Below are positions 1-49,691 of a stretch of DNA of 49,691 nucleotides, one piece after another. Both the position numbers and the translations under genes were made by a program. Numbering within the stretch: position 1 is the first letter of the stretch; each line of letters opens with the position of its first letter. The DNA is taken from positions 1-49,691 of the forward strand of contig NZ_JAFLWI010000013.1 of assembly GCF_017315945.1 (NCBI RefSeq), written 5' to 3'. Below the pieces are notes generated by a model that worked only from the letters and a program-made list of their open reading frames with translations, searched no databases and was not told the DNA's origin. Source of the DNA: Candidatus Enterococcus courvalinii (GTDB lineage Bacteria > Bacillota > Bacilli > Lactobacillales > Enterococcaceae).

Positions 1-162
1 ACCACAACAGATTCAAGCAGTACAACGGATACGACAAGTAGTACGACAGAATCAAGCAGTACAACGGATACAACAAGTACTAACACAACAGATTCAAGCA
101 GTACAACGGATACGACAAGTAGTACGACAGAATCAAGCAGTACAACGGATACAACAAGTACT
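1..162 (+). repeat. 81-bp tandem coding repeat
   Basis: Copies 1-81 and 82-162 differ at a single base (acc versus aac at their first codon). A third, shortened copy starts at 163 and another at 223, then the repeat decays. Each full unit encodes 27 residues rich in T, S, D and E. Near identity implies recent duplication or gene conversion, and copy number is likely to vary between strains. Confidence 0.9.
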
Positions 163-582
163 AACACAACAGACTCAAGTAGCACGACAGATTCAAGCAG
201 TACGACGGATACAACAAGTACTAACACAACAGATTCGAGCAGTACAACGGATACGACAAGAAACACCACAGATACAACAAACAGTACGATAGATTCAAGC
301 AGTACCCCAGATATAAGCAGTACTACGTTTTACTCGAATACTACGACAGGTAGCAATAATGGGAATTCTGATACAAGCCGTTCGGTAGAAAAAGAGAATC
401 GTTTGGGAGTTAACACGAGTCGTTCGTCTAATTCAACAACAGGCAGTTTTGAAGAGTCTAAAAAGAAACTCCCCAAAACAAATGATGCGTCTAAACCTTT
501 GATTGCGTGGGCGGGAGTTGGTACGATTGTGCTTGTCTTACTTACTTTCTGGTACCGCAAAAATAAAAAAACGAATCAGTAA
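1..582 (+). CDS. LPXTG-anchored Ser/Thr/Asp-repeat surface protein, C-terminal part
   Basis: Partial gene: an open frame runs from base 1 to the TAA at 580-582, with the start outside the window (193 codons visible). The first ~110 residues are low-complexity repeats of Thr, Ser and Asp (units such as DSSSTTDTTS). A short spacer, a sortase motif LPKTN, a hydrophobic stretch (AWAGVGTIVLVLLTFW) and a basic tail (RKNKKTNQ) follow, which is the classical C-terminal wall-sorting signal. The repeats should act as an extended stalk that carries an N-terminal domain, not visible here, out through the peptidoglycan. At DNA level the stalk is built of 81-bp repeats (see repeat entry). The function of the missing N-terminus is unknown; adhesin is a guess from architecture only. 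Confidence 0.9.
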   Translation, partial: TTTDSSSTTDTTSSTTESSSTTDTTSTNTTDSSSTTDTTSSTTESSSTTDTTSTNTTDSSSTTDSSSTTDTTSTNTTDSSSTTDTTRNTTDTTNSTIDSSSTPDISSTTFYSNTTTGSNNGNSDTSRSVEKENRLGVNTSRSSNSTTGSFEESKKKLPKTNDASKPLIAWAGVGTIVLVLLTFWYRKNKKTNQ

Positions 583-610
583 AATTCTGATCCGTTGAAA
601 GCAGATTATG

Positions 611-647
611 AAAAAAAGTCTGAGATGATTTTATCTCAGACTTTTTT
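611..647. terminator. bidirectional intrinsic terminator
   Basis: Inverted repeat AAAAAAGTCTGAGAT / ATCTCAGACTTTTTT (612-626 and 633-647) lies between the converging LPXTG gene and the immunity-like gene. It has T-runs on both strands, so it can serve both. Confidence 0.85.
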
Positions 648-654
648 GTTTTGG

Positions 655-954
655 TTAAAACCAGAGCGGAAGTAGCATGGCGGCAACAGCAGTACCTTGA
701 TAAATTTCTGCGTCATGTTTTAGTTGATAATATAGTTTGATAACTGCTTCCGGAAGTTGTTGCTTATTTTCAAGATAGTTAAGTGTGATTGCATGGCAAA
801 GTTTTGTAGCCACTAGTTTCGTATTTTCCGTTTTTTCTAATTCTTGTGCAGCATCAAAAATCATTTCTTTGATTTTTGGCATCTTGGTGACTTCTTCATC
901 TGAATAAGCAGAACTTAATTGATCCATCATGAGTGTGAATTTTTTTTCAGACAT
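655..954 (-). CDS. putative bacteriocin immunity protein (EntA-immunity-like)
   Basis: 99-residue soluble, mostly helical, charged protein with no signal peptide. Length, helix pattern and sequence style (N-terminal MSEKKFTLMMDQLSSAY, then paired amphipathic helices) fit the enterocin A/pediocin-like immunity family, cytoplasmic four-helix bundles that protect the cell's mannose-PTS from class IIa bacteriocins. The start has a strong Shine-Dalgarno AAGGAG seven bases upstream. No bacteriocin precursor (double-glycine leader, YGNGV motif) or exporter is visible nearby, so this would be an orphan immunity gene giving cross-protection. The family assignment is by eye; another small helical stress protein is possible. 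Confidence 0.55.
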   Translation of the reverse strand: MSEKKFTLMMDQLSSAYSDEEVTKMPKIKEMIFDAAQELEKTENTKLVATKLCHAITLNYLENKQQLPEAVIKLYYQLKHDAEIYQGTAVAAMLLPLWF

Positions 955-1839
955 TGAATCATCTCCTTGTGATTAGCGTAGCACTTTTCCCTAATGAACT
1001 CAAAAGAAAAATCCTTAAATAAGAGGAATAGTTTCTTCCGTTTTTGTTGATTCTGCTACTTAAGAGCTGTCCTCGTAAAATAAATGATAAAAAAACAATT
1101 ATTTAAAAATCAAATAATTAGTTTTTATATTTTTATTAGTTTGTATGTGTGATTTTTTAATCATAATGTCATTTTAGTGGTTAATCTATAGTTACTTTGC
1201 TTAAAGTTGTTTTTCAACCGTATTTTTTTGTTATCGAGTAACTATATCCCTCTTTTTTTATCTATAATTTATTATTTTAGTTTGATGAAAAGTATATTAT
1301 AAAAGAGTTTTTGTTGACATTTTTATTTTTCTAAGTTATTTTAATATTACGTGATGAAAGCGCGAACACATAGTATTTTATACAGTGTCATTACGGTTTT
1401 TAGACTGAGTTTGTTCAAAAATACATATTTATAACCGGTGTTTTTTATTAGAAAAAATATTTATTTATTAGAAAAGGTGAGTGGAAAATTAGTTTGTTTC
1501 GTTTTAAGGATAAAAATATGACTTGAAACTAAGTAAAAATTTTTCCAACGAATTGCGTTCCTATGTCTAGGTAAAATTTGAATGGAATTTATCTGTGTTC
1601 GTTTGCTAATATAATTTGTGTTCCAAGGCGTACTACGCAAAAAAGACAAATTTCTTTGGAACAAAGCGTTATGTTTGAAAATAATACTATTCTTTTTATG
1701 ACGACTACATAACCAAATTTAGGTAACCTCGTGTAGGTAAGACTAGAAGTAAAGTGTTTTACCTTATCTGAATTTGACTTGGAAGTATTCATTTGAAAAA
1801 TAGTTTTATTGAAAAAAATAAAAAAAGGGAGATACAAAA
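955..1839. other. 885-bp AT-rich spacer with possible leader/regulatory elements
   Basis: No convincing gene on either strand; short frames here lack ribosome sites and have biased low-complexity composition. Visible elements are: a 10-bp inverted repeat TATAGTTACT / AGTAACTATA (1187-1196, 1237-1246) enclosing a GTTG-TTTTT-CAAC hairpin and followed by a T-run; a promoter-like TTGACA (1314-1319) with TATTTT 17 bases on (1337-1342); and a direct repeat TTTATTAGAAAA at 1444-1455 and 1464-1475, exactly 20 bp apart. If the promoter is used, the surface locus has a ~490-nt untranslated leader. Confidence 0.5.
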
Positions 1840-2454
1840 ATGGTAAAAAAATTACTAGTTAGTACATTAATTTTAGGTGGGGTTGTTTTGGCTCCAATTA
1901 CGGCAAGTGCGTGGGAAGCAGGAGAAGTAGATCCGAATACACCAAGTGAAACAGTTAAAGGCCAAGATGGTAAAGAAGTGACAGTCAATGGTTGGATTGG
2001 TGCTTGGGACTCTACTGATCCAGAATCACCAGATCCAACTGATCCAGAAGATCCAACAGTCATCGACATCACAGTTCCAACAACTGTTTTATATGCAAAT
2101 AGTGTAGATGACGCTGGGAAGCCAACATCTACAATTATTTCACCAACATACAAATTAACCAATAATTCAACATCAAATGATGTAAAAGTTTCTGTTGATA
2201 GTTTTTCAGCAAAAGGTGTTGATGTCAAACAAGACTTGTCAGTTGTTGCAGAAGGTGAAGCGGCAATTGCTTTACAAACAAAAGCAGGTCAAATGCTAAA
2301 TGCACGAAGAACCTTAGTAACTGTTCCTAAAGATGGAGTGAAAAACTTCGAGTTCACAGGGAATATTGATCAAAGCGCATTTCCAACTGGGGACGGAGCA
2401 GCAGCTTTGAGACCTACATATTCAATGAATCTACACTTTACAGCAGTAAAATAA
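1840..2454 (+). CDS. small secreted surface protein, first gene of three-gene surface locus
   Basis: 204 residues. Signal peptide at 1-24 (KK, hydrophobic core, cleavage after TASA), then an acidic linker with DPxxPDPTDPEDP (57-72) and a C-terminal module (about 73-204) starting near IDITVPTTV and containing IISPTYKLTNNS. The same module ends the giant protein encoded at 3116-7936 (IISPVYKMENNS there), so the two are homologous at their C-termini. The layout recalls enterococcal WxL loci, where a small and a large protein share a wall-binding module, but I see no canonical WxL signature. Ribosome site AAAGGGAG lies ten bases before the ATG. Probably a non-covalently wall-associated partner of the large protein (inference). 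Confidence 0.75.
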   Translation: MVKKLLVSTLILGGVVLAPITASAWEAGEVDPNTPSETVKGQDGKEVTVNGWIGAWDSTDPESPDPTDPEDPTVIDITVPTTVLYANSVDDAGKPTSTIISPTYKLTNNSTSNDVKVSVDSFSAKGVDVKQDLSVVAEGEAAIALQTKAGQMLNARRTLVTVPKDGVKNFEFTGNIDQSAFPTGDGAAALRPTYSMNLHFTAVK

Positions 2455-2475
2455 GCAAATAAAGAGCTTTAGAGT

Positions 2476-2507
2476 AAAGGAGGGAGATTGATTAATCTTT
2501 CTCCTTT
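2476..2507 (+). terminator. possible attenuating hairpin between genes 1 and 2 of the surface locus
   Basis: AAAGGAGGGAGATT pairs with AATCTTTCTCCTTT around a short loop, followed by a broken T-rich stretch (TTTTCTGGGTTTT). This is weaker than a standard terminator. It could lower read-through so that the small protein is made in excess over the membrane and giant proteins, or it could protect an mRNA end. Confidence 0.4.
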
Positions 2508-2537
2508 TCTGGGTTTTGACATAGGGGGATATCAAGA

Positions 2538-3047
2538 ATGGTGGAACAAAAAGCAAATAAGAAGAAAAAAAGACGATTATTGATTTTATTACTGTTGTTG
2601 CTTATTGCATTAGGATCATTTTTTTCATTTTACTTTTTCAGAGAAACGCCGAAAGTTATCAGCGGATTGCCAGACGTTGAACAAAATTTAGAAAAAATGA
2701 CAGATGAAGAAATGTTAAAGTTCATGCAAACAGAAGTCGACAAAGACAACTTTAATATCAATTTGAAACATGAGATCGCAGTTTCAAAAGAAACGAATGT
2801 TGCTCAAATCTCGGTGAAAAACAAACCAACAAATGCCTACAGTATCCAAGTAGCCTATTTGTTGAAAGAAGGAAATGAACAGGTTTACAAATCTGGATTG
2901 ATTCCTGCAAATCGCCAATTAATGGAAGCCAAGCTAGCAAAAGATTTATCAGAGGGTAGTCATGAAGTAACGATTGTTTATACGATCTATGATGAAGAAA
3001 AGGAAATCAATCAATCGACAATCGACGGTGTTTTATATGTTAGTTAA
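2538..3047 (+). CDS. membrane-anchored protein, second gene of surface locus
   Basis: 169 residues. A lysine-rich cytoplasmic start (KANKKKKRR) is followed by one hydrophobic segment (about 14-34) and an external domain of ~135 residues (type II topology). The outer part has alternating beta-like stretches (AQISVKNKPTNAYSIQVAYLL; HEVTIVYTIYD) that resemble a small immunoglobulin-like or beta-sandwich fold. No family recognised. It lies 83 bp after gene 1, and its stop region overlaps possible starts of the giant gene. By position it takes the place held by the DUF916 membrane protein in WxL loci, suggesting a membrane tether for the secreted partners (inference). Confidence 0.7.
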   Translation: MVEQKANKKKKRRLLILLLLLLIALGSFFSFYFFRETPKVISGLPDVEQNLEKMTDEEMLKFMQTEVDKDNFNINLKHEIAVSKETNVAQISVKNKPTNAYSIQVAYLLKEGNEQVYKSGLIPANRQLMEAKLAKDLSEGSHEVTIVYTIYDEEKEINQSTIDGVLYVS

Positions 3048-3062
3048 TGAAGGAGGCGCTGT

Positions 3063-3119
3063 ATGATGAAAAAAGGATGGTGGAAGAAGACAGAAGGAAA
3101 AAGGATGAGCCGGAAATGA
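3063..3119 (+). CDS. possible 18-codon leader peptide upstream of giant surface gene
   Basis: The only good Shine-Dalgarno in the junction, AAGGAGG at 3050-3056, is spaced for ATG 3063. That frame reads MMKKGWWKKTEGKRMSRK and then TGA at 3117-3119. The TGA overlaps ATG 3116 of the giant gene (ATGA). Its basic, Trp-rich sequence looks like a genuine cytoplasmic N-terminus. It may be a translated leader coupling translation into the giant gene, or the true N-terminus displaced by a frameshift. Confidence 0.4.
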   Translation: MMKKGWWKKTEGKRMSRK

Positions 3120-6100
3120 AAAATAAACAAAAGATAATCATTTGGCTGATGTTACTGGCTTTATTATTTGCAGAAGTCGCTCAATTAGTCAGTGTGGGGA
3201 GTCAGATTGCGTGGGCGCAAGAAACAAGCGAAAGCCTCGAAACAACTAAAAATCAAGAGAATTCGGCATCAACACAACTACAGTCTGGAGAAACAACCGA
3301 AACAAGTCAAACTCAAGCGCAAACTAGTTCTCAGCAAGAAGAAAATGAAGGTTCATCAAAAACAAGAATATCTACTGAGGAAACGGTGGCTGAAAGTTCA
3401 ACAAAAGAGGAAGCTGCGTCACAGACATTGAAAACGAGCATCCAGACACAGGCGGGAAACGTTGACGATAACCCTGGTGCAAGCGTAGCTTTTGGGGAAG
3501 CAAAAAATTATTGGCTGAATGAAATAACAAATAGATTTGCAACAGCAAAACTTGGTAATTATGTAGGAGCCAAAGTCAATGTTAGATTTTACTTGCCTTG
3601 CGACAATGCACCCGTGACAAAATTATATTCAGATAGTCGTACCTATTACTGGCTATACAAGTCAAATGTTTACTTTACTGGGGTTGACTTTGACGGAGGT
3701 GGTGATGGTATTACCATCACTGGAAATACTTCCTTGGCAACCTTAGATGGTGTAACATACAACTACTTTAATTTTTTTATAGAACGAAAAAAAGCTGGAA
3801 AAGTTACTTTTCCCAGTCTAACTTTTATGTGTTCTGGAGATGTCCAAGCAGATGAATATGCTTGGACAAATGAGTGGTCATGGAATAAAGTTGATTACTA
3901 CGAGAAGGCTAGTAAGGATGTAACTTTGACTGGGTTAACCTGTGACCTTGAAAGTGGAGACATGCCTAGTCAATATTCTTGGATTTATGATAAGTGGCGA
4001 AAAGCATCCATTCAAACAATAGCAAATAATTTATCCAATGCCTTGAAATCCAATTATCGTAAGTTAGGAAAAAATGTGAATGATACTGTGAATTTTACGG
4101 TTGAAAGTAAAGCAAGCGAAAGCATTCAAGATACAGTTACTTTTTCTGGGGACTATGTCTCTGACTTGTCTCAATTTCAAGTTAACTTATCCAGTAACTT
4201 TTCTAACTATGTTCAACTTGAAAAGACTGGGTCTACTGGAACACAAATAAATTATCGAATGAAGCGAATCAAAGCAGGAGACGTGACAGGCAACTGTTCG
4301 TTAACGTTGAATACACGTCATGATGCTGAGGGACGTACTATGTCGATTTATGATGGCTCTTTATTTTATTGGGCATTACCGATAACTAATATTCCATTAG
4401 ACTCAATTTCAGTAGATTTTACAGATGATCAACAAATTTGGGCAGACCCACTGGAACAAACGATAGTACTTGGAGCTGGAGTATTCTTAAGCGAAATACC
4501 AGATGTTTCAAAGATGATTACAAACGTACGTTTAGAAGATGGCACCCCCCTCAATGCTTCCGAGTACACAGCGCAGATTGTATCGTGTCCCACTTTTGAT
4601 AACATGGCTATTACTGAAAAGATTGTAGTGGAGTTAACACGTAAAACAACTGGTGTAGTAAGTACAGTAAATGTGCCGGTCAAAATGTCGTGGGGGAATA
4701 CGATCCAGCTTCGTGGAGTTGGTAATCATACGACAGGTGCCTATACATTACATAAAGCAGGTGGCTCTTACTACGTCCGTTCAAGTTATGGAGAAAATAA
4801 AGGCTACGTAACGTCGGGTATCCACAACTATTTTACTGGCACCCCTTATCAATCGATTACTTTGCTAAGAGGAACTGGCAGAATCGATCAACTAAATAGC
4901 ACGTACTATAAAGAATTCAATGGGGAAGTCACTACGAATGAGGTAGTAAATAGTTTTAGCGCACAACAAGAAGTTCAAATTGGCGATGTTGTTAAAATTT
5001 GGCATAAGGAACAACATCGTAATACTTTTTCCCATAATGGTAGTTATAACATAAAGTATGCAGATGAAGGCGAAGGTGAAACTTACTTTGCGGTTACTGA
5101 TGGGGGCTTTGTCCCTTATCGCTTGAATAAATTAGAACCAAAAGAAATGACGATTTCTACAACTACATCAAATAGTGAACTGGATCAGAAGAAAGGCGAC
5201 ATGATCGATTTTAAAGGGATGAGTGGAAACGGTTTGAAAGTTTCTAAGATCACTGAGTATCCTGATCGTTCTAATATGGGAACGTCAAAAGGAAAAGTCT
5301 TAGTGGAAGAAACGATTTCAAATGTGACACATACCTATGAATACGAGGTGTCTTTCAAAGTTACAGATGATCGGCAAATCTGGGCAGATCCAGTGGAACA
5401 AACAATTGAATTAGGGACATGGACAGGTGAACTAGCTGTAGATAAAATGGTTACCAATGTTCGCTTAGATGATGGCACAGTCCTAGATTCAAGCGAATAT
5501 ACAGCCAAAGTAGCTTGGGCGCCTAATCTTGATAATTTGACAGTAACCGATAAAATCGAAGTCGAATTAACAAGAAATGCGACACAAGCAGTTACCAAAG
5601 TCCAAGTTCCAGTTAAAGTAACGTGGGGAAATACGATCCAACTACGCGGAGTAAGCAACAAAACAACAGGAGCCTATACATTGCATAAAATAGGTGACTC
5701 CTACTATATACGTTCAAGTTATGGAGAAAATAAAAACTATGCACCAGCTGGGATTCATAACAGTTTTGTTGGGACACCCTATCAGTCGATTACCTTGTTA
5801 AGAGGAACTGGCAGAATCGATCAATTAGCTAGTACGTATGATCAAAAATTCAATGGGGACGAGACCACTGATGATATTGTGAATAACTTTGGAACAAATA
5901 AACAGCAATTAGTTCAAGTTGGTGATGTTGTTAAAATTTGGCATAAGGAACAGTGGCGGAATACCTATGTCAAAAATGGAGCAGAAATCAATTATTTACC
6001 AAAAGATGAAGCAGTTGCTTATTTTGCCGTCACTGAGAAGGGGTTTGAACCGTACCGCTTAAATCAGTTGGAGCCGAAAGAGATGACGATTCTGTCCACG

Positions 6101-7936
6101 ATGACAGATGAAGAATTGGATAAACAAGCTGGCGACATGATCGATTTCAAAGGGATGAATGGAAATGGGTTGAAAGTTTCTAAGATCACTGAATATCCAG
6201 ATCGATCCAAAACAGGAACGTCAAAAGGAAAAGTCCTAGTGGAAGAGACGATTGCTAATGTGACCCGCACCTATGAATACGAAGTGACATTTCACGTTTT
6301 AGCAGATTTAAATGTTTCAGCAAAACAAATAGCAGATATTCCTTTAGGCACAACATTATCAAATGATGCAAAAGAATATGTCACAGTTACTTCTACTCCA
6401 GAAGATGAAGGGCAATTAACTTTTGAATGGGTAAGTGATCCAATTAGTGGGATGGCTGTCGGTACTCATCAAGCAACAGTTCGCGTGACGAGTCCAACAT
6501 ATCAAATATCTAAAGAGATAACTATCGACTACAAGGTCTTGTATGGGAACACAATCGTGATGGGAAATAATTCAACGATTGCATTAAGTTTGTTAACGAA
6601 TGGGGGCGCACCCAAATTAGTTGCGTCATCTAGTTCAACTGAATCAAAATTGAGCCTACGTCCATCTATTGGCATTTACCGAAATTCATTGGTAAATTCA
6701 CTAACTTCGCTTAAGACAGATACAGTTTACCAGAAACCCGAACAGTTAGCAGAAACTTGGAATAGTTCGATGGCTAATCAGAACTATTCTTATGGTGATG
6801 TTTTAGTTGCTTCAGCTTTTAATAGAGATGATACAAGCTGGTCTTTACGTGGAGCAGAAACTTATGTTAGCCGAAATGAAATGCTTGTCAAAGAATCAGA
6901 AGGTTATGATGACGCATTTTATGAATTAACACCAACTGGTTACTCATTGTTGCATATCAATCGTTTGACATCAAAACTCCAAGAAATTGAGCAAGGAACA
7001 ACGGAGGAAGAACTAGATAAGCGAGTAAGTGAGTTTCTTTCAACCGAAAATTATGACAACATTCAAGTCAAAGGATTTTCAATGTATCCAGACACATCAA
7101 AAGTAGGTGGAAGCACATCGATTATTACTGTTTCAGAAACACTAAAAAGCGGTGGTACTTTTGACTATGAATATCCAGTATCATTTCTGATCAAAGCACC
7201 AAACTTGACCTTAACAACGAACTTATCAGTTACGAATCTGTCTAGGACAGAAGAGGAAACAAAAGTTGGCGATGAGTTGCTTTATGTATACACATTAACG
7301 AATGACAGTCCAATAGGTTTGCTAAAAGCAGGAAACTTGTCTGTTGCATTACCTGAAGGATTGGAAACAGAAACACCTTCAGACTTAACTGTTCCTTTAA
7401 CAGAGTTAGCGGTGGGAGAAACAGTTACTCATCAGTTCAAAGTGAAAGTAACAGAAAAAGCTCTTGATCAAAATCCAGTCGTCAAAGTGACGGGAAAAGC
7501 AACCAATGAAAGTACAGTCGAGCAAGAAATACCTGAAACAACGGTCGAAGTACCTGGGAGCTTAGTTAGTGGGTTCGATCCATCTGAGATCAATCTGACT
7601 ATTCCGACCAAAATGAACTTTGGCGCAGAGAAAGATCAAATCATTTCTCCTGTATATAAGATGGAGAATAATTCAACGACACCTGTTGAAGTAATGGTCG
7701 ATCAATTTACACCTGATCAAAATCTGAAAGGGAAAAATCTTTTATTAAATGTAACCTCTGAAGGACAGTCTGTTACTTTATATGAAAACGAACAAGGTAT
7801 CAATCAACTTCAATTCTTGTTGACGCTTGGTTCAGAAGAAATCAAACAACTTTCATTTAGTGGCTCTGTTAATCAACAGACAGAAGTATCAAAATCTTCT
7901 TCCACACTGAGGTTAAGATTTAAGACCATAAAATAA
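3116..7936 (+). CDS. giant secreted repeat surface protein, third gene of surface locus
   Basis: 1606 residues from ATG 3116, chosen because a signal peptide starts directly there (KNKQK, hydrophobic core, cleavage near AWA at 32). An upstream in-frame ATG at 3047 would add 23 charged residues and has no ribosome site. Order: Ser/Thr/Gln/Glu-rich linker (~33-120); a unique N-terminal domain with four Cys (~120-435); two 314-residue repeats (436-749 and 750-~1063), each with WGNTIQLRG, SSYGEN and GTPYQSITLLRGTGRIDQL; an Ig-like stretch (~1064-1138); a degenerate third repeat (~1139-1360); a beta-rich region; and a C-terminal module (1481-1606) shared with the small protein at 1840-2454. No LPXTG or C-terminal membrane segment. 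The repeats somewhat resemble the putative mucin/carbohydrate-binding module, a low-confidence match. Probably a wall-retained adhesin. Confidence 0.8.
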   Translation: MKNKQKIIIWLMLLALLFAEVAQLVSVGSQIAWAQETSESLETTKNQENSASTQLQSGETTETSQTQAQTSSQQEENEGSSKTRISTEETVAESSTKEEAASQTLKTSIQTQAGNVDDNPGASVAFGEAKNYWLNEITNRFATAKLGNYVGAKVNVRFYLPCDNAPVTKLYSDSRTYYWLYKSNVYFTGVDFDGGGDGITITGNTSLATLDGVTYNYFNFFIERKKAGKVTFPSLTFMCSGDVQADEYAWTNEWSWNKVDYYEKASKDVTLTGLTCDLESGDMPSQYSWIYDKWRKASIQTIANNLSNALKSNYRKLGKNVNDTVNFTVESKASESIQDTVTFSGDYVSDLSQFQVNLSSNFSNYVQLEKTGSTGTQINYRMKRIKAGDVTGNCSLTLNTRHDAEGRTMSIYDGSLFYWALPITNIPLDSISVDFTDDQQIWADPLEQTIVLGAGVFLSEIPDVSKMITNVRLEDGTPLNASEYTAQIVSCPTFDNMAITEKIVVELTRKTTGVVSTVNVPVKMSWGNTIQLRGVGNHTTGAYTLHKAGGSYYVRSSYGENKGYVTSGIHNYFTGTPYQSITLLRGTGRIDQLNSTYYKEFNGEVTTNEVVNSFSAQQEVQIGDVVKIWHKEQHRNTFSHNGSYNIKYADEGEGETYFAVTDGGFVPYRLNKLEPKEMTISTTTSNSELDQKKGDMIDFKGMSGNGLKVSKITEYPDRSNMGTSKGKVLVEETISNVTHTYEYEVSFKVTDDRQIWADPVEQTIELGTWTGELAVDKMVTNVRLDDGTVLDSSEYTAKVAWAPNLDNLTVTDKIEVELTRNATQAVTKVQVPVKVTWGNTIQLRGVSNKTTGAYTLHKIGDSYYIRSSYGENKNYAPAGIHNSFVGTPYQSITLLRGTGRIDQLASTYDQKFNGDETTDDIVNNFGTNKQQLVQVGDVVKIWHKEQWRNTYVKNGAEINYLPKDEAVAYFAVTEKGFEPYRLNQLEPKEMTILSTMTDEELDKQAGDMIDFKGMNGNGLKVSKITEYPDRSKTGTSKGKVLVEETIANVTRTYEYEVTFHVLADLNVSAKQIADIPLGTTLSNDAKEYVTVTSTPEDEGQLTFEWVSDPISGMAVGTHQATVRVTSPTYQISKEITIDYKVLYGNTIVMGNNSTIALSLLTNGGAPKLVASSSSTESKLSLRPSIGIYRNSLVNSLTSLKTDTVYQKPEQLAETWNSSMANQNYSYGDVLVASAFNRDDTSWSLRGAETYVSRNEMLVKESEGYDDAFYELTPTGYSLLHINRLTSKLQEIEQGTTEEELDKRVSEFLSTENYDNIQVKGFSMYPDTSKVGGSTSIITVSETLKSGGTFDYEYPVSFLIKAPNLTLTTNLSVTNLSRTEEETKVGDELLYVYTLTNDSPIGLLKAGNLSVALPEGLETETPSDLTVPLTELAVGETVTHQFKVKVTEKALDQNPVVKVTGKATNESTVEQEIPETTVEVPGSLVSGFDPSEINLTIPTKMNFGAEKDQIISPVYKMENNSTTPVEVMVDQFTPDQNLKGKNLLLNVTSEGQSVTLYENEQGINQLQFLLTLGSEEIKQLSFSGSVNQQTEVSKSSSTLRLRFKTIK
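4421..6301 (+). repeat. two 942-bp/314-residue coding repeats
   Basis: The unit starting acagatgatc at 4421 recurs at 5363 in the same frame. Both copies run from WADPxEQTIxLG through TYEYEV. They are clearly homologous but diverged (many synonymous and coding differences), so the duplication is old. A third, more degenerate copy follows after an Ig-like insert (about 6531-7195). Confidence 0.85.
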
Positions 7937-7940
7937 TATG

Positions 7941-7982
7941 TAAAAAGGTGGCTACAATCTTAGAACGTAGTCACCTTTTTTT
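7941..7982 (+). terminator. terminator of the surface locus
   Basis: AAAAAGGTGGCTAC (7942-7955) pairs with GTAGTCACCTTTTT (7967-7980) with one G-T pair, followed by more T. It directly follows the giant gene and closes the three-gene unit. Confidence 0.85.
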
Positions 7983-8106
7983 GTTTCAAAATGACTGAGG
8001 GTTTATGGAAATGAGGAATTAGTGAAAAAATGTACAAAACTATTGAAAACGGTTGATTTAACTGTAAAGTAGTAAAAGGAATAGAAAAGTTAAAGGAGAG
8101 ATTTTT

Positions 8107-8868
8107 GTGTATTCACCAAGTGAAATTTTAGCAATCAGTATTGAGAACGGTCAAAAAAAAATTGAAAAGACTTGGGTAGCCAAATGGATTCTGGGTTTCA
8201 TTGGAGGCGCGATGATTTCTTTAGGTTATCTAGCATATATTCGGGTATCTGCTTCGATCCCTGCAGATTTAGCTAGCGTTCAGGCATTAGTTGGCGCCTC
8301 TGTTTTCCCAATCGGTTTAATCGTGATTTTATTAGCCGGCGGAGAATTGATTACAGGAAATATGATGGCTGTGAGTACAGCTTGGATGGCGAAGAAAGTT
8401 TCTTTTAATGATCTTGTTATCAATTGGTTAACAATCACATTAGCCAATCTAGTGGGAGCCTTGTTTGTAGCATTTGCATTTGGTCATGTTTTAGGTTTGA
8501 CTCATAGCGGTGTGTATTTAGATCAGGTGCTTTCATTAGCAGAACACAAAGTAAATGTTTCTTGGGAACAAGCAGTCATTTCTGGAATTGGCTGTAACTG
8601 GTTTGTTGGACTGGCTTTATGGTTGTGTTATGGTGCGAAAGATGCAGCTGGGAAAATTTTAGGCATTTGGTTTCCGGTGATGATTTTCGTGGCAATTGGT
8701 TTTCAGCATAGTGTGGCAAATGCATTTGTTATCCCTGCCGCTATTTTTGAGGGTTCGTTAAGCTGGACAGAATTTTTTAGGAATTTCATATTAGTCTACT
8801 TAGGAAACATTGTAGGCGGAGGGATATTTGTTTCAGGATTTTATTATTTAAGTTATAAAGGTCACTAA
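8107..8868 (+). CDS. FNT-family formate/nitrite transporter
   Basis: 253 residues, about six membrane segments, beginning with GTG 8107 behind AAAGGAGA. Family signatures are present: GASVFPIGLIVILLAGGELITG in the first half, the CNWFVGLALW segment around residue 160, and GFQHSVANAF near 200. The second normally reads GFEHSVAN; here Gln replaces the Glu next to the pore His. FNT proteins are pentameric channels for formate, nitrite, hydrosulfide or lactate/H+. In a fermenting enterococcus formate export from pyruvate formate-lyase is likely, but pfl is not nearby, so the substrate is not fixed. Monocistronic, with its own terminator. Confidence 0.88.
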   Translation: MYSPSEILAISIENGQKKIEKTWVAKWILGFIGGAMISLGYLAYIRVSASIPADLASVQALVGASVFPIGLIVILLAGGELITGNMMAVSTAWMAKKVSFNDLVINWLTITLANLVGALFVAFAFGHVLGLTHSGVYLDQVLSLAEHKVNVSWEQAVISGIGCNWFVGLALWLCYGAKDAAGKILGIWFPVMIFVAIGFQHSVANAFVIPAAIFEGSLSWTEFFRNFILVYLGNIVGGGIFVSGFYYLSYKGH

Positions 8869-8891
8869 GAAAAGTAAGAGAAAAACCTTTC

Positions 8892-8930
8892 AATAAACCG
8901 TCCATTTATAAAATGGGCGGTTTATTTTTG
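8892..8930 (+). terminator. terminator after FNT gene
   Basis: AATAAACCGTCCATTT (8892-8907) pairs with AAATGGGCGGTTTATT (from 8911), then a T-run to about 8929. Confidence 0.88.
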
Positions 8931-9147
8931 TCTGCTTATTTGTTTTTTTTAATAAGCATAACTGTTGCAAAAAAAAACAGAAAGTAATAATCTGGAATTA
9001 AGATAGATTAGAAAAGCATAACAAAACAGCGCTTCAATTATGAGTGAATTGTCATGTGTTTGTTGTTTTACTCTCTTAATTGATCTGTCTTATTTAATAA
9101 ATGATTGGCAAATTGCCGTTGTTTAAAAAAGTTTTAGGAGGTGGAAA

Positions 9148-9708
9148 ATGAATAAAGGGGTTAAAGTGATTGGAATCATTGGAAGTTTGGTCATCCTTTC
9201 GGTCTCATTAACGGCTGCATTGCTCTATTCGGTGTATCAGTTACCAAGGTTTTTAGAAGAGATCCGATATTTTGTTGTAACTAACTTTTATTTTCAACAA
9301 TATATCTTTTGGGTAGCCGTGGTATTTAGTATTCTTGTTGCCATACTTATTCTATTCATCCTTTTTTATCCAAAAACCAAGACGACTTTTGTCTTGAAAC
9401 GTGAACATGGAACTTTAGCTGTCGATAAAAAAGCGATTGAGGGATTAGTTCGAACGAAGTTAAGGGCAGAAGAATTTATTCATTCCCCTAGAATTGTGGT
9501 TCGTGCAACAAAAAATCGAATCAAGATCAAAATTAAGGGTGAGTTGAAGCGAACTTCTTCTTTAATTGGTCAAACCGATCAGTTGATGAAAGAAATCGAA
9601 GCAGAAGTCAAACGTTTGTTGGGGGTAGATGAACCTGTTCAAGTGACAGTCACTTATCAGCAATTTCAAAAAACAACAAAAGAAAACAAGCACTCTCGAG
9701 TAGAGTAG
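9148..9708 (+). CDS. amaP: alkaline shock response membrane anchor protein AmaP
   Basis: 186 residues with two N-terminal membrane segments (about 9-31 and 47-75) and a basic C-terminal cytoplasmic domain. This is the architecture of AmaP, which tethers Asp23/Gls24 proteins to the membrane in Staphylococcus and relatives. Ribosome site AGGAGG precedes the ATG. It is the first gene of a four-gene run (AmaP, DUF2273, Gls24, GlsB) with spacings of 11, 12 and 43 bp, the conserved arrangement of this envelope-stress operon. Confidence 0.88.
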   Translation: MNKGVKVIGIIGSLVILSVSLTAALLYSVYQLPRFLEEIRYFVVTNFYFQQYIFWVAVVFSILVAILILFILFYPKTKTTFVLKREHGTLAVDKKAIEGLVRTKLRAEEFIHSPRIVVRATKNRIKIKIKGELKRTSSLIGQTDQLMKEIEAEVKRLLGVDEPVQVTVTYQQFQKTTKENKHSRVE

Positions 9709-9719
9709 GAGGGCAAAAA

Positions 9720-9908
9720 ATGAATCAATTCTTTTCAACATACAAGCTCCCTATTATCTTTGGGGGTCTTGGGCTAATTTTAGCGATTTTGTGGTTAACG
9801 GTAGGATTTTTCAAAACCTTACTCATTTTGATTCTAACTGCAATCGGTGTCGCAATTGGCCTTTATCTTAAAGAAACACATCTTTTAGATGATTATTTTA
9901 AATTTTAG
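9720..9908 (+). CDS. DUF2273 small membrane protein of gls24 operon
   Basis: 62 residues, nearly all hydrophobic, with two membrane segments (about 10-28 and 30-48) and a short charged tail (KETHLLDDYFKF). Sequence and position between amaP and gls24 match the DUF2273 family, a constant companion of Asp23/Gls24 genes. Preceded by GGAGGGC. Its biochemical role is unknown; it probably takes part in the membrane complex with AmaP. Confidence 0.85.
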   Translation: MNQFFSTYKLPIIFGGLGLILAILWLTVGFFKTLLILILTAIGVAIGLYLKETHLLDDYFKF

Positions 9909-9920
9909 GAGGAATAGAGA

Positions 9921-10469
9921 ATGGAAAACAACGAATTTAAACCTGTAACACAACCAAACAACAAAAAAGGGACTGATCAAATGAATGGTGAACTAACTTT
10001 TGAGGACAAAGTAATCCAAAAAATTATCGGAATTGCTTTAGAAGATGTTGACGGATTACTAACTGTTGATGGCGGATTTTTCTCAAATATTGCTGAAAAA
10101 TTAGTCAATACAGATAACGTAACAGCAGGAATCGACACTGAAGTAGGTAAAAAACAAGTAGCAGTCGATATGGATGTTGTTGTTGAATATGGCAAAGATA
10201 TCGAAGAAATTTACAAACAAATGAAAGAACTAATTGGACGTGAAGTGAAGAATATGACTCACTTAGATGTGATTGAAGTCAATGTAAATGTCGTTGATAT
10301 CAAAACACGTGAAGAATACGCAAAAGAAAGCGAAACAGTTCAAGATAAAGTAACGGATGCAGCAAAATCAACAGGCGAATTTGCTTCAAAACAAACTTCT
10401 AAAGCAAAAAAAGCTGTGGATAAAGGTACACAACGTGTGAAAGAAAACACTGAACCTCGTGTGGAATAA
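9921..10469 (+). CDS. gls24: Asp23/Gls24 family envelope stress protein
   Basis: 182 residues, soluble. The central domain (about 20-125) carries the family pattern: GELTFEDKVIQKIIGIAL, DVDGLLTVDGG, and the VDMDVVVEYGKDI strand. The C-terminal tail (about 130-182) is Lys/Ala/Thr-rich and low complexity. In E. faecalis, Gls24 is a general stress and virulence-associated protein needed for bile resistance. AmaP upstream supplies the membrane anchor. Ribosome site AGGAGG is nine bases before the ATG. Confidence 0.93.
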   Translation: MENNEFKPVTQPNNKKGTDQMNGELTFEDKVIQKIIGIALEDVDGLLTVDGGFFSNIAEKLVNTDNVTAGIDTEVGKKQVAVDMDVVVEYGKDIEEIYKQMKELIGREVKNMTHLDVIEVNVNVVDIKTREEYAKESETVQDKVTDAAKSTGEFASKQTSKAKKAVDKGTQRVKENTEPRVE

Positions 10470-10512
10470 TACTATCATTTAAAATTGTAAAAATTGAAAA
10501 GGAGTGAGTGAC

Positions 10513-10758
10513 ATGGGCTTTATTTGGTCATTAATTGTTGGTGGTATCATCGGAGCTGTGGCAGGTGCAATTACGAAGAAAGGTTCTTCAATGGGGATTA
10601 TTGCTAATATTGCTGCAGGATTAGTTGGTTCCGCATTAGGACAATGGCTACTAGGAAGTTGGGGACCAAGTTTGGCAGGAATGGCAATCATTCCGTCAAT
10701 TGTTGGTGCAGTGATCTTAGTGCTAATCGTATCATTCTTTGTCCGTAAAATGGATTAA
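10513..10758 (+). CDS. glsB: GlsB/YeaQ/YmgE family stress membrane protein
   Basis: 81 residues from ATG 10513. A GTG nine bases earlier lies inside the Shine-Dalgarno AAAAGGAG and is therefore not the likely start. Three hydrophobic, Gly-rich segments (GGIIGAVAGAI, ANIAAGLVGSALGQWLL, SIVGAVILVLIVSFF) match the transglycosylase-associated/GlsB family. It closes the gls24 operon, as in E. faecalis, where gls24 and glsB act together in bile and stress tolerance. Confidence 0.9.
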   Translation: MGFIWSLIVGGIIGAVAGAITKKGSSMGIIANIAAGLVGSALGQWLLGSWGPSLAGMAIIPSIVGAVILVLIVSFFVRKMD

Positions 10759-10802
10759 GTTTGGTTGGAGTCTTTTGTTTCTAATATAATTGGACAAAAA
10801 AT

Positions 10803-10836
10803 AAAAGGTCTGGAAGAATTCTTCCAGACCTTTTTT
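10803..10836. terminator. bidirectional terminator, gls24 operon and LysM gene
   Basis: Near-perfect palindrome AAAAGGTCTGGAAG / CTTCCAGACCTTTTTT around AATT, between converging genes. It works for both strands. Confidence 0.9.
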
Positions 10837-10859
10837 AATTGAACTAGTTAAGTTTTATC

Positions 10860-11471
10860 TTAGTACCAACCGTTTGCTAACCAGAATGATTGAGCAGCTT
10901 CCCAAGAACCATAACGTGAAGACACATAAGCGTCTGCCACACGTTCTTGATTGGCAGCTGAGTAGTCACCGTTTAAGTAAGATGAATCTAATTGGTAACG
11001 TCCGATGTAGCGACCGTTTGTTGCTGAATAAGAACCACTTGATTCTTTTTGTGCAATCCATTCTTTCGCAGAGTTAGAAGTAGTAGCAACTGCTTCAGTT
11101 GTTTCTACTGCTGGAGTTGCTTGAACTGTTTCTTGAACAGGTGCTTGAGCCACTTCTTGTGTTGTTTCTTGTTGAACAGGTTCAGCTTGAACTGCTTCTG
11201 TTTGAGGAGCAACATAAGTTGTTGCTGCTTGCTCAGCAGTTGGGATCGTTAAAGTTTGACCTGCAAAAATCAGATTGATATCTGAAATTGAATTTGATTG
11301 AGCAATTTGGTTAATCAAGGAGTTATCGCCAACATATTTTTGTGAAATAGTTGATAATGAATCGCCTGATTGAACAGTGTACGCTTCGTCTGCGTGTGTT
11401 GTTGTTCCCATAAATAATGCAGCGCCGGCAGCCAGAGTTGTTCCTAGTAATACAGTTTTAAGTGATTTCAT
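10860..11471 (-). CDS. LysM wall protein with Apf-like C-terminal domain
   Basis: 203 residues. Signal peptide 1-27 (cleavage near THA), one LysM domain (about 30-77: YTVQSGDSLSTISQKYVG through FAGQTLTIP), a Gln/Glu/Val/Thr linker (80-135), and a C-terminal domain beginning KEWIAQKESSGSYSATNGRYIGRYQL and ending FWLANGWY. That end matches aggregation-promoting factor (Apf) proteins of lactobacilli, related to staphylococcal IsaA/SceD transglycosylases, with KESSG as the candidate catalytic Glu region. Secreted, peptidoglycan-bound, likely in wall turnover. AAGGAG lies 11 bases before the ATG. Confidence 0.88.
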   Translation of the reverse strand: MKSLKTVLLGTTLAAGAALFMGTTTHADEAYTVQSGDSLSTISQKYVGDNSLINQIAQSNSISDINLIFAGQTLTIPTAEQAATTYVAPQTEAVQAEPVQQETTQEVAQAPVQETVQATPAVETTEAVATTSNSAKEWIAQKESSGSYSATNGRYIGRYQLDSSYLNGDYSAANQERVADAYVSSRYGSWEAAQSFWLANGWY

Positions 11472-11821
11472 ATAATATATATTCTCCTTCGAATCATAAA
11501 AGTTTTTGTTAAGTGTTTTTCAACATGGACATACTTTATCATGTGAAAAGATTTCATAGGTAAAAGATTGATGACACTTTGTAACAGAATTGGGTTTTTT
11601 GTAACAAAAATATTATCAAAAAATGTGGGTAAAATGAAAAAAAGCACATAAAGCAACCACAGCAATACTTCTAAAGAGAGAAAAATGAGAAAGTATGTTC
11701 TGGTTTTCGTGCGTAAAAAATAAAAAAATTTTGTTTTTAAAGGAATTTTTGAGGAAATAGTGTATATATTTTTGAAATTAAGTAGGTGATGATACAATAA
11801 AAGAAAAGGGAGGCGGTTTCA
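11472..11821. promoter_or_regulatory. divergent promoter region of LysM gene and uspA-type gene
   Basis: 350 bp without a gene. For the minus-strand LysM gene, TTGAAA (reading 11527 to 11522) and TATGAT about 19 bases on form a plausible promoter. About 50-75 bp above it are two direct TGTTACAAA copies (minus strand of 11578-11586 and 11598-11606), 20 bp apart. For the plus-strand gene, TTGAAA 11772-11777 and TACAAT 11793-11798 are candidates, though the 15-bp spacing is short. Confidence 0.45.
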
Positions 11822-12256
11822 ATGACTATCAATTACCAAAACATTTTAGTTGCTGTTGACGGATCGAAGCAATCAGAGAAAGCTTTTTCTGAAGCACTGT
11901 CAATTGCCAAACAAAATCATGCAAGTTTATCTATTGTTTCGATTATCAATGAAGTTGAATTAACACATAGTGCTTACGCATTCTCAAAAATTTATGCAGA
12001 AGAAAAAGAAGCAATTGAATTAGAAATGTTGAAAAAAATCAACGATGCAAAAGAGTATGGGATTGATTCGATCCATGCAGTGGTTGAAACAGGTGACCCT
12101 CGCGAACTGATTGGAACAGATATTCCGAATAAAGAACAAATCGATTTGATTGTGATGGGTGCGACTGGCAAAGGAGCGATTCAACAAGCATTAGTTGGTT
12201 CGACAACTTCTTATGTTGTGACACATGCGCCATGTAGTGTTTTAGTAGTTAAATAA
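11822..12256 (+). CDS. universal stress protein, UspA family
   Basis: 144 residues with the whole Usp fold: N-terminal NILVAVDGSKQSEKAF and the C-terminal nucleotide-binding motif GATGKGAIQQALVGSTTSYV (G-x2-G-x9-GS). It therefore probably belongs to the ATP-binding subgroup. Ribosome site GGGAGGCGG. A small unknown gene follows within 20 bp and probably shares the transcript. Such proteins are cytoplasmic and respond to starvation, acid and oxidative stress; the specific role is not deducible. Confidence 0.92.
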   Translation: MTINYQNILVAVDGSKQSEKAFSEALSIAKQNHASLSIVSIINEVELTHSAYAFSKIYAEEKEAIELEMLKKINDAKEYGIDSIHAVVETGDPRELIGTDIPNKEQIDLIVMGATGKGAIQQALVGSTTSYVVTHAPCSVLVVK

Positions 12257-12274
12257 GGAAAGCTGGTGTATAAA

Positions 12275-12598
12275 ATGGTTCAACCACAAGATGTGAAGGC
12301 TCCTAAAGAAAAAATCAAAGTTTTATCGATCATTGAAGATGGAACGAAGACGAAAAAAGGTTACTCAACAGCATTTGTAAAATGGAAGGACAAGAAAACG
12401 ATTGCTGTTCGATGGGATGGGGATAATCGTTTGGATAAAGGATTTCCGGTAACTACGAATGGTTATCATCCATCTTGGTTTATTTTACCTGAGAGATTAG
12501 CAGCACTTTATAGTCAGGATTTCGTTCATACACAGCAAGCTTTAGATGAACTGGAAGAATTTTTACAAAAAAGGGTAGGAGAAGACTTGAATGTTTAA
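12275..12598 (+). CDS. conserved hypothetical protein downstream of usp
   Basis: 107 residues from ATG 12275 (a GTG at 12266 is an alternative, adding three residues). Soluble, with a compact basic first half that looks like a small beta-barrel (KVLSIIEDGTKTKKGYSTAFVKW, KTIAVRWDGD, GYHPSWFILPERL) and a helical acidic tail. No family recognised; the YxTAFVKWxxxxxIAVRW pattern recalls SH3-like folds, but I cannot name one. Probably co-transcribed with the Usp gene, so possibly stress-linked. Confidence 0.7.
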   Translation: MVQPQDVKAPKEKIKVLSIIEDGTKTKKGYSTAFVKWKDKKTIAVRWDGDNRLDKGFPVTTNGYHPSWFILPERLAALYSQDFVHTQQALDELEEFLQKRVGEDLNV

Positions 12599-12605
12599 AT
12601 ACTCT

Positions 12606-12670
12606 TTTTCTTCTATATTAATAGAAGAAAAGTGAAAACGTGAGTTGTGCGAAACAACTCACGTTTTTTT
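12606..12670 (+). terminator. double hairpin terminator after usp unit
   Basis: Two consecutive stems. The first is a perfect 11-bp repeat, TTTTCTTCTAT / ATAGAAGAAAA (12606-12616, 12621-12631). The second is AAAACGTGAGTTGT / ACAACTCACGTTTT (12635-12648, 12654-12667) with a T-run, a standard terminator. The first has no G/C-rich core and may be a pause or RNA-stability element. Confidence 0.8.
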
Positions 12671-12767
12671 GTATACAAAAAACCAGCTAAGCAAAATTAG
12701 CTGGTCAGGCAATCAGGCAAGATTTAAAAGGAACGTTCAACAAGCGGAATTTTTGCGCGTTATAACG

Positions 12768-13025
12768 TTAATTTTTTTTATTGTATAGGATAAACAACCA
12801 CACAATCAGTAAAATAACTGAAATCGTAAGCCCCAAGACATACTTGCTTAACAAAGAAGAAGTCTCCCAATGGCGAATAGAAAAAATTTGGTAAGTGAAA
12901 TAAGCGCTAGGAAGAGAAACAATCACCGCGGAAATTTTTTTTCTTGTCCAGCGGGTATAATAGCAAGTAATCAAAACCATAGTAAAAAAAGGAATGTAAA
13001 AGAATAGTTGACCCAAGATCAGCAT
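12768..13025 (-). CDS. small integral membrane protein, unknown
   Basis: 85 residues with three hydrophobic segments (about 3-22, 32-50, 61-80) separated by short basic loops (RWTRKK) and a Lys-rich end (YNKKN). The start is supported by GAGGAGG six bases before the ATG. No family recognised. It stands alone between two plus-strand units. Confidence 0.65.
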   Translation of the reverse strand: MLILGQLFFYIPFFTMVLITCYYTRWTRKKISAVIVSLPSAYFTYQIFSIRHWETSSLLSKYVLGLTISVILLIVWLFILYNKKN

Positions 13026-13130
13026 GGTAAGCCTCCTCTATCGAAATAAGCCCATGTTACAAAATAACATGTTAAGTTGAATGGTGCAAGCTTATTTGTG
13101 AAAAGTACACAATAAATTCTCTCTTTGATT

Positions 13131-13159
13131 TTGATTGTCTCGTAAATTCCTGATATAAT
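13131..13159 (+). promoter_or_regulatory. strong sigma-A-type promoter
   Basis: TTGATT (13131-13136), 17-bp spacer, TATAAT (13154-13159). The predicted RNA start near 13166 excludes initiation codons upstream and supports ATG 13189 for the next gene. Confidence 0.75.
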
Positions 13160-13188
13160 CGAACTTGGAAGAGAGGATGAAAATTTTC

Positions 13189-13452
13189 ATGGACCATGTG
13201 ATATTAGAAATTGACTTACATTTAGTGAATAATATACGAGTGATTTATTATGTTGTCAGCAACAGTGTAGAAAAACGAGTGTTGACAAATAAAATCAATG
13301 GTATTTTAAGTAAAAAAGAGGTTCATCGCTTTAATAATGGCGAGAAAGAATTTTATAGTATTCCGGTTGAAAAAATCATCTACACAACAGTGAAAGTCAG
13401 AAAAGATTTGGATACGAAAAAAAGCTATGAACCAATTTTTACTACGTATTAA
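13189..13452 (+). CDS. small conserved hypothetical protein
   Basis: 87 residues from ATG 13189. ATG 13177 is too close to the GAGAGG ribosome site and only about 11 nt from the predicted RNA start. Soluble, mixed alpha/beta (ILEIDLHLVNNIRVIYYVVSN; FYSIPVEKIIYTTVKVRK). No family recognised. The next small gene starts 17 bp after its stop, so the two form an operon under the promoter at 13131. Confidence 0.65.
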   Translation: MDHVILEIDLHLVNNIRVIYYVVSNSVEKRVLTNKINGILSKKEVHRFNNGEKEFYSIPVEKIIYTTVKVRKDLDTKKSYEPIFTTY

Positions 13453-13469
13453 TGATGGAGGAAGAAAAA

Positions 13470-13658
13470 ATGAATCCATATGATGAACAAATCCAAGCAT
13501 TGATTGCTGGAGAAATTGAAAAAATCGAAGTCAAGCGTGAGGAGGTAATGATCTTTCGCGATGCTTGGCTAAAGTTGGAAGATCGCAAATATGTGGTTGG
13601 AAAAGCAGCTTTGAATGGGAATGTTACCTATCATTATGATCCAACACGCTTATACTAA
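13470..13658 (+). CDS. small conserved hypothetical protein
   Basis: 62 residues from ATG 13470, with GGAGG eight bases upstream. An earlier in-frame ATG at 13452 lacks a ribosome site. Acidic N-terminal helix (YDEQIQALIAGEIEKIEVKREEVMIFRDAWLKL) followed by a short beta end (VVGKAALNGNVTYHYDPTRLY). Soluble; no family recognised. Second gene of a two-gene unit. Confidence 0.65.
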   Translation: MNPYDEQIQALIAGEIEKIEVKREEVMIFRDAWLKLEDRKYVVGKAALNGNVTYHYDPTRLY

Positions 13659-13825
13659 CAAAATGATAAAAAAACTAGACTAAAAGTGTTTACTAGGCGA
13701 AAATAATCCTTGTGAATTAAATTTATAACGAGATTATTTAGCCTTTTTGTATGCAGTTTTCAACTAAAAACGTTTATTCTATACCTAATTTAGCAATCAT
13801 CTTGGTAAAAAAAATCAATCGTTCG

Positions 13826-13834
13826 TGTTACAAT
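13826..13834 (+). promoter_or_regulatory. extended -10 promoter of the methyltransferase gene
   Basis: TGTTACAAT is a TGn-TACAAT extended -10 with no good -35. It puts the RNA start near 13841 and supports ATG 13861 over the upstream in-frame ATG 13825. Confidence 0.5.
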
Positions 13835-13860
13835 ACGGCTATTATGGTGGGGGGAATCAT

Positions 13861-15570
13861 ATGGAAACATCGATCTCTAAGGCTACAATCAGAAATTGGC
13901 AAAGACTGTCGACTGAAAAAGATACTAGACTGAAGTCTCGTGCAAATAAAACTTTATCTGAAAAGTACATTGTTCCTGTTGAGTATTATCAACGTCCGAA
14001 AAATAAATATTTTTCATCAGAAATCGTAGATATGATGAAGACGGAGCAATTAACGATAGCGAGTGTTGTTTATCAAATAGCTTGTGAGTTACTATCGAAT
14101 GCTGGAATCTTAAAACATCAACATGTAAAGAAGGTTTTAGATGAGTTCAAAAAGAACAACGAAATATCAGAGGTAACCTTTCCGCTCACTATTCCAGATG
14201 ATGAACGAGATATTCTAGGAATCACTTATCAGAGTTTATTGGTAGAAGGCGAAAAAAATAAAAAAGGATCCTATTATACACCTGAAAATGTCGTTGAGGA
14301 AATGACCAAAAAAATTGATCTCAAAGAAAAGGTTATTCTAGATCCTTGTTGTGGGAGTGGCTCTTTTTTGTTGAGCATCCCTTGTGAAGACCCACGGCAA
14401 TTAGTAGGATTTGATAATGATGAAATCGCTGTTTTTATCACAAAAATCAATCTGTTATTGAAATTTAACAATTTAGAGTTTGAGCCACAAGTATATGTAC
14501 GTGATTTTTTAAATGACCAGCTTTCAGATTTTGCAAATAAATTTGACTACATCATCACCAATCCTCCCTGGGGAGCATTGCCCAAAGGATTTAAGAATAC
14601 TGAAATCAATTCAAAAGAAACGTTCTCTCATTTCCTTGTCCATTCAAAAAAATTCCTCAAAAAAAATGGTTGTTTGATCTATCTATTGCCAGAGTCATTT
14701 TTGAATGTCAAAACGCATAAAGATTTGAGACGCTATGTTTTGGATAACTATGAAATCAAGAATATCCATGTGTATGACAAACTTTTTGCAGGCGTGACAA
14801 CGAAGTATATTAGCATTCAACTAGAGTTGGGGAAACAGCATGATCTGATCGAGGTATATCGTGGAGAGCTCTCTTGGAAAGTCTTGATTGACGCATTTTA
14901 TCAAACAGAAAATTACAATTACAATTTAATAGCTGTAGAAGATTATCACTTGATTGAAAAAATAAAAGAAAAGAAAAGATTTGATTTGAAAGATAGTGAA
15001 TGGGCCTTAGGAATTGTAACAGGGGATAACAAAAATAAATTAAAAAATAACATGGATTCTGGTTTGGAGCCAATTTATACAGGAAAAGAAATTACAGCGT
15101 ATCAATTATTAGCTCCTAAAAAATTTATACGTTATGATCGAGAAAACTTCCAGCAAGTAGCAAAAGACGAAATCTATCGAGCAAAAGAAAAATTAGTCTA
15201 TAAATTTATTTCTAAAAAACTTGTATTTGCCTATGACAAAGATGGTTCATTATTCTTAAATAGTGCAAATATCTTAATTCCAAATACGAAAAATGCTTCA
15301 ATCAAAACGATTATGGCTCTTTTGAATTCAACACTCTATGCATACATTTATACTTGTTTGTTTGGGGAAATTAAAATTTTGCGAGGAAATTTAGAAGAAC
15401 TCCCATTTCCTAAAATCAGTATGAAACAAGATAATGAAATCAGTGATCTTGTAGCGAACTATTTAGAAAAGCAAGATCCAATGATATTGAGAAAACTTGA
15501 TAAGGTAATTTATCAGTTATTTGATTTAACACCAAAAGAGATCCAGTTAGTTGAAAAAACATTCGCGTAA
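13861..15570 (+). CDS. N6-adenine DNA methyltransferase (gamma-type, type II R-M)
   Basis: 569 residues. AdoMet-binding motifs are in gamma order: YYTP (motif X, ~138), DPCCGSGSF (motif I, ~161), GFDNDE (motif II), then the catalytic TNPPWG (motif IV, ~233-238), which marks N6-adenine methylation. The C-terminal ~300 residues are a probable target-recognition region (a GDNKNKL block and a LNSTLYAYIY-type segment typical of TaqI/Eco57I-like enzymes). The size fits stand-alone type II gamma methyltransferases. A ~180-residue gene with an E-x-K nuclease-like motif converges on it and is the likely restriction partner. Start ATG 13861 follows a G-rich ribosome site. Confidence 0.88.
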   Translation: METSISKATIRNWQRLSTEKDTRLKSRANKTLSEKYIVPVEYYQRPKNKYFSSEIVDMMKTEQLTIASVVYQIACELLSNAGILKHQHVKKVLDEFKKNNEISEVTFPLTIPDDERDILGITYQSLLVEGEKNKKGSYYTPENVVEEMTKKIDLKEKVILDPCCGSGSFLLSIPCEDPRQLVGFDNDEIAVFITKINLLLKFNNLEFEPQVYVRDFLNDQLSDFANKFDYIITNPPWGALPKGFKNTEINSKETFSHFLVHSKKFLKKNGCLIYLLPESFLNVKTHKDLRRYVLDNYEIKNIHVYDKLFAGVTTKYISIQLELGKQHDLIEVYRGELSWKVLIDAFYQTENYNYNLIAVEDYHLIEKIKEKKRFDLKDSEWALGIVTGDNKNKLKNNMDSGLEPIYTGKEITAYQLLAPKKFIRYDRENFQQVAKDEIYRAKEKLVYKFISKKLVFAYDKDGSLFLNSANILIPNTKNASIKTIMALLNSTLYAYIYTCLFGEIKILRGNLEELPFPKISMKQDNEISDLVANYLEKQDPMILRKLDKVIYQLFDLTPKEIQLVEKTFA

Positions 15571-15604
15571 AAAAGACCACCAATTTTTTTGGTGGTCTTT
15601 TTTT
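15569..15604. terminator. bidirectional terminator between R-M genes
   Basis: AAAAGACCACC / GGTGGTCTTTT stem with A/T runs on both sides, between converging genes. Confidence 0.88.
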
Positions 15605-15632
15605 GATGTAAACAGATGCTTTTATCTAGCAA

Positions 15633-16181
15633 CTATATTTGATAAAAAATCTCATAGAGTTCTTCATAAGTAAGCCAACGAACGAAATGATTTTTAAAAT
15701 GATAATCCATCGTACCTTGATTGATATGGAACTGACCCTCACCGATATTTCCACGATGCTGTTTATTGGAATAGTTTTGAATCATTTGGATATGGTCTGT
15801 TTTCGCCTCGAAAATAGCAATTTGATCTTCAAAAAAGAGACCATAAATCAAGTAATGAAATTCATTAGGTTTTACTTGTTGGATATTACAATCGAATAGT
15901 GCACCATTGAGAACGTCTTGAAAGCTGATCATTCTCCGTTCGATTGTCGCATTCAAAATTTCTTTGATGATGTTTTGAGGTGTGATTTTTTGTTTGTTTT
16001 GGGAAAGAACAGTTGAAAACTTTACTTCATAGTTGATCTTGTCTTTGCATAGATCATAATTGAGTGCAGTGGACATGTCCAAAGCATAAATATTTTTGAT
16101 CATTAGTTCTGCAACCGTACCAAATCGCCGAGTCTTAAGCGAAAAAATACCATCTCTAAAATCCTCAATGTGCTTTTCCAT
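15633..16181 (-). CDS. putative type II restriction endonuclease
   Basis: 182-residue soluble protein, convergent with the methyltransferase gene (62 bp between stops). No family recognised by name. Residues D43 and E52-V-K54 (NYDLCKDKINYEVKFS) form a D-Xn-E-x-K pattern as in PD-(D/E)xK nucleases. A second ExK lies near 125 (IAIFEAKTD). The aromatic-rich core (HYLIYGLFFEDQ) and size (R.PvuII is 157 residues) are compatible with a small type II enzyme. The assignment rests on context plus this motif. Preceded by AAAGGAAC. Confidence 0.5.
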   Translation of the reverse strand: MEKHIEDFRDGIFSLKTRRFGTVAELMIKNIYALDMSTALNYDLCKDKINYEVKFSTVLSQNKQKITPQNIIKEILNATIERRMISFQDVLNGALFDCNIQQVKPNEFHYLIYGLFFEDQIAIFEAKTDHIQMIQNYSNKQHRGNIGEGQFHINQGTMDYHFKNHFVRWLTYEELYEIFYQI

Positions 16182-16342
16182 AAGTTTGTTCCTTTCAAAA
16201 TCAATTCTATTCTAGCAAAATAAATAATAGATTTATCAAATTGTTTAGGTTTACTTGCTATCTGATGCAGTAAAATAGCTTCTTTTGGTAATCTATGCCA
16301 GAACAATCTTCATTAGGTGTGCGTTATTTGTGGGAGAACTAT
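16182..16342. other. spacer between nuclease-like gene and repeat array
   Basis: AT-rich, no gene on either strand. GTGCGTTATTTGTGGGAGAACTAT just before 16343 loosely resembles the end of a repeat unit (as at 22919-22950), suggesting a decayed copy. Confidence 0.4.
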
Positions 16343-16596
16343 TTGAGCCACAACCTTATCCACGGTGTTCCCAAAGCAGCTTCTCGAAATAACACACAAC
16401 TGTTCAAAAATATGAAAAGCTATTTTTTACCAGTGGTTCTTTATTTTTTTGAAGCTAAACGCTTTGAGCCACGACCTTATTCACGGTGTTCCCAAAGCAA
16501 CTCCTTGATATAGCTTACATTCATCTCAAAATATGAGAACCTATTTTGAATGCTTGCTCGCTATCTAGTCGGAGCTAAACGCTTTGAGCCACAACC
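16343..16596. repeat. intergenic tandem repeat array A (two ~120-bp units plus edge)
   Basis: Units start TTGAGCCAC at 16343 and 16464; a truncated third starts at 16584 and stops at CCACAACC (16589-16596). Shared blocks are CACGGTGTTCCCAAAGCA, AAAATATGAxAAxCTATTTT and GAAGCTAAACGCT/GGAGCTAAACGCT. Each unit contains a potential hairpin (CAAAATA...TATTTTG), and a second pair GCTTTG/CAAAGC spans unit junctions (16461-16466 with 16493-16498). The array is non-coding; a degenerate copy may extend left to ~16270. The right edge is one base from the stop of the minus-strand gene at 16598. See arrays at 22731 and 49651. Confidence 0.85.
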
Positions 16597-16597
16597 T

Positions 16598-16783
16598 TTA
16601 TTTAAACAAACTTTTGATTTTATCAGTGATTCCATCAACATCGATATCTTTCAAAAGGTGTTTTGCTTGCTCAACATAGCTACCAAGTTCATCTTTATGG
16701 TCTTCGACAAATTGTTTTGCTTCGTCTAAATTTCCTTCATTAACCATTTCTTTTACTTTTGTAATTAATTCGTCTTTATTCAT
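16598..16783 (-). CDS. small acidic helical protein, unknown
   Basis: 61 residues, soluble, almost wholly helical (MNKDELITKVKEMVNEG, DEAKQFVEDHKDEL, EQAKHLLKDIDVDGITDKIKSLF). The style resembles small stress-induced proteins of lactobacilli/enterococci, but I know no named family. Good ribosome site AAGGATGGG. Its stop codon is immediately followed, with one base between, by the boundary of the intergenic repeat array, so the repeat would be its 3' untranslated region. Confidence 0.7.
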   Translation of the reverse strand: MNKDELITKVKEMVNEGNLDEAKQFVEDHKDELGSYVEQAKHLLKDIDVDGITDKIKSLFK

Positions 16784-17021
16784 TTTGACCCATCCTTTAT
16801 AGTTATTAAAAAGTAACGAATAACAATATAAAATACTTTTAATATCATGTTCAGATTACTTTTACACTATTAGTTTATCAGATAATGAGGTTTTTTTGCA
16901 TAATAGTTGTTATGAAATTTGACTGCATTGCTAAAGTATGAGGGAAAACTCATTCCTAGGTCGGAGGTTTCTATTTTCTGTTTCTAGTTATAATAAATGC
17001 AATAGCATAGGAGGTAGGAAA

Positions 17022-17393
17022 ATGAAAGTAGTTAAATTTTTTGTAGGAATTATTCTGATTGGCGGGTTAAGTTTGTTTGGATTAAAAATGTATACGGCAA
17101 ACCAACATGGTGAATTTGCTGGTATAGCGGATCAACTGAATCCTTTGGTAACAGAAGGAGAAGTTTATGTAAAAACGAAAAAACCAGACTCTGTTAATAG
17201 TTACGGAACAGCAACGTATGTTCAGGAAGCAGCAGATGAAAACGGGAAAAAACGAATAGTTGAATTCAATGGAATTGGTGTATTAAAAGAAGAGCGTTAT
17301 TTGAAGTTGAAAAATAAAGGAGCACATGTCGAAACATATGAAGAAGTCGACAAAAACGAAGTACCTGAAAAAGCATTAGCACTTATTGGATAA
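17022..17393 (+). CDS. YxeA family exported protein
   Basis: 123 residues from ATG 17022, preceded by AGGAGG. N-terminal hydrophobic segment (4-23) acting as signal or anchor, then a small external domain with alternating strands (EGEVYVKTKK, SYGTATYVQEA, KKRIVEFNGIGVL, RYLKLKNKGAHVETYEEV, EVPEKAL). This matches the YxeA (DUF1093) family of small OB-fold-like exported proteins, whose function is unknown. A TATAAT at 16989-16994 is a candidate -10. Single gene with its own terminator. Confidence 0.82.
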   Translation: MKVVKFFVGIILIGGLSLFGLKMYTANQHGEFAGIADQLNPLVTEGEVYVKTKKPDSVNSYGTATYVQEAADENGKKRIVEFNGIGVLKEERYLKLKNKGAHVETYEEVDKNEVPEKALALIG

Positions 17394-17410
17394 TAGATAT
17401 AAAAACAGAT

Positions 17411-17450
17411 AAAAAAAGGAGTTGCGATGTTTATCGCAACTCCTTTTTTT
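17411..17450 (+). terminator. terminator after yxeA-type gene
   Basis: AAAAAAAGGAGTTGCGAT / ATCGCAACTCCTTTTTTT (17411-17428, 17433-17450), a perfect 18-bp stem with T-run. Confidence 0.92.
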
Positions 17451-17477
17451 AAATGATCAGAAAACATGAACCCAGAA

Positions 17478-17550
17478 TTGGGATGGTAGGGTTCGAACCT
17501 GCAATTGCTTGATTCAGAGTCAAGTGCCTTACCAGTTTGGCTACATCCCA
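17478..17550 (-). tRNA. tRNA-Gln (anticodon CTG)
   Basis: 73-nt cloverleaf on the minus strand: acceptor TGGGATG/CATCCCA with U1-A72 as usual for tRNA-Gln, D-arm GCC...GGC, anticodon arm CTTGA-CTCTGAA-TCAAG giving anticodon CTG (reads CAG), and T-loop TTCGAAC. The T-stem GCAGG/CCTAC has one C-A mismatch. CCA is not encoded. It sits alone, outside an rRNA operon or tRNA cluster. Confidence 0.9.
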
Positions 17551-17613
17551 ATGACTCAACGCAAATTTATGTTAGCACTTATCAAGAAAAACGCAACTAA
17601 TTTAACTTATCCG

Positions 17614-18027
17614 CTACTTGTTTTTCTTGATTCGTTCGATTCGGCGTTCGATTTTTCTAACTAAACTAGATGGGAGGCCTGTTATTTCAGCCACAGAAAT
17701 AGTCGAAGAAAGAAGTTTTAATTCAAGTGATAGTTCATTTTTCAAATGGTAGATATTTGCTAAACGCTCAACATATTCAAAGTGCGTGTATTCAGTTTGT
17801 AAAATCAAAAATTTTAGGATATCAATTGCTTTTTCAAAATCTTGTTCGGCATAATAGGCCAAAGCTTGACGATATAATTTGATTTCCAATTGATTCAAAG
17901 ATGAAGGGCGGTGACGGTTTGTCCATTCATTGACGGAAATTTTTCCCTGAACATTCCCAGAATCATCACGTACAAAAATGATTGGAATTTCATTTGGATT
18001 CGGTTTTTTTTGATTGAATCTTTCCAT
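17614..18027 (-). CDS. conserved hypothetical protein with TPR-like helices
   Basis: 137 residues, soluble. The first ~35 residues are extended and polar (MERFNQKKPNPNEIPIIFVRDDSGNVQGK). The rest is helical with a TPR-like pattern (LYRQALAYYAEQDFEKAIDILKFLILQ; YVERLANIYHLKNELSLELKLL) ending in a basic helix (SSLVRKIERRIERIKKNK). No named family. Ribosome site GAGGAGG precedes the ATG. The upstream C39-like gene has the same orientation with 66 bp between, so they may be co-transcribed. Confidence 0.7.
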   Translation of the reverse strand: MERFNQKKPNPNEIPIIFVRDDSGNVQGKISVNEWTNRHRPSSLNQLEIKLYRQALAYYAEQDFEKAIDILKFLILQTEYTHFEYVERLANIYHLKNELSLELKLLSSTISVAEITGLPSSLVRKIERRIERIKKNK

Positions 18028-18093
18028 GATGACGCCTCCTCTTTCAAACTAGAATCTTCTTGTCTAAAGTATATGTCATTCTTTGAAAGAACG

Positions 18094-18855
18094 CTAGTTA
18101 CTTTTTTCCAAGGTTAACATTTGTCCACCCATTGCTTCAAAGATTTCAGTAAAATCTTCGATTGGAACTGCTCGATTTTTTTCACCATAGGGATCGTTCA
18201 CGTAAATCGTTTCCTCATCATAGCCTGTTACAACACAAGCGTGAATGAGGGGAGTAACAGAAACTTCTCCATTTTGGGTGATCCAAGTCATAAAATCATT
18301 GTCATCGGGGACCTCAAACTCAATGGTGACACTAGTCCAAACGGGTTTATCCTCATTCAATGCTTCTTTGATATCAGTAAGTGACGCTTCTTTTTTTGCT
18401 TGAGCGTGATAGCTGGTTTGGACTACTTCTTGTGCGAGTGCAGCAATTGGTGCGACATAGACACCCATTGCCCAGTCTCCACCAGAAATATCACCAACAA
18501 ATCCTTCATTTGGATCACCATGGGTGCCGTCTTCATTGAATACAGGTACATAGGTAAGCTCGTTTGCTAATTGATTTTTGTTCGTATCAAAGCCATAGTA
18601 ATTTAAGAGCATAGAAAGGGCAGTTACTTCACAGCCATTTTCTAAAGCTGGTTCGTCAAACTGATTAGCAAGTGGGACATCTAAAATGATTTCGTTTGCT
18701 TCATTTGAATTTTTTTTAGCTGGAGGTTTCTGATTCTCTTGTTTTTGCTGTGGTGTTTCGTTTGAGTTGGGAGTGGTTAACCAATAAATTGAGCCAGCAG
18801 CAAGTAAGCTGATACTAACAATTCCTGTTAATTTTTTTGCAACTTTCTTTTTCAT
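18094..18855 (-). CDS. exported C39-like cysteine peptidase (YvpB type)
   Basis: 253 residues from ATG 18855, placed five bases after GGAGG; an ATG 12 bases earlier contains that site. Signal/anchor segment 8-26, a Gln/Lys/Asn-rich spacer, then a papain-like C39_2 domain (about 55-250). The active-site set is visible: ENGCEVTAL (Cys), TPLIHACVVTGYD (His) and VNDPYGEKN (Asp). Family members are membrane-attached or secreted cysteine peptidases of unknown substrate; they lack the ABC exporter domain of bacteriocin processors. A promoter on this strand reads TTTACA-16-TATAAT (18928 to 18901). Confidence 0.85.
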   Translation of the reverse strand: MKKKVAKKLTGIVSISLLAAGSIYWLTTPNSNETPQQKQENQKPPAKKNSNEANEIILDVPLANQFDEPALENGCEVTALSMLLNYYGFDTNKNQLANELTYVPVFNEDGTHGDPNEGFVGDISGGDWAMGVYVAPIAALAQEVVQTSYHAQAKKEASLTDIKEALNEDKPVWTSVTIEFEVPDDNDFMTWITQNGEVSVTPLIHACVVTGYDEETIYVNDPYGEKNRAVPIEDFTEIFEAMGGQMLTLEKSN

Positions 18856-19242
18856 AAGGACCTCCAATTATTCCACAGGGGAATATCTTACATTCTTGCT
18901 ATTATAATGTTTTTTTTGAGAATGTAAAATACTTTTTCACTAATTATTGGTGAGAAAGTTTACATAAAAAAATTAACAGCTAGTAATAATTTTTTCAACT
19001 ATTTCAACTTAACTATTGAGAGAAAGAAAAAATGAATAATTCCGTTCTTTTTTATGAATTTTCAACGAAACTTTCGTGTTTAGAAGGGGTTTTATTTGTG
19101 AAAACGAAACCAGTAGGCTATAATGCCAATATGGTTTGTTCAAAAAGTTGTTAGCAAGCGTTAACCGGCAATGACAATGAACATTCGACCTGAATAAAGT
19201 ACTTCAGGAAAGAAAATGGGGCAGCAGTGTAGGAGGATTTTG
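18856..19242. promoter_or_regulatory. divergent promoter region with untranslated leader
   Basis: 387 bp without a gene. Minus strand: TTTACA-16-TATAAT (18928-18901) for the C39 gene. Plus strand: TTGTGA (19096-19101), 17 bp, TATAAT (19119-19124) for the small gene at 19243. This gives a ~110-nt leader containing a palindromic GTTAGCAAGCGTTAAC (cre-like, two mismatches) and a CCTGAA/TTCAGG hairpin. Confidence 0.6.
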
Positions 19243-19440
19243 ATGACGGAAGAAATGATAAATTTAGGAGAAAAGTATTCTTGTAAGCCAATTGGATTCA
19301 CACAACCAGTTGTTGGAGAAGTTGTATCAAAAATGACGAATTGTGCCGTAGTCAAAGTTGCTCAGTGTGCTGACGAAGACCAAGAGTTATTGGAAGAGAA
19401 GTCCAGCATGGTTGTTGCAAAATATGATACATTTGAATAA
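19243..19440 (+). CDS. DUF2187-like small protein
   Basis: 65 residues from ATG 19243, seven bases after AGGAGG. Beta-rich: a KPIGFTQPVVGEVVSKMTNCAVVKV strand pair, acidic turn ADEDQELLEEKSSMVVAKYDTFE. Size and the pattern G-x-V-x-x-V...A-V-V...E-E-x-x-x-V-V-x-x-x-Y match DUF2187 (YkvS-like, KOW/SH3-type barrels), function unknown. It carries two unusual Cys. Monocistronic with its own promoter and terminator. Confidence 0.6.
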   Translation: MTEEMINLGEKYSCKPIGFTQPVVGEVVSKMTNCAVVKVAQCADEDQELLEEKSSMVVAKYDTFE

Positions 19441-19445
19441 AAAAT

Positions 19446-19495
19446 AAAAAGGACAAGTAGCTCAAACGCGAAAAGTGTTGCTGCGTGTCCTTTTT
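19446..19495 (+). terminator. terminator
   Basis: AAAAAGGACA (19446-19455) pairs with TGTCCTTTTT (19486-19495); an inner AGTAGC / GCTGC-type pairing extends the stem. Confidence 0.75.
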
Positions 19496-19573
19496 GCTGT
19501 TTTTTCAAAAGTTCTATATACTTAGTAGAAAGAGAAAAGTTTTCTTGAGATGAGAGAAGAGAGGTGATGTACA

Positions 19574-20056
19574 ATGATAACGACTTTTACTTTGTTATTG
19601 TTTGCATTTGTTTTTGTCATGTTCTTATTTTTATGGTTTGTCCGTAGAGAAATTGTTTATAAAGCAGTCCGAAATCGTTGGGTTTATCTGGTAGTCCCAT
19701 TTCTAGTGGTCCTAGTGATCTGGTTTACTGTCATTAGTCAGCCAACACTAGACGACTTAGCGAAGGCTGTTTTATCAGCAATGATATTCATCAGTTTTTT
19801 ATTGGATAGCCGTGGAATCACAGAAGATGGCTTGGTTTTAAATAGCTTTGATAAACGAGGTGTTCCTTTTTCTGAGATCAATCGAATCGTTTTATATCAA
19901 CCACAAGGTTCAAATGAAGTAAAAATGAACTTTTTCCGTAAGGGTTGGCGTGGGCCAATGCTAAAATTTTCTACTTCTTTAGAGGAATTGGTGCCATTTT
20001 TAGCGCAGCGGTTAAATGATGATGCACAAATTGATATTATGATTGATGAAGAGTAA
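19574..20056 (+). CDS. membrane protein, unknown (DUF5673-like layout)
   Basis: 160 residues. Membrane segments at about 4-24 and 37-55 and a weaker one at 62-78, then a cytoplasmic domain with RGITEDGLVLNSFDKRGVPFSEINRIVLYQ, a pattern like the PH-like membrane proteins in which a short helical pair precedes a beta domain. The family name is uncertain. Ribosome site AGAGAGGTGATG. Single gene, converging on the nitroreductase. Confidence 0.68.
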   Translation: MITTFTLLLFAFVFVMFLFLWFVRREIVYKAVRNRWVYLVVPFLVVLVIWFTVISQPTLDDLAKAVLSAMIFISFLLDSRGITEDGLVLNSFDKRGVPFSEINRIVLYQPQGSNEVKMNFFRKGWRGPMLKFSTSLEELVPFLAQRLNDDAQIDIMIDEE

Positions 20057-20120
20057 AGAATGTGGTGCAAAGCGTTAAGCACCGATTTTGTTTTCTATAA
20101 AAATGATTGTTTTAAACTAA

Positions 20121-20160
20121 AAAAGGACACGCTTAGGTTTATCCTAAACGTGTCCTTTTT
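20121..20160. terminator. bidirectional terminator
   Basis: AAAAGGACACGCTTAGG / CCTAAACGTGTCCTTTT (20121-20137, 20143-20159), between converging genes. Confidence 0.9.
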
Positions 20161-20174
20161 TTCTTGTACGTAGC

Positions 20175-20771
20175 TTAGCTAAATACGCGGAAACGATCTT
20201 CGTCGTTCATGTATTCTTTTTCGCCAGCAGGTGATTCAACAGAACCGAAGACTAATTGAGAACGTAGTTTCCAGTTTGCAGGAATGTTCCATTCTTTTGC
20301 AACAGCTTCGTCAATTACTGGATTGTAATGTTGTAAGTTTGCGCCAAGTCCTTGATCAACTAATGAAACCCAAGTATTTGCTGTTGCAATACCATTTGAT
20401 TGTTCTGACCAATCTGGGAAGTTATCCGCATAAAGTTCAAATTGTTCTTGCAATCCTTTAACGATGTCAGTGTCTTTAAAGAATAAAACAGTTCCGTAAC
20501 CATTTTTGAAACCAGCTAATTTTTGTTGTGTGTTAGGAAAAGCTTCAGCAGGTGTTAATGGGCGAAGTGCTTCTTCTGTGATTTCCCATAATTTTTCGTG
20601 AGCATCACCGAAAAGAATAACAGCGCGTGTTGATTGTGCATTGAAAGCAGTTGGACTTTCTTTGATTGCTTCTTTGATAAGTGCTTCTAATTCTGTGTTT
20701 GATAATGAAACGTTGCGTCCCAAATGATAGATAGAACGGCGGTTTTTTAAAGTATTTGTAAATGTAGTCAT
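20175..20771 (-). CDS. nitroreductase family protein (HBN/CinD-like)
   Basis: 198 residues. Starts TLKNRRSIYHLGRNV, the FMN phosphate-binding Arg-Arg-Ser of the family, followed by ESPTAFNAQSTRAVIL and ends GxVxSPAGEKEY. Length and motifs fit the short HBN1-like group that includes Lactococcus CinD and Bacillus HypO/YodC: FMN-dependent NAD(P)H oxidoreductases acting on quinones, nitro compounds and peroxide stress. The promoter carries two copies of a palindrome also found before the YodB-like regulator at 30499, suggesting control by quinone/electrophile stress (inference). Confidence 0.88.
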   Translation of the reverse strand: MTTFTNTLKNRRSIYHLGRNVSLSNTELEALIKEAIKESPTAFNAQSTRAVILFGDAHEKLWEITEEALRPLTPAEAFPNTQQKLAGFKNGYGTVLFFKDTDIVKGLQEQFELYADNFPDWSEQSNGIATANTWVSLVDQGLGANLQHYNPVIDEAVAKEWNIPANWKLRSQLVFGSVESPAGEKEYMNDEDRFRVFS

Positions 20772-20803
20772 AATATAATCTCCCTTTGAATGTTGTTTTT
20801 TAA

Positions 20804-20861
20804 CTTACTTTTTGTAATTGAATACAAAATGAAGTATATCACCTTACAAAAAGTAAGTAAA
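20804..20861 (-). promoter_or_regulatory. nitroreductase promoter with two CTTAC-N5-GTAAG operators
   Basis: Minus-strand promoter TTTACT (20861-20856), 17-bp spacer, TATACT (20838-20833). Operator B, CTTAC-AAAAA-GTAAG (20843-20857), fills the spacer. Operator A, CTTAC-TTTTT-GTAAT (20804-20818), lies downstream of the RNA start. A repressor here would block both RNA polymerase binding and escape. Confidence 0.7.
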
Positions 20862-21148
20862 TAGAAATGCTCAAAAAATTTTAACTTTTTTTTGAAGAAA
20901 AATTTAATGAGAAAGCAAAAAGAGTGATAGCGGTTACTTGGTTGCTTTAGCGACTTTTTCCACTTTGTCTATGGAGTGGTACTATATAATTATTAAATGT
21001 GTGTTTTTTTATTCTTATTATTTTGTCATTGAATTTTACTTATTTTTATAGAAAAGAAGTATATATTTCTTAAATAAGTTTTTCAGTTAAATTTTTCGGT
21101 GAATATGTTTATTATTTTCTGAAAATTTAAAGAATTGGGGTATGGATT
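20862..21148 (+). promoter_or_regulatory. dtpT upstream region with CodY-type box
   Basis: No gene. A TATAAT lies at 20985-20990 (weak -35). TATTTTCTGAAAATT at 21113-21127 matches the CodY consensus AATTTTCWGAAAATT at 14 of 15 positions and sits just before the ribosome site (GGGG) of dtpT. CodY represses peptide uptake genes when branched-chain amino acids are plentiful, which fits the gene. Confidence 0.6.
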
Positions 21149-22615
21149 ATGGAAAATCAACAAGATAAAGGCTTCTTTGGCCAGCCGAAGGGGTTATCAA
21201 CATTGTTCTTCACAGAGATGTGGGAACGATTCAGTTATTATGGGATGCGCGCATTACTTCTTTATTATATGTATGACGCAGTTTCAAATGGTGGTCTTGG
21301 ATTACCACGTACTACAGCCTTAGCAATCATGTCGATTTATGGTTCACTTGTATTTATGTCAAGTATTGTTGGTGGTTGGATTTCTGACCGTTTACTTGGA
21401 GCAAAGCGAACAGTATTTTTTGGTGGAGTATTCATCATGTTTGGTCACATTGTTTTAGCAACCCCATTTGGAGTAGGAGCTTTATTTATTTCAATGGCAT
21501 TGATCATTATGGGGACAGCTTTACTGAAACCAAATGTATCTGGAATGGTGGGCCATCTTTATTCAAAAACGGATTTACGTCGTGACGCAGGTTTCTCAAT
21601 CTTTTATATGGGTGTGAACTTGGGCGCGTTATTAGCACCACTGATCGTTGGGACTTTGGGTCAAGAATATAACTATCATTTAGGGTTCTCACTAGCAGCG
21701 TTTGGGATGTTCTTTGGTTTATTGCAATATATCATTCAAGGACGTAAAACATTAGACGGTGTTGGAACAAAAGCACCAAACCCATTAACACCAGAAGAAC
21801 GTAAAGGTTTTATTCGTAACTTTGTTCTTGCAATTGTCGTAATCATTGCTATTTTTGGTGGTGCACAATTAACTGGTCATCTTTCTATTGATTTCTTTGT
21901 TAATTCGATTAGCGTACTTGGAATTGTGTTGCCTGTTTTCTATTTTGTAAAAATGTTAACGTCAAAAGATGTTTCTGCAGAAGAAAAACCACGCGTGTTA
22001 GCATATATTCCCTTGTTTTTAGCAGCAATTATTTTCTGGTCATTACAAGAGCAAGGCTCATCTATTCTTGCATTGTTTGCCAGTGAACGAACACAATCAA
22101 CTTTATTTGGTGTAACGATCCAAGCAAGTTGGTTCCAATCATTAAATCCGATTTTCATTTTTGTTTTGACACCTGTCTTCGTTACTTTATGGACAAAACT
22201 AGGACAAAAACAACCATCTACTGTTGTGAAATTTGCGCTTGGTTTATTATTTGCTGGACTTTCTTACTTATTATTGATGTTACCAGGTTTATTATATGGA
22301 ACAGCTGGAAAAGTAAGCCCAATGTGGTTGGTGGGTAGCTTCTTCATCATCGTAATTGCGGAATTGTGTTTATCACCAGTTGGTCTTTCAGTAACAACTA
22401 AACTAGCACCGCGCGCGTTTGAATCACAAACCATTGCTATTTGGTTCTTAGCAGATGCCTCATCACAAGCAATTAACGCACAAATCGCTCGTTTTTATAC
22501 ACCGGCAACTGAATCAGCATATTTTGGAATCATTGGGGTTGTTGCAATAGTCGGCGGGATTTTATTGTTCACAATCAAAGAACCAATTAAGAAACTGATG
22601 GGTTCAATTCATTAA
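21149..22615 (+). CDS. dtpT: POT family di-/tripeptide:proton symporter
   Basis: 488 residues, ~14 membrane segments. Family marks: FFTEMWERFSYYGMRALLLYY at the start (ExxER-type motif of helix 1), GGWISDRLLGAKR in the first cytoplasmic loop, LKPNVSGMVGHLY and FSIFYMGVNLGALLAPLIVG (PTR2 signature), and SxxLQEQGSSI later. It imports di- and tripeptides with protons and matches lactococcal DtpT in size. Single gene with its own terminator and a CodY-like box upstream. Confidence 0.95.
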   Translation: MENQQDKGFFGQPKGLSTLFFTEMWERFSYYGMRALLLYYMYDAVSNGGLGLPRTTALAIMSIYGSLVFMSSIVGGWISDRLLGAKRTVFFGGVFIMFGHIVLATPFGVGALFISMALIIMGTALLKPNVSGMVGHLYSKTDLRRDAGFSIFYMGVNLGALLAPLIVGTLGQEYNYHLGFSLAAFGMFFGLLQYIIQGRKTLDGVGTKAPNPLTPEERKGFIRNFVLAIVVIIAIFGGAQLTGHLSIDFFVNSISVLGIVLPVFYFVKMLTSKDVSAEEKPRVLAYIPLFLAAIIFWSLQEQGSSILALFASERTQSTLFGVTIQASWFQSLNPIFIFVLTPVFVTLWTKLGQKQPSTVVKFALGLLFAGLSYLLLMLPGLLYGTAGKVSPMWLVGSFFIIVIAELCLSPVGLSVTTKLAPRAFESQTIAIWFLADASSQAINAQIARFYTPATESAYFGIIGVVAIVGGILLFTIKEPIKKLMGSIH

Positions 22616-22626
22616 AAATTCTTAGT

Positions 22627-22660
22627 GCCTTGGGCAATTGATGCCCTAGGCTTTTTTTTG
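22627..22660 (+). terminator. terminator after dtpT
   Basis: GCCTTGGGCA (22627-22636) pairs with TGCCCTAGGC (22642-22651), followed by eight T. Confidence 0.9.
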
Positions 22661-23129
22661 TGGAAAAATAGTTTAGATATAAGATCAATTCAAAAAAATT
22701 TGTAGCTGACTATTTTCTTGTCGCAAAGTTATTTGAGATGTTCTTAAAGCAACTTTTTCATATAGTTACATTTACTTCAAAATAGAAGAAATTATTTTGT
22801 GCAATTGCGTATGATATTGTTGAAGGGGGATGATTTGTGATAGTTTTTTCCTCCGAGTGCCCCAAGGAACTCCTCGTAATAACGCTCAACTAATCAAAAT
22901 TATGAAAAGCTATTTTAAGTGCTTGCGCGCTCTCTGGTGGGAGTTAGGTGTTTTGCGCCACAACCTTATCCACGGTGTTCTCAAAGCAACTTCTCGAAAT
23001 AATTCGTAACTGACCAAAAATATGGAAAGCTATTTTTGTCAGTTGCTCATTATTTTGTCGAAGCTGACCGCTTTGCACCACAACCTTTTTTTAAAAGTTA
23101 TTTCTTTTCACCAAAAACCTTGATAAGTA
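22661..23129. other. gene-free spacer dominated by the repeat array
   Basis: No coding frame with a ribosome site. 22661-22730 is plain AT-rich sequence, 22731-23085 is repeat array B, and 23086-23129 leads into the rexB promoter. On the minus strand, a short open stretch ending in TAA lies just outside the array edge, possibly the remnant of a gene end. Confidence 0.6.
22731..23085. repeat. intergenic tandem repeat array B (about three units)
   Basis: Same family and orientation as the array at 16343. A degenerate unit (~22731-22840; TCTTAAAGCAAC, CTTCAAAATAGAAGAA), a second (~22855-22954; CAAAATTATGAAAAGCTATTTT, AGTGCTTGCGCGCTCTCTGG), and a well-preserved third (22955-23070; CCACAACCTTATCCACGGTG, CAAAAATATGGAAAGCTATTTTTG) are followed by an edge stopping at CCACAACC (23078-23085). 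Hairpin arms are kept with altered bases: CAAAAATA/TATTTTTG here against TCAAAATA/TATTTTGA at 16526-16549. Located upstream of rexB. Confidence 0.85.
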
Positions 23130-23158
23130 GAACGAATGTTCAGTTTTTTTGTTATAAT
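23130..23158 (+). promoter_or_regulatory. rexAB promoter with LexA (SOS) box
   Basis: GAACGAATGTTC (23130-23141) is a perfect GAAC-N4-GTTC Gram-positive LexA/DinR box. It covers the -35 position of a promoter whose -10 is TATAAT (23153-23158). This predicts DNA-damage induction of rexB-rexA. Confidence 0.7.
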
Positions 23159-23190
23159 AGAGGAGCATCAAAAAGTAAAGGAGGAGTAAA

Positions 23191-26100
23191 ATGTCTTTAC
23201 AATTTATTCTCGGCTCAGGTAAAAAAGATCATCGAACAGCATTAATTGATGAGGCGACGGCTTGGTTAGAAGCAGCTCCTCAAAACCAAGTCTTTTTCCT
23301 TGTCCCTAATTACAATAAATTTGAACAAGAACAAGAATTATTAGCAATGTTACGTCAGCGCAAAGGAACAAAAACTTTTAGTACAACAAATGTCCAAGTT
23401 TTCAGTTTTTATCGACTCGCATGGTACATTTTGCAACAGACAACTTTGCTTTCAGGGAATAGCATCACCGAAACTGGCTCAGCAATGATTCTGCGTCAGA
23501 TTTTAGAAAAAAATCGTGAAAAGTTGACTATTTTTCGTGGAGAAGTCAACAAAAAAGGATTTATCAAGCAACTCCAAGAATTGTATGAAGAAATGCGCAC
23601 AGGAAATGTTCAGCCCAGTGATTTAACGGCTAGCTTAATGAGGGAAAGTCCAAAAGAAGCAGATCAACAATTGAAAATGCAAGATTTGCGGTTGATTTTT
23701 TCTGCGTATGAAGAAGAATTATTTGAACGCATGTTACAAGCTGAAGATGCTTTGGCGATTTTGAGTGAATATCTCTACCAACATGATTTTCAACATGTGA
23801 AATTTTTGATGACGGGCTTTTCTCGAATCAATGCGCAGGAGTATCAGCTGTTGAGCGCAATGATGGCAAAAGGAAATCTGGTTGTCGATTTATTACTTGA
23901 CAGACCTTATCCTAATGAAGTACCTGAACCTTTAAATTTATTTCACGAAACAGGTAAGTTATATTTTCGCCTGTTGAATGGAGCAAGAAAACAGCGTGCG
24001 CCGATTTTAGTTGATCAATATGCACCAGCAAAAGAAGTACCAGAGGCGTTAGCTGCATTACAAGATATGTGGGAAGAAACAAGTAGTCAAAAGCAAAATC
24101 GTTCGCGAAAAATCGGTGCACAAAAGACGATTCATTTGTGGGAGGCGGAGACACCGACAGAAGAAGTCCAACAGCTTGCTGTAGAAATTCGTCGTTTGGT
24201 AAGTGAGGGAGAATGTCGGTATCGTGATATCCAAGTATTGACGAAAGATATGCTTCTTTATGGCAATTTACTAAAACCGATTTTTCAAGAAATGGCGATT
24301 CCATTTTATCTTGATGAAGAACAATTAATGGAAAATCATCCCTTGATTGAATGGATTAATAGTTTGTTTGCTTTGGATCGTTACGCGTATCGGTTGAGTG
24401 ATATTATGCGATTTTTCAAAACGGAGTTATTGATTGCTCCAGAAAATCCCGAATTAGAACAAGAAGACTGGCAAGTTATAAGAGATGACTTTCGTAAGAA
24501 ACTGGACCTCACAGAAAATGTTGCTTTGGCTTATAATTATCAAGGAAATTATTGGACCCGTGCAAAGGATTGGACGTTTGTTTCTTACAACTTTGAATCA
24601 GAAGAGCTGGAAGATGTCCAAGAACTACAAGAGCAATCAAATGAAATTCGACGCTTATTCCAGAGTAATATCCCAATTTTCTTTAAAAAAATCAAAAATT
24701 GTGAAAATGGACAAGAAGCCGCTAATGTTTTTTATCAGTTTTTAGTAACGAGTGGTGTCCGTCAACAGCTTTTATTTTGGCGAAACCAAGAAGTGGCTCG
24801 CGGAAACTTAGCTCAAGCAAGAAATCATGAGCAAACATGGGGTGCGTTGATTGACTTATTGGACGAGTTTGCATTGATATATGGAGAAACCAGTTTCGAA
24901 TGGGGAATCTTCCAAGAGATTATCAGCAGTGGATTAGAAAACCTAAGTTATGGTAAGATCCCTACAGCAATTGATCAAGTTCAAGTGAATCGCTTAGAAT
25001 TGGTTCGGCCAAATCAAGCAAAAATCACTTTTGCTTTGGGCTTGAATGATCAGACTTTTCCAGCTCGTCAAGAAACAAAAGGATTGTTGTCTAGTGAAGA
25101 ACGAGAACAGTTGAATCAAGCATTGGCTGAAGACCAGTATTTGTTTGATCCTGCAACGGAAAGTATGTCTTCTGAGCCTTTTCAAGCTTATTTGGTCTTT
25201 CTTTCAGGGACAGAGCGACTTTATTTAAGCTATGCGCAAAGTTATGATACGGATCGAAGTTTGAAAATTTCTCCTTATTTACAACGAATCAATCGTTACT
25301 TGGCAATTCCAATCGAGAAAAAGACACGGTTGATGGTAACTAGTGATCCAGCAAATTATATTGGCACGTATCGGAGTGCTATTGATGCATTGAATCGAAT
25401 GTTTCGTTTGGCAGCGGATGAGAAACAACAATTAGCGAAAGTTTGGACCGAATTAAGAGAAGTTGTACTTCATTCTCCTTGGCGAAATTTTGCTTTGCGT
25501 GTATTTGAAAGTCAGTCTCATTTGAATGTTCCAGTTTCATTACCAACAGAATTAGCAGAACAGTTATACGGAAAAGAAATCTATACATCTATTTCTCGGA
25601 TGGAAAATTTCTACAATTGTGAATATAAATACTTTGTTCAATTTGGCTTGAAGTTGAAAGAACGTATGATCTATGGGTTGACACCCGCAGCAACAGGGGA
25701 CTTTTATCATGAGTCACTAGATCGTTTCTTCAAATTATTATTTTCAAATCAACTTTCACTTGTTAGTATGACAGAAAAAGAACGTCAAGACTTCACTGAA
25801 AAAGTTCTCCAAGACGTGTTTGGTGAATTACGCTTTGAAATTTTAGATAGCTCTGCACGGATGAACTATATTCGCTATCAATTGAGTCAAACAATCCAAA
25901 AAGTTGCATGGGCGTTACAAAAGCAAAGTAAAAATACGGGGCTACATCCATTACAAACAGAGATTTTATTTGGACAAATTGCTGGGGCAAAAGGAATCCC
26001 TGGTTTGGAATTACCTTTGCAAAATGGCGGAAAACTTCATGTTCGAGGTAAAATCGACCGTATCGATACGGCAACGGAGCAAGAGGAAACATGGTTAAGT

Positions 26101-26724
26101 GTCGTGGACTATAAATCAAGTGGGCGAACATTTGATGTTACGGAGGCCTACTATGGAATGGCTATGCAACTGCTGACTTACTTAGATGTCGCTTTGATGG
26201 ACGCAGTACGCTTAACCGGACAAGCTACAGTCAAGCCTGCTGGTTCCTACTATTTACATGTCCATAATCCTGTATTAACAGAAAATGAAGAAATTGAAAA
26301 GAATACGTTGAAAAAATTTAGTTATGATGGCGTTTTTGTTGACGATCCGGGATTGTTGGAAGTTCTTGATCATTCGCTAGAAGCGAAAGAACAATCTTTG
26401 ATCTATCCAGTGAAAAAAAATGCGAAAGATGAGTATCAAAAAGGCAGCTACAGTAAAGAAAAATTCTTTACAGAGGAAGAATTGCATCAGTTTATGGCAC
26501 ATAATCGTAAAAATATGCGTTTAGCTGGTGAAGCAATCACTTCGGGAGAAATCAAACTGAATCCAGCGTATAAAGATAAGCAGCGTATTGCTTGTCAATT
26601 TTGTCCATTTCGAAGTGTCTGTACTTTCGATGTAATGTTAAAAGAAAATAATTATCATCGTTTAGAAAAATTGGACAAGGATGAAGCATTACGCAGAATT
26701 TTGAAACGAGGTGAAGAAGAGTGA
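23191..26724 (+). CDS. rexB: ATP-dependent helicase/nuclease subunit B (RexB/AddB)
   Basis: 1177 residues. N-terminal SLQFILGSGKKD is a degenerate nucleotide-binding loop, as in RexB-type subunits, followed by FLVPNYNKFEQEQELL. A RecB-like nuclease domain is at the C-terminus: GKIDRID and SVVDYKSSG (metal-binding D...D-x-K). Cys residues for a 4Fe-4S cluster are visible in YNCEYKYF and CQFCPFRSVC. With RexA it forms the end-resecting, Chi-recognising enzyme that replaces RecBCD in lactic bacteria. AAAGGAGG precedes the ATG. It overlaps rexA by four bases (GTGA), implying translational coupling. Confidence 0.96.
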   Translation: MSLQFILGSGKKDHRTALIDEATAWLEAAPQNQVFFLVPNYNKFEQEQELLAMLRQRKGTKTFSTTNVQVFSFYRLAWYILQQTTLLSGNSITETGSAMILRQILEKNREKLTIFRGEVNKKGFIKQLQELYEEMRTGNVQPSDLTASLMRESPKEADQQLKMQDLRLIFSAYEEELFERMLQAEDALAILSEYLYQHDFQHVKFLMTGFSRINAQEYQLLSAMMAKGNLVVDLLLDRPYPNEVPEPLNLFHETGKLYFRLLNGARKQRAPILVDQYAPAKEVPEALAALQDMWEETSSQKQNRSRKIGAQKTIHLWEAETPTEEVQQLAVEIRRLVSEGECRYRDIQVLTKDMLLYGNLLKPIFQEMAIPFYLDEEQLMENHPLIEWINSLFALDRYAYRLSDIMRFFKTELLIAPENPELEQEDWQVIRDDFRKKLDLTENVALAYNYQGNYWTRAKDWTFVSYNFESEELEDVQELQEQSNEIRRLFQSNIPIFFKKIKNCENGQEAANVFYQFLVTSGVRQQLLFWRNQEVARGNLAQARNHEQTWGALIDLLDEFALIYGETSFEWGIFQEIISSGLENLSYGKIPTAIDQVQVNRLELVRPNQAKITFALGLNDQTFPARQETKGLLSSEEREQLNQALAEDQYLFDPATESMSSEPFQAYLVFLSGTERLYLSYAQSYDTDRSLKISPYLQRINRYLAIPIEKKTRLMVTSDPANYIGTYRSAIDALNRMFRLAADEKQQLAKVWTELREVVLHSPWRNFALRVFESQSHLNVPVSLPTELAEQLYGKEIYTSISRMENFYNCEYKYFVQFGLKLKERMIYGLTPAATGDFYHESLDRFFKLLFSNQLSLVSMTEKERQDFTEKVLQDVFGELRFEILDSSARMNYIRYQLSQTIQKVAWALQKQSKNTGLHPLQTEILFGQIAGAKGIPGLELPLQNGGKLHVRGKIDRIDTATEQEETWLSVVDYKSSGRTFDVTEAYYGMAMQLLTYLDVALMDAVRLTGQATVKPAGSYYLHVHNPVLTENEEIEKNTLKKFSYDGVFVDDPGLLEVLDHSLEAKEQSLIYPVKKNAKDEYQKGSYSKEKFFTEEELHQFMAHNRKNMRLAGEAITSGEIKLNPAYKDKQRIACQFCPFRSVCTFDVMLKENNYHRLEKLDKDEALRRILKRGEEE

Positions 26725-29700
26725 GTCAGATTCCGTTAAAACCCCAAAATGAACGTTTTACAGATGAACAATGGCAAGCTATTTTTGACCGTGGGGACAA
26801 TTTACTTGTCTCCGCTTCAGCAGGATCTGGGAAAACGACGGTTCTTGTTCGTCGTGTGATTGAAAAACTTAAAATGGGCGTAAATATTGATGAACTCTTG
26901 ATTGTTACGTTTACTGAAGCTGCTGCACGTGAAATGAAAGAAAGAATCCAAGAAGCTTTGCAGTCGGCAATCAATGAGGAAACAGATACACAACATCAAC
27001 AACATTTTACGAAGCAATTGATGTTGCTACCTACTGCTAATATTTCGACACTACATGCATTTTGTTTAACTGTCATTCGTCGTTTTTATTACTTGATTGA
27101 TATCGATCCGGTTTTTCGAATGTTAACTGATGAAACAGAAACTTTGTTGATGAAAGAAGATGTGTGGGACGAATTACGTGAACACCTTTACGGAGAAAAA
27201 AATGAACGGTTTTTCCAATTAACGACAAACTTTTCAAATGATCGGTCAGATGAAGGATTGACTGATTTGGTCTTTTCTCTTTATGAATTTGCGCGTGCTA
27301 ATCCAGATCCAGCTAATTGGCTTAAAGGTTTGAGTGATGCTTATCGCTTAGAAGGCTCACTTGGCGAATCGGCACTATATCAAGAGCAACTACGCCCGTT
27401 GATTTTGGCAGATGTTTTTCAATGTATACAAGCTTACGAAGAAATGGTTCGCTTAGCGCAGACGGAAGGTTTGGAAAAAATGTATGACCAGGTTTCCGAG
27501 GAGCATGAAAGAATCAACGCAATCTATGAGGCATTTATACAAGACCAACTAGATGTTGCTTATCAAGGATTAGAGAATTTAACCTTTTCAACATTTAAAA
27601 GCAGTAGGAAAGCAGAGTTGAAAGAGTTATCAGCAGAAATAAAAGCTCTTCGAGATCGATCGAAAAAAACGATTCAAGAAATTAGTAAGAATTATTTTGT
27701 TGTTTCACCAGCGCAAATGGAAGCCATTATGGCACAAACTCTTCCTTTAGTGGAAGAGATGTGTCAAGTAACGCAAGCATTTATGACCGGTTTTAGTGAA
27801 AAGAAACGTGAAAAAGGTGTATTAGATTTTAATGACCTAGAGCATTTAGCACTGATGATTTTGACCAAAAGAACGGCGAACAGTTGGGCAGCAAGTGAAG
27901 CCTCGAACTATTATCGAGAGAAATTTAAAGAAGTAATGGTTGATGAGTATCAGGACGTCAATCAACTGCAAGAGGCAATTTTATACTGGTTAAGAGAACC
28001 AGACCCAACGAACGGGAATCTTTTCATGGTTGGGGATGTCAAGCAATCCATTTACTCTTTCCGTTTAGCTGATCCAAGTTTATTTATCAAAAAATATCAA
28101 GATTTTTCAAAAGCAGAAGGCGGTAGAAGAATCGTTCTGGCAGAAAATTTTCGTTCACGAGAAGAAGTATTAAGATTCACTAATCTGATTTTTAGTCAGA
28201 TTATGGATGAGCAAGTTGGTCAGATTACTTATGATGAAGCAGCAAAATTAGCGCTAGGGTTTCCTGATTTTCCTAAAAGTACGCAGTTTGATCCAGAAAT
28301 TTTGATTTATGAAAAAGAACAGGAAGAAACCACGGAAGAGTTACCTTCGGATGATTTTCTTGAAGATAAAACAGAAGGCGAATTATTGATGACAGGGTTG
28401 AAAATTCGTGAATTAGTTGATAGTAAGTGGGAAATCTATGATAAAAAATTGAAAGTGAATCGACCAGTTGAATATGGCGATATTGTTCTGCTAACACCGA
28501 CGAAAAAAAATAATTTAACGATCTTAGATGTGTTTAAGACATTAGATATTCCATTGGAAATGAACGACGCCCAAAACTATTTCCAAGCAACGGAGATTCG
28601 GACAATGATTTCATTACTACAAATCATTGATAATCCTTATCAAGATATTCCTTTGGTAGCTATTTTACGTTCGCCAATCGTTGGCTTGATTGAACCTGAA
28701 TTGGCACAGATTCGCTTAGCAGATCGAAACCATACATTCTTTGATGCGTTTTTGACTTATGAAAAATTGAATCAAGATCACTTGAGTGTTAAGCTCTCTG
28801 ATTTTAAAGAATTATTGGATAAGTGGCGTGAACTTGCACGGCGCTCTTCAATTGCAGACTTGCTTTGGGCTATTTACTACGAAACAGGTTACTTAGAATA
28901 TGTGGTAGGATTACCGGCTGGTGTCCAGCGACAAGCAAACTTATATGCGCTAGTGGATCGTGCGAAAGCTTATGAGCAAAGTTCGTTTCGAGGGCTGTAT
29001 CAGTTTGTTCGTTTTATCGAAAAAATGCAAGAAAAGGACAAAGATTTGGCAGAACCTGTCATTGCGGTGGAAGACAATGCAGTGCGGGTGATGACGATTC
29101 ACGCGAGTAAAGGACTAGAGTTTCCCGTTGTCTTTTTGCTGGACATGACGAAAGAATTCAATTTACAAGATCTACGAAAACGTTATGTATTTGAAGAAAA
29201 ATTAGGTGCAGGAATCCGCTATATGGATCCGCAAACTCGCGTGTTGTTTGATACATTACCTTTTCAAGCAATCAAATTAGCTAGACAAAACAAATTATTA
29301 TCGGAGGAAATGCGTAAGTTATATGTCGGATTGACTCGGGCGGAACAAAAACTGTTTATTGTTGGCTCCTATAAGAGTCGCGAACAAACGATTAAAACGT
29401 GGAGCGAAGCGCGAAATACAGCGGAACTTGTTCTGGATCCAGCGCTCCGTTTAAAAGGTCGAGGGAGCTTAATGAATTGGATTGGCTATAGCTTGATTCG
29501 TCATCCTCGAATGTCCGAATATTTGGAGGACGAGTCAACAATGACTTTAGCTGATGCGAAAGATTCCTTTAGCGTTTTATGGATGGATCAACAAGCGTTA
29601 GTCGAAAAGCGTCACCAGCTTGCACAGCGTGGACCTTCTTTAATTAAATCGGAAGAAAACCAAATTGGCTTATCAGAAACTCTGCGTCAACGTTTAGCAT

Positions 29701-30434
29701 ATGTTTATCCTTATCAGGCTGCCACTCAAACGACCAGTTACCAATCAGTTTCGGAAATCAAGCGATTATTTGAGGATCCAGATGATAGTCAGGCAACAAA
29801 GTTAAGTTGGGAAGACAATCAAACAAAAGCAAAAAATCAACAATTTCGTTATACACAAGAACAGTTGGCTGAGCCTAAATTTTTACAAAAAGGGGTATCG
29901 GCAAGTGCAATTGGAACAGTCACACATACATTGTTGCAATTATTACCGTTGGTGCCACCAACAGAAGAATCAATCCAAACTTTATTAGCAGAGCTAGTCA
30001 AAAAAAGATTAGTAGATCAACAAGTGGCAAAAAAAGTCGACATTTCTGCGATTCTTTGGTTTTTTGAAACAGAGCTTGGAAAGCAGTTATTGGAGAACGC
30101 CACAAAAGTGAAGAGAGAGCAACCATTTGCGATGTTGATGACAGCAGAAGAAGTGTTTGAAAATTATCCAGATGAAAGCGATGAGTTACTTATTCACGGA
30201 ATCGTTGACGGTTATATTGAATTTGTAGATGAAATTTATCTTTATGATTTCAAAACAGATTTTCTTATGAATCCAGATAATCCAGCTGAGATTGATAAAG
30301 TTGTCCAAAAATATTTAGGACAACTCCGACTTTACCAACAAGCATTGGCAGATTCTTTAGGGAAACCTGTAACGAATACCTTTTTAGTTTTATTACGTGG
30401 TAAAAAAATCATAAATGTTAACAAAAGATTATGA
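26721..30434 (+). CDS. rexA: ATP-dependent helicase/nuclease subunit A (RexA/AddA)
   Basis: 1237 residues, starting with GTG 26721 inside the rexB stop. UvrD-like helicase motifs: Walker A SASAGSGKTTVLVRR (~31-45), VTFTEAAAREMKER (Ia), VDEYQDVNQLQEAIL (Walker B/II), GDVKQSIYSFRLADP (III), RVMTIHASKGLEFPVVFL (V) and LYVGLTRAEQKLFIVG (VI). The C-terminal nuclease domain contains IHGIVDGYIEFVDEIYLYDFKTD with the D...D-x-K catalytic set. Works with RexB in double-strand break repair. Confidence 0.97.
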   Translation: MSQIPLKPQNERFTDEQWQAIFDRGDNLLVSASAGSGKTTVLVRRVIEKLKMGVNIDELLIVTFTEAAAREMKERIQEALQSAINEETDTQHQQHFTKQLMLLPTANISTLHAFCLTVIRRFYYLIDIDPVFRMLTDETETLLMKEDVWDELREHLYGEKNERFFQLTTNFSNDRSDEGLTDLVFSLYEFARANPDPANWLKGLSDAYRLEGSLGESALYQEQLRPLILADVFQCIQAYEEMVRLAQTEGLEKMYDQVSEEHERINAIYEAFIQDQLDVAYQGLENLTFSTFKSSRKAELKELSAEIKALRDRSKKTIQEISKNYFVVSPAQMEAIMAQTLPLVEEMCQVTQAFMTGFSEKKREKGVLDFNDLEHLALMILTKRTANSWAASEASNYYREKFKEVMVDEYQDVNQLQEAILYWLREPDPTNGNLFMVGDVKQSIYSFRLADPSLFIKKYQDFSKAEGGRRIVLAENFRSREEVLRFTNLIFSQIMDEQVGQITYDEAAKLALGFPDFPKSTQFDPEILIYEKEQEETTEELPSDDFLEDKTEGELLMTGLKIRELVDSKWEIYDKKLKVNRPVEYGDIVLLTPTKKNNLTILDVFKTLDIPLEMNDAQNYFQATEIRTMISLLQIIDNPYQDIPLVAILRSPIVGLIEPELAQIRLADRNHTFFDAFLTYEKLNQDHLSVKLSDFKELLDKWRELARRSSIADLLWAIYYETGYLEYVVGLPAGVQRQANLYALVDRAKAYEQSSFRGLYQFVRFIEKMQEKDKDLAEPVIAVEDNAVRVMTIHASKGLEFPVVFLLDMTKEFNLQDLRKRYVFEEKLGAGIRYMDPQTRVLFDTLPFQAIKLARQNKLLSEEMRKLYVGLTRAEQKLFIVGSYKSREQTIKTWSEARNTAELVLDPALRLKGRGSLMNWIGYSLIRHPRMSEYLEDESTMTLADAKDSFSVLWMDQQALVEKRHQLAQRGPSLIKSEENQIGLSETLRQRLAYVYPYQAATQTTSYQSVSEIKRLFEDPDDSQATKLSWEDNQTKAKNQQFRYTQEQLAEPKFLQKGVSASAIGTVTHTLLQLLPLVPPTEESIQTLLAELVKKRLVDQQVAKKVDISAILWFFETELGKQLLENATKVKREQPFAMLMTAEEVFENYPDESDELLIHGIVDGYIEFVDEIYLYDFKTDFLMNPDNPAEIDKVVQKYLGQLRLYQQALADSLGKPVTNTFLVLLRGKKIINVNKRL

Positions 30435-30448
30435 ATAAGCATAAGTTG

Positions 30449-30477
30449 CTTACACTTTGTAAGTATTATGCTATACT
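30449..30477 (+). promoter_or_regulatory. promoter and operator of the YodB-like regulator gene
   Basis: CTTAC-ACTTT-GTAAG (30449-30463), a perfect-armed palindrome, covers the -35 (CTTACA) and spacer of a promoter with extended -10 TGC-TATACT (30469-30477). Same operator type as at the nitroreductase promoter (20804-20857), suggesting autorepression. Confidence 0.7.
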
Positions 30478-30498
30478 CTTCAAAAAGAGGTGAGTAAG

Positions 30499-30840
30499 AT
30501 GGAGCTTACACAGACAGACTTTGTTCTATGTCCGAAGTTTGAGAAAACTTTCTCGATTTTGGGGAAAAAATGGAACGGGTTAATTATTGATGTACTACTA
30601 GAAAATGGTCCGCAACGCTTTGTTGATCTTGCTGCAAAGATTCCGATGGTTAGCGATCGAGTATTAGTCGAGCGTCTAAAAGAGTTAGAAAAAGAAGGAA
30701 TTGTTACTCGAAATATTTCCTGTAATGAATCTAATCGTTCTGAGTATCTTTTGACTGAAAAAGGAGCAGATCTACAAAACTCAATCAAACAGTTACAAGT
30801 TTGGAGTGAAAAGTGGGTCACTGAGGAAGAATGCAGTTGA
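30499..30840 (+). CDS. HxlR/MarR-type redox regulator, YodB-like
   Basis: 113 residues from ATG 30499 (AAGAGG eight bases upstream). Winged helix of the HxlR family: FEKTFSILGKKWNGLIIDVLLENGPQRFVDLAAKIP, then RVLVERLKELEKEGIV and SEYLLTEKGADL. Cys11 in VLCPKFEKTF aligns with the redox-active Cys6 of Bacillus YodB/HypR-type sensors (MCPKME). Two more Cys occur at 74 and near the C-terminus. Likely a repressor inactivated by quinones, hypochlorite or diamide. The shared operator points to itself and the nitroreductase at 20175 as targets. Confidence 0.85.
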   Translation: MELTQTDFVLCPKFEKTFSILGKKWNGLIIDVLLENGPQRFVDLAAKIPMVSDRVLVERLKELEKEGIVTRNISCNESNRSEYLLTEKGADLQNSIKQLQVWSEKWVTEEECS

Positions 30841-30865
30841 TTTCAGGACAAAATTCTTGTAGAAT
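30837..30865 (+). promoter_or_regulatory. promoter of the pheS T-box transcript
   Basis: TTGATT (30837-30842), overlapping the stop codon of the preceding gene, 17 bp, then TAGAAT (30860-30865). The RNA would begin near 30872. Confidence 0.6.
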
Positions 30866-30871
30866 TGATTT

Positions 30872-31127
30872 TGTAAATTGTAAATAAACAAAGAACCATG
30901 ACGAAAAAGAGTAGTTTGGCTAAACCAGATCAGGGAGATTTGTCATAGACTGAGAGCAAATCCTGTGTTTGAAAAATGAAGTTCACTTTCTGAGTTCGCC
31001 TAGTTTTTTCTACTAGGCCGGCAATTGTCGTTAATCAAGTAAGTGTGTGAGTAGCTATTCGCTTTACTCACAAATTAGGATGGTATCGCGAAGACCTCGT
31101 TCCTTGATAGGAATGAGGTCTTTTTTT
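30872..31127 (+). promoter_or_regulatory. T-box riboswitch (Phe) controlling pheST
   Basis: A ~255-nt leader with the T-box sequence AATTAGGATGGTATCGCG (31073-31090), a slight variant of the usual AGGGTGGTACCGCG. The terminator stem GACCTCGTTCC / GGAATGAGGTC with seven T (31093-31127) follows at once. Upstream are the AGTA-type GAGAGCAAATCC region, TTC triplets at 30982-30984 (likely Phe specifier) and 30995-30997, and a GCCTAGT/ACTAGGC hairpin (30998-31017). Uncharged tRNA-Phe should stabilise the antiterminator and allow pheS-pheT expression. Confidence 0.9.
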
Positions 31128-31156
31128 GTATTTGAATTTGAAGGAGGAAATCAGCA

Positions 31157-32200
31157 ATGTCTTTACAAGCACAACTCGAAAGCTTGAAAGAAGCAACGAT
31201 TGTTAAAATTACTGCCGCACAGGATTTGAAAGAATTGAATCAAATCCGCGTGGAAACGTTAGGGAAAAAAGGCCCGATTACCGAAGTTCTTCGTGGAATG
31301 AAAGACCTTAGTCCAGAAGAAAGACCAAAAGTAGGTAGCTTTGCGAATGAAATTCGTGATTTATTAACAGCAGAAATTGAACGTAAAAAAGAAGTTCTTG
31401 AAGAAGAAGCACTGAATGCTGCTTTAGCAAAAGAAACACTTGATGTGACTTTACCTGGTCGTCAAGTAAAACAAGGGACACGCCATATCTTGACACAAAT
31501 CATGGAAGAAATCGAAGATATTTTTGTGGGAATGGGTTATCAAATCGTTGAAGGTTACGAAGTGGAGTCAGATCACTACAACTTTGAACGAATGAATTTG
31601 CCAAAAGACCATCCTGCGCGAGACATGCAAGATACGTTTTATATTTCCGAAGATATTTTGATTCGTACACATACTTCCCCTGTTCAAGCACGAACAATGG
31701 AAAAACATGATTTCTCAAAAGGTGCACTACGAATGATCTCACCTGGGAAAGTTTTCCGTCGGGACACAGATGATGCTACTCATAGCCATCAATTCCATCA
31801 AATTGAAGGTCTTGTGATTGATAAAAATGTAACAATGGGAGACTTGAAAGGGACACTAGAAGTTGTGATGAAGAAAATGTTTGGAGCAGATCGCAAAATT
31901 CGTTTGCGTCCAAGTTATTTCCCATTCACTGAACCGTCTGTTGAAGTAGATGTTAGCTGTTTCAAATGTGGAGGCAAGGGTTGTAATGTCTGCAAATATA
32001 CTGGTTGGATTGAAATTTTAGGTGCTGGAATGGTTCATCCAAATGTTTTAGAGATGTCAGGAATCGATCCAAATGAATATTCGGGATTTGCTTTTGGACT
32101 TGGACCAGATCGCGTAGCAATGTTACGTTACGGTGTTAATGATATCCGTAATTTTTATCAAAATGACTTGCGTTTCTTAAGTCAGTTCAAGGGGGAGTAA
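31157..32200 (+). CDS. pheS: phenylalanyl-tRNA synthetase alpha subunit
   Basis: 347 residues, normal length. N-terminal coiled-coil arm (1-90), then class II catalytic core: motif 2 [30 protein letters not shown], a Cys-rich insert [16 protein letters not shown] (about 275-290), and motif 3 [18 protein letters not shown]. Ribosome site AAGGAGG. Charges tRNA-Phe as an alpha2-beta2 enzyme with PheT six bp downstream; regulated by the T-box upstream. Confidence 0.97.
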
Positions 32201-32206
32201 AAAAGG

Positions 32207-34624
32207 ATGTTAGTTTCATATAAATGGTTAAACCAATATGTTGATTTATCAGCAGTGACACCACAAGAATTAGCAGATAAAATGTCTGTTACTGGTATCG
32301 AGGTCGAAGGGATCGAAGTACCAGAAGAAGGTTTGAAAAAAATTGTCGTCGGTGAAGTAAAAGAATGTGTACCGCATCCTGATTCTGATCACTTATCCAT
32401 TTGCCAAGTAGATATTGGGGAAGATGAATTATCTCAAATTGTTTGTGGCGCACCGAATGTTAAAGTGGGTATTAAAGTCATCGTTGCTTTACCCAATTCA
32501 CGGATTGCTGGCAATGTGAAAATCAAAAAAGGAAAAATGCGCGGTGAAGTATCCAATGGGATGATCTGTGCGCTACAAGAAATTGGTTTTTCTGATAGCG
32601 TCGTGCCAAAAGAATATGCAGAAGGGATCTATTATCTTCCTGCTGATGCTGTGAATGGTGAGCCAGTATTTTCATACCTTGGGATGGATGATTCAATTAT
32701 TGAATTATCGATCACACCGAACCGCGCTGATGCATTATCCATGCGTGGTGTTGCCTATGAGGTTGGCGCAATTTATCGCCAAACACCAACATTCAATGAT
32801 GAAAAATTAATCGAAGTTGATCGTTTAGCTAGTGAAAAAATCGCTGTGACTGTAGAAGATAAAGAACTTGTTCCAGCGTATCAAATTCGGGTAATTGAAG
32901 GGGTTAAAATCCAACCAAGTCCACAATGGTTACAAAACCTTTTAATGAACGAAGGAATTCGTCCAATCAACAATGTAGTTGATGTAACAAATTATATCCT
33001 GTTATTGTTTGGTCAACCATTACATGCATTTGACTATGACAAACTTGGCTCGAAAGAAATTGTTGTCCGTCATGCCAAAGAAGCAGAAGAATTAGTGACA
33101 CTTGACGGTGAAACGCGTGAATTGACACCAGAAAACTTAGTGATTACTAATGGCTCGGTTCCTGTTGCTTTAGCAGGTGTTATGGGTGGTTTGGATTCAG
33201 AAATCACTGAAACAACAACAACTGTAGCATTAGAAGCAGCATTATTTGATCCTGTTTCGATTCGTCGAACAGCCAAACAATTCAATTTACGTAGTGAATC
33301 TTCTGCACGTTTTGAAAAAGGAATCAATCATGCAACAATTGCTGAAGCAAATGACGTTGCGGCAGCTATGATTGTCGCGCTTGCTGGAGGCGAAGTCCTA
33401 ACTGGTGCAGTAGCTGGCGCGGAAGTAACAGTCGAAGATGTAACAGTTCCAATCACACTACAACGAATTAACCAATATTTAGGTACAAACTTGACTAGGG
33501 CAGAAGTGAACGAGATTTTTGAAGCACTTGGTTTTGATTATCAAGAAACCACTGAAACATACGCTGTCGTTGTTCCACCAAGACGTTGGGATATTCAAAT
33601 TGAAGCAGACATCATTGAAGAAGTTGCTCGTATCTATGGTTATGATCGTTTGCCATCTACACTACCAAGTGGAGAAACAGTTGCTGGAAGTCTAACAGCA
33701 GAACAAGCAGGCACCCGAACCATTCGTACATTGCTTGAAGGTAGTGGATTGAGTGAAGCAATTAGTTATGCGTTGACGACCGAAGAAAAATCTCGTCAAT
33801 TCGCAATGAAAGAAACGAATATCACTCGTTTAGACTGGCCAATGAGCGAGGAGCGTTCAGTTCTTCGGATGAACTTGATTAGTGGGTTATTGGACAATGT
33901 TAATTACAATGTGGCTCGTAAAAATACTGATGTTGGTTTCTATGAAGTAGGACGTGTGTTCTATCAAGAAAATGATCCTTTGACTCATTTGCCACAAGAA
34001 GTAAAACATCTTGCGTTAGCTATTTCTGGTACATGGCAAGAAAAAGATTGGCAAACAAAAGCAGAACCAGTTGATTTCTTTACAATCAAAGGATTGTTAG
34101 AAAACATTTTTGCCCAATTATCCATTACTGAACAAATGAGTTATCAAGCAACTACCATGCCAGAAATGCATCCAGGTCGGACGGCTGCTATCTATCTTGG
34201 GGAACAATACCTTGGATTTGTTGGTCAAGTTCATCCAACAATTGCCAAAGCGTATGACATTCCAGAAACGTATGTTGCAGAATTAGATTTAGTTTCACTG
34301 ATTGAAGCAGCACAAGCTGGCATTACCTATCATGCTGTGACAAAATTCCCAGCAGTTAGTCGAGACATTGCTTTGTTAGTTAAAGAAGAAGTAACAAACC
34401 AAGAATTAGAGACAGTGATTAAAGCATCTGCTGGTAAATTCCTAACAGAAATTCAATTATTTGATGTTTATCAAGGTGACAATATTGAAGCAGGAAACAA
34501 ATCAATGGCGTATAGCTTGACATTTGCAAATCCTGACGCAACATTAACTGATGAAGAAATCAATAAAGCTATGGATAAAGTAACAAATGCGTTAACAGAA
34601 AACTTGCACGCAAGTATTCGTTAA
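32207..34624 (+). CDS. pheT: phenylalanyl-tRNA synthetase beta subunit
   Basis: 805 residues. Domains in order: N-terminal [14 protein letters not shown], tRNA-binding OB fold ([23 protein letters not shown], ~47-150), B3/B4 editing domain, B5 (about 405-475), catalytic-like core ([24 protein letters not shown]) and C-terminal anticodon-binding FDX-ACB domain ([14 protein letters not shown], ~710-805). Cotranscribed with pheS; two strong hairpins follow. Confidence 0.97.
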
Positions 34625-34643
34625 TTCTTTACTTATTCAGAAA

Positions 34644-34689
34644 AACCCAGCCACAAGTTAGACTTTCTCGTCTAACTTGTGGCTGGGTT
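34644..34689 (+). terminator. terminator of pheST
   Basis: A 20-bp perfect stem starting AACCCAGCCACAAG (34644) and closing at 34689, loop TTTCTC, then T-rich TTATATTT. Unusually long. Confidence 0.85.
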
Positions 34690-34700
34690 ATATTTAGTCA

Positions 34701-34746
34701 AAAAGTGAGGACCAAAATGAAAAATATTTTGGTCCTCACTTTTTGA
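34701..34746. terminator. terminator of trpS (both directions possible)
   Basis: AAAAGTGAGGACCAAAAT pairs with ATTTTGGTCCTCACTTTT, flanked by A- and T-runs. It lies next to the trpS stop on the minus strand. Confidence 0.88.
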
Positions 34747-34755
34747 TTTTGATAG

Positions 34756-35766
34756 TTAGTTAAAATAGTTGATTCCCATCGCAGATTTTACTTCTGCTAA
34801 TGTTTCTGCTGCTACTTCTTTTGCAGCTAAACTGCCTTGACGTAACATTTCCATAACAGCTGCTGGATCTTTTTCAAACTCTTCACGGCGTGCACGAATT
34901 GGTGCAAATTCAGCTTCTAAAACGTCGATCAAGTAGCGCTTGATTTTAACGTCACCAAGCCCACCACGACGATAATGTGCTTTCATATCTTCGATTGTTT
35001 CTTTGTCTGTTCCGAAGACATCCAGATAAGTGAAGACCATGTTTCCTTCTACTTGACCAGGATCTTCCACATGAATGTGATTTGGATCTGTGTACATACT
35101 CATGACTTTTTTCTGAACAACATCAGCCGGGTCAGCAATATAGATACCATTGCCCAGTGACTTACTCATTTTCCCATTGCCATCGATTCCAGGTAAACGT
35201 CCCATTCCTTTTGGAGGGAAGACACCTTTTGGTTCAACAAGAACTTGACCATACGTATGGTTGAAGCTTTGCACGATTTCTTGTGTTTGTTCCAACATTG
35301 GTTTTTGATCTTCACCAACAGGAACTAAATTTGCTTTGAAAGCTGTGATGTCAGCAGCTTGTGAAATCGGATAAACAAAGAAACCCGTTGGGATACTTTC
35401 GCCAAATTTCTTTTGTTCGATTTCTGATTTCACTGTTGGATTTCTTTTCACACGCCCAACACTGACCAAGTTCATGTAATACATGGCTAACTCAGATAAC
35501 TCAGGAATTTGTGATTGGATAAATAAAGTTGATTTTTTCGGATCAAGACCAACAGCCAAGTAATCCAATGCGACTTGTAACACATTAGAAGAAACTTTTT
35601 CAGGATTTTTTGCATTATCTGTTAAAGCTTGCATGTCAGCAATCATGACAAACAATTGATTCTTTTCGTCAGCTTGCATTTCCACCCGCGTTTTTAAAGA
35701 ACCGACATAATGGCCAAGATGCAATCTTCCCGTTGGACGGTCTCCAGTCAATATAATATTTTTCAA
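34756..35766 (-). CDS. trpS: tryptophanyl-tRNA synthetase
   Basis: 336 residues when begun at TTG 35766-35764. AAAGAGG lies eight bases before it, and the protein then reads (M)[21 protein letters not shown], the family's normal N-terminus. A GTG nine bases earlier overlaps the ribosome site and would add three residues. Class I motifs: GHYVG (HIGH) and KMSKSL (KMSKS). Charges tRNA-Trp. No T-box is seen in the 250 bp upstream. Confidence 0.95.
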
Positions 35767-35931
35767 AAAAGACACCTCTTTACGATTTGTAAGACTAGCA
35801 CTTTATATCTTACCGTTTTTTTTTGGAAGAAACAACTAGTCAAATGAAAAAACGCGGAAAGGATACAAAGGAAAATGAAAGGAAATGAACATTCAAAAAC
35901 AAAATATATTTGTAGAAAATAACGTAGAAAC

Positions 35932-35961
35932 TTTACATTTGCCTTTATTATCAGATATAAT
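35932..35961 (+). promoter_or_regulatory. promoter of the glutamine ABC operon
   Basis: TTTACA (35932-35937), 18-bp spacer, TATAAT (35956-35961), about 60 bp before the glnQ-type gene. I looked for a GlnR box (TGTNA-N7-TNACA) and saw no clear one. Confidence 0.6.
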
Positions 35962-36020
35962 ATGTTTTATTAAGTATCTTTAAAAGAAATCTTACTAAAT
36001 AATAATGGGAGTGTAATGAT

Positions 36021-36758
36021 ATGGCAATGATTGAATTTAAGAACGTGGAAAAGTACTATGGGAAATTCCATGCTTTGAAGAATATTAACCTCGAATTTGC
36101 GAAGGGGGAAGTAGTTGTTGTCATCGGGCCTTCAGGTTCTGGGAAAAGTACAATGCTACGTTGCATCAATGGCTTAGAAACCATTTCTTCAGGACAACTA
36201 CTGATAAATAACAAAGATTTAAGAGATAAACAGACAAAATTAACAGAAGTACGTAAAAATATCGGGATGGTTTTTCAACATTTTAATTTATACCCCAATA
36301 AAACCGTATTAGAAAACATCACACTAGCACCAATTAAAGTATTGAAGCAAGATCAAGCAACAGCAGTCAAAAATGCTGAAAAATTTTTAGATACAGTTAA
36401 CATGTTAGACAAAAAAGATTCTTATCCATCAATGCTATCTGGTGGACAACAACAGCGTGTTGCGATTGCCAGAGGTCTAGCCATGAATCCAGAGATGCTA
36501 CTATTTGATGAACCAACTTCAGCGCTTGACCCAGAAATGATTGGGGATGTACTAGACGTTATGAAGAAGTTAGCTAGAGAAGGAATGTCAATGATTGTGG
36601 TCACTCATGAAATGGGATTTGCCAAAGAAGTAGCAGATCGAGTAATTTTTATGGCTGAAGGAGAAGTTTTAGAAGATAGTCGCGATGTAAAAGGATTCTT
36701 TGACAATCCACAAGAAGAGCGCGCACAACAATTTATTAGTAAAGTAATCAACCATTAA
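36021..36758 (+). CDS. glnQ: polar amino acid (glutamine) ABC transporter ATPase
   Basis: 245 residues with the complete ABC set: Walker A GPSGSGKST, Q-loop VFQHFNLYPN, signature LSGGQQQRVAIARGLA, Walker B LLFDEPTSALDPE and H-loop VTHEMGFA. The GlnQ/HisP subfamily is recognisable (FDNPQEERAQQFISKVI at the end). First of four genes encoding ATPase, binding lipoprotein and two permeases, spaced 18, 11 and 14 bp. Confidence 0.93.
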   Translation: MAMIEFKNVEKYYGKFHALKNINLEFAKGEVVVVIGPSGSGKSTMLRCINGLETISSGQLLINNKDLRDKQTKLTEVRKNIGMVFQHFNLYPNKTVLENITLAPIKVLKQDQATAVKNAEKFLDTVNMLDKKDSYPSMLSGGQQQRVAIARGLAMNPEMLLFDEPTSALDPEMIGDVLDVMKKLAREGMSMIVVTHEMGFAKEVADRVIFMAEGEVLEDSRDVKGFFDNPQEERAQQFISKVINH

Positions 36759-36776
36759 AAATTTAGGAGGAATTGT

Positions 36777-37592
36777 ATGAAAAAGCATAAAAGCTTTCGT
36801 CTACTCTTTCTGCTAAGTATCGTGTTACTTGCACTGGTTGGCTGTAAAGGGGCAAGCGTAGCGGACGAGAATATCGCAGAAAGAATCAAAGAAACAAAGG
36901 AGATTACTTGGGGTGTCAAATATGATACTCGTTTATTTGGAATGATGGACATCAAGTCTGGCGAAGTTCAAGGCTTCGATATCGATATTGCAAAAGCAAT
37001 CACTAAGAAAATACTTGGTAAAGAAGGACAAGCAAATTTTGTTGAAGTGACGTCGAAAACTAGGATTCCGTTGTTAAAAAATGGAAATATCGATGCGATC
37101 ATCGCGACGATGACGATTACAGATGAACGAAAAAAACAAGTGGATTTTTCAGACGTTTATTTTGATGCTGGACAATCTTTGTTAGTCAAAAAAGGAAGCA
37201 GTATCCAAAGTGTGACTGATTTAGATGCTTCGACAACAGTTTTGGCTGTCAAAGGTTCGACTTCAGCAGCGAATATTCGTGAACATGCACCCGATGCAAA
37301 TATCTTAGAACTAGAGAATTATGCAGAGGCGTTTACGGCGCTTCAGTCGGGTCAAGGAGATGCAATGACGACTGATAATGCGATCCTTTTAGGAATGGCG
37401 GATGAAAATCCAGCCTATACGTTGGCAGGAGGTACATTTACTAACGAACCTTATGGAATTGCCATCAATAAAGGACAGGAAGAATTTTTGGACAAAGTCA
37501 ATCAAGCATTAGCAGAAATGATTGCTGACGGCACATATGATGAAATTTATCAACACTGGTTTCCAAATGAAACAGATGGCAAAGTTGATTAA
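36777..37592 (+). CDS. amino acid (glutamine-type) binding lipoprotein
   Basis: 271 residues. Lipobox LALVGC with Cys22, then a family 3 solute-binding domain: GEVQGFDIDIAKAITKKIL, ATMTITDERKKQVDFSD, and NEPYGIAINKG near the end. Anchored outside the membrane, it captures the substrate for the two permeases encoded next. The specificity (glutamine, glutamate, aspartate or another polar residue) cannot be told by eye. AGGAGG precedes the ATG. Confidence 0.92.
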   Translation: MKKHKSFRLLFLLSIVLLALVGCKGASVADENIAERIKETKEITWGVKYDTRLFGMMDIKSGEVQGFDIDIAKAITKKILGKEGQANFVEVTSKTRIPLLKNGNIDAIIATMTITDERKKQVDFSDVYFDAGQSLLVKKGSSIQSVTDLDASTTVLAVKGSTSAANIREHAPDANILELENYAEAFTALQSGQGDAMTTDNAILLGMADENPAYTLAGGTFTNEPYGIAINKGQEEFLDKVNQALAEMIADGTYDEIYQHWFPNETDGKVD

Positions 37593-37603
37593 GGAGGGGC
37601 AAT

Positions 37604-38251
37604 ATGAGTGAATTGATACAAACTTATGGAGCGACCTTTGCAGAAGGATTCAAAATTACAATCTTTTCCAGTATTTTGGCGCTCATAGCTAGTTTAGTTA
37701 TTGGAACATTGATGGCAATTTTTCAGTTGTCAAAAAATAAATTGATCAATGGTTTAGCAAAAGCTTATGTTGAGTTTTTCCGGAATATTCCGTTGCTAAT
37801 CATTGTCATGTTTTTCTACGTAGTTGTACCAATGTATTGGATGCAATTAGACGGGTTTCAAGCTGGAACGATCGGCTTAACGATTTATACTTCCGCATTC
37901 ATTGCAGAAACGGTTCGTTCAGGAATCCAAACAGTTCCTAGTGGACAAATGGAAGCCGGCATGTCTTCTGGTTTTACTTACTCAGAAACGATGCGCTATA
38001 TCGTCTTGCCCCAAGCGTTTAAGATAGTTATTCCACCGTTAGGAAATCAGTTCATCAATCTAGTGAAAAACTCATCTATTTTAGCAATGGTTGCAGGATT
38101 AGATTTGATGTATCAAGGTGACTTGATTGCTAGTGAAACATTCAATACATTTGATACCTATATTATTGTTGGTCTATTTTATTTGATTATTACATTGCCC
38201 CTTTCTTATTTGATGGTTCATCTTGAGAAAAAATGGGCAGTTCGTTCATAG
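37604..38251 (+). CDS. amino acid ABC transporter permease (GlnP/GlnM type)
   Basis: 215 residues, about five membrane segments. Conserved HisM/GlnP elements: YVEFFRNIPLLIIVMFFY and the EAA loop EAGMSSGFTYSETMRYIVLPQAF (split by spacing from GNQFINLVKNSS). Pairs with the following permease as a heterodimeric channel served by the ATPase at 36021. Confidence 0.92.
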   Translation: MSELIQTYGATFAEGFKITIFSSILALIASLVIGTLMAIFQLSKNKLINGLAKAYVEFFRNIPLLIIVMFFYVVVPMYWMQLDGFQAGTIGLTIYTSAFIAETVRSGIQTVPSGQMEAGMSSGFTYSETMRYIVLPQAFKIVIPPLGNQFINLVKNSSILAMVAGLDLMYQGDLIASETFNTFDTYIIVGLFYLIITLPLSYLMVHLEKKWAVRS

Positions 38252-38265
38252 AAGGAGGAAGTTGA

Positions 38266-38922
38266 ATGGATTTTAGTGGTGCTTTTTCATGGATGAATAT
38301 CCGTTTTTTACTAGAAGGATTGAAAGTGACTGTCGAAGTTTCTTTGGTCTCGATCATCTTTAGTTTTTTGATTGGTGGTTTAACTGGCGTGATTCGTTTT
38401 GCGAATATTCCTTATTTATCCAAAATCGTTGGCTTGGTGATTGATGTCATTCGAAATCTGCCATTGTTACTAATCATTTTCTTCACATATTTTGCTTTAC
38501 CACAAGTGGGTATTCAAATGAATATCTTTTGGTCTGCCGTTGCTGCGTTGACGATTTTTGAATCAGCTATGCTATCAGAAATATTCCGCGCAGGCTTGAA
38601 TGCCGTACCAAAAGGGCAAATGGAAGCAGGTTTATCAACAGGATTGACTTACATCGAAACGATGCGGAAAATCGTCATGCCGCAAGCGTTTAAGTCGATG
38701 ATTCCTGCAATCGTCAGTCAATTGATTTCGCTAATTAAAGATACGTCATTAGCCGTAATTATTTCTTTACCAGAATTGACGCACCAAGCCCGAATCATTT
38801 ATGGGCAAAATACAAATTATGTTTTGCCGATGTTTGTCGCGATGACTTTGATGTACTTTGTCATTTGTTACGCATTATCATTATTATCTGGATTTTTAGA
38901 ACGACGGAAGTACAGTTATTAA
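38266..38922 (+). CDS. amino acid ABC transporter permease (GlnP type)
   Basis: 218 residues, homologous to the preceding gene product. Membrane segments, DVIRNLPLLLIIFFTYF, and EAA loop EAGLSTGLTYIETMRKIVMPQAF followed by SLIKDTSLAVIIS. Last gene of the importer operon; a terminator-like stem follows at 38963. Confidence 0.92.
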   Translation: MDFSGAFSWMNIRFLLEGLKVTVEVSLVSIIFSFLIGGLTGVIRFANIPYLSKIVGLVIDVIRNLPLLLIIFFTYFALPQVGIQMNIFWSAVAALTIFESAMLSEIFRAGLNAVPKGQMEAGLSTGLTYIETMRKIVMPQAFKSMIPAIVSQLISLIKDTSLAVIISLPELTHQARIIYGQNTNYVLPMFVAMTLMYFVICYALSLLSGFLERRKYSY

Positions 38923-38962
38923 GAAAGAAAAAATCTCAAATTCTTTGTTGAAAATGAGCCGA

Positions 38963-39008
38963 CCCCCGAAAGTTAGACCTGAAAATCTAACTTTTGGAGG
39001 TTTTTTTC
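38963..39008 (+). terminator. terminator of the ABC operon
   Basis: CCCCCGAAAGTTAGA / TCTAACTTTTGGAGG (38963-38977, 38986-39000) with two imperfect pairs, then seven T. Confidence 0.82.
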
Positions 39009-39122
39009 TTTGGAAAAAGAGCGTGCTAAGCAATCCATTCAAAAAGTTCAAGACTTGAAAAATTGCCTCAAAAAGTCCACAATAGACAAATAGAATGAAA
39101 TCAAAAAAAAGGATGGGTTCCA

Positions 39123-39935
39123 TTGTCAGATAATCGCCCAATAGGCTTTATTGATTCAGGTGTTGGCGGACTTACAGTTGTCAAAGAAGCACTGAAACAA
39201 TTGCCAAATGAAAATATTTTATATGTAGGAGATACCGCGCGTTGTCCATACGGCCCACGACCAGCAGAACAAGTGATTCAATTTACGTGGGAAATGACCA
39301 ATTATTTGGTTGATCAAGGCATCAAAATGCTTGTGATTGCTTGTAATACGGCAACGTCAGTAGCTCTAGATGAAATCAAAGCAGCGTTACCTATTCCTGT
39401 GATTGGCGTCATCCTTCCAGGAACGCGCGCGGCTTTAAAAGCAACGAAAAATAAACAAGTAGGAGTGATTGCCACATTAGGCACGGTGAAAAGTGGCGCC
39501 TATGAATCAGCACTCAAAGAAAAAGCACCAGAGTTGACTGTTAGTAGCTTACCTTGTCCAAAGTTTGTTTCGGTGGTAGAAAGCAATGAGTATCACTCCT
39601 CTGTTGCAAAGAAAATCGTAGCAGAAACTTTAGCACCATTATTAACCAAAAAATTAGATACACTTATTTTAGGCTGTACCCACTATCCATTATTACGCCC
39701 GATTATTCAAAACGTGATGGGAGAAAATGTGACTTTGATCGACTCGGGTGCGGAGACTGTCGGAGAAGTTTCTATGCTCCTTGATTATTTTGAAATTAGT
39801 AACAATCCTATTCCAGGAAGAACAATCAGCAAATTTTATACAACCGGCTCGCCAAAGTTGTTCAAAGAAATTGCGCAAGACTGGTTACCACTTGATGAGT
39901 TAGAAGTTGAACATATCGAATTAGGAGGAAATTAA
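39123..39935 (+). CDS. murI: glutamate racemase
   Basis: 270 residues beginning with TTG 39123 after AAAGGATGGG. Racemase motifs: [30 protein letters not shown] (catalytic Asp/Cys region is [14 protein letters not shown] with Cys ~74) and the second catalytic Cys in [10 protein letters not shown] (~185). Makes D-glutamate for peptidoglycan. First of a tight run (3-bp gap to rph-rdgB), a conserved Lactobacillales arrangement. Confidence 0.95.
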
Positions 39936-39938
39936 CGC

Positions 39939-41297
39939 ATGCGTCATGATGGAAGAAAAGCACAAGAATTAAGAAAAATCGATATTCGTACCAATGTATT
40001 CAAACACCCTGAGGGGTCAGTGGTCATTAGTTTTGGTGACACAGAAGTGATTTGTTCTGCAACAATTGAAGAATCTGTTCCACCATTTTTACGCGGAACG
40101 GGTACAGGTTGGGTTACGGCAGAATACAGCATGCTTCCTCGAGCAACAAATACCAGAAACCGTCGTGAAAGCAGCAAAGGAAAATTAACCGGTCGAACAA
40201 TGGAAATCCAACGATTGATTGGGCGCTCTTTACGCGCAGTCGTCGATTTGGAAAAGTTAGGTGAAAGAAGCATTATTGTTGATTGTGATGTGGTCCAAGC
40301 TGATGGTGGAACACGTACAGCAAGTATTACAGGTGCGTTTGTCGCTTTAACATTAGCAATTGAAAAACTAGTCAGAGAAAAAGAAGTGACAGAAGATCCA
40401 TTGAAAGAACACTTGGCTGCCATTAGTGTAGGAATTTTACCTGATGGTCAATGTGTAACAGATTTGGATTATGAAGAAGATTCTGCAGCATTAGTTGATA
40501 TGAATTTAGTGATGACTGAATCTGGAAAATTTGTAGAGATTCAAGGAACAGGCGAAGAAGCAACCTTTGATGGCGAACAATTGAACGATATGCTTTTTTA
40601 TGGAAAGTCAGCAATCGAACAGCTGATTGCAGAACAAAAGCATGCGTTGTTGACTGAACTTTCTGCTAAAGAAAGTCAACTAGAAGATGGAACAAAAACA
40701 ATTGTCATTGCAACAAAAAATCCTGGGAAAGCGGAAGAGTTCCGCCAAATGTTTGGCAAAGAAGGATATGCAGTTAAAACCTTGTTTGACTACCCAGAAA
40801 TACCAGACGTGGAAGAAACGGGGAAAACATTTGAAGAAAATGCGCGCTTAAAGGCTGAAACAATTGCACAAATCTTGAAACAGCCTGTACTGGCCGATGA
40901 TTCCGGCTTAAAAGTCGATGCACTAGGTGGGATGCCCGGCGTTTATTCTGCACGTTTTGCCGGTGAACCAAAAAGTGATGCAGGAAACAATGCAAAATTA
41001 TTGCACGAGTTAACAGATGTCCCGAATGAACAACGAACAGCGCAATTTCATTGCACGTTAGTCTTTGCAGCGCCTGATAAAGATAGTTTAGTAGTAGAAG
41101 CTGAATGGCCAGGAAAAATTGCTAGAATTCCTGAAGGGGACAATGGGTTTGGTTATGATCCGCTATTCATTCCAGATGGTTCAACACATACAGCTGCGGA
41201 AATGTCTGGTGAGGAAAAAAATCAAGTGAGCCATCGTGGACAAGCAATGAAAAAATTGAGCCAAAAATGGCAACAGTGGTTGGAAGGAGCAAAATAA
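39939..41297 (+). CDS. fused RNase PH and RdgB/HAM1 nucleoside triphosphate pyrophosphatase
   Basis: 452 residues, two whole enzymes in one frame. Residues 1-~245 are RNase PH ([51 protein letters not shown]), a phosphorolytic 3' exonuclease that matures tRNA ends. Residues ~256-452 are RdgB/HAM1 ([47 protein letters not shown]), which removes ITP, dITP and XTP from nucleotide pools. The fusion is known from enterococci and some relatives. Confidence 0.95.
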
Positions 41298-41810
41298 ATG
41301 CGCTATTTAGTTGTAAGTGATAATCATGGTGACCGTGATATTTTGGTGGACTTAGTCAAACGTTATCGTTCGGACGTTGATTTTTTCTTTCATTGTGGGG
41401 ATTCAGAGTTACCTGCAGATGATGCATTGTGGGAAAACTTTCAAGTTGTTCAGGGAAATTGTGATTACGGCCCGGGGTTTGAAGCAAAAAAAGTCATCAA
41501 TACTGGTCGTGACACCATTTATCTTACCCATGGACATCTATCGAATGTTCGTTTTGATTTGACTCAGTTAGCTTTAGAAGCACAATCAGTCGAAGCCAAT
41601 ATGGCACTTTTTGGTCACACACATCAAATCGGTTGTGAGATGGAAAATGGTATTTTATTTTTAAATCCTGGTAGTGTTTCACAACCACGCGGCCCCATTC
41701 AAATCCCGTCGTATGCAATCATTGAAAGTTTAGCTGATGAAATCAATGTTCAATATTATAATCGTGCACATCAACCAGTAGAGGAATTAGTATTTCACTT
41801 TTCTCGCTGA
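41298..41810 (+). CDS. YfcE/MJ0936-type metallophosphoesterase
   Basis: 170 residues with two-metal phosphoesterase motifs: VVSDNHGD (D-x-H, with Asn replacing the usual Thr/Ser), HCGDSE (GD), VQGNCD (GN-x-D), LTHGH (H) and FGHTHQ (GHTH). It abuts rph-rdgB with no gap. The family hydrolyses phosphodiesters; its physiological substrate is unknown. Confidence 0.9.
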   Translation: MRYLVVSDNHGDRDILVDLVKRYRSDVDFFFHCGDSELPADDALWENFQVVQGNCDYGPGFEAKKVINTGRDTIYLTHGHLSNVRFDLTQLALEAQSVEANMALFGHTHQIGCEMENGILFLNPGSVSQPRGPIQIPSYAIIESLADEINVQYYNRAHQPVEELVFHFSR

Positions 41811-41921
41811 TTTTATGGACGAATTTCTAATTTTTGCTAAAAGTTCATCATTTCTTTATGAATTTTGCATCCGTTTTCGGTAAAATAAACTTGTTGAACA
41901 AACAAGAATGGAGGCCACTCG

Positions 41922-42422
41922 ATGATTGGACCTGTAGTAAGAGAATTGCTGTTGGAAAATCAAGACACATTTTTGATTCCAGCAGAGAATGTAGCAAATG
42001 TTCTTTACCAAAATCCGCTTTCTCACGGCTTGCTTGTTTTGTCGAAAGTCGGATATTCAAAAATCCCGGTCTTAGACAAAAACGATCGCTTTGTTGGATT
42101 AATTAGTTTATCTGATGTTGTGAATAAAATGCTGGATTTGCAAAATATCAGCATGGAACCATTAGAAGGATTGACAGTCGCAGATGTAATGGAAGTGGAT
42201 GTCACAACGGTTGACGAAAACTGGGAGCTAGAAGATGTATTGCATTTGTTAGTTAACTCACCCTTTTTACCAGTTGTGACAGAAGACAAAGTTTTTAAAG
42301 GAATCATCACGCGAAAAGAATTATTAAAAGCGGTAAATTTCATGGTTCACGAATTAGAGAGACGAAATATTTTGACTTCTAAAACAGAAGGACTAAAAGA
42401 AACAATCAATCTGTTAAATTAA
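41922..42422 (+). CDS. CBS-domain protein, probable c-di-AMP-binding CbpB/DarB
   Basis: 166 residues formed by two CBS domains (LSKVGYSKIPVLDKNDRFVGLISLSDV; TVADVMEVDVTTVDENWELEDVLHLLV then FLPVVTEDKVFKGIITRKELLKAV). The N-terminus FLIPAENVANVLYQNPLSHGLLVL matches YkuL/DarB proteins, renamed CbpB for c-di-AMP binding. In Bacillus apo-DarB stimulates the (p)ppGpp synthase Rel. Distal to murI-rph-rdgB-yfcE, a conserved neighbourhood. AATGGAGG is the ribosome site. Confidence 0.85.
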   Translation: MIGPVVRELLLENQDTFLIPAENVANVLYQNPLSHGLLVLSKVGYSKIPVLDKNDRFVGLISLSDVVNKMLDLQNISMEPLEGLTVADVMEVDVTTVDENWELEDVLHLLVNSPFLPVVTEDKVFKGIITRKELLKAVNFMVHELERRNILTSKTEGLKETINLLN

Positions 42423-42478
42423 AAAAACAATCATTTTATTTTATCGGTTATTTTAAACGTGAAATAGTTGATTAAAAG

Positions 42479-42518
42479 CAGACAGAGCAATGGTTTTGCT
42501 TCTGTCTGTTTTTTTTGT
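42479..42518 (+). terminator. terminator of the murI region
   Basis: CAGACAGAGCAA / TTGCTTCTGTCTG stem (from 42479) followed by ten T. Confidence 0.9.
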
Positions 42519-42554
42519 TGTGCAACTTAATAACCAAACGGTCAAGCATATTTA

Positions 42555-42583
42555 TTTCCAAAACGAAAGTAAGCGGTTACAAT
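42555..42583 (+). promoter_or_regulatory. LPMO promoter with cre-like CcpA site
   Basis: TTTCCA (42555-42560), 17 bp, TACAAT (42578-42583). AAGTAAGCGGTTACA (42567-42581) matches cre consensus WTGNAANCGNWNNCW with one mismatch and overlaps the -10. This predicts glucose repression of the chitin-active enzyme. Confidence 0.55.
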
Positions 42584-42612
42584 GTAGCTATCAAATTATA
42601 GGAGGTTCATTT

Positions 42613-43191
42613 ATGAAAAAGCTTGGTAAAGTCTTATTGTTGGTTTTGGTTGGAGTTGGCTTGTTTGGTTTTAGTCTTCCTGGATTTGCACATGGCTATG
42701 TAACACAACCTGGTAGTCGTGCCTATTTTGGAACGGCAGCTGCAGGGAACTTGAATCAAAATGTTGGTCGTGCACAGTGGGAACCACAAAGTATTGAAGC
42801 ATTGAAAAATACATTTATTGACGGAAAAATTGCAAGTGCAGGCGTAACTGGTTTTGAACCTTTAGACGAACAAACAGCGACGCGTTGGCATAAGAGTCAA
42901 ATCAATACTGGCTCATTAAATGTTTCTTGGACACTAACTGCCCAACACCGCACAAGTACTTGGGATTACTACATGACAAAACCAGGTTGGAATCCTAACC
43001 AGCCATTAAAATTTAGCGATTTTGAACGAATTGGTCAAGTAAATGACAATGCAACAGTACCACCAAAATTGGTGAACCATACCATCTCTGTTCCGCAAGA
43101 TCGCAAGGGTTATCACATTATTTTAGCCGTTTGGAATATTAGTGATACGGTGAATGCCTTCTATCAAGTTATGGACGTGAATGTTCAATAA
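42613..43191 (+). CDS. AA10 lytic polysaccharide monooxygenase (chitin-active type)
   Basis: 192 residues from ATG 42613 (GGAGG upstream; a longer frame to 42490 runs through a terminator). Signal peptide ends GFA, leaving His28 as the mature N-terminus (HGYVTQPGSRAYF), the first ligand of the copper histidine brace. The second His is in TLTAQHRTSTWDYYMTKPGWNPN, and the axial Phe/Tyr region is in AVWNISDTVNAFYQVMDVNV. Single AA10 domain without a chitin-binding module, like EfaCBM33A of E. faecalis. No chitinase neighbour is seen. Secreted; oxidises crystalline chitin. Confidence 0.93.
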   Translation: MKKLGKVLLLVLVGVGLFGFSLPGFAHGYVTQPGSRAYFGTAAAGNLNQNVGRAQWEPQSIEALKNTFIDGKIASAGVTGFEPLDEQTATRWHKSQINTGSLNVSWTLTAQHRTSTWDYYMTKPGWNPNQPLKFSDFERIGQVNDNATVPPKLVNHTISVPQDRKGYHIILAVWNISDTVNAFYQVMDVNVQ

Positions 43192-43286
43192 AAAGTGAAG
43201 ATAAAAAAGAGTGGCAGATCATGCCAACCTCCAAAGCCTAGTTTTTGGGGGGAGGGCACATGAGATATAATTATTTTTTGCCATTT

Positions 43287-43322
43287 AAGAGTCCGAAACG
43301 TTTATATTTCGGTCTCTTTTTT
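43287..43322 (+). terminator. terminator after LPMO gene
   Basis: AAGAGTCCGAAA / TTTCGGTCTCTT (43287-43298, 43307-43318), then T. Confidence 0.85.
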
Positions 43323-43323
43323 G

Positions 43324-43664
43324 TTGATATATTTGCAATTCGTTAGTATCAAAAACGGATATTCAGAAAGCTTGTTGAAATTGTGGCGAGTGAAAATTAT
43401 TCAAGAGTAATTACCACTAGCCAAACCCACAAGCATAGATTCAAAAAATAGAAAATATTCAAGAAGAAAAAACTTCAGCCAAAATAAAATAAAGCAAAAA
43501 GAAAGGACAAAAGAATTGGAAAAATTACCTCTCGCCGTAAAAAAGGAAATACAGTCTGAGACACTCAGATGGTGCCACTGACAAGGTGCGTAGGGAAAGC
43601 TGACTTTCTTCTTTTATTAGTTAGAAAAAGGAGAACAGAGCGCATACTCTTGTTCTCCTTTTTT
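43324..43664 (+). ncRNA. candidate structured non-coding RNA
   Basis: A 340-bp gene-free stretch between two terminators. It has a promoter-like TTGATA-17-TATCAA (43324-43352). A nested stem set follows at once: GCTTGT/ACAAGC (43370-43375, 43429-43434), GTGG/CCAC (43383-43386, 43414-43417) and AATTA/TAATT (43395-43399, 43408-43412). Then come a CTGAG-ACA-CTCAG hairpin near 43557 and a strong terminator, AAAAAGGAGAACA / TGTTCTCCTTTTT (43625-43663). A ~300-nt transcript is predicted; no known RNA family recognised. Confidence 0.4.
43625..43664 (+). terminator. intrinsic terminator with no coding gene upstream
   Basis: AAAAAGGAGAACA (43625-43637) / TGTTCTCCTTTTTT (43651-43664). The nearest plus-strand gene already has its own terminator at 43287, so this one should end an unannotated transcript or serve the minus strand MscS gene. 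Confidence 0.8.
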
Positions 43665-43863
43665 GCTGTTTCCACAAGAGTAAGTGTTACTCGCGTGATA
43701 ATCTGAGAGACATGCCGCGTAAAAACAACATAGTATAGTGGAAAATCAAATGACAGGATTATCATTCTGGAAATGAAATGATCACTCTTTTTTATAGAAA
43801 AAGTTTGTAAACTATAACAGGGTATGTCTGATCTTTTATTTTTTGACAAAGTTTTTCTTCATT

Positions 43864-44781
43864 TTATACAACGGGCCCAACTGGTGTATTTGGGATCGTA
43901 AATCCAGCTTTTGTCAAAGCTTGGACATACGCGCTAAGAAATTCTTCCTTTAAGACATGTTGTTTACCATTTAATGCATAGCAGATGGTTCGGATCGCAA
44001 AGTTACTATTTCCTAGATCAACGAGACCAAAAATAGTTGGCTCAGTTTGTAATTCATTTTGATATTTTTCTGCTAGATGTTGATTGACTTGTTGAATCAC
44101 TGCCTGAATTTTATCATACCCTTCTTCAGGGACGATTCGAATATCTAAGCGAACTAACATATTTGCTCGAGATAAGTTACTGATAGTTGTGATATTTCGA
44201 TTGGGAATATAGTGTACGGTTCCGTCAGTTGCTTTTAGCTGTAATGTACGAATCCCTACAGAAACAACCGTACCTTCAATGGACAAATTTGCCAATTGGA
44301 CATAGTCTCCAACATCCATTTGTTGCTCCATGATAATAAAAAAACCGGTAATCATGTCATTCATGAAGCCTTGTGCACCTAAACCAATAGCGACCCCAGC
44401 AATTCCGGCACCTGCTAATAAGGAACCTATCGGCACACCAATGACAGAAAGCAATGCATAGATAAAGAAGAAGCCAAGCGTATAATGAAAAATCGTATGA
44501 AGTAAACTGTGTAAGGTTTTTAAACGACTTTCGTTCAAACTAGCTTTTTTGGAATATTGACTAAATGATTTATCAAGTAAATATTTCCCGATTTTGCTCA
44601 GGACACTAAAAAGAATGACTAGAAAAATCAAATAAAGTGTTTTTTCAATAAAAGTTGCAAGAATCGCATCCCAATCGATCTCATTCCAAAATCGTTGGAA
44701 GGCATTGACTTGTTGGACAGCTTGATCGGTAATTGTTTCACTTGATGATGTTTTTGTTGCTACTATTTGTGTTAAATACAT
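43864..44781 (-). CDS. small-conductance mechanosensitive channel, MscS family
   Basis: 305 residues from ATG 44781, with AGAGGA upstream. Three membrane segments (about 45-64, 93-115, and pore helix 118-150 with GSLLAGAGIAGVAIGLGAQGFMNDMITGFFIIME, the Gly/Ala-rich TM3). The MscS beta domain follows (MDVGDYVQL, EGTVVSVGIRTLQLKATDGTVHYIPN). Size matches YkuT/MscS-type channels that open on hypo-osmotic shock. A longer frame reaching 44886 lacks a ribosome site. Confidence 0.92.
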   Translation of the reverse strand: MYLTQIVATKTSSSETITDQAVQQVNAFQRFWNEIDWDAILATFIEKTLYLIFLVILFSVLSKIGKYLLDKSFSQYSKKASLNESRLKTLHSLLHTIFHYTLGFFFIYALLSVIGVPIGSLLAGAGIAGVAIGLGAQGFMNDMITGFFIIMEQQMDVGDYVQLANLSIEGTVVSVGIRTLQLKATDGTVHYIPNRNITTISNLSRANMLVRLDIRIVPEEGYDKIQAVIQQVNQHLAEKYQNELQTEPTIFGLVDLGNSNFAIRTICYALNGKQHVLKEEFLSAYVQALTKAGFTIPNTPVGPVV

Positions 44782-44933
44782 AGAATCCTCTTTTCTTTCA
44801 CTCGTTCTTTGTAACATTGTATCAAGAAGTAGAAAAAAAGAAAATGGATGAGAAAGGGTGTTTTTCAAAATAAAAATGACAAACAACTAAGCCAATGGTA
44901 AAATATGGAGAAAAACATGAAGGGGACACGAAC

Positions 44934-45947
44934 ATGCAAATAGATTGGAATAATCTTGGGTTTTCATATATCAAAACACCTTGGCGCTACATTGCTAAAT
45001 GGAAAGATGGAGAATGGAGCAAAGGTGAGTTAACAGAAGATAACTATTTAACGATTCACGAAGGATCACCTGCGTTACATTATGGACAACAATGTTTCGA
45101 AGGATTAAAAGCATATCGTCGGAAAGATGGGAAAATCAATCTATTTCGTCCTGAACAAAATAGTCGCCGAATGAACCAAAGCGCGCGTCGTTTGTTGATG
45201 CCAATGGTTCCAGAAGAAATGTTTGTTGATGCAGTCAAAGAGGTTGTCAAAGCAAATGCAGAATTTGTACCACCTTATGGAACTGGTGCAACGCTTTATC
45301 TAAGACCCTTATTGATTGGTGTAGGAGAAAACATCGGTGTGCATCCAGCACCGGAATATTTATTTGTTGTTTTCTGTACGCCAGTTGGTGCTTATTTTAA
45401 GGGCGGATTAAAACCAACGAACTTTATCGTTTCAGATTATGACCGTGCTGCACCAAAAGGAACAGGAGCAGCTAAGGTAGGCGGTAACTATGCAGCCAGC
45501 TTATTACCAGGAACACAAGCACATGAACTAGATTATTCTGATTGTGTTTATTTAGATCCAGCAACGCATACAAAGATTGAAGAGGTTGGTGCGGCAAACT
45601 TCTTTGGCATCACGAAAGATGGAAAATTCATCACACCACAATCACCATCTATTTTACCAAGTATCACCAAATATTCGTTGCTGCAGCTTGCTGAAGAACG
45701 TTTAGGGATGGATGCCATCGAAGGAGATGTCTTTATTGACAAGCTTGATGAATTTGCTGAAGCAGGTGCATGTGGGACTGCAGCAGTTATCTCACCAATT
45801 GGCGGAATTTATCATGATAATCAACTCCATGTGTTCTACAGTGAAACAGAAGTGGGTCCTGTAACCAAACGTTTATATGACGAATTAACTGGAATTCAAT
45901 TTGGTGACGTAGAAGCACCTGAGGGTTGGATCCAAGTAGTGGAATAG
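44934..45947 (+). CDS. ilvE: branched-chain amino acid aminotransferase
   Basis: 337 residues from ATG 44934, after AAGGGGA. Class IV PLP fold: [14 protein letters not shown], catalytic Lys in [12 protein letters not shown] (~196) and [19 protein letters not shown]. Interconverts Val, Leu and Ile with their 2-keto acids. Single gene; no other ilv genes near, which fits an enterococcus that mainly catabolises imported branched-chain amino acids or makes branched precursors. Confidence 0.95.
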
Positions 45948-45987
45948 CACAAGGAAAATCACTTTTCAATAAAGTTAAAAATACAAA

Positions 45988-46018
45988 GAAGCTGGAAAAT
46001 AACTTTCCAGCTTTTTTT
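45988..46018 (+). terminator. terminator of ilvE
   Basis: AGCTGGAAA / TTTCCAGCT (45990-45998, 46004-46012) with seven T. Confidence 0.88.
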
Positions 46019-46044
46019 GTTGTTACTCAATCAAATAGTAGACG

Positions 46045-46081
46045 CAAAAAAGCGGATGACGCATTTGTCAGCCGCTTTTTT
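46045..46081. terminator. terminator between ilvE and fabI
   Basis: AAAAAAGCGGATGAC / GTCAGCCGCTTTTTT with one mismatch and A/T runs on both sides; suits the minus-strand fabI. Confidence 0.85.
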
Positions 46082-46112
46082 ATCAGTTGTTTCTAAGGAA
46101 TACTAAAGATTT

Positions 46113-46868
46113 TTATGATAAGTGGACACCTTTGTCAACATAAACGATGTCACCAATCATACCGCTTGAAAGGGGGCTAATCAGGAACGCACACGCATTG
46201 CCGACTTCTTCAATTGTGACACCTTGTTGATCTGGTGTACGTGATTCTGATAATTGAATTAATTTTTGGTAATCTTTGACGCCTGTCACAGCGAGAGTTT
46301 TAATTGCACCAGCAGAGATTCCGTTAACGCGGATACCTTTTGGTGAAAGTTCTGCCGCTAAGTAACGAATAGCTGCTTCAAGTGACGCTTTAGCGATTCC
46401 CATCATGTTGTAGTTTGGAATGGCACGCTCTGATCCAAGATAAGACATGCTGACGATCCCGCTGTTTTGTGCTAAATACTTTTGTGCATATTTTGTTACA
46501 GCGATTAGGGAATAGCTACTGATATCTTGGGCCAGTTGATAACCATCTCTTGAGATATCTGAAACATTACCTGATAATTCTTCTTTATTTGCATAAGCGA
46601 TTGCGTGAACAAGTCCGTGAATCTCACCAGCGTAAGCGCCGATAGCATCCATTGCTTGCTCGATGCTTTCATCACTAGCGACATCACACTCAACAGTAAA
46701 AGCATCTTCACCAACTAATTTTAATAAAGATTTTTTCATGCGTTCATTTTGATAAGTATAGATGATTTCTGCCCCTTGTTTTTGCATAGCTTCGGCACAG
46801 CCCCACGCAATACTTTTTTTGTTTGCGACGCCCATAATGACGATTTTTTTTCCTTTTAAAAATGACAT
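46113..46868 (-). CDS. fabI: enoyl-ACP reductase, NADH-type
   Basis: 251 residues, an SDR protein of the FabI kind. Nucleotide motif MGVANKKSIAWGCAEAM; catalytic Tyr/Lys pair in SYLGSERAIPNYNMMGIAKASLEAAI (Y-x6-K); GIRVNGISAGAIKTLA follows. Reduces trans-2-enoyl-ACP in the last step of fatty-acid elongation and is the triclosan target. Divergent from a FabZ/FabN-like gene. Its -35 (TTGACA on the minus strand) lies inside a FabT-type box at 46981-46997. Confidence 0.96.
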   Translation of the reverse strand: MSFLKGKKIVIMGVANKKSIAWGCAEAMQKQGAEIIYTYQNERMKKSLLKLVGEDAFTVECDVASDESIEQAMDAIGAYAGEIHGLVHAIAYANKEELSGNVSDISRDGYQLAQDISSYSLIAVTKYAQKYLAQNSGIVSMSYLGSERAIPNYNMMGIAKASLEAAIRYLAAELSPKGIRVNGISAGAIKTLAVTGVKDYQKLIQLSESRTPDQQGVTIEEVGNACAFLISPLSSGMIGDIVYVDKGVHLS

Positions 46869-46980
46869 ATTGACTCTCCTTTGTTTCGCAAAAAATTTCG
46901 TTGTCTAGTAAAAAAGTAAAATAAAAAGATAAGTGCTTAAAAGAAAATAACTTCCTTGATTTCTTATTATTAGGCAAAAT

Positions 46981-47062
46981 GCTTTGATTGTCAAACTATT
47001 TTTTTGATAATAAAAAAAAGATTGCTAAATAATTAGGAATATGATACTTTGATAATCAAAGT
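46981..47062. promoter_or_regulatory. two FabT-type operators between fabI and fabZ
   Basis: GCTTTGATTGTCAAACT (46981-46997) and ACTTTGATAATCAAAGT (47046-47062, a perfect palindrome) match the FabT box (consensus like ATTTTGATTATCAAATT). The first covers the TTGACA of the fabI promoter; the second follows a TATGAT (47040-47045) of the fabZ promoter. Confidence 0.78.
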
Positions 47063-47108
47063 AATAAATGAATTGGCATTTGCCTGAAACGAAAGAAGGA
47101 GCATGTAT

Positions 47109-47549
47109 ATGTCTTATGTTTTATCTGCTACAGAAGTAATGGATTTGATTCCTAATCGCTACCCGATTTGCTATATTGACTATGTGGACACATTAGAACC
47201 AGGAAAGAAAATTATTGCAACTAAAAATGTGACGATTAACGAAGATTTTTTCCAAGGACATTTTCCAGATAATCCAGTGATGCCGGGAGCTTTGATTTTA
47301 GAAACTTTGGCGCAAGCTGGTTCCATTTTAATTTTGAAATCAGAAGAATTTTTAGGAAAACGTGCCTATATTGGGGGAATCAATAAAGCAAAATTCCGTC
47401 AAAAAGTTGTACCAGGTGATGTAATGAAATGTCACTTTGAAATCACAAAATTAAAAGGAGCTGTGGGCACCGCACTATCAGCTGCTTACGTCGATGACAA
47501 AAAAGTCTGCGAATGTGAATTCACTTTTATCGTAAACCAAGATGCCTAA
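47109..47549 (+). CDS. fabZ: 3-hydroxyacyl-ACP dehydratase, FabZ/FabN family
   Basis: 146 residues from ATG 47109 (AAGGAG seven bases upstream; ATG 47103 is too close to it). Hot-dog fold: MDLIPNRYPICYIDYVD, catalytic His and Glu in FFQGHFPDNPVMPGALILETLAQAG, KAKFRQKVVPGD. The NRYPICYIDYV start, instead of the usual HRYPFLLVDRV, resembles enterococcal FabN, the dehydratase/isomerase that starts unsaturated fatty-acid synthesis, as does its isolated place beside fabI. FabO is not adjacent. FabZ versus FabN needs a tree. Confidence 0.88.
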   Translation: MSYVLSATEVMDLIPNRYPICYIDYVDTLEPGKKIIATKNVTINEDFFQGHFPDNPVMPGALILETLAQAGSILILKSEEFLGKRAYIGGINKAKFRQKVVPGDVMKCHFEITKLKGAVGTALSAAYVDDKKVCECEFTFIVNQDA

Positions 47550-47574
47550 TGCACTACTTTTTTAATGTATCAAA

Positions 47575-47620
47575 GCAAAAGAGGAGAAGACTTATTCGAA
47601 AAGTCTTCTCCTCTTTTTGC
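47575..47620. terminator. bidirectional terminator
   Basis: GCAAAAGAGGAGAAGACTT / AAGTCTTCTCCTCTTTTTGC (47575-47593, 47601-47620), between converging fabZ and the PPIase gene. Confidence 0.92.
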
Positions 47621-47624
47621 GTGC

Positions 47625-48368
47625 TTATTTTGTTTCAGCTTCTTGTAAAACTTTGATACTTTCGATTTTTACATCTGCTGTTGGTTTGTCATTGCTATCT
47701 GTTTCAACTTGAGCAATTTTATCCACAACGTCCATGCCTTCGATGACTTGACCGAAAACAGTATAGCTACCATCTAAACTTGGATAACCACCTTTTTTAT
47801 ACGCATCGATAATTGCGCGAGGGTAGTCATCTTTTAGTAAGCCGTCATGGACGTCATCTGAATTTTGGACGATAAAGAATTGACTGCCGTTACTGTTTGG
47901 ATTTTGAGAGCGTGCCATTGAAAGTGCGCCACGGATGTTGTACAACTGATTCGAAATTTCTGTTTCAAATCCTTCGCCCCAAATACTTTCACCACCCGTG
48001 CCATCACCTTTTGGATCGCCACCTTGAATCATGAAGTCTTTGATTACTCGATGGAAAGTTAAACCATCATAATAGCCATCTTTGGCGTGCGTCAAAAAGT
48101 TTTCAACTGCTTTTGGTGCTAATTCAGGGAACAATTTGATTTTGATCGTGCCTTCGCTAGTGGTCATTTCGACCAATGCTTCATTTGTAGCAACTTCGTT
48201 CGTTAATTGAGGTAATTCTAAAGCGTTCAAGTCAACGCTACTTTCAGTCGTGCTTTCTGCAGTGCTTGCTTTCGTGCTTGAAGTAGTTGTTTGATTTGTT
48301 GAACAACCCGCAACAGCTAGTAGAGCTGCAGCCAATCCAAGTGTTAACAATATTTTTTTCTTTTTCAT
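47625..48368 (-). CDS. cyclophilin-type peptidyl-prolyl isomerase lipoprotein
   Basis: 247 residues. Lipobox LAVAGC (Cys22), Ser/Thr-rich linker (23-60), then a cyclophilin domain: TSEGTIKIKLFPELAPKAVENFL, YDGLTFHRVIKDFMIQGGDPKGDGTGG (Arg in FHRV), GALSMARSQNPNSNGSQFFIV, and GQVIEGMDVVDKI. Membrane-anchored on the outer face, it should assist folding of secreted proteins, paralleling PrsA but of a different family. Confidence 0.94.
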   Translation of the reverse strand: MKKKKILLTLGLAAALLAVAGCSTNQTTTSSTKASTAESTTESSVDLNALELPQLTNEVATNEALVEMTTSEGTIKIKLFPELAPKAVENFLTHAKDGYYDGLTFHRVIKDFMIQGGDPKGDGTGGESIWGEGFETEISNQLYNIRGALSMARSQNPNSNGSQFFIVQNSDDVHDGLLKDDYPRAIIDAYKKGGYPSLDGSYTVFGQVIEGMDVVDKIAQVETDSNDKPTADVKIESIKVLQEAETK

Positions 48369-48482
48369 ATCTGAATCCTTTCTTCTTTAAAAATAGTCTA
48401 CATTTATGATAGCAAACTCTTGAGCAAAAACCTAATGAAAATTAGCAAGCGATTTTTCTTTTTGAAGCCTTGATAAAAGGTG

Positions 48483-48511
48483 TAGACCATTTGTGTCAGG
48501 TTTGCTATAAT
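48483..48511 (+). promoter_or_regulatory. promoter of the mupG-type gene
   Basis: TAGACC (48483-48488), 17 bp, extended -10 TGC-TATAAT (48503-48511). Confidence 0.6.
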
Positions 48512-48555
48512 GTAAGTGGATACAAAAAAGCAAACCGCTAGGAGGCAATAGGATT

Positions 48556-49650
48556 ATGGGAAAACTTGGAGTTTCGATTTACCCAGAACGCTCAACATTT
48601 GAAAAGGATAAAGCATATTTAGATCTAGCACATAAATATGGATTTAAACGCGTATTTACAAGCTTGTTGCAAGTGAACGATGACAAAGAGCAAGTATTAG
48701 CCGGATTTACAAAAGTAGTCGACTATGCGAATAGCTTAGGAATGGAAGTAATGGTAGATATTAATCCTGCCTTATTTGAACAACTTGAGATTTCTTATGA
48801 TGACTTATCATTTTTTGATGAAATGGGCGCTTATGGCGTTCGTTTAGATATTGGTTTTACGGGTGCAGAAGAAGCAAAGATGACGCGTAACCCATATGGT
48901 ATCAAAATTGAAATCAATATGAGCTCTGGAACAAACTACGTGGATAACATCATGAGTTATTCACCAAACACAAATAATTTATTGGGGTCACATAACTTTT
49001 ATCCACATCGCTATTCTGGTCTAAGTTACGATCACTTTGTTTATTGCTCAGAAAAATTCAGAAAATATAATTTGAATACAATGGCTTTTGTGAATTCACA
49101 AGTTGCAACATTTGGTCCATGGCCAACACAGGATGGTTTGTGTTCATTAGAAGACCATCGTGACTTAGAGATTTCAACACAAGTAAAACATTTGATGTTA
49201 ACTGGTTTGATTGATGATATTTCTGTTGGGAACGCCTATGCAAGTGAAGAAGAGTTAAAAGCAATGGCGGAAGCCTTCAACGCAGATTACCCAACGCTAA
49301 AAGTCGATGTAGAAGAAGGAATTACAGAAGACGAACGTATTTGTTTGTTTGATAACTTACACAGTTACCGAGGAGATCGTTCAGAATATATTTTACGTTC
49401 GACAATGACACGTGTTTATTACAAAGATAAACCTTTCCCAGCTCATAATACTCGTGATATGACTCACGGGGACGTTTTGATTGATAATGTTGGCTACGGT
49501 CAATACAAAGGTGAGACACAAATTGCTCTGAAAGAAATGAAAAATGATGGACGAGTGAATGTGGTCGGCCGAATTTCAGAAGATGAATTATTCTTGCTCG
49601 ATTTCTTGAAACCATGGTCAAGCTTTAAATTGATTGAAAACGTGAAATAA
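48556..49650 (+). CDS. MupG family 6-phospho-N-acetylmuramidase-like TIM-barrel protein
   Basis: 364 residues, the DUF871 family: LGVSIYPERSTFEKDKAYLDLAHKYGF at the start, a TIM barrel (GMEVMVDINPALFEQL, GVRLDIGFTG, SHNFYPHRYSGL, FVNSQ) and a small C-terminal domain (AHNTRDMTHGDVLIDN, GYGQYKGETQIAL). MupG of S. aureus cleaves MurNAc-6-phosphate-GlcNAc after PTS uptake in wall recycling. No PTS gene is visible here; it may lie beyond the right edge. AGGAGG precedes the ATG. A repeat-family edge begins right after its TAA. Confidence 0.9.
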   Translation: MGKLGVSIYPERSTFEKDKAYLDLAHKYGFKRVFTSLLQVNDDKEQVLAGFTKVVDYANSLGMEVMVDINPALFEQLEISYDDLSFFDEMGAYGVRLDIGFTGAEEAKMTRNPYGIKIEINMSSGTNYVDNIMSYSPNTNNLLGSHNFYPHRYSGLSYDHFVYCSEKFRKYNLNTMAFVNSQVATFGPWPTQDGLCSLEDHRDLEISTQVKHLMLTGLIDDISVGNAYASEEELKAMAEAFNADYPTLKVDVEEGITEDERICLFDNLHSYRGDRSEYILRSTMTRVYYKDKPFPAHNTRDMTHGDVLIDNVGYGQYKGETQIALKEMKNDGRVNVVGRISEDELFLLDFLKPWSSFKLIENVK

Positions 49651-49691
49651 GGTTGTGGTGCAAAACGATTAGCTCCGACGAGATAGCGAGC
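49651..49691. repeat. edge of intergenic repeat array C, inverted, cut by window end
   Basis: The complement reads GCTCGCTATCTCGTCGGAGC then TAATCGTTTTGCACCACAACC, the same edge sequence as at 16556-16596 and 23041-23085. On the plus strand it starts with GGTTGTGG directly after the TAA of the mupG-type gene, with no base between. The array probably continues past the window. Confidence 0.8.

Follow-up and report, generated by a model that had tools for sequence, protein, structure and literature searches.

Here we describe intergenic hairpin repeats of the Lactobacillales, identified in a 49,691-nt stretch of the Candidatus Enterococcus courvalinii genome (contig NZ_JAFLWI010000013.1, hereafter the window). 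The repeat units are probably parts of a non-autonomous mobile element, of the EFAR/Efa-1 type, that is distributed throughout the Lactobacillales and moved in trans by a transposase of the IS1182 family (IS1272 type) into terminator hairpins. New here are the terminator hairpin on complete copies and the similarity of most of the outer ends tested to IS1182 terminal repeats. In the openly licensed papers searched, a scope that does not speak for the printed literature as a whole, neither the wider family nor a link to IS1182 was found described.

A complete copy, oriented as the gene upstream of it, consists of GGTTGTG, a long hairpin (113-115 nt), ACCGT, a short linker and a terminator hairpin, in total about 160-180 bp. 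In the proposed mechanism, the IS1272-type transposase would carry the element to a terminator hairpin, and insertion would replace this native hairpin with no target duplication. The element's own terminator would preserve the function, so that one orientation would be favored. The arrays would then grow and turn over via tandem duplication and exchange between copies. Such a mechanism, structure-guided transposition into terminators that gives a gene's transcript a different 3' end, links widespread and poorly explained intergenic hairpin repeats to a candidate mobilizer and is testable, as is directly the effect of terminator-replacing insertions on expression. A covariance model is provided for finding such elements across the Lactobacillales.

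Hairpin units in the window and their distribution

The unit extends from ACGGTGTTC to CACAACC (ACGGTGTTC...CACAACC, 113-115 nt) and is followed by a linker of about 6 nt. The window contains three intact units of 114-115 nt, one decayed unit, one remnant and one unit cut at the contig end (49691). These and their neighbors are as follows.

16324..16361, plus strand: junction, and a decayed end belonging to another unit; the register of the 103-nt direct repeat begins at 16324
16362..16476, plus strand in model orientation (gene sense minus): intact hairpin unit (unit 1); model R1 88.1 bits, E 3e-17; DNA fold z -3.07
16477..16482, plus strand: linker between units 1 and 2, the gap separating the model matches
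16483..16596, plus strand: intact hairpin unit (unit 2); R1 80.3 bits
16598..16783, minus strand: 61-aa ORF, 3' end adjoining the array; no Pfam family reaches the cut-off
about 22739..22812, plus strand: remnant of a third unit; nhmmer 17 bits, converted to window coordinates
22852..22965, plus strand: decayed unit; R1 23.0 bits, E 0.007
22972..23085, plus strand: intact hairpin unit; R1 96.4 bits; DNA fold z -3.72
48556..49650, plus strand: MupG-like gene (6-phospho-N-acetylmuramidase domains, Pfam PF19200 and PF05913), stop codon adjoining the array
49651..49691, minus strand: array start cut by the contig end, directly 3' of the stop codon of ORF 48556-49650, as read from the sequence

At the first site, a direct repeat of 103 nt that occurs twice and one of 37 nt that occurs three times, spaced at 121 and 120, bear out the repeat family and the period of about 120 bp proposed in the initial annotation. 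The small ORF on the minus strand (16598-16783) has its stop codon 1 nt from the CACAACC end of unit 2, and the first-site units are on the minus strand when read in the sense of this gene. Apart from the neighboring gene, the region of the first array shows a single ORF of at least 40 aa, a mechanical one of 59 aa that overlaps this gene on the opposite strand, in keeping with an element that codes for no protein. At 22731-23085, where about three units had been noted, three traces are present but only one is intact, the others being the decayed unit and the remnant. The third site listed at that time (49651-49691) is a unit truncated where the contig stops, with fuller arrays at the orthologous site (site 9) in the sister genomes G003 and G009. 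Arrays in the window's genome (G000) contain 1-4 units and mostly lack a terminal hairpin, as do the window's own arrays; such arrays break assemblies, which calls for caution.

The expectation of many genomic copies, mostly intergenic and lacking a transposase, was also correct: at least 52 matches were obtained by BLAST (40 of 97 candidates scored) and at least 96 by the model (150 of 3203 candidates scored) in the window's genome, and 24 copies are present in a 447-kb sample. The copies appeared, by impression, to be clustered on the chromosome. Related units are present in 82 of 105 Enterococcaceae genomes, and also on Enterococcus, Lactococcus and Lactiplantibacillus plasmids. The phage records searched gave no match. 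The suggested comparison with Rfam returned just a T-box and a tRNA over the window at gathering score, with no family for the repeat, and none that is credible for 16250-16700 at E up to 10 (best E 0.83, chance level).

Each unit forms one long hairpin, and in 27 of its 34 pairs both partners change. The covariation score is 0.524, whereas shuffles give 0.163 and slid versions no more than 0.107; it was obtained from 40 aligned units out of 49 that are less than 83% alike, the other nine, mostly low-scoring or containing N, being dropped before the count. Among 470 close unit pairs, 288 double changes are compensatory, versus 68 that are disruptive and 1131 single changes by which a pair is gained or lost. 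The covariation supports the hairpin structure of the unit.

Placement, terminal hairpins and outer ends

The arrays are placed with respect to gene ends. For 97 of the 139 arrays that are flanked by two genes, a gene ends towards the CACAACC end (within 5 nt in 60 and within 20 nt in 79); towards the opposite array end, the figure within 20 nt is 3 of 73. In the remaining 42 arrays, a gene start rather than a gene end is found at the CACAACC side.

Placement at stop codons, together with the strong compensatory change, also favors a different reading, in which the units are 3'-UTR RNA elements, the hairpins after the stop codon protecting mRNA ends or tuning translation termination, and selection keeps their structure and place. 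A comparable role in mRNA-end protection or translation termination has been proposed for the E. coli REP sequences. This would also suit the first 28 orthologous sites, almost all of which retain a remnant or more in each of the three genomes, wherever the sequence is readable, and the higher scores of stop-proximal than distal units (in 22 of 24, 8 of 10 and 19 of 23 arrays), a count possibly biased by the anchoring of arrays on the stop-proximal unit. However, the neighboring genes differ from site to site, several orthologous sites have lost their array or hold a decayed one, and the 42 arrays noted above face a gene start. In addition, transposition or template-directed correction of palindromes could equally maintain the structure, and we consider the RNA-element reading unlikely.

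The distal part of a complete copy is a terminator hairpin. Among 48 distal ends with no recognized following unit (some of which belong to decayed units), a script detected a hairpin with a T-run in 18, of which 13 are of the RGACA..TGTCY type; the detector missed L007, L042, L043, L232 and L234, which have the same hairpin by eye, and the hairpin of L040 was detected but not counted as this type. A 162-nt copy on an L. plantarum plasmid has a strong terminal hairpin (fold z -9.4). The idea that every copy includes the terminator was considered and rejected as a general rule, since a terminator is found within 160 nt in 34 of 84 stop-adjoining arrays (gene end at most 20 nt away). Element-type terminators make up 6 of these 34, versus 11 of 165 background terminators in the 447 kb (detected by a looser search, the first regular expression having given none). 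Most arrays therefore either show the terminal hairpin no more or never possessed it.

Evidence for replacement comes from three of 48 orthologous sites compared, at which a different terminator-like hairpin (fold z -8 to -11) occupies the position of the element in a sister genome: site 0 (element in G003; G000 and G009 empty), site 8 (element in G003; G000 empty) and L025 (element in G000; G003 empty). No target site duplication is visible by eye at the three sites. Such clean empty sites are few (3 of 48), and from them we infer the direction of replacement. This behavior resembles that of IS1272, which, according to PMC5678879, replaces a stem-loop target without target duplication.

Many outer ends are IS1182-like. 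Of 21 element ends, 20 match the terminal repeat of an IS1182 copy at 12 or more of 15 bases, and for 19 of these the match is equaled by no more than 5 of the 200 random sets; the 21 element ends and 12 IS ends were hand-picked, and the random segments were drawn from loci that contain the IS ends themselves. In several lineages, 13-15 of 15 bases are matched at both ends, far above random segments. The left end L042L is weak (16 of 200), and L007L, the only left end from the window's genome in the test, is at chance level (163 of 200). Perfect terminal repeats of the IS1182-like type are found on plasmids of E. faecium (L386, 20 bp) and E. hirae (L389). The repeat type common to the element and IS1182 copies, GAG..TGGGACA(A/T)AA, is present in just 8 of the 24 IS1182 copies whose flanks are long enough. 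The closest repeat belongs to the IS L349, which comes from genus g16, and the listed genomes of this genus have no model match. Copies in S. haemolyticus and S. aureus (L387 and L388) share the left-end motif only and are assigned to the IS1182 family by annotation or match, rather than being confirmed as IS1272. Unlike the element, which contains no transposase, IS1272 and its IS1182-family relatives carry their own.

IS1182 matches at E 1e-30 are absent from the window's genome, G009 and G016, and G003 contains IS1182 as decayed pieces only. Since IS1182 matches occur in 47 of the 105 genomes versus 82 for the elements, the two are not closely associated; some other element-bearing genomes (e.g. 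G014) do contain an IS1182-family transposase, and intact IS1182 copies occur alongside elements in the species of G014, E. hirae and E. faecium. The copies in the window's genome look like fossils, because IS1182 gave no match there and the one left end tested scores at chance level, and they are probably immobile, with no mobilizer found in this genome. We infer mobilization by an IS1182 transposase. Less likely still than an RNA element is a MITE moved by a non-IS1182 transposase, its IS1182-like ends reflecting convergence on terminator-like GACA...TGTC hairpins: the occurrence of this hairpin type among the background terminators, the failure to find an autonomous copy carrying units and the lack of the mobilizer in the window's genome would suit it, but the agreement at both ends in several lineages and the IS1272-like replacement of stem-loops argue against it.

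Relation to known repeats

The EFAR repeats of E. faecalis are about 170 bp long, with two adjacent hairpins, and are intergenic and present in many copies; stem-loops are their targets and are mostly deleted upon insertion. Genome G016 is presumably E. faecalis, as it matches PDB chain 2p0o, which we take to originate from this species, at 99%. Its copies L170:16129-16297 and L178:12195-12372 are 169 and 178 bp long and contain two hairpins. In 400 kb, model R1 has five matches, the best at E 2.3e-14, and the profile also matched, while a BLAST search of this genome with the window dimer gave no match. Efa-1 of E. faecalis is described, in PMC2267715, as a 163-bp intergenic double hairpin with many copies. 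The element thus resembles EFAR/Efa-1 in size (about 163-170 bp) and in its two adjacent hairpins, as compared by description rather than by published letters, and in stem-loop replacement (a feature of EFAR, and seen at three sites here). It differs in the window's genome, where units stand in short arrays that mostly lack the terminal hairpin. The element is consistent with a kind already known. The initial view that the repeat matches nothing described is largely overturned, because the E. faecalis copies match the model and fit Efa-1/EFAR, again judged by description.

The BOX repeats of Streptococcus pneumoniae are likewise modular, intergenic hairpin repeats with a variable number of inner units, but have target duplications and terminal repeats of their own, a comparison made by description only (PMC3049150).

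Array turnover

Growth of arrays at the stop-codon end, which the lower scores of distal units had suggested, is unsupported: in alignments of orthologous arrays, unmatched units number 50 on the stop side versus 62 on the distal side at a threshold of 0.80, 46 versus 60 at 0.83, and 38 versus 48 at 0.86.

Arrays at shared sites vary between genomes in the number and type of their units. It is conceivable, if on the doubtful side, that the hairpin unit serves as both cargo and target, with an IS1182-type transposase reading the unit as a stem-loop and incoming units replacing residents in place. If true, this would explain how species share sites at which units have been swapped for other types, with structure kept but not sequence. 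Of 56 pairs of adjacent units, 17 are alike at 95% or more, versus 2 of 2806 pairs between sites.

Repeat units and arrays

The repeat sites that the initial annotation described in this window are real, and their exact coordinates are now fixed:

16362-16596: two intact units
22852-23085: one intact and one decayed unit, with a remnant before both
49651-49691: start of an array, broken off at the contig end

Each unit is a hairpin of 113-115 nt. The consensus of 40 aligned units (out of 49 that are <83% alike) is a single hairpin with six helices and an eight-base tip, in which 27 of 34 pairs show changes on both sides. The covariation score is 0.524, compared with 0.163 for shuffles and at most 0.107 for slid partners. 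The best-conserved parts are the tip and the two ends, ACGGTGTTC and CACAACC. Individual window units fold only moderately above shuffles (z -3.1 to -3.7, as DNA).

The many genomic copies anticipated from the window are borne out in its source genome G000 (2.6 Mb in 29 contigs), with at least 52 BLAST matches (40 of 97 candidates scored) and at least 96 matches to R1, a covariance model of the unit (150 of 3203 candidates scored). The first 42 stretches read hold 78 whole or partial units, falling into 41 groups. Density is uneven among contigs, with 2 R1 matches in C12 (417,755 bases) and 4 in C8 (267,844), and 15 in C27 (126,051) and 8 in C3 (79,109). Two contigs are broken within arrays (window 49651-49691 and G000:C26:1-240), so the repeats probably break assemblies. 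The window also contains a T-box leader (Rfam RF00230, 93.4 bits; 30889-31107), located upstream of the gene for phenylalanyl-tRNA synthetase alpha.

Gene positions were taken from 152 arrays, a non-independent sample that includes orthologous sites of close species, with genes called as ORFs of at least 80 aa, which misses small ones such as the 61-aa gene at the first window site. For the 139 arrays with genes on both sides, the CACAACC end faces a gene end in 97 and a gene start in 42. Among these 97, the stop codon lies within 5 nt of CACAACC in 60 and within 20 nt in 79; at the opposite, ACGG end, a stop codon within 20 nt is found in only 3 of 73. In the window, the stop codon is 1 nt from the first array and 0 nt from the third, and the second lacks such adjacency.

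Element ends, empty sites and a candidate mobiliser

Cleanly ending arrays continue through ACCGT and TTATTC.. into an RGACA..TGTCY hairpin (detected by script at 13 of 48 array ends, and at more by eye). The element's terminal inverted repeats are the outer arm of this hairpin and the unit's GGTTGTGACA end, and 20 of 21 element ends match IS1182-family terminal repeats at 12-15 of 15 bases, the sole exception being the tested left end from G000. IS1182-family copies were recognised by NCBIfam NF033551 and Pfam DDE domains. Element-type terminal repeats occur in 8 of 24 Enterococcaceae copies with enough flank and are perfect in copies on plasmids of E. faecium and E. hirae; in S. haemolyticus and S. 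aureus plasmid matches the motif is found at the left end. One study reports that IS1272, of the IS1182 family, replaces stem-loops with no target duplication and has its own left end in tandem copies (PMC5678879).

Clean differences between filled and empty states are seen at three sites, compared among G000 and the sister-species genomes G003 and G009.

Filled sites and the hairpins at their empty counterparts
Site 0: filled in G003; 18-bp hairpin in G000 and G009
Site 8: filled in G003; 17-bp hairpin in G000 (G000 vs G003 only)
L025: filled in G000; hairpin of ~20 bp in G003 (G000 vs G003 only)

The three empty-site hairpins fold far above shuffles. In all three filled sites this hairpin is absent and the element terminates in its own, whose left arm carries GACA or GGCA; no target duplication is seen. 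The remaining unit-less sites (L009, L029, L054 and sites 1, 5, 7, 10 and 14) are deletions, remnants or ambiguous.

We infer an IS1182-type, stem-loop-replacing origin for the element. The main weaknesses of this verdict are that clean empty sites number only three, that IS1182 and the elements are only weakly linked in presence across genomes, and that arrays still showing the terminal hairpin are a minority. No IS1182 match (at E 1e-30) was found in G000, G009 or G016 (a further genome, discussed below), and G003 has decayed pieces only, which fits, without proving, lost element mobility in these four genomes. Another IS1182 subgroup, with terminal repeat CAGACTGTAGACAAA, has a complete hairpin on each side (L331, L336, L327, L340), as if the target stem-loop had been duplicated.

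Related repeats in E. faecalis

G016 is taken to be E. faecalis from a protein with a 99% match to PDB chain 2p0o, presumably an E. faecalis chain. In the 400 kb examined, R1 matches at five places, and there are repeats of 169 and 178 bp in which a terminator-like hairpin precedes a relative of the unit. These presumably fit EFAR. They also fit Efa-1, described as 163 bp, 65 copies and two adjacent stem-loops (PMC2267715). The element thus fits the EFAR/Efa-1 type, in tandem-array form.

In E. faecalis, and in a strain labelled E. faecalis 13-SD-W-01, a second short hairpin sequence carrying a CCTACTTGG-like motif lies within or next to units (L177:6996-7220, L169:10664-10800, L125, L128, L135).

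Turnover and distribution

Sites were compared among G000, G009 and G003, using 28 chosen in G000 (orthologous stretches read for 28 in G003 and 26 in G009, where three are truncated at contig ends) and 20 more chosen in G003 (15 read in G000, 15 in G009). Units or remnants are present at most compared sites in each genome, with flanks ~90-99% alike. Unit numbers vary between species (for example 4, 1 and 6 at L003, at ≥40 bits). Despite the similar flanks, only 6 of 13 cases (G009) and 4 of 24 (G003) have a best orthologous unit that is closer than every unit read at other sites of the same genome. Of 56 pairs of neighbouring units, 17 are ≥95% alike, compared with 2 of 2806 pairs between sites. 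The array sites are therefore old and their contents change, through tandem duplication together with exchange between copies or re-insertion.

R1 matches occur in 82 of 105 Enterococcaceae genomes and 14 of 17 genera (E 0.001; no more than 36 scored candidates in any genome), and in 59 of 295 genomes of an order-wide draw (E 0.0001), 22 of them outside Enterococcaceae. The exact junction pattern is found, among named genomes, in Enterococcus species and one Acidobacteria MAG. Phage records gave no match to the repeat. By BLAST, the window dimer matches 58 plasmid records (45 Enterococcus, 12 Lactococcus, 1 Streptococcus) and a single unit matches 49, including 6 from Lactiplantibacillus. In many of these records the repeat lies at one common locus, next to a polysaccharide deacetylase gene. 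Plasmids of Enterococcus, Lactococcus and Streptococcus have this gene in common, its 3' end adjoined by the repeat (73 records at ≥95%; L249, L251, L252 and others).
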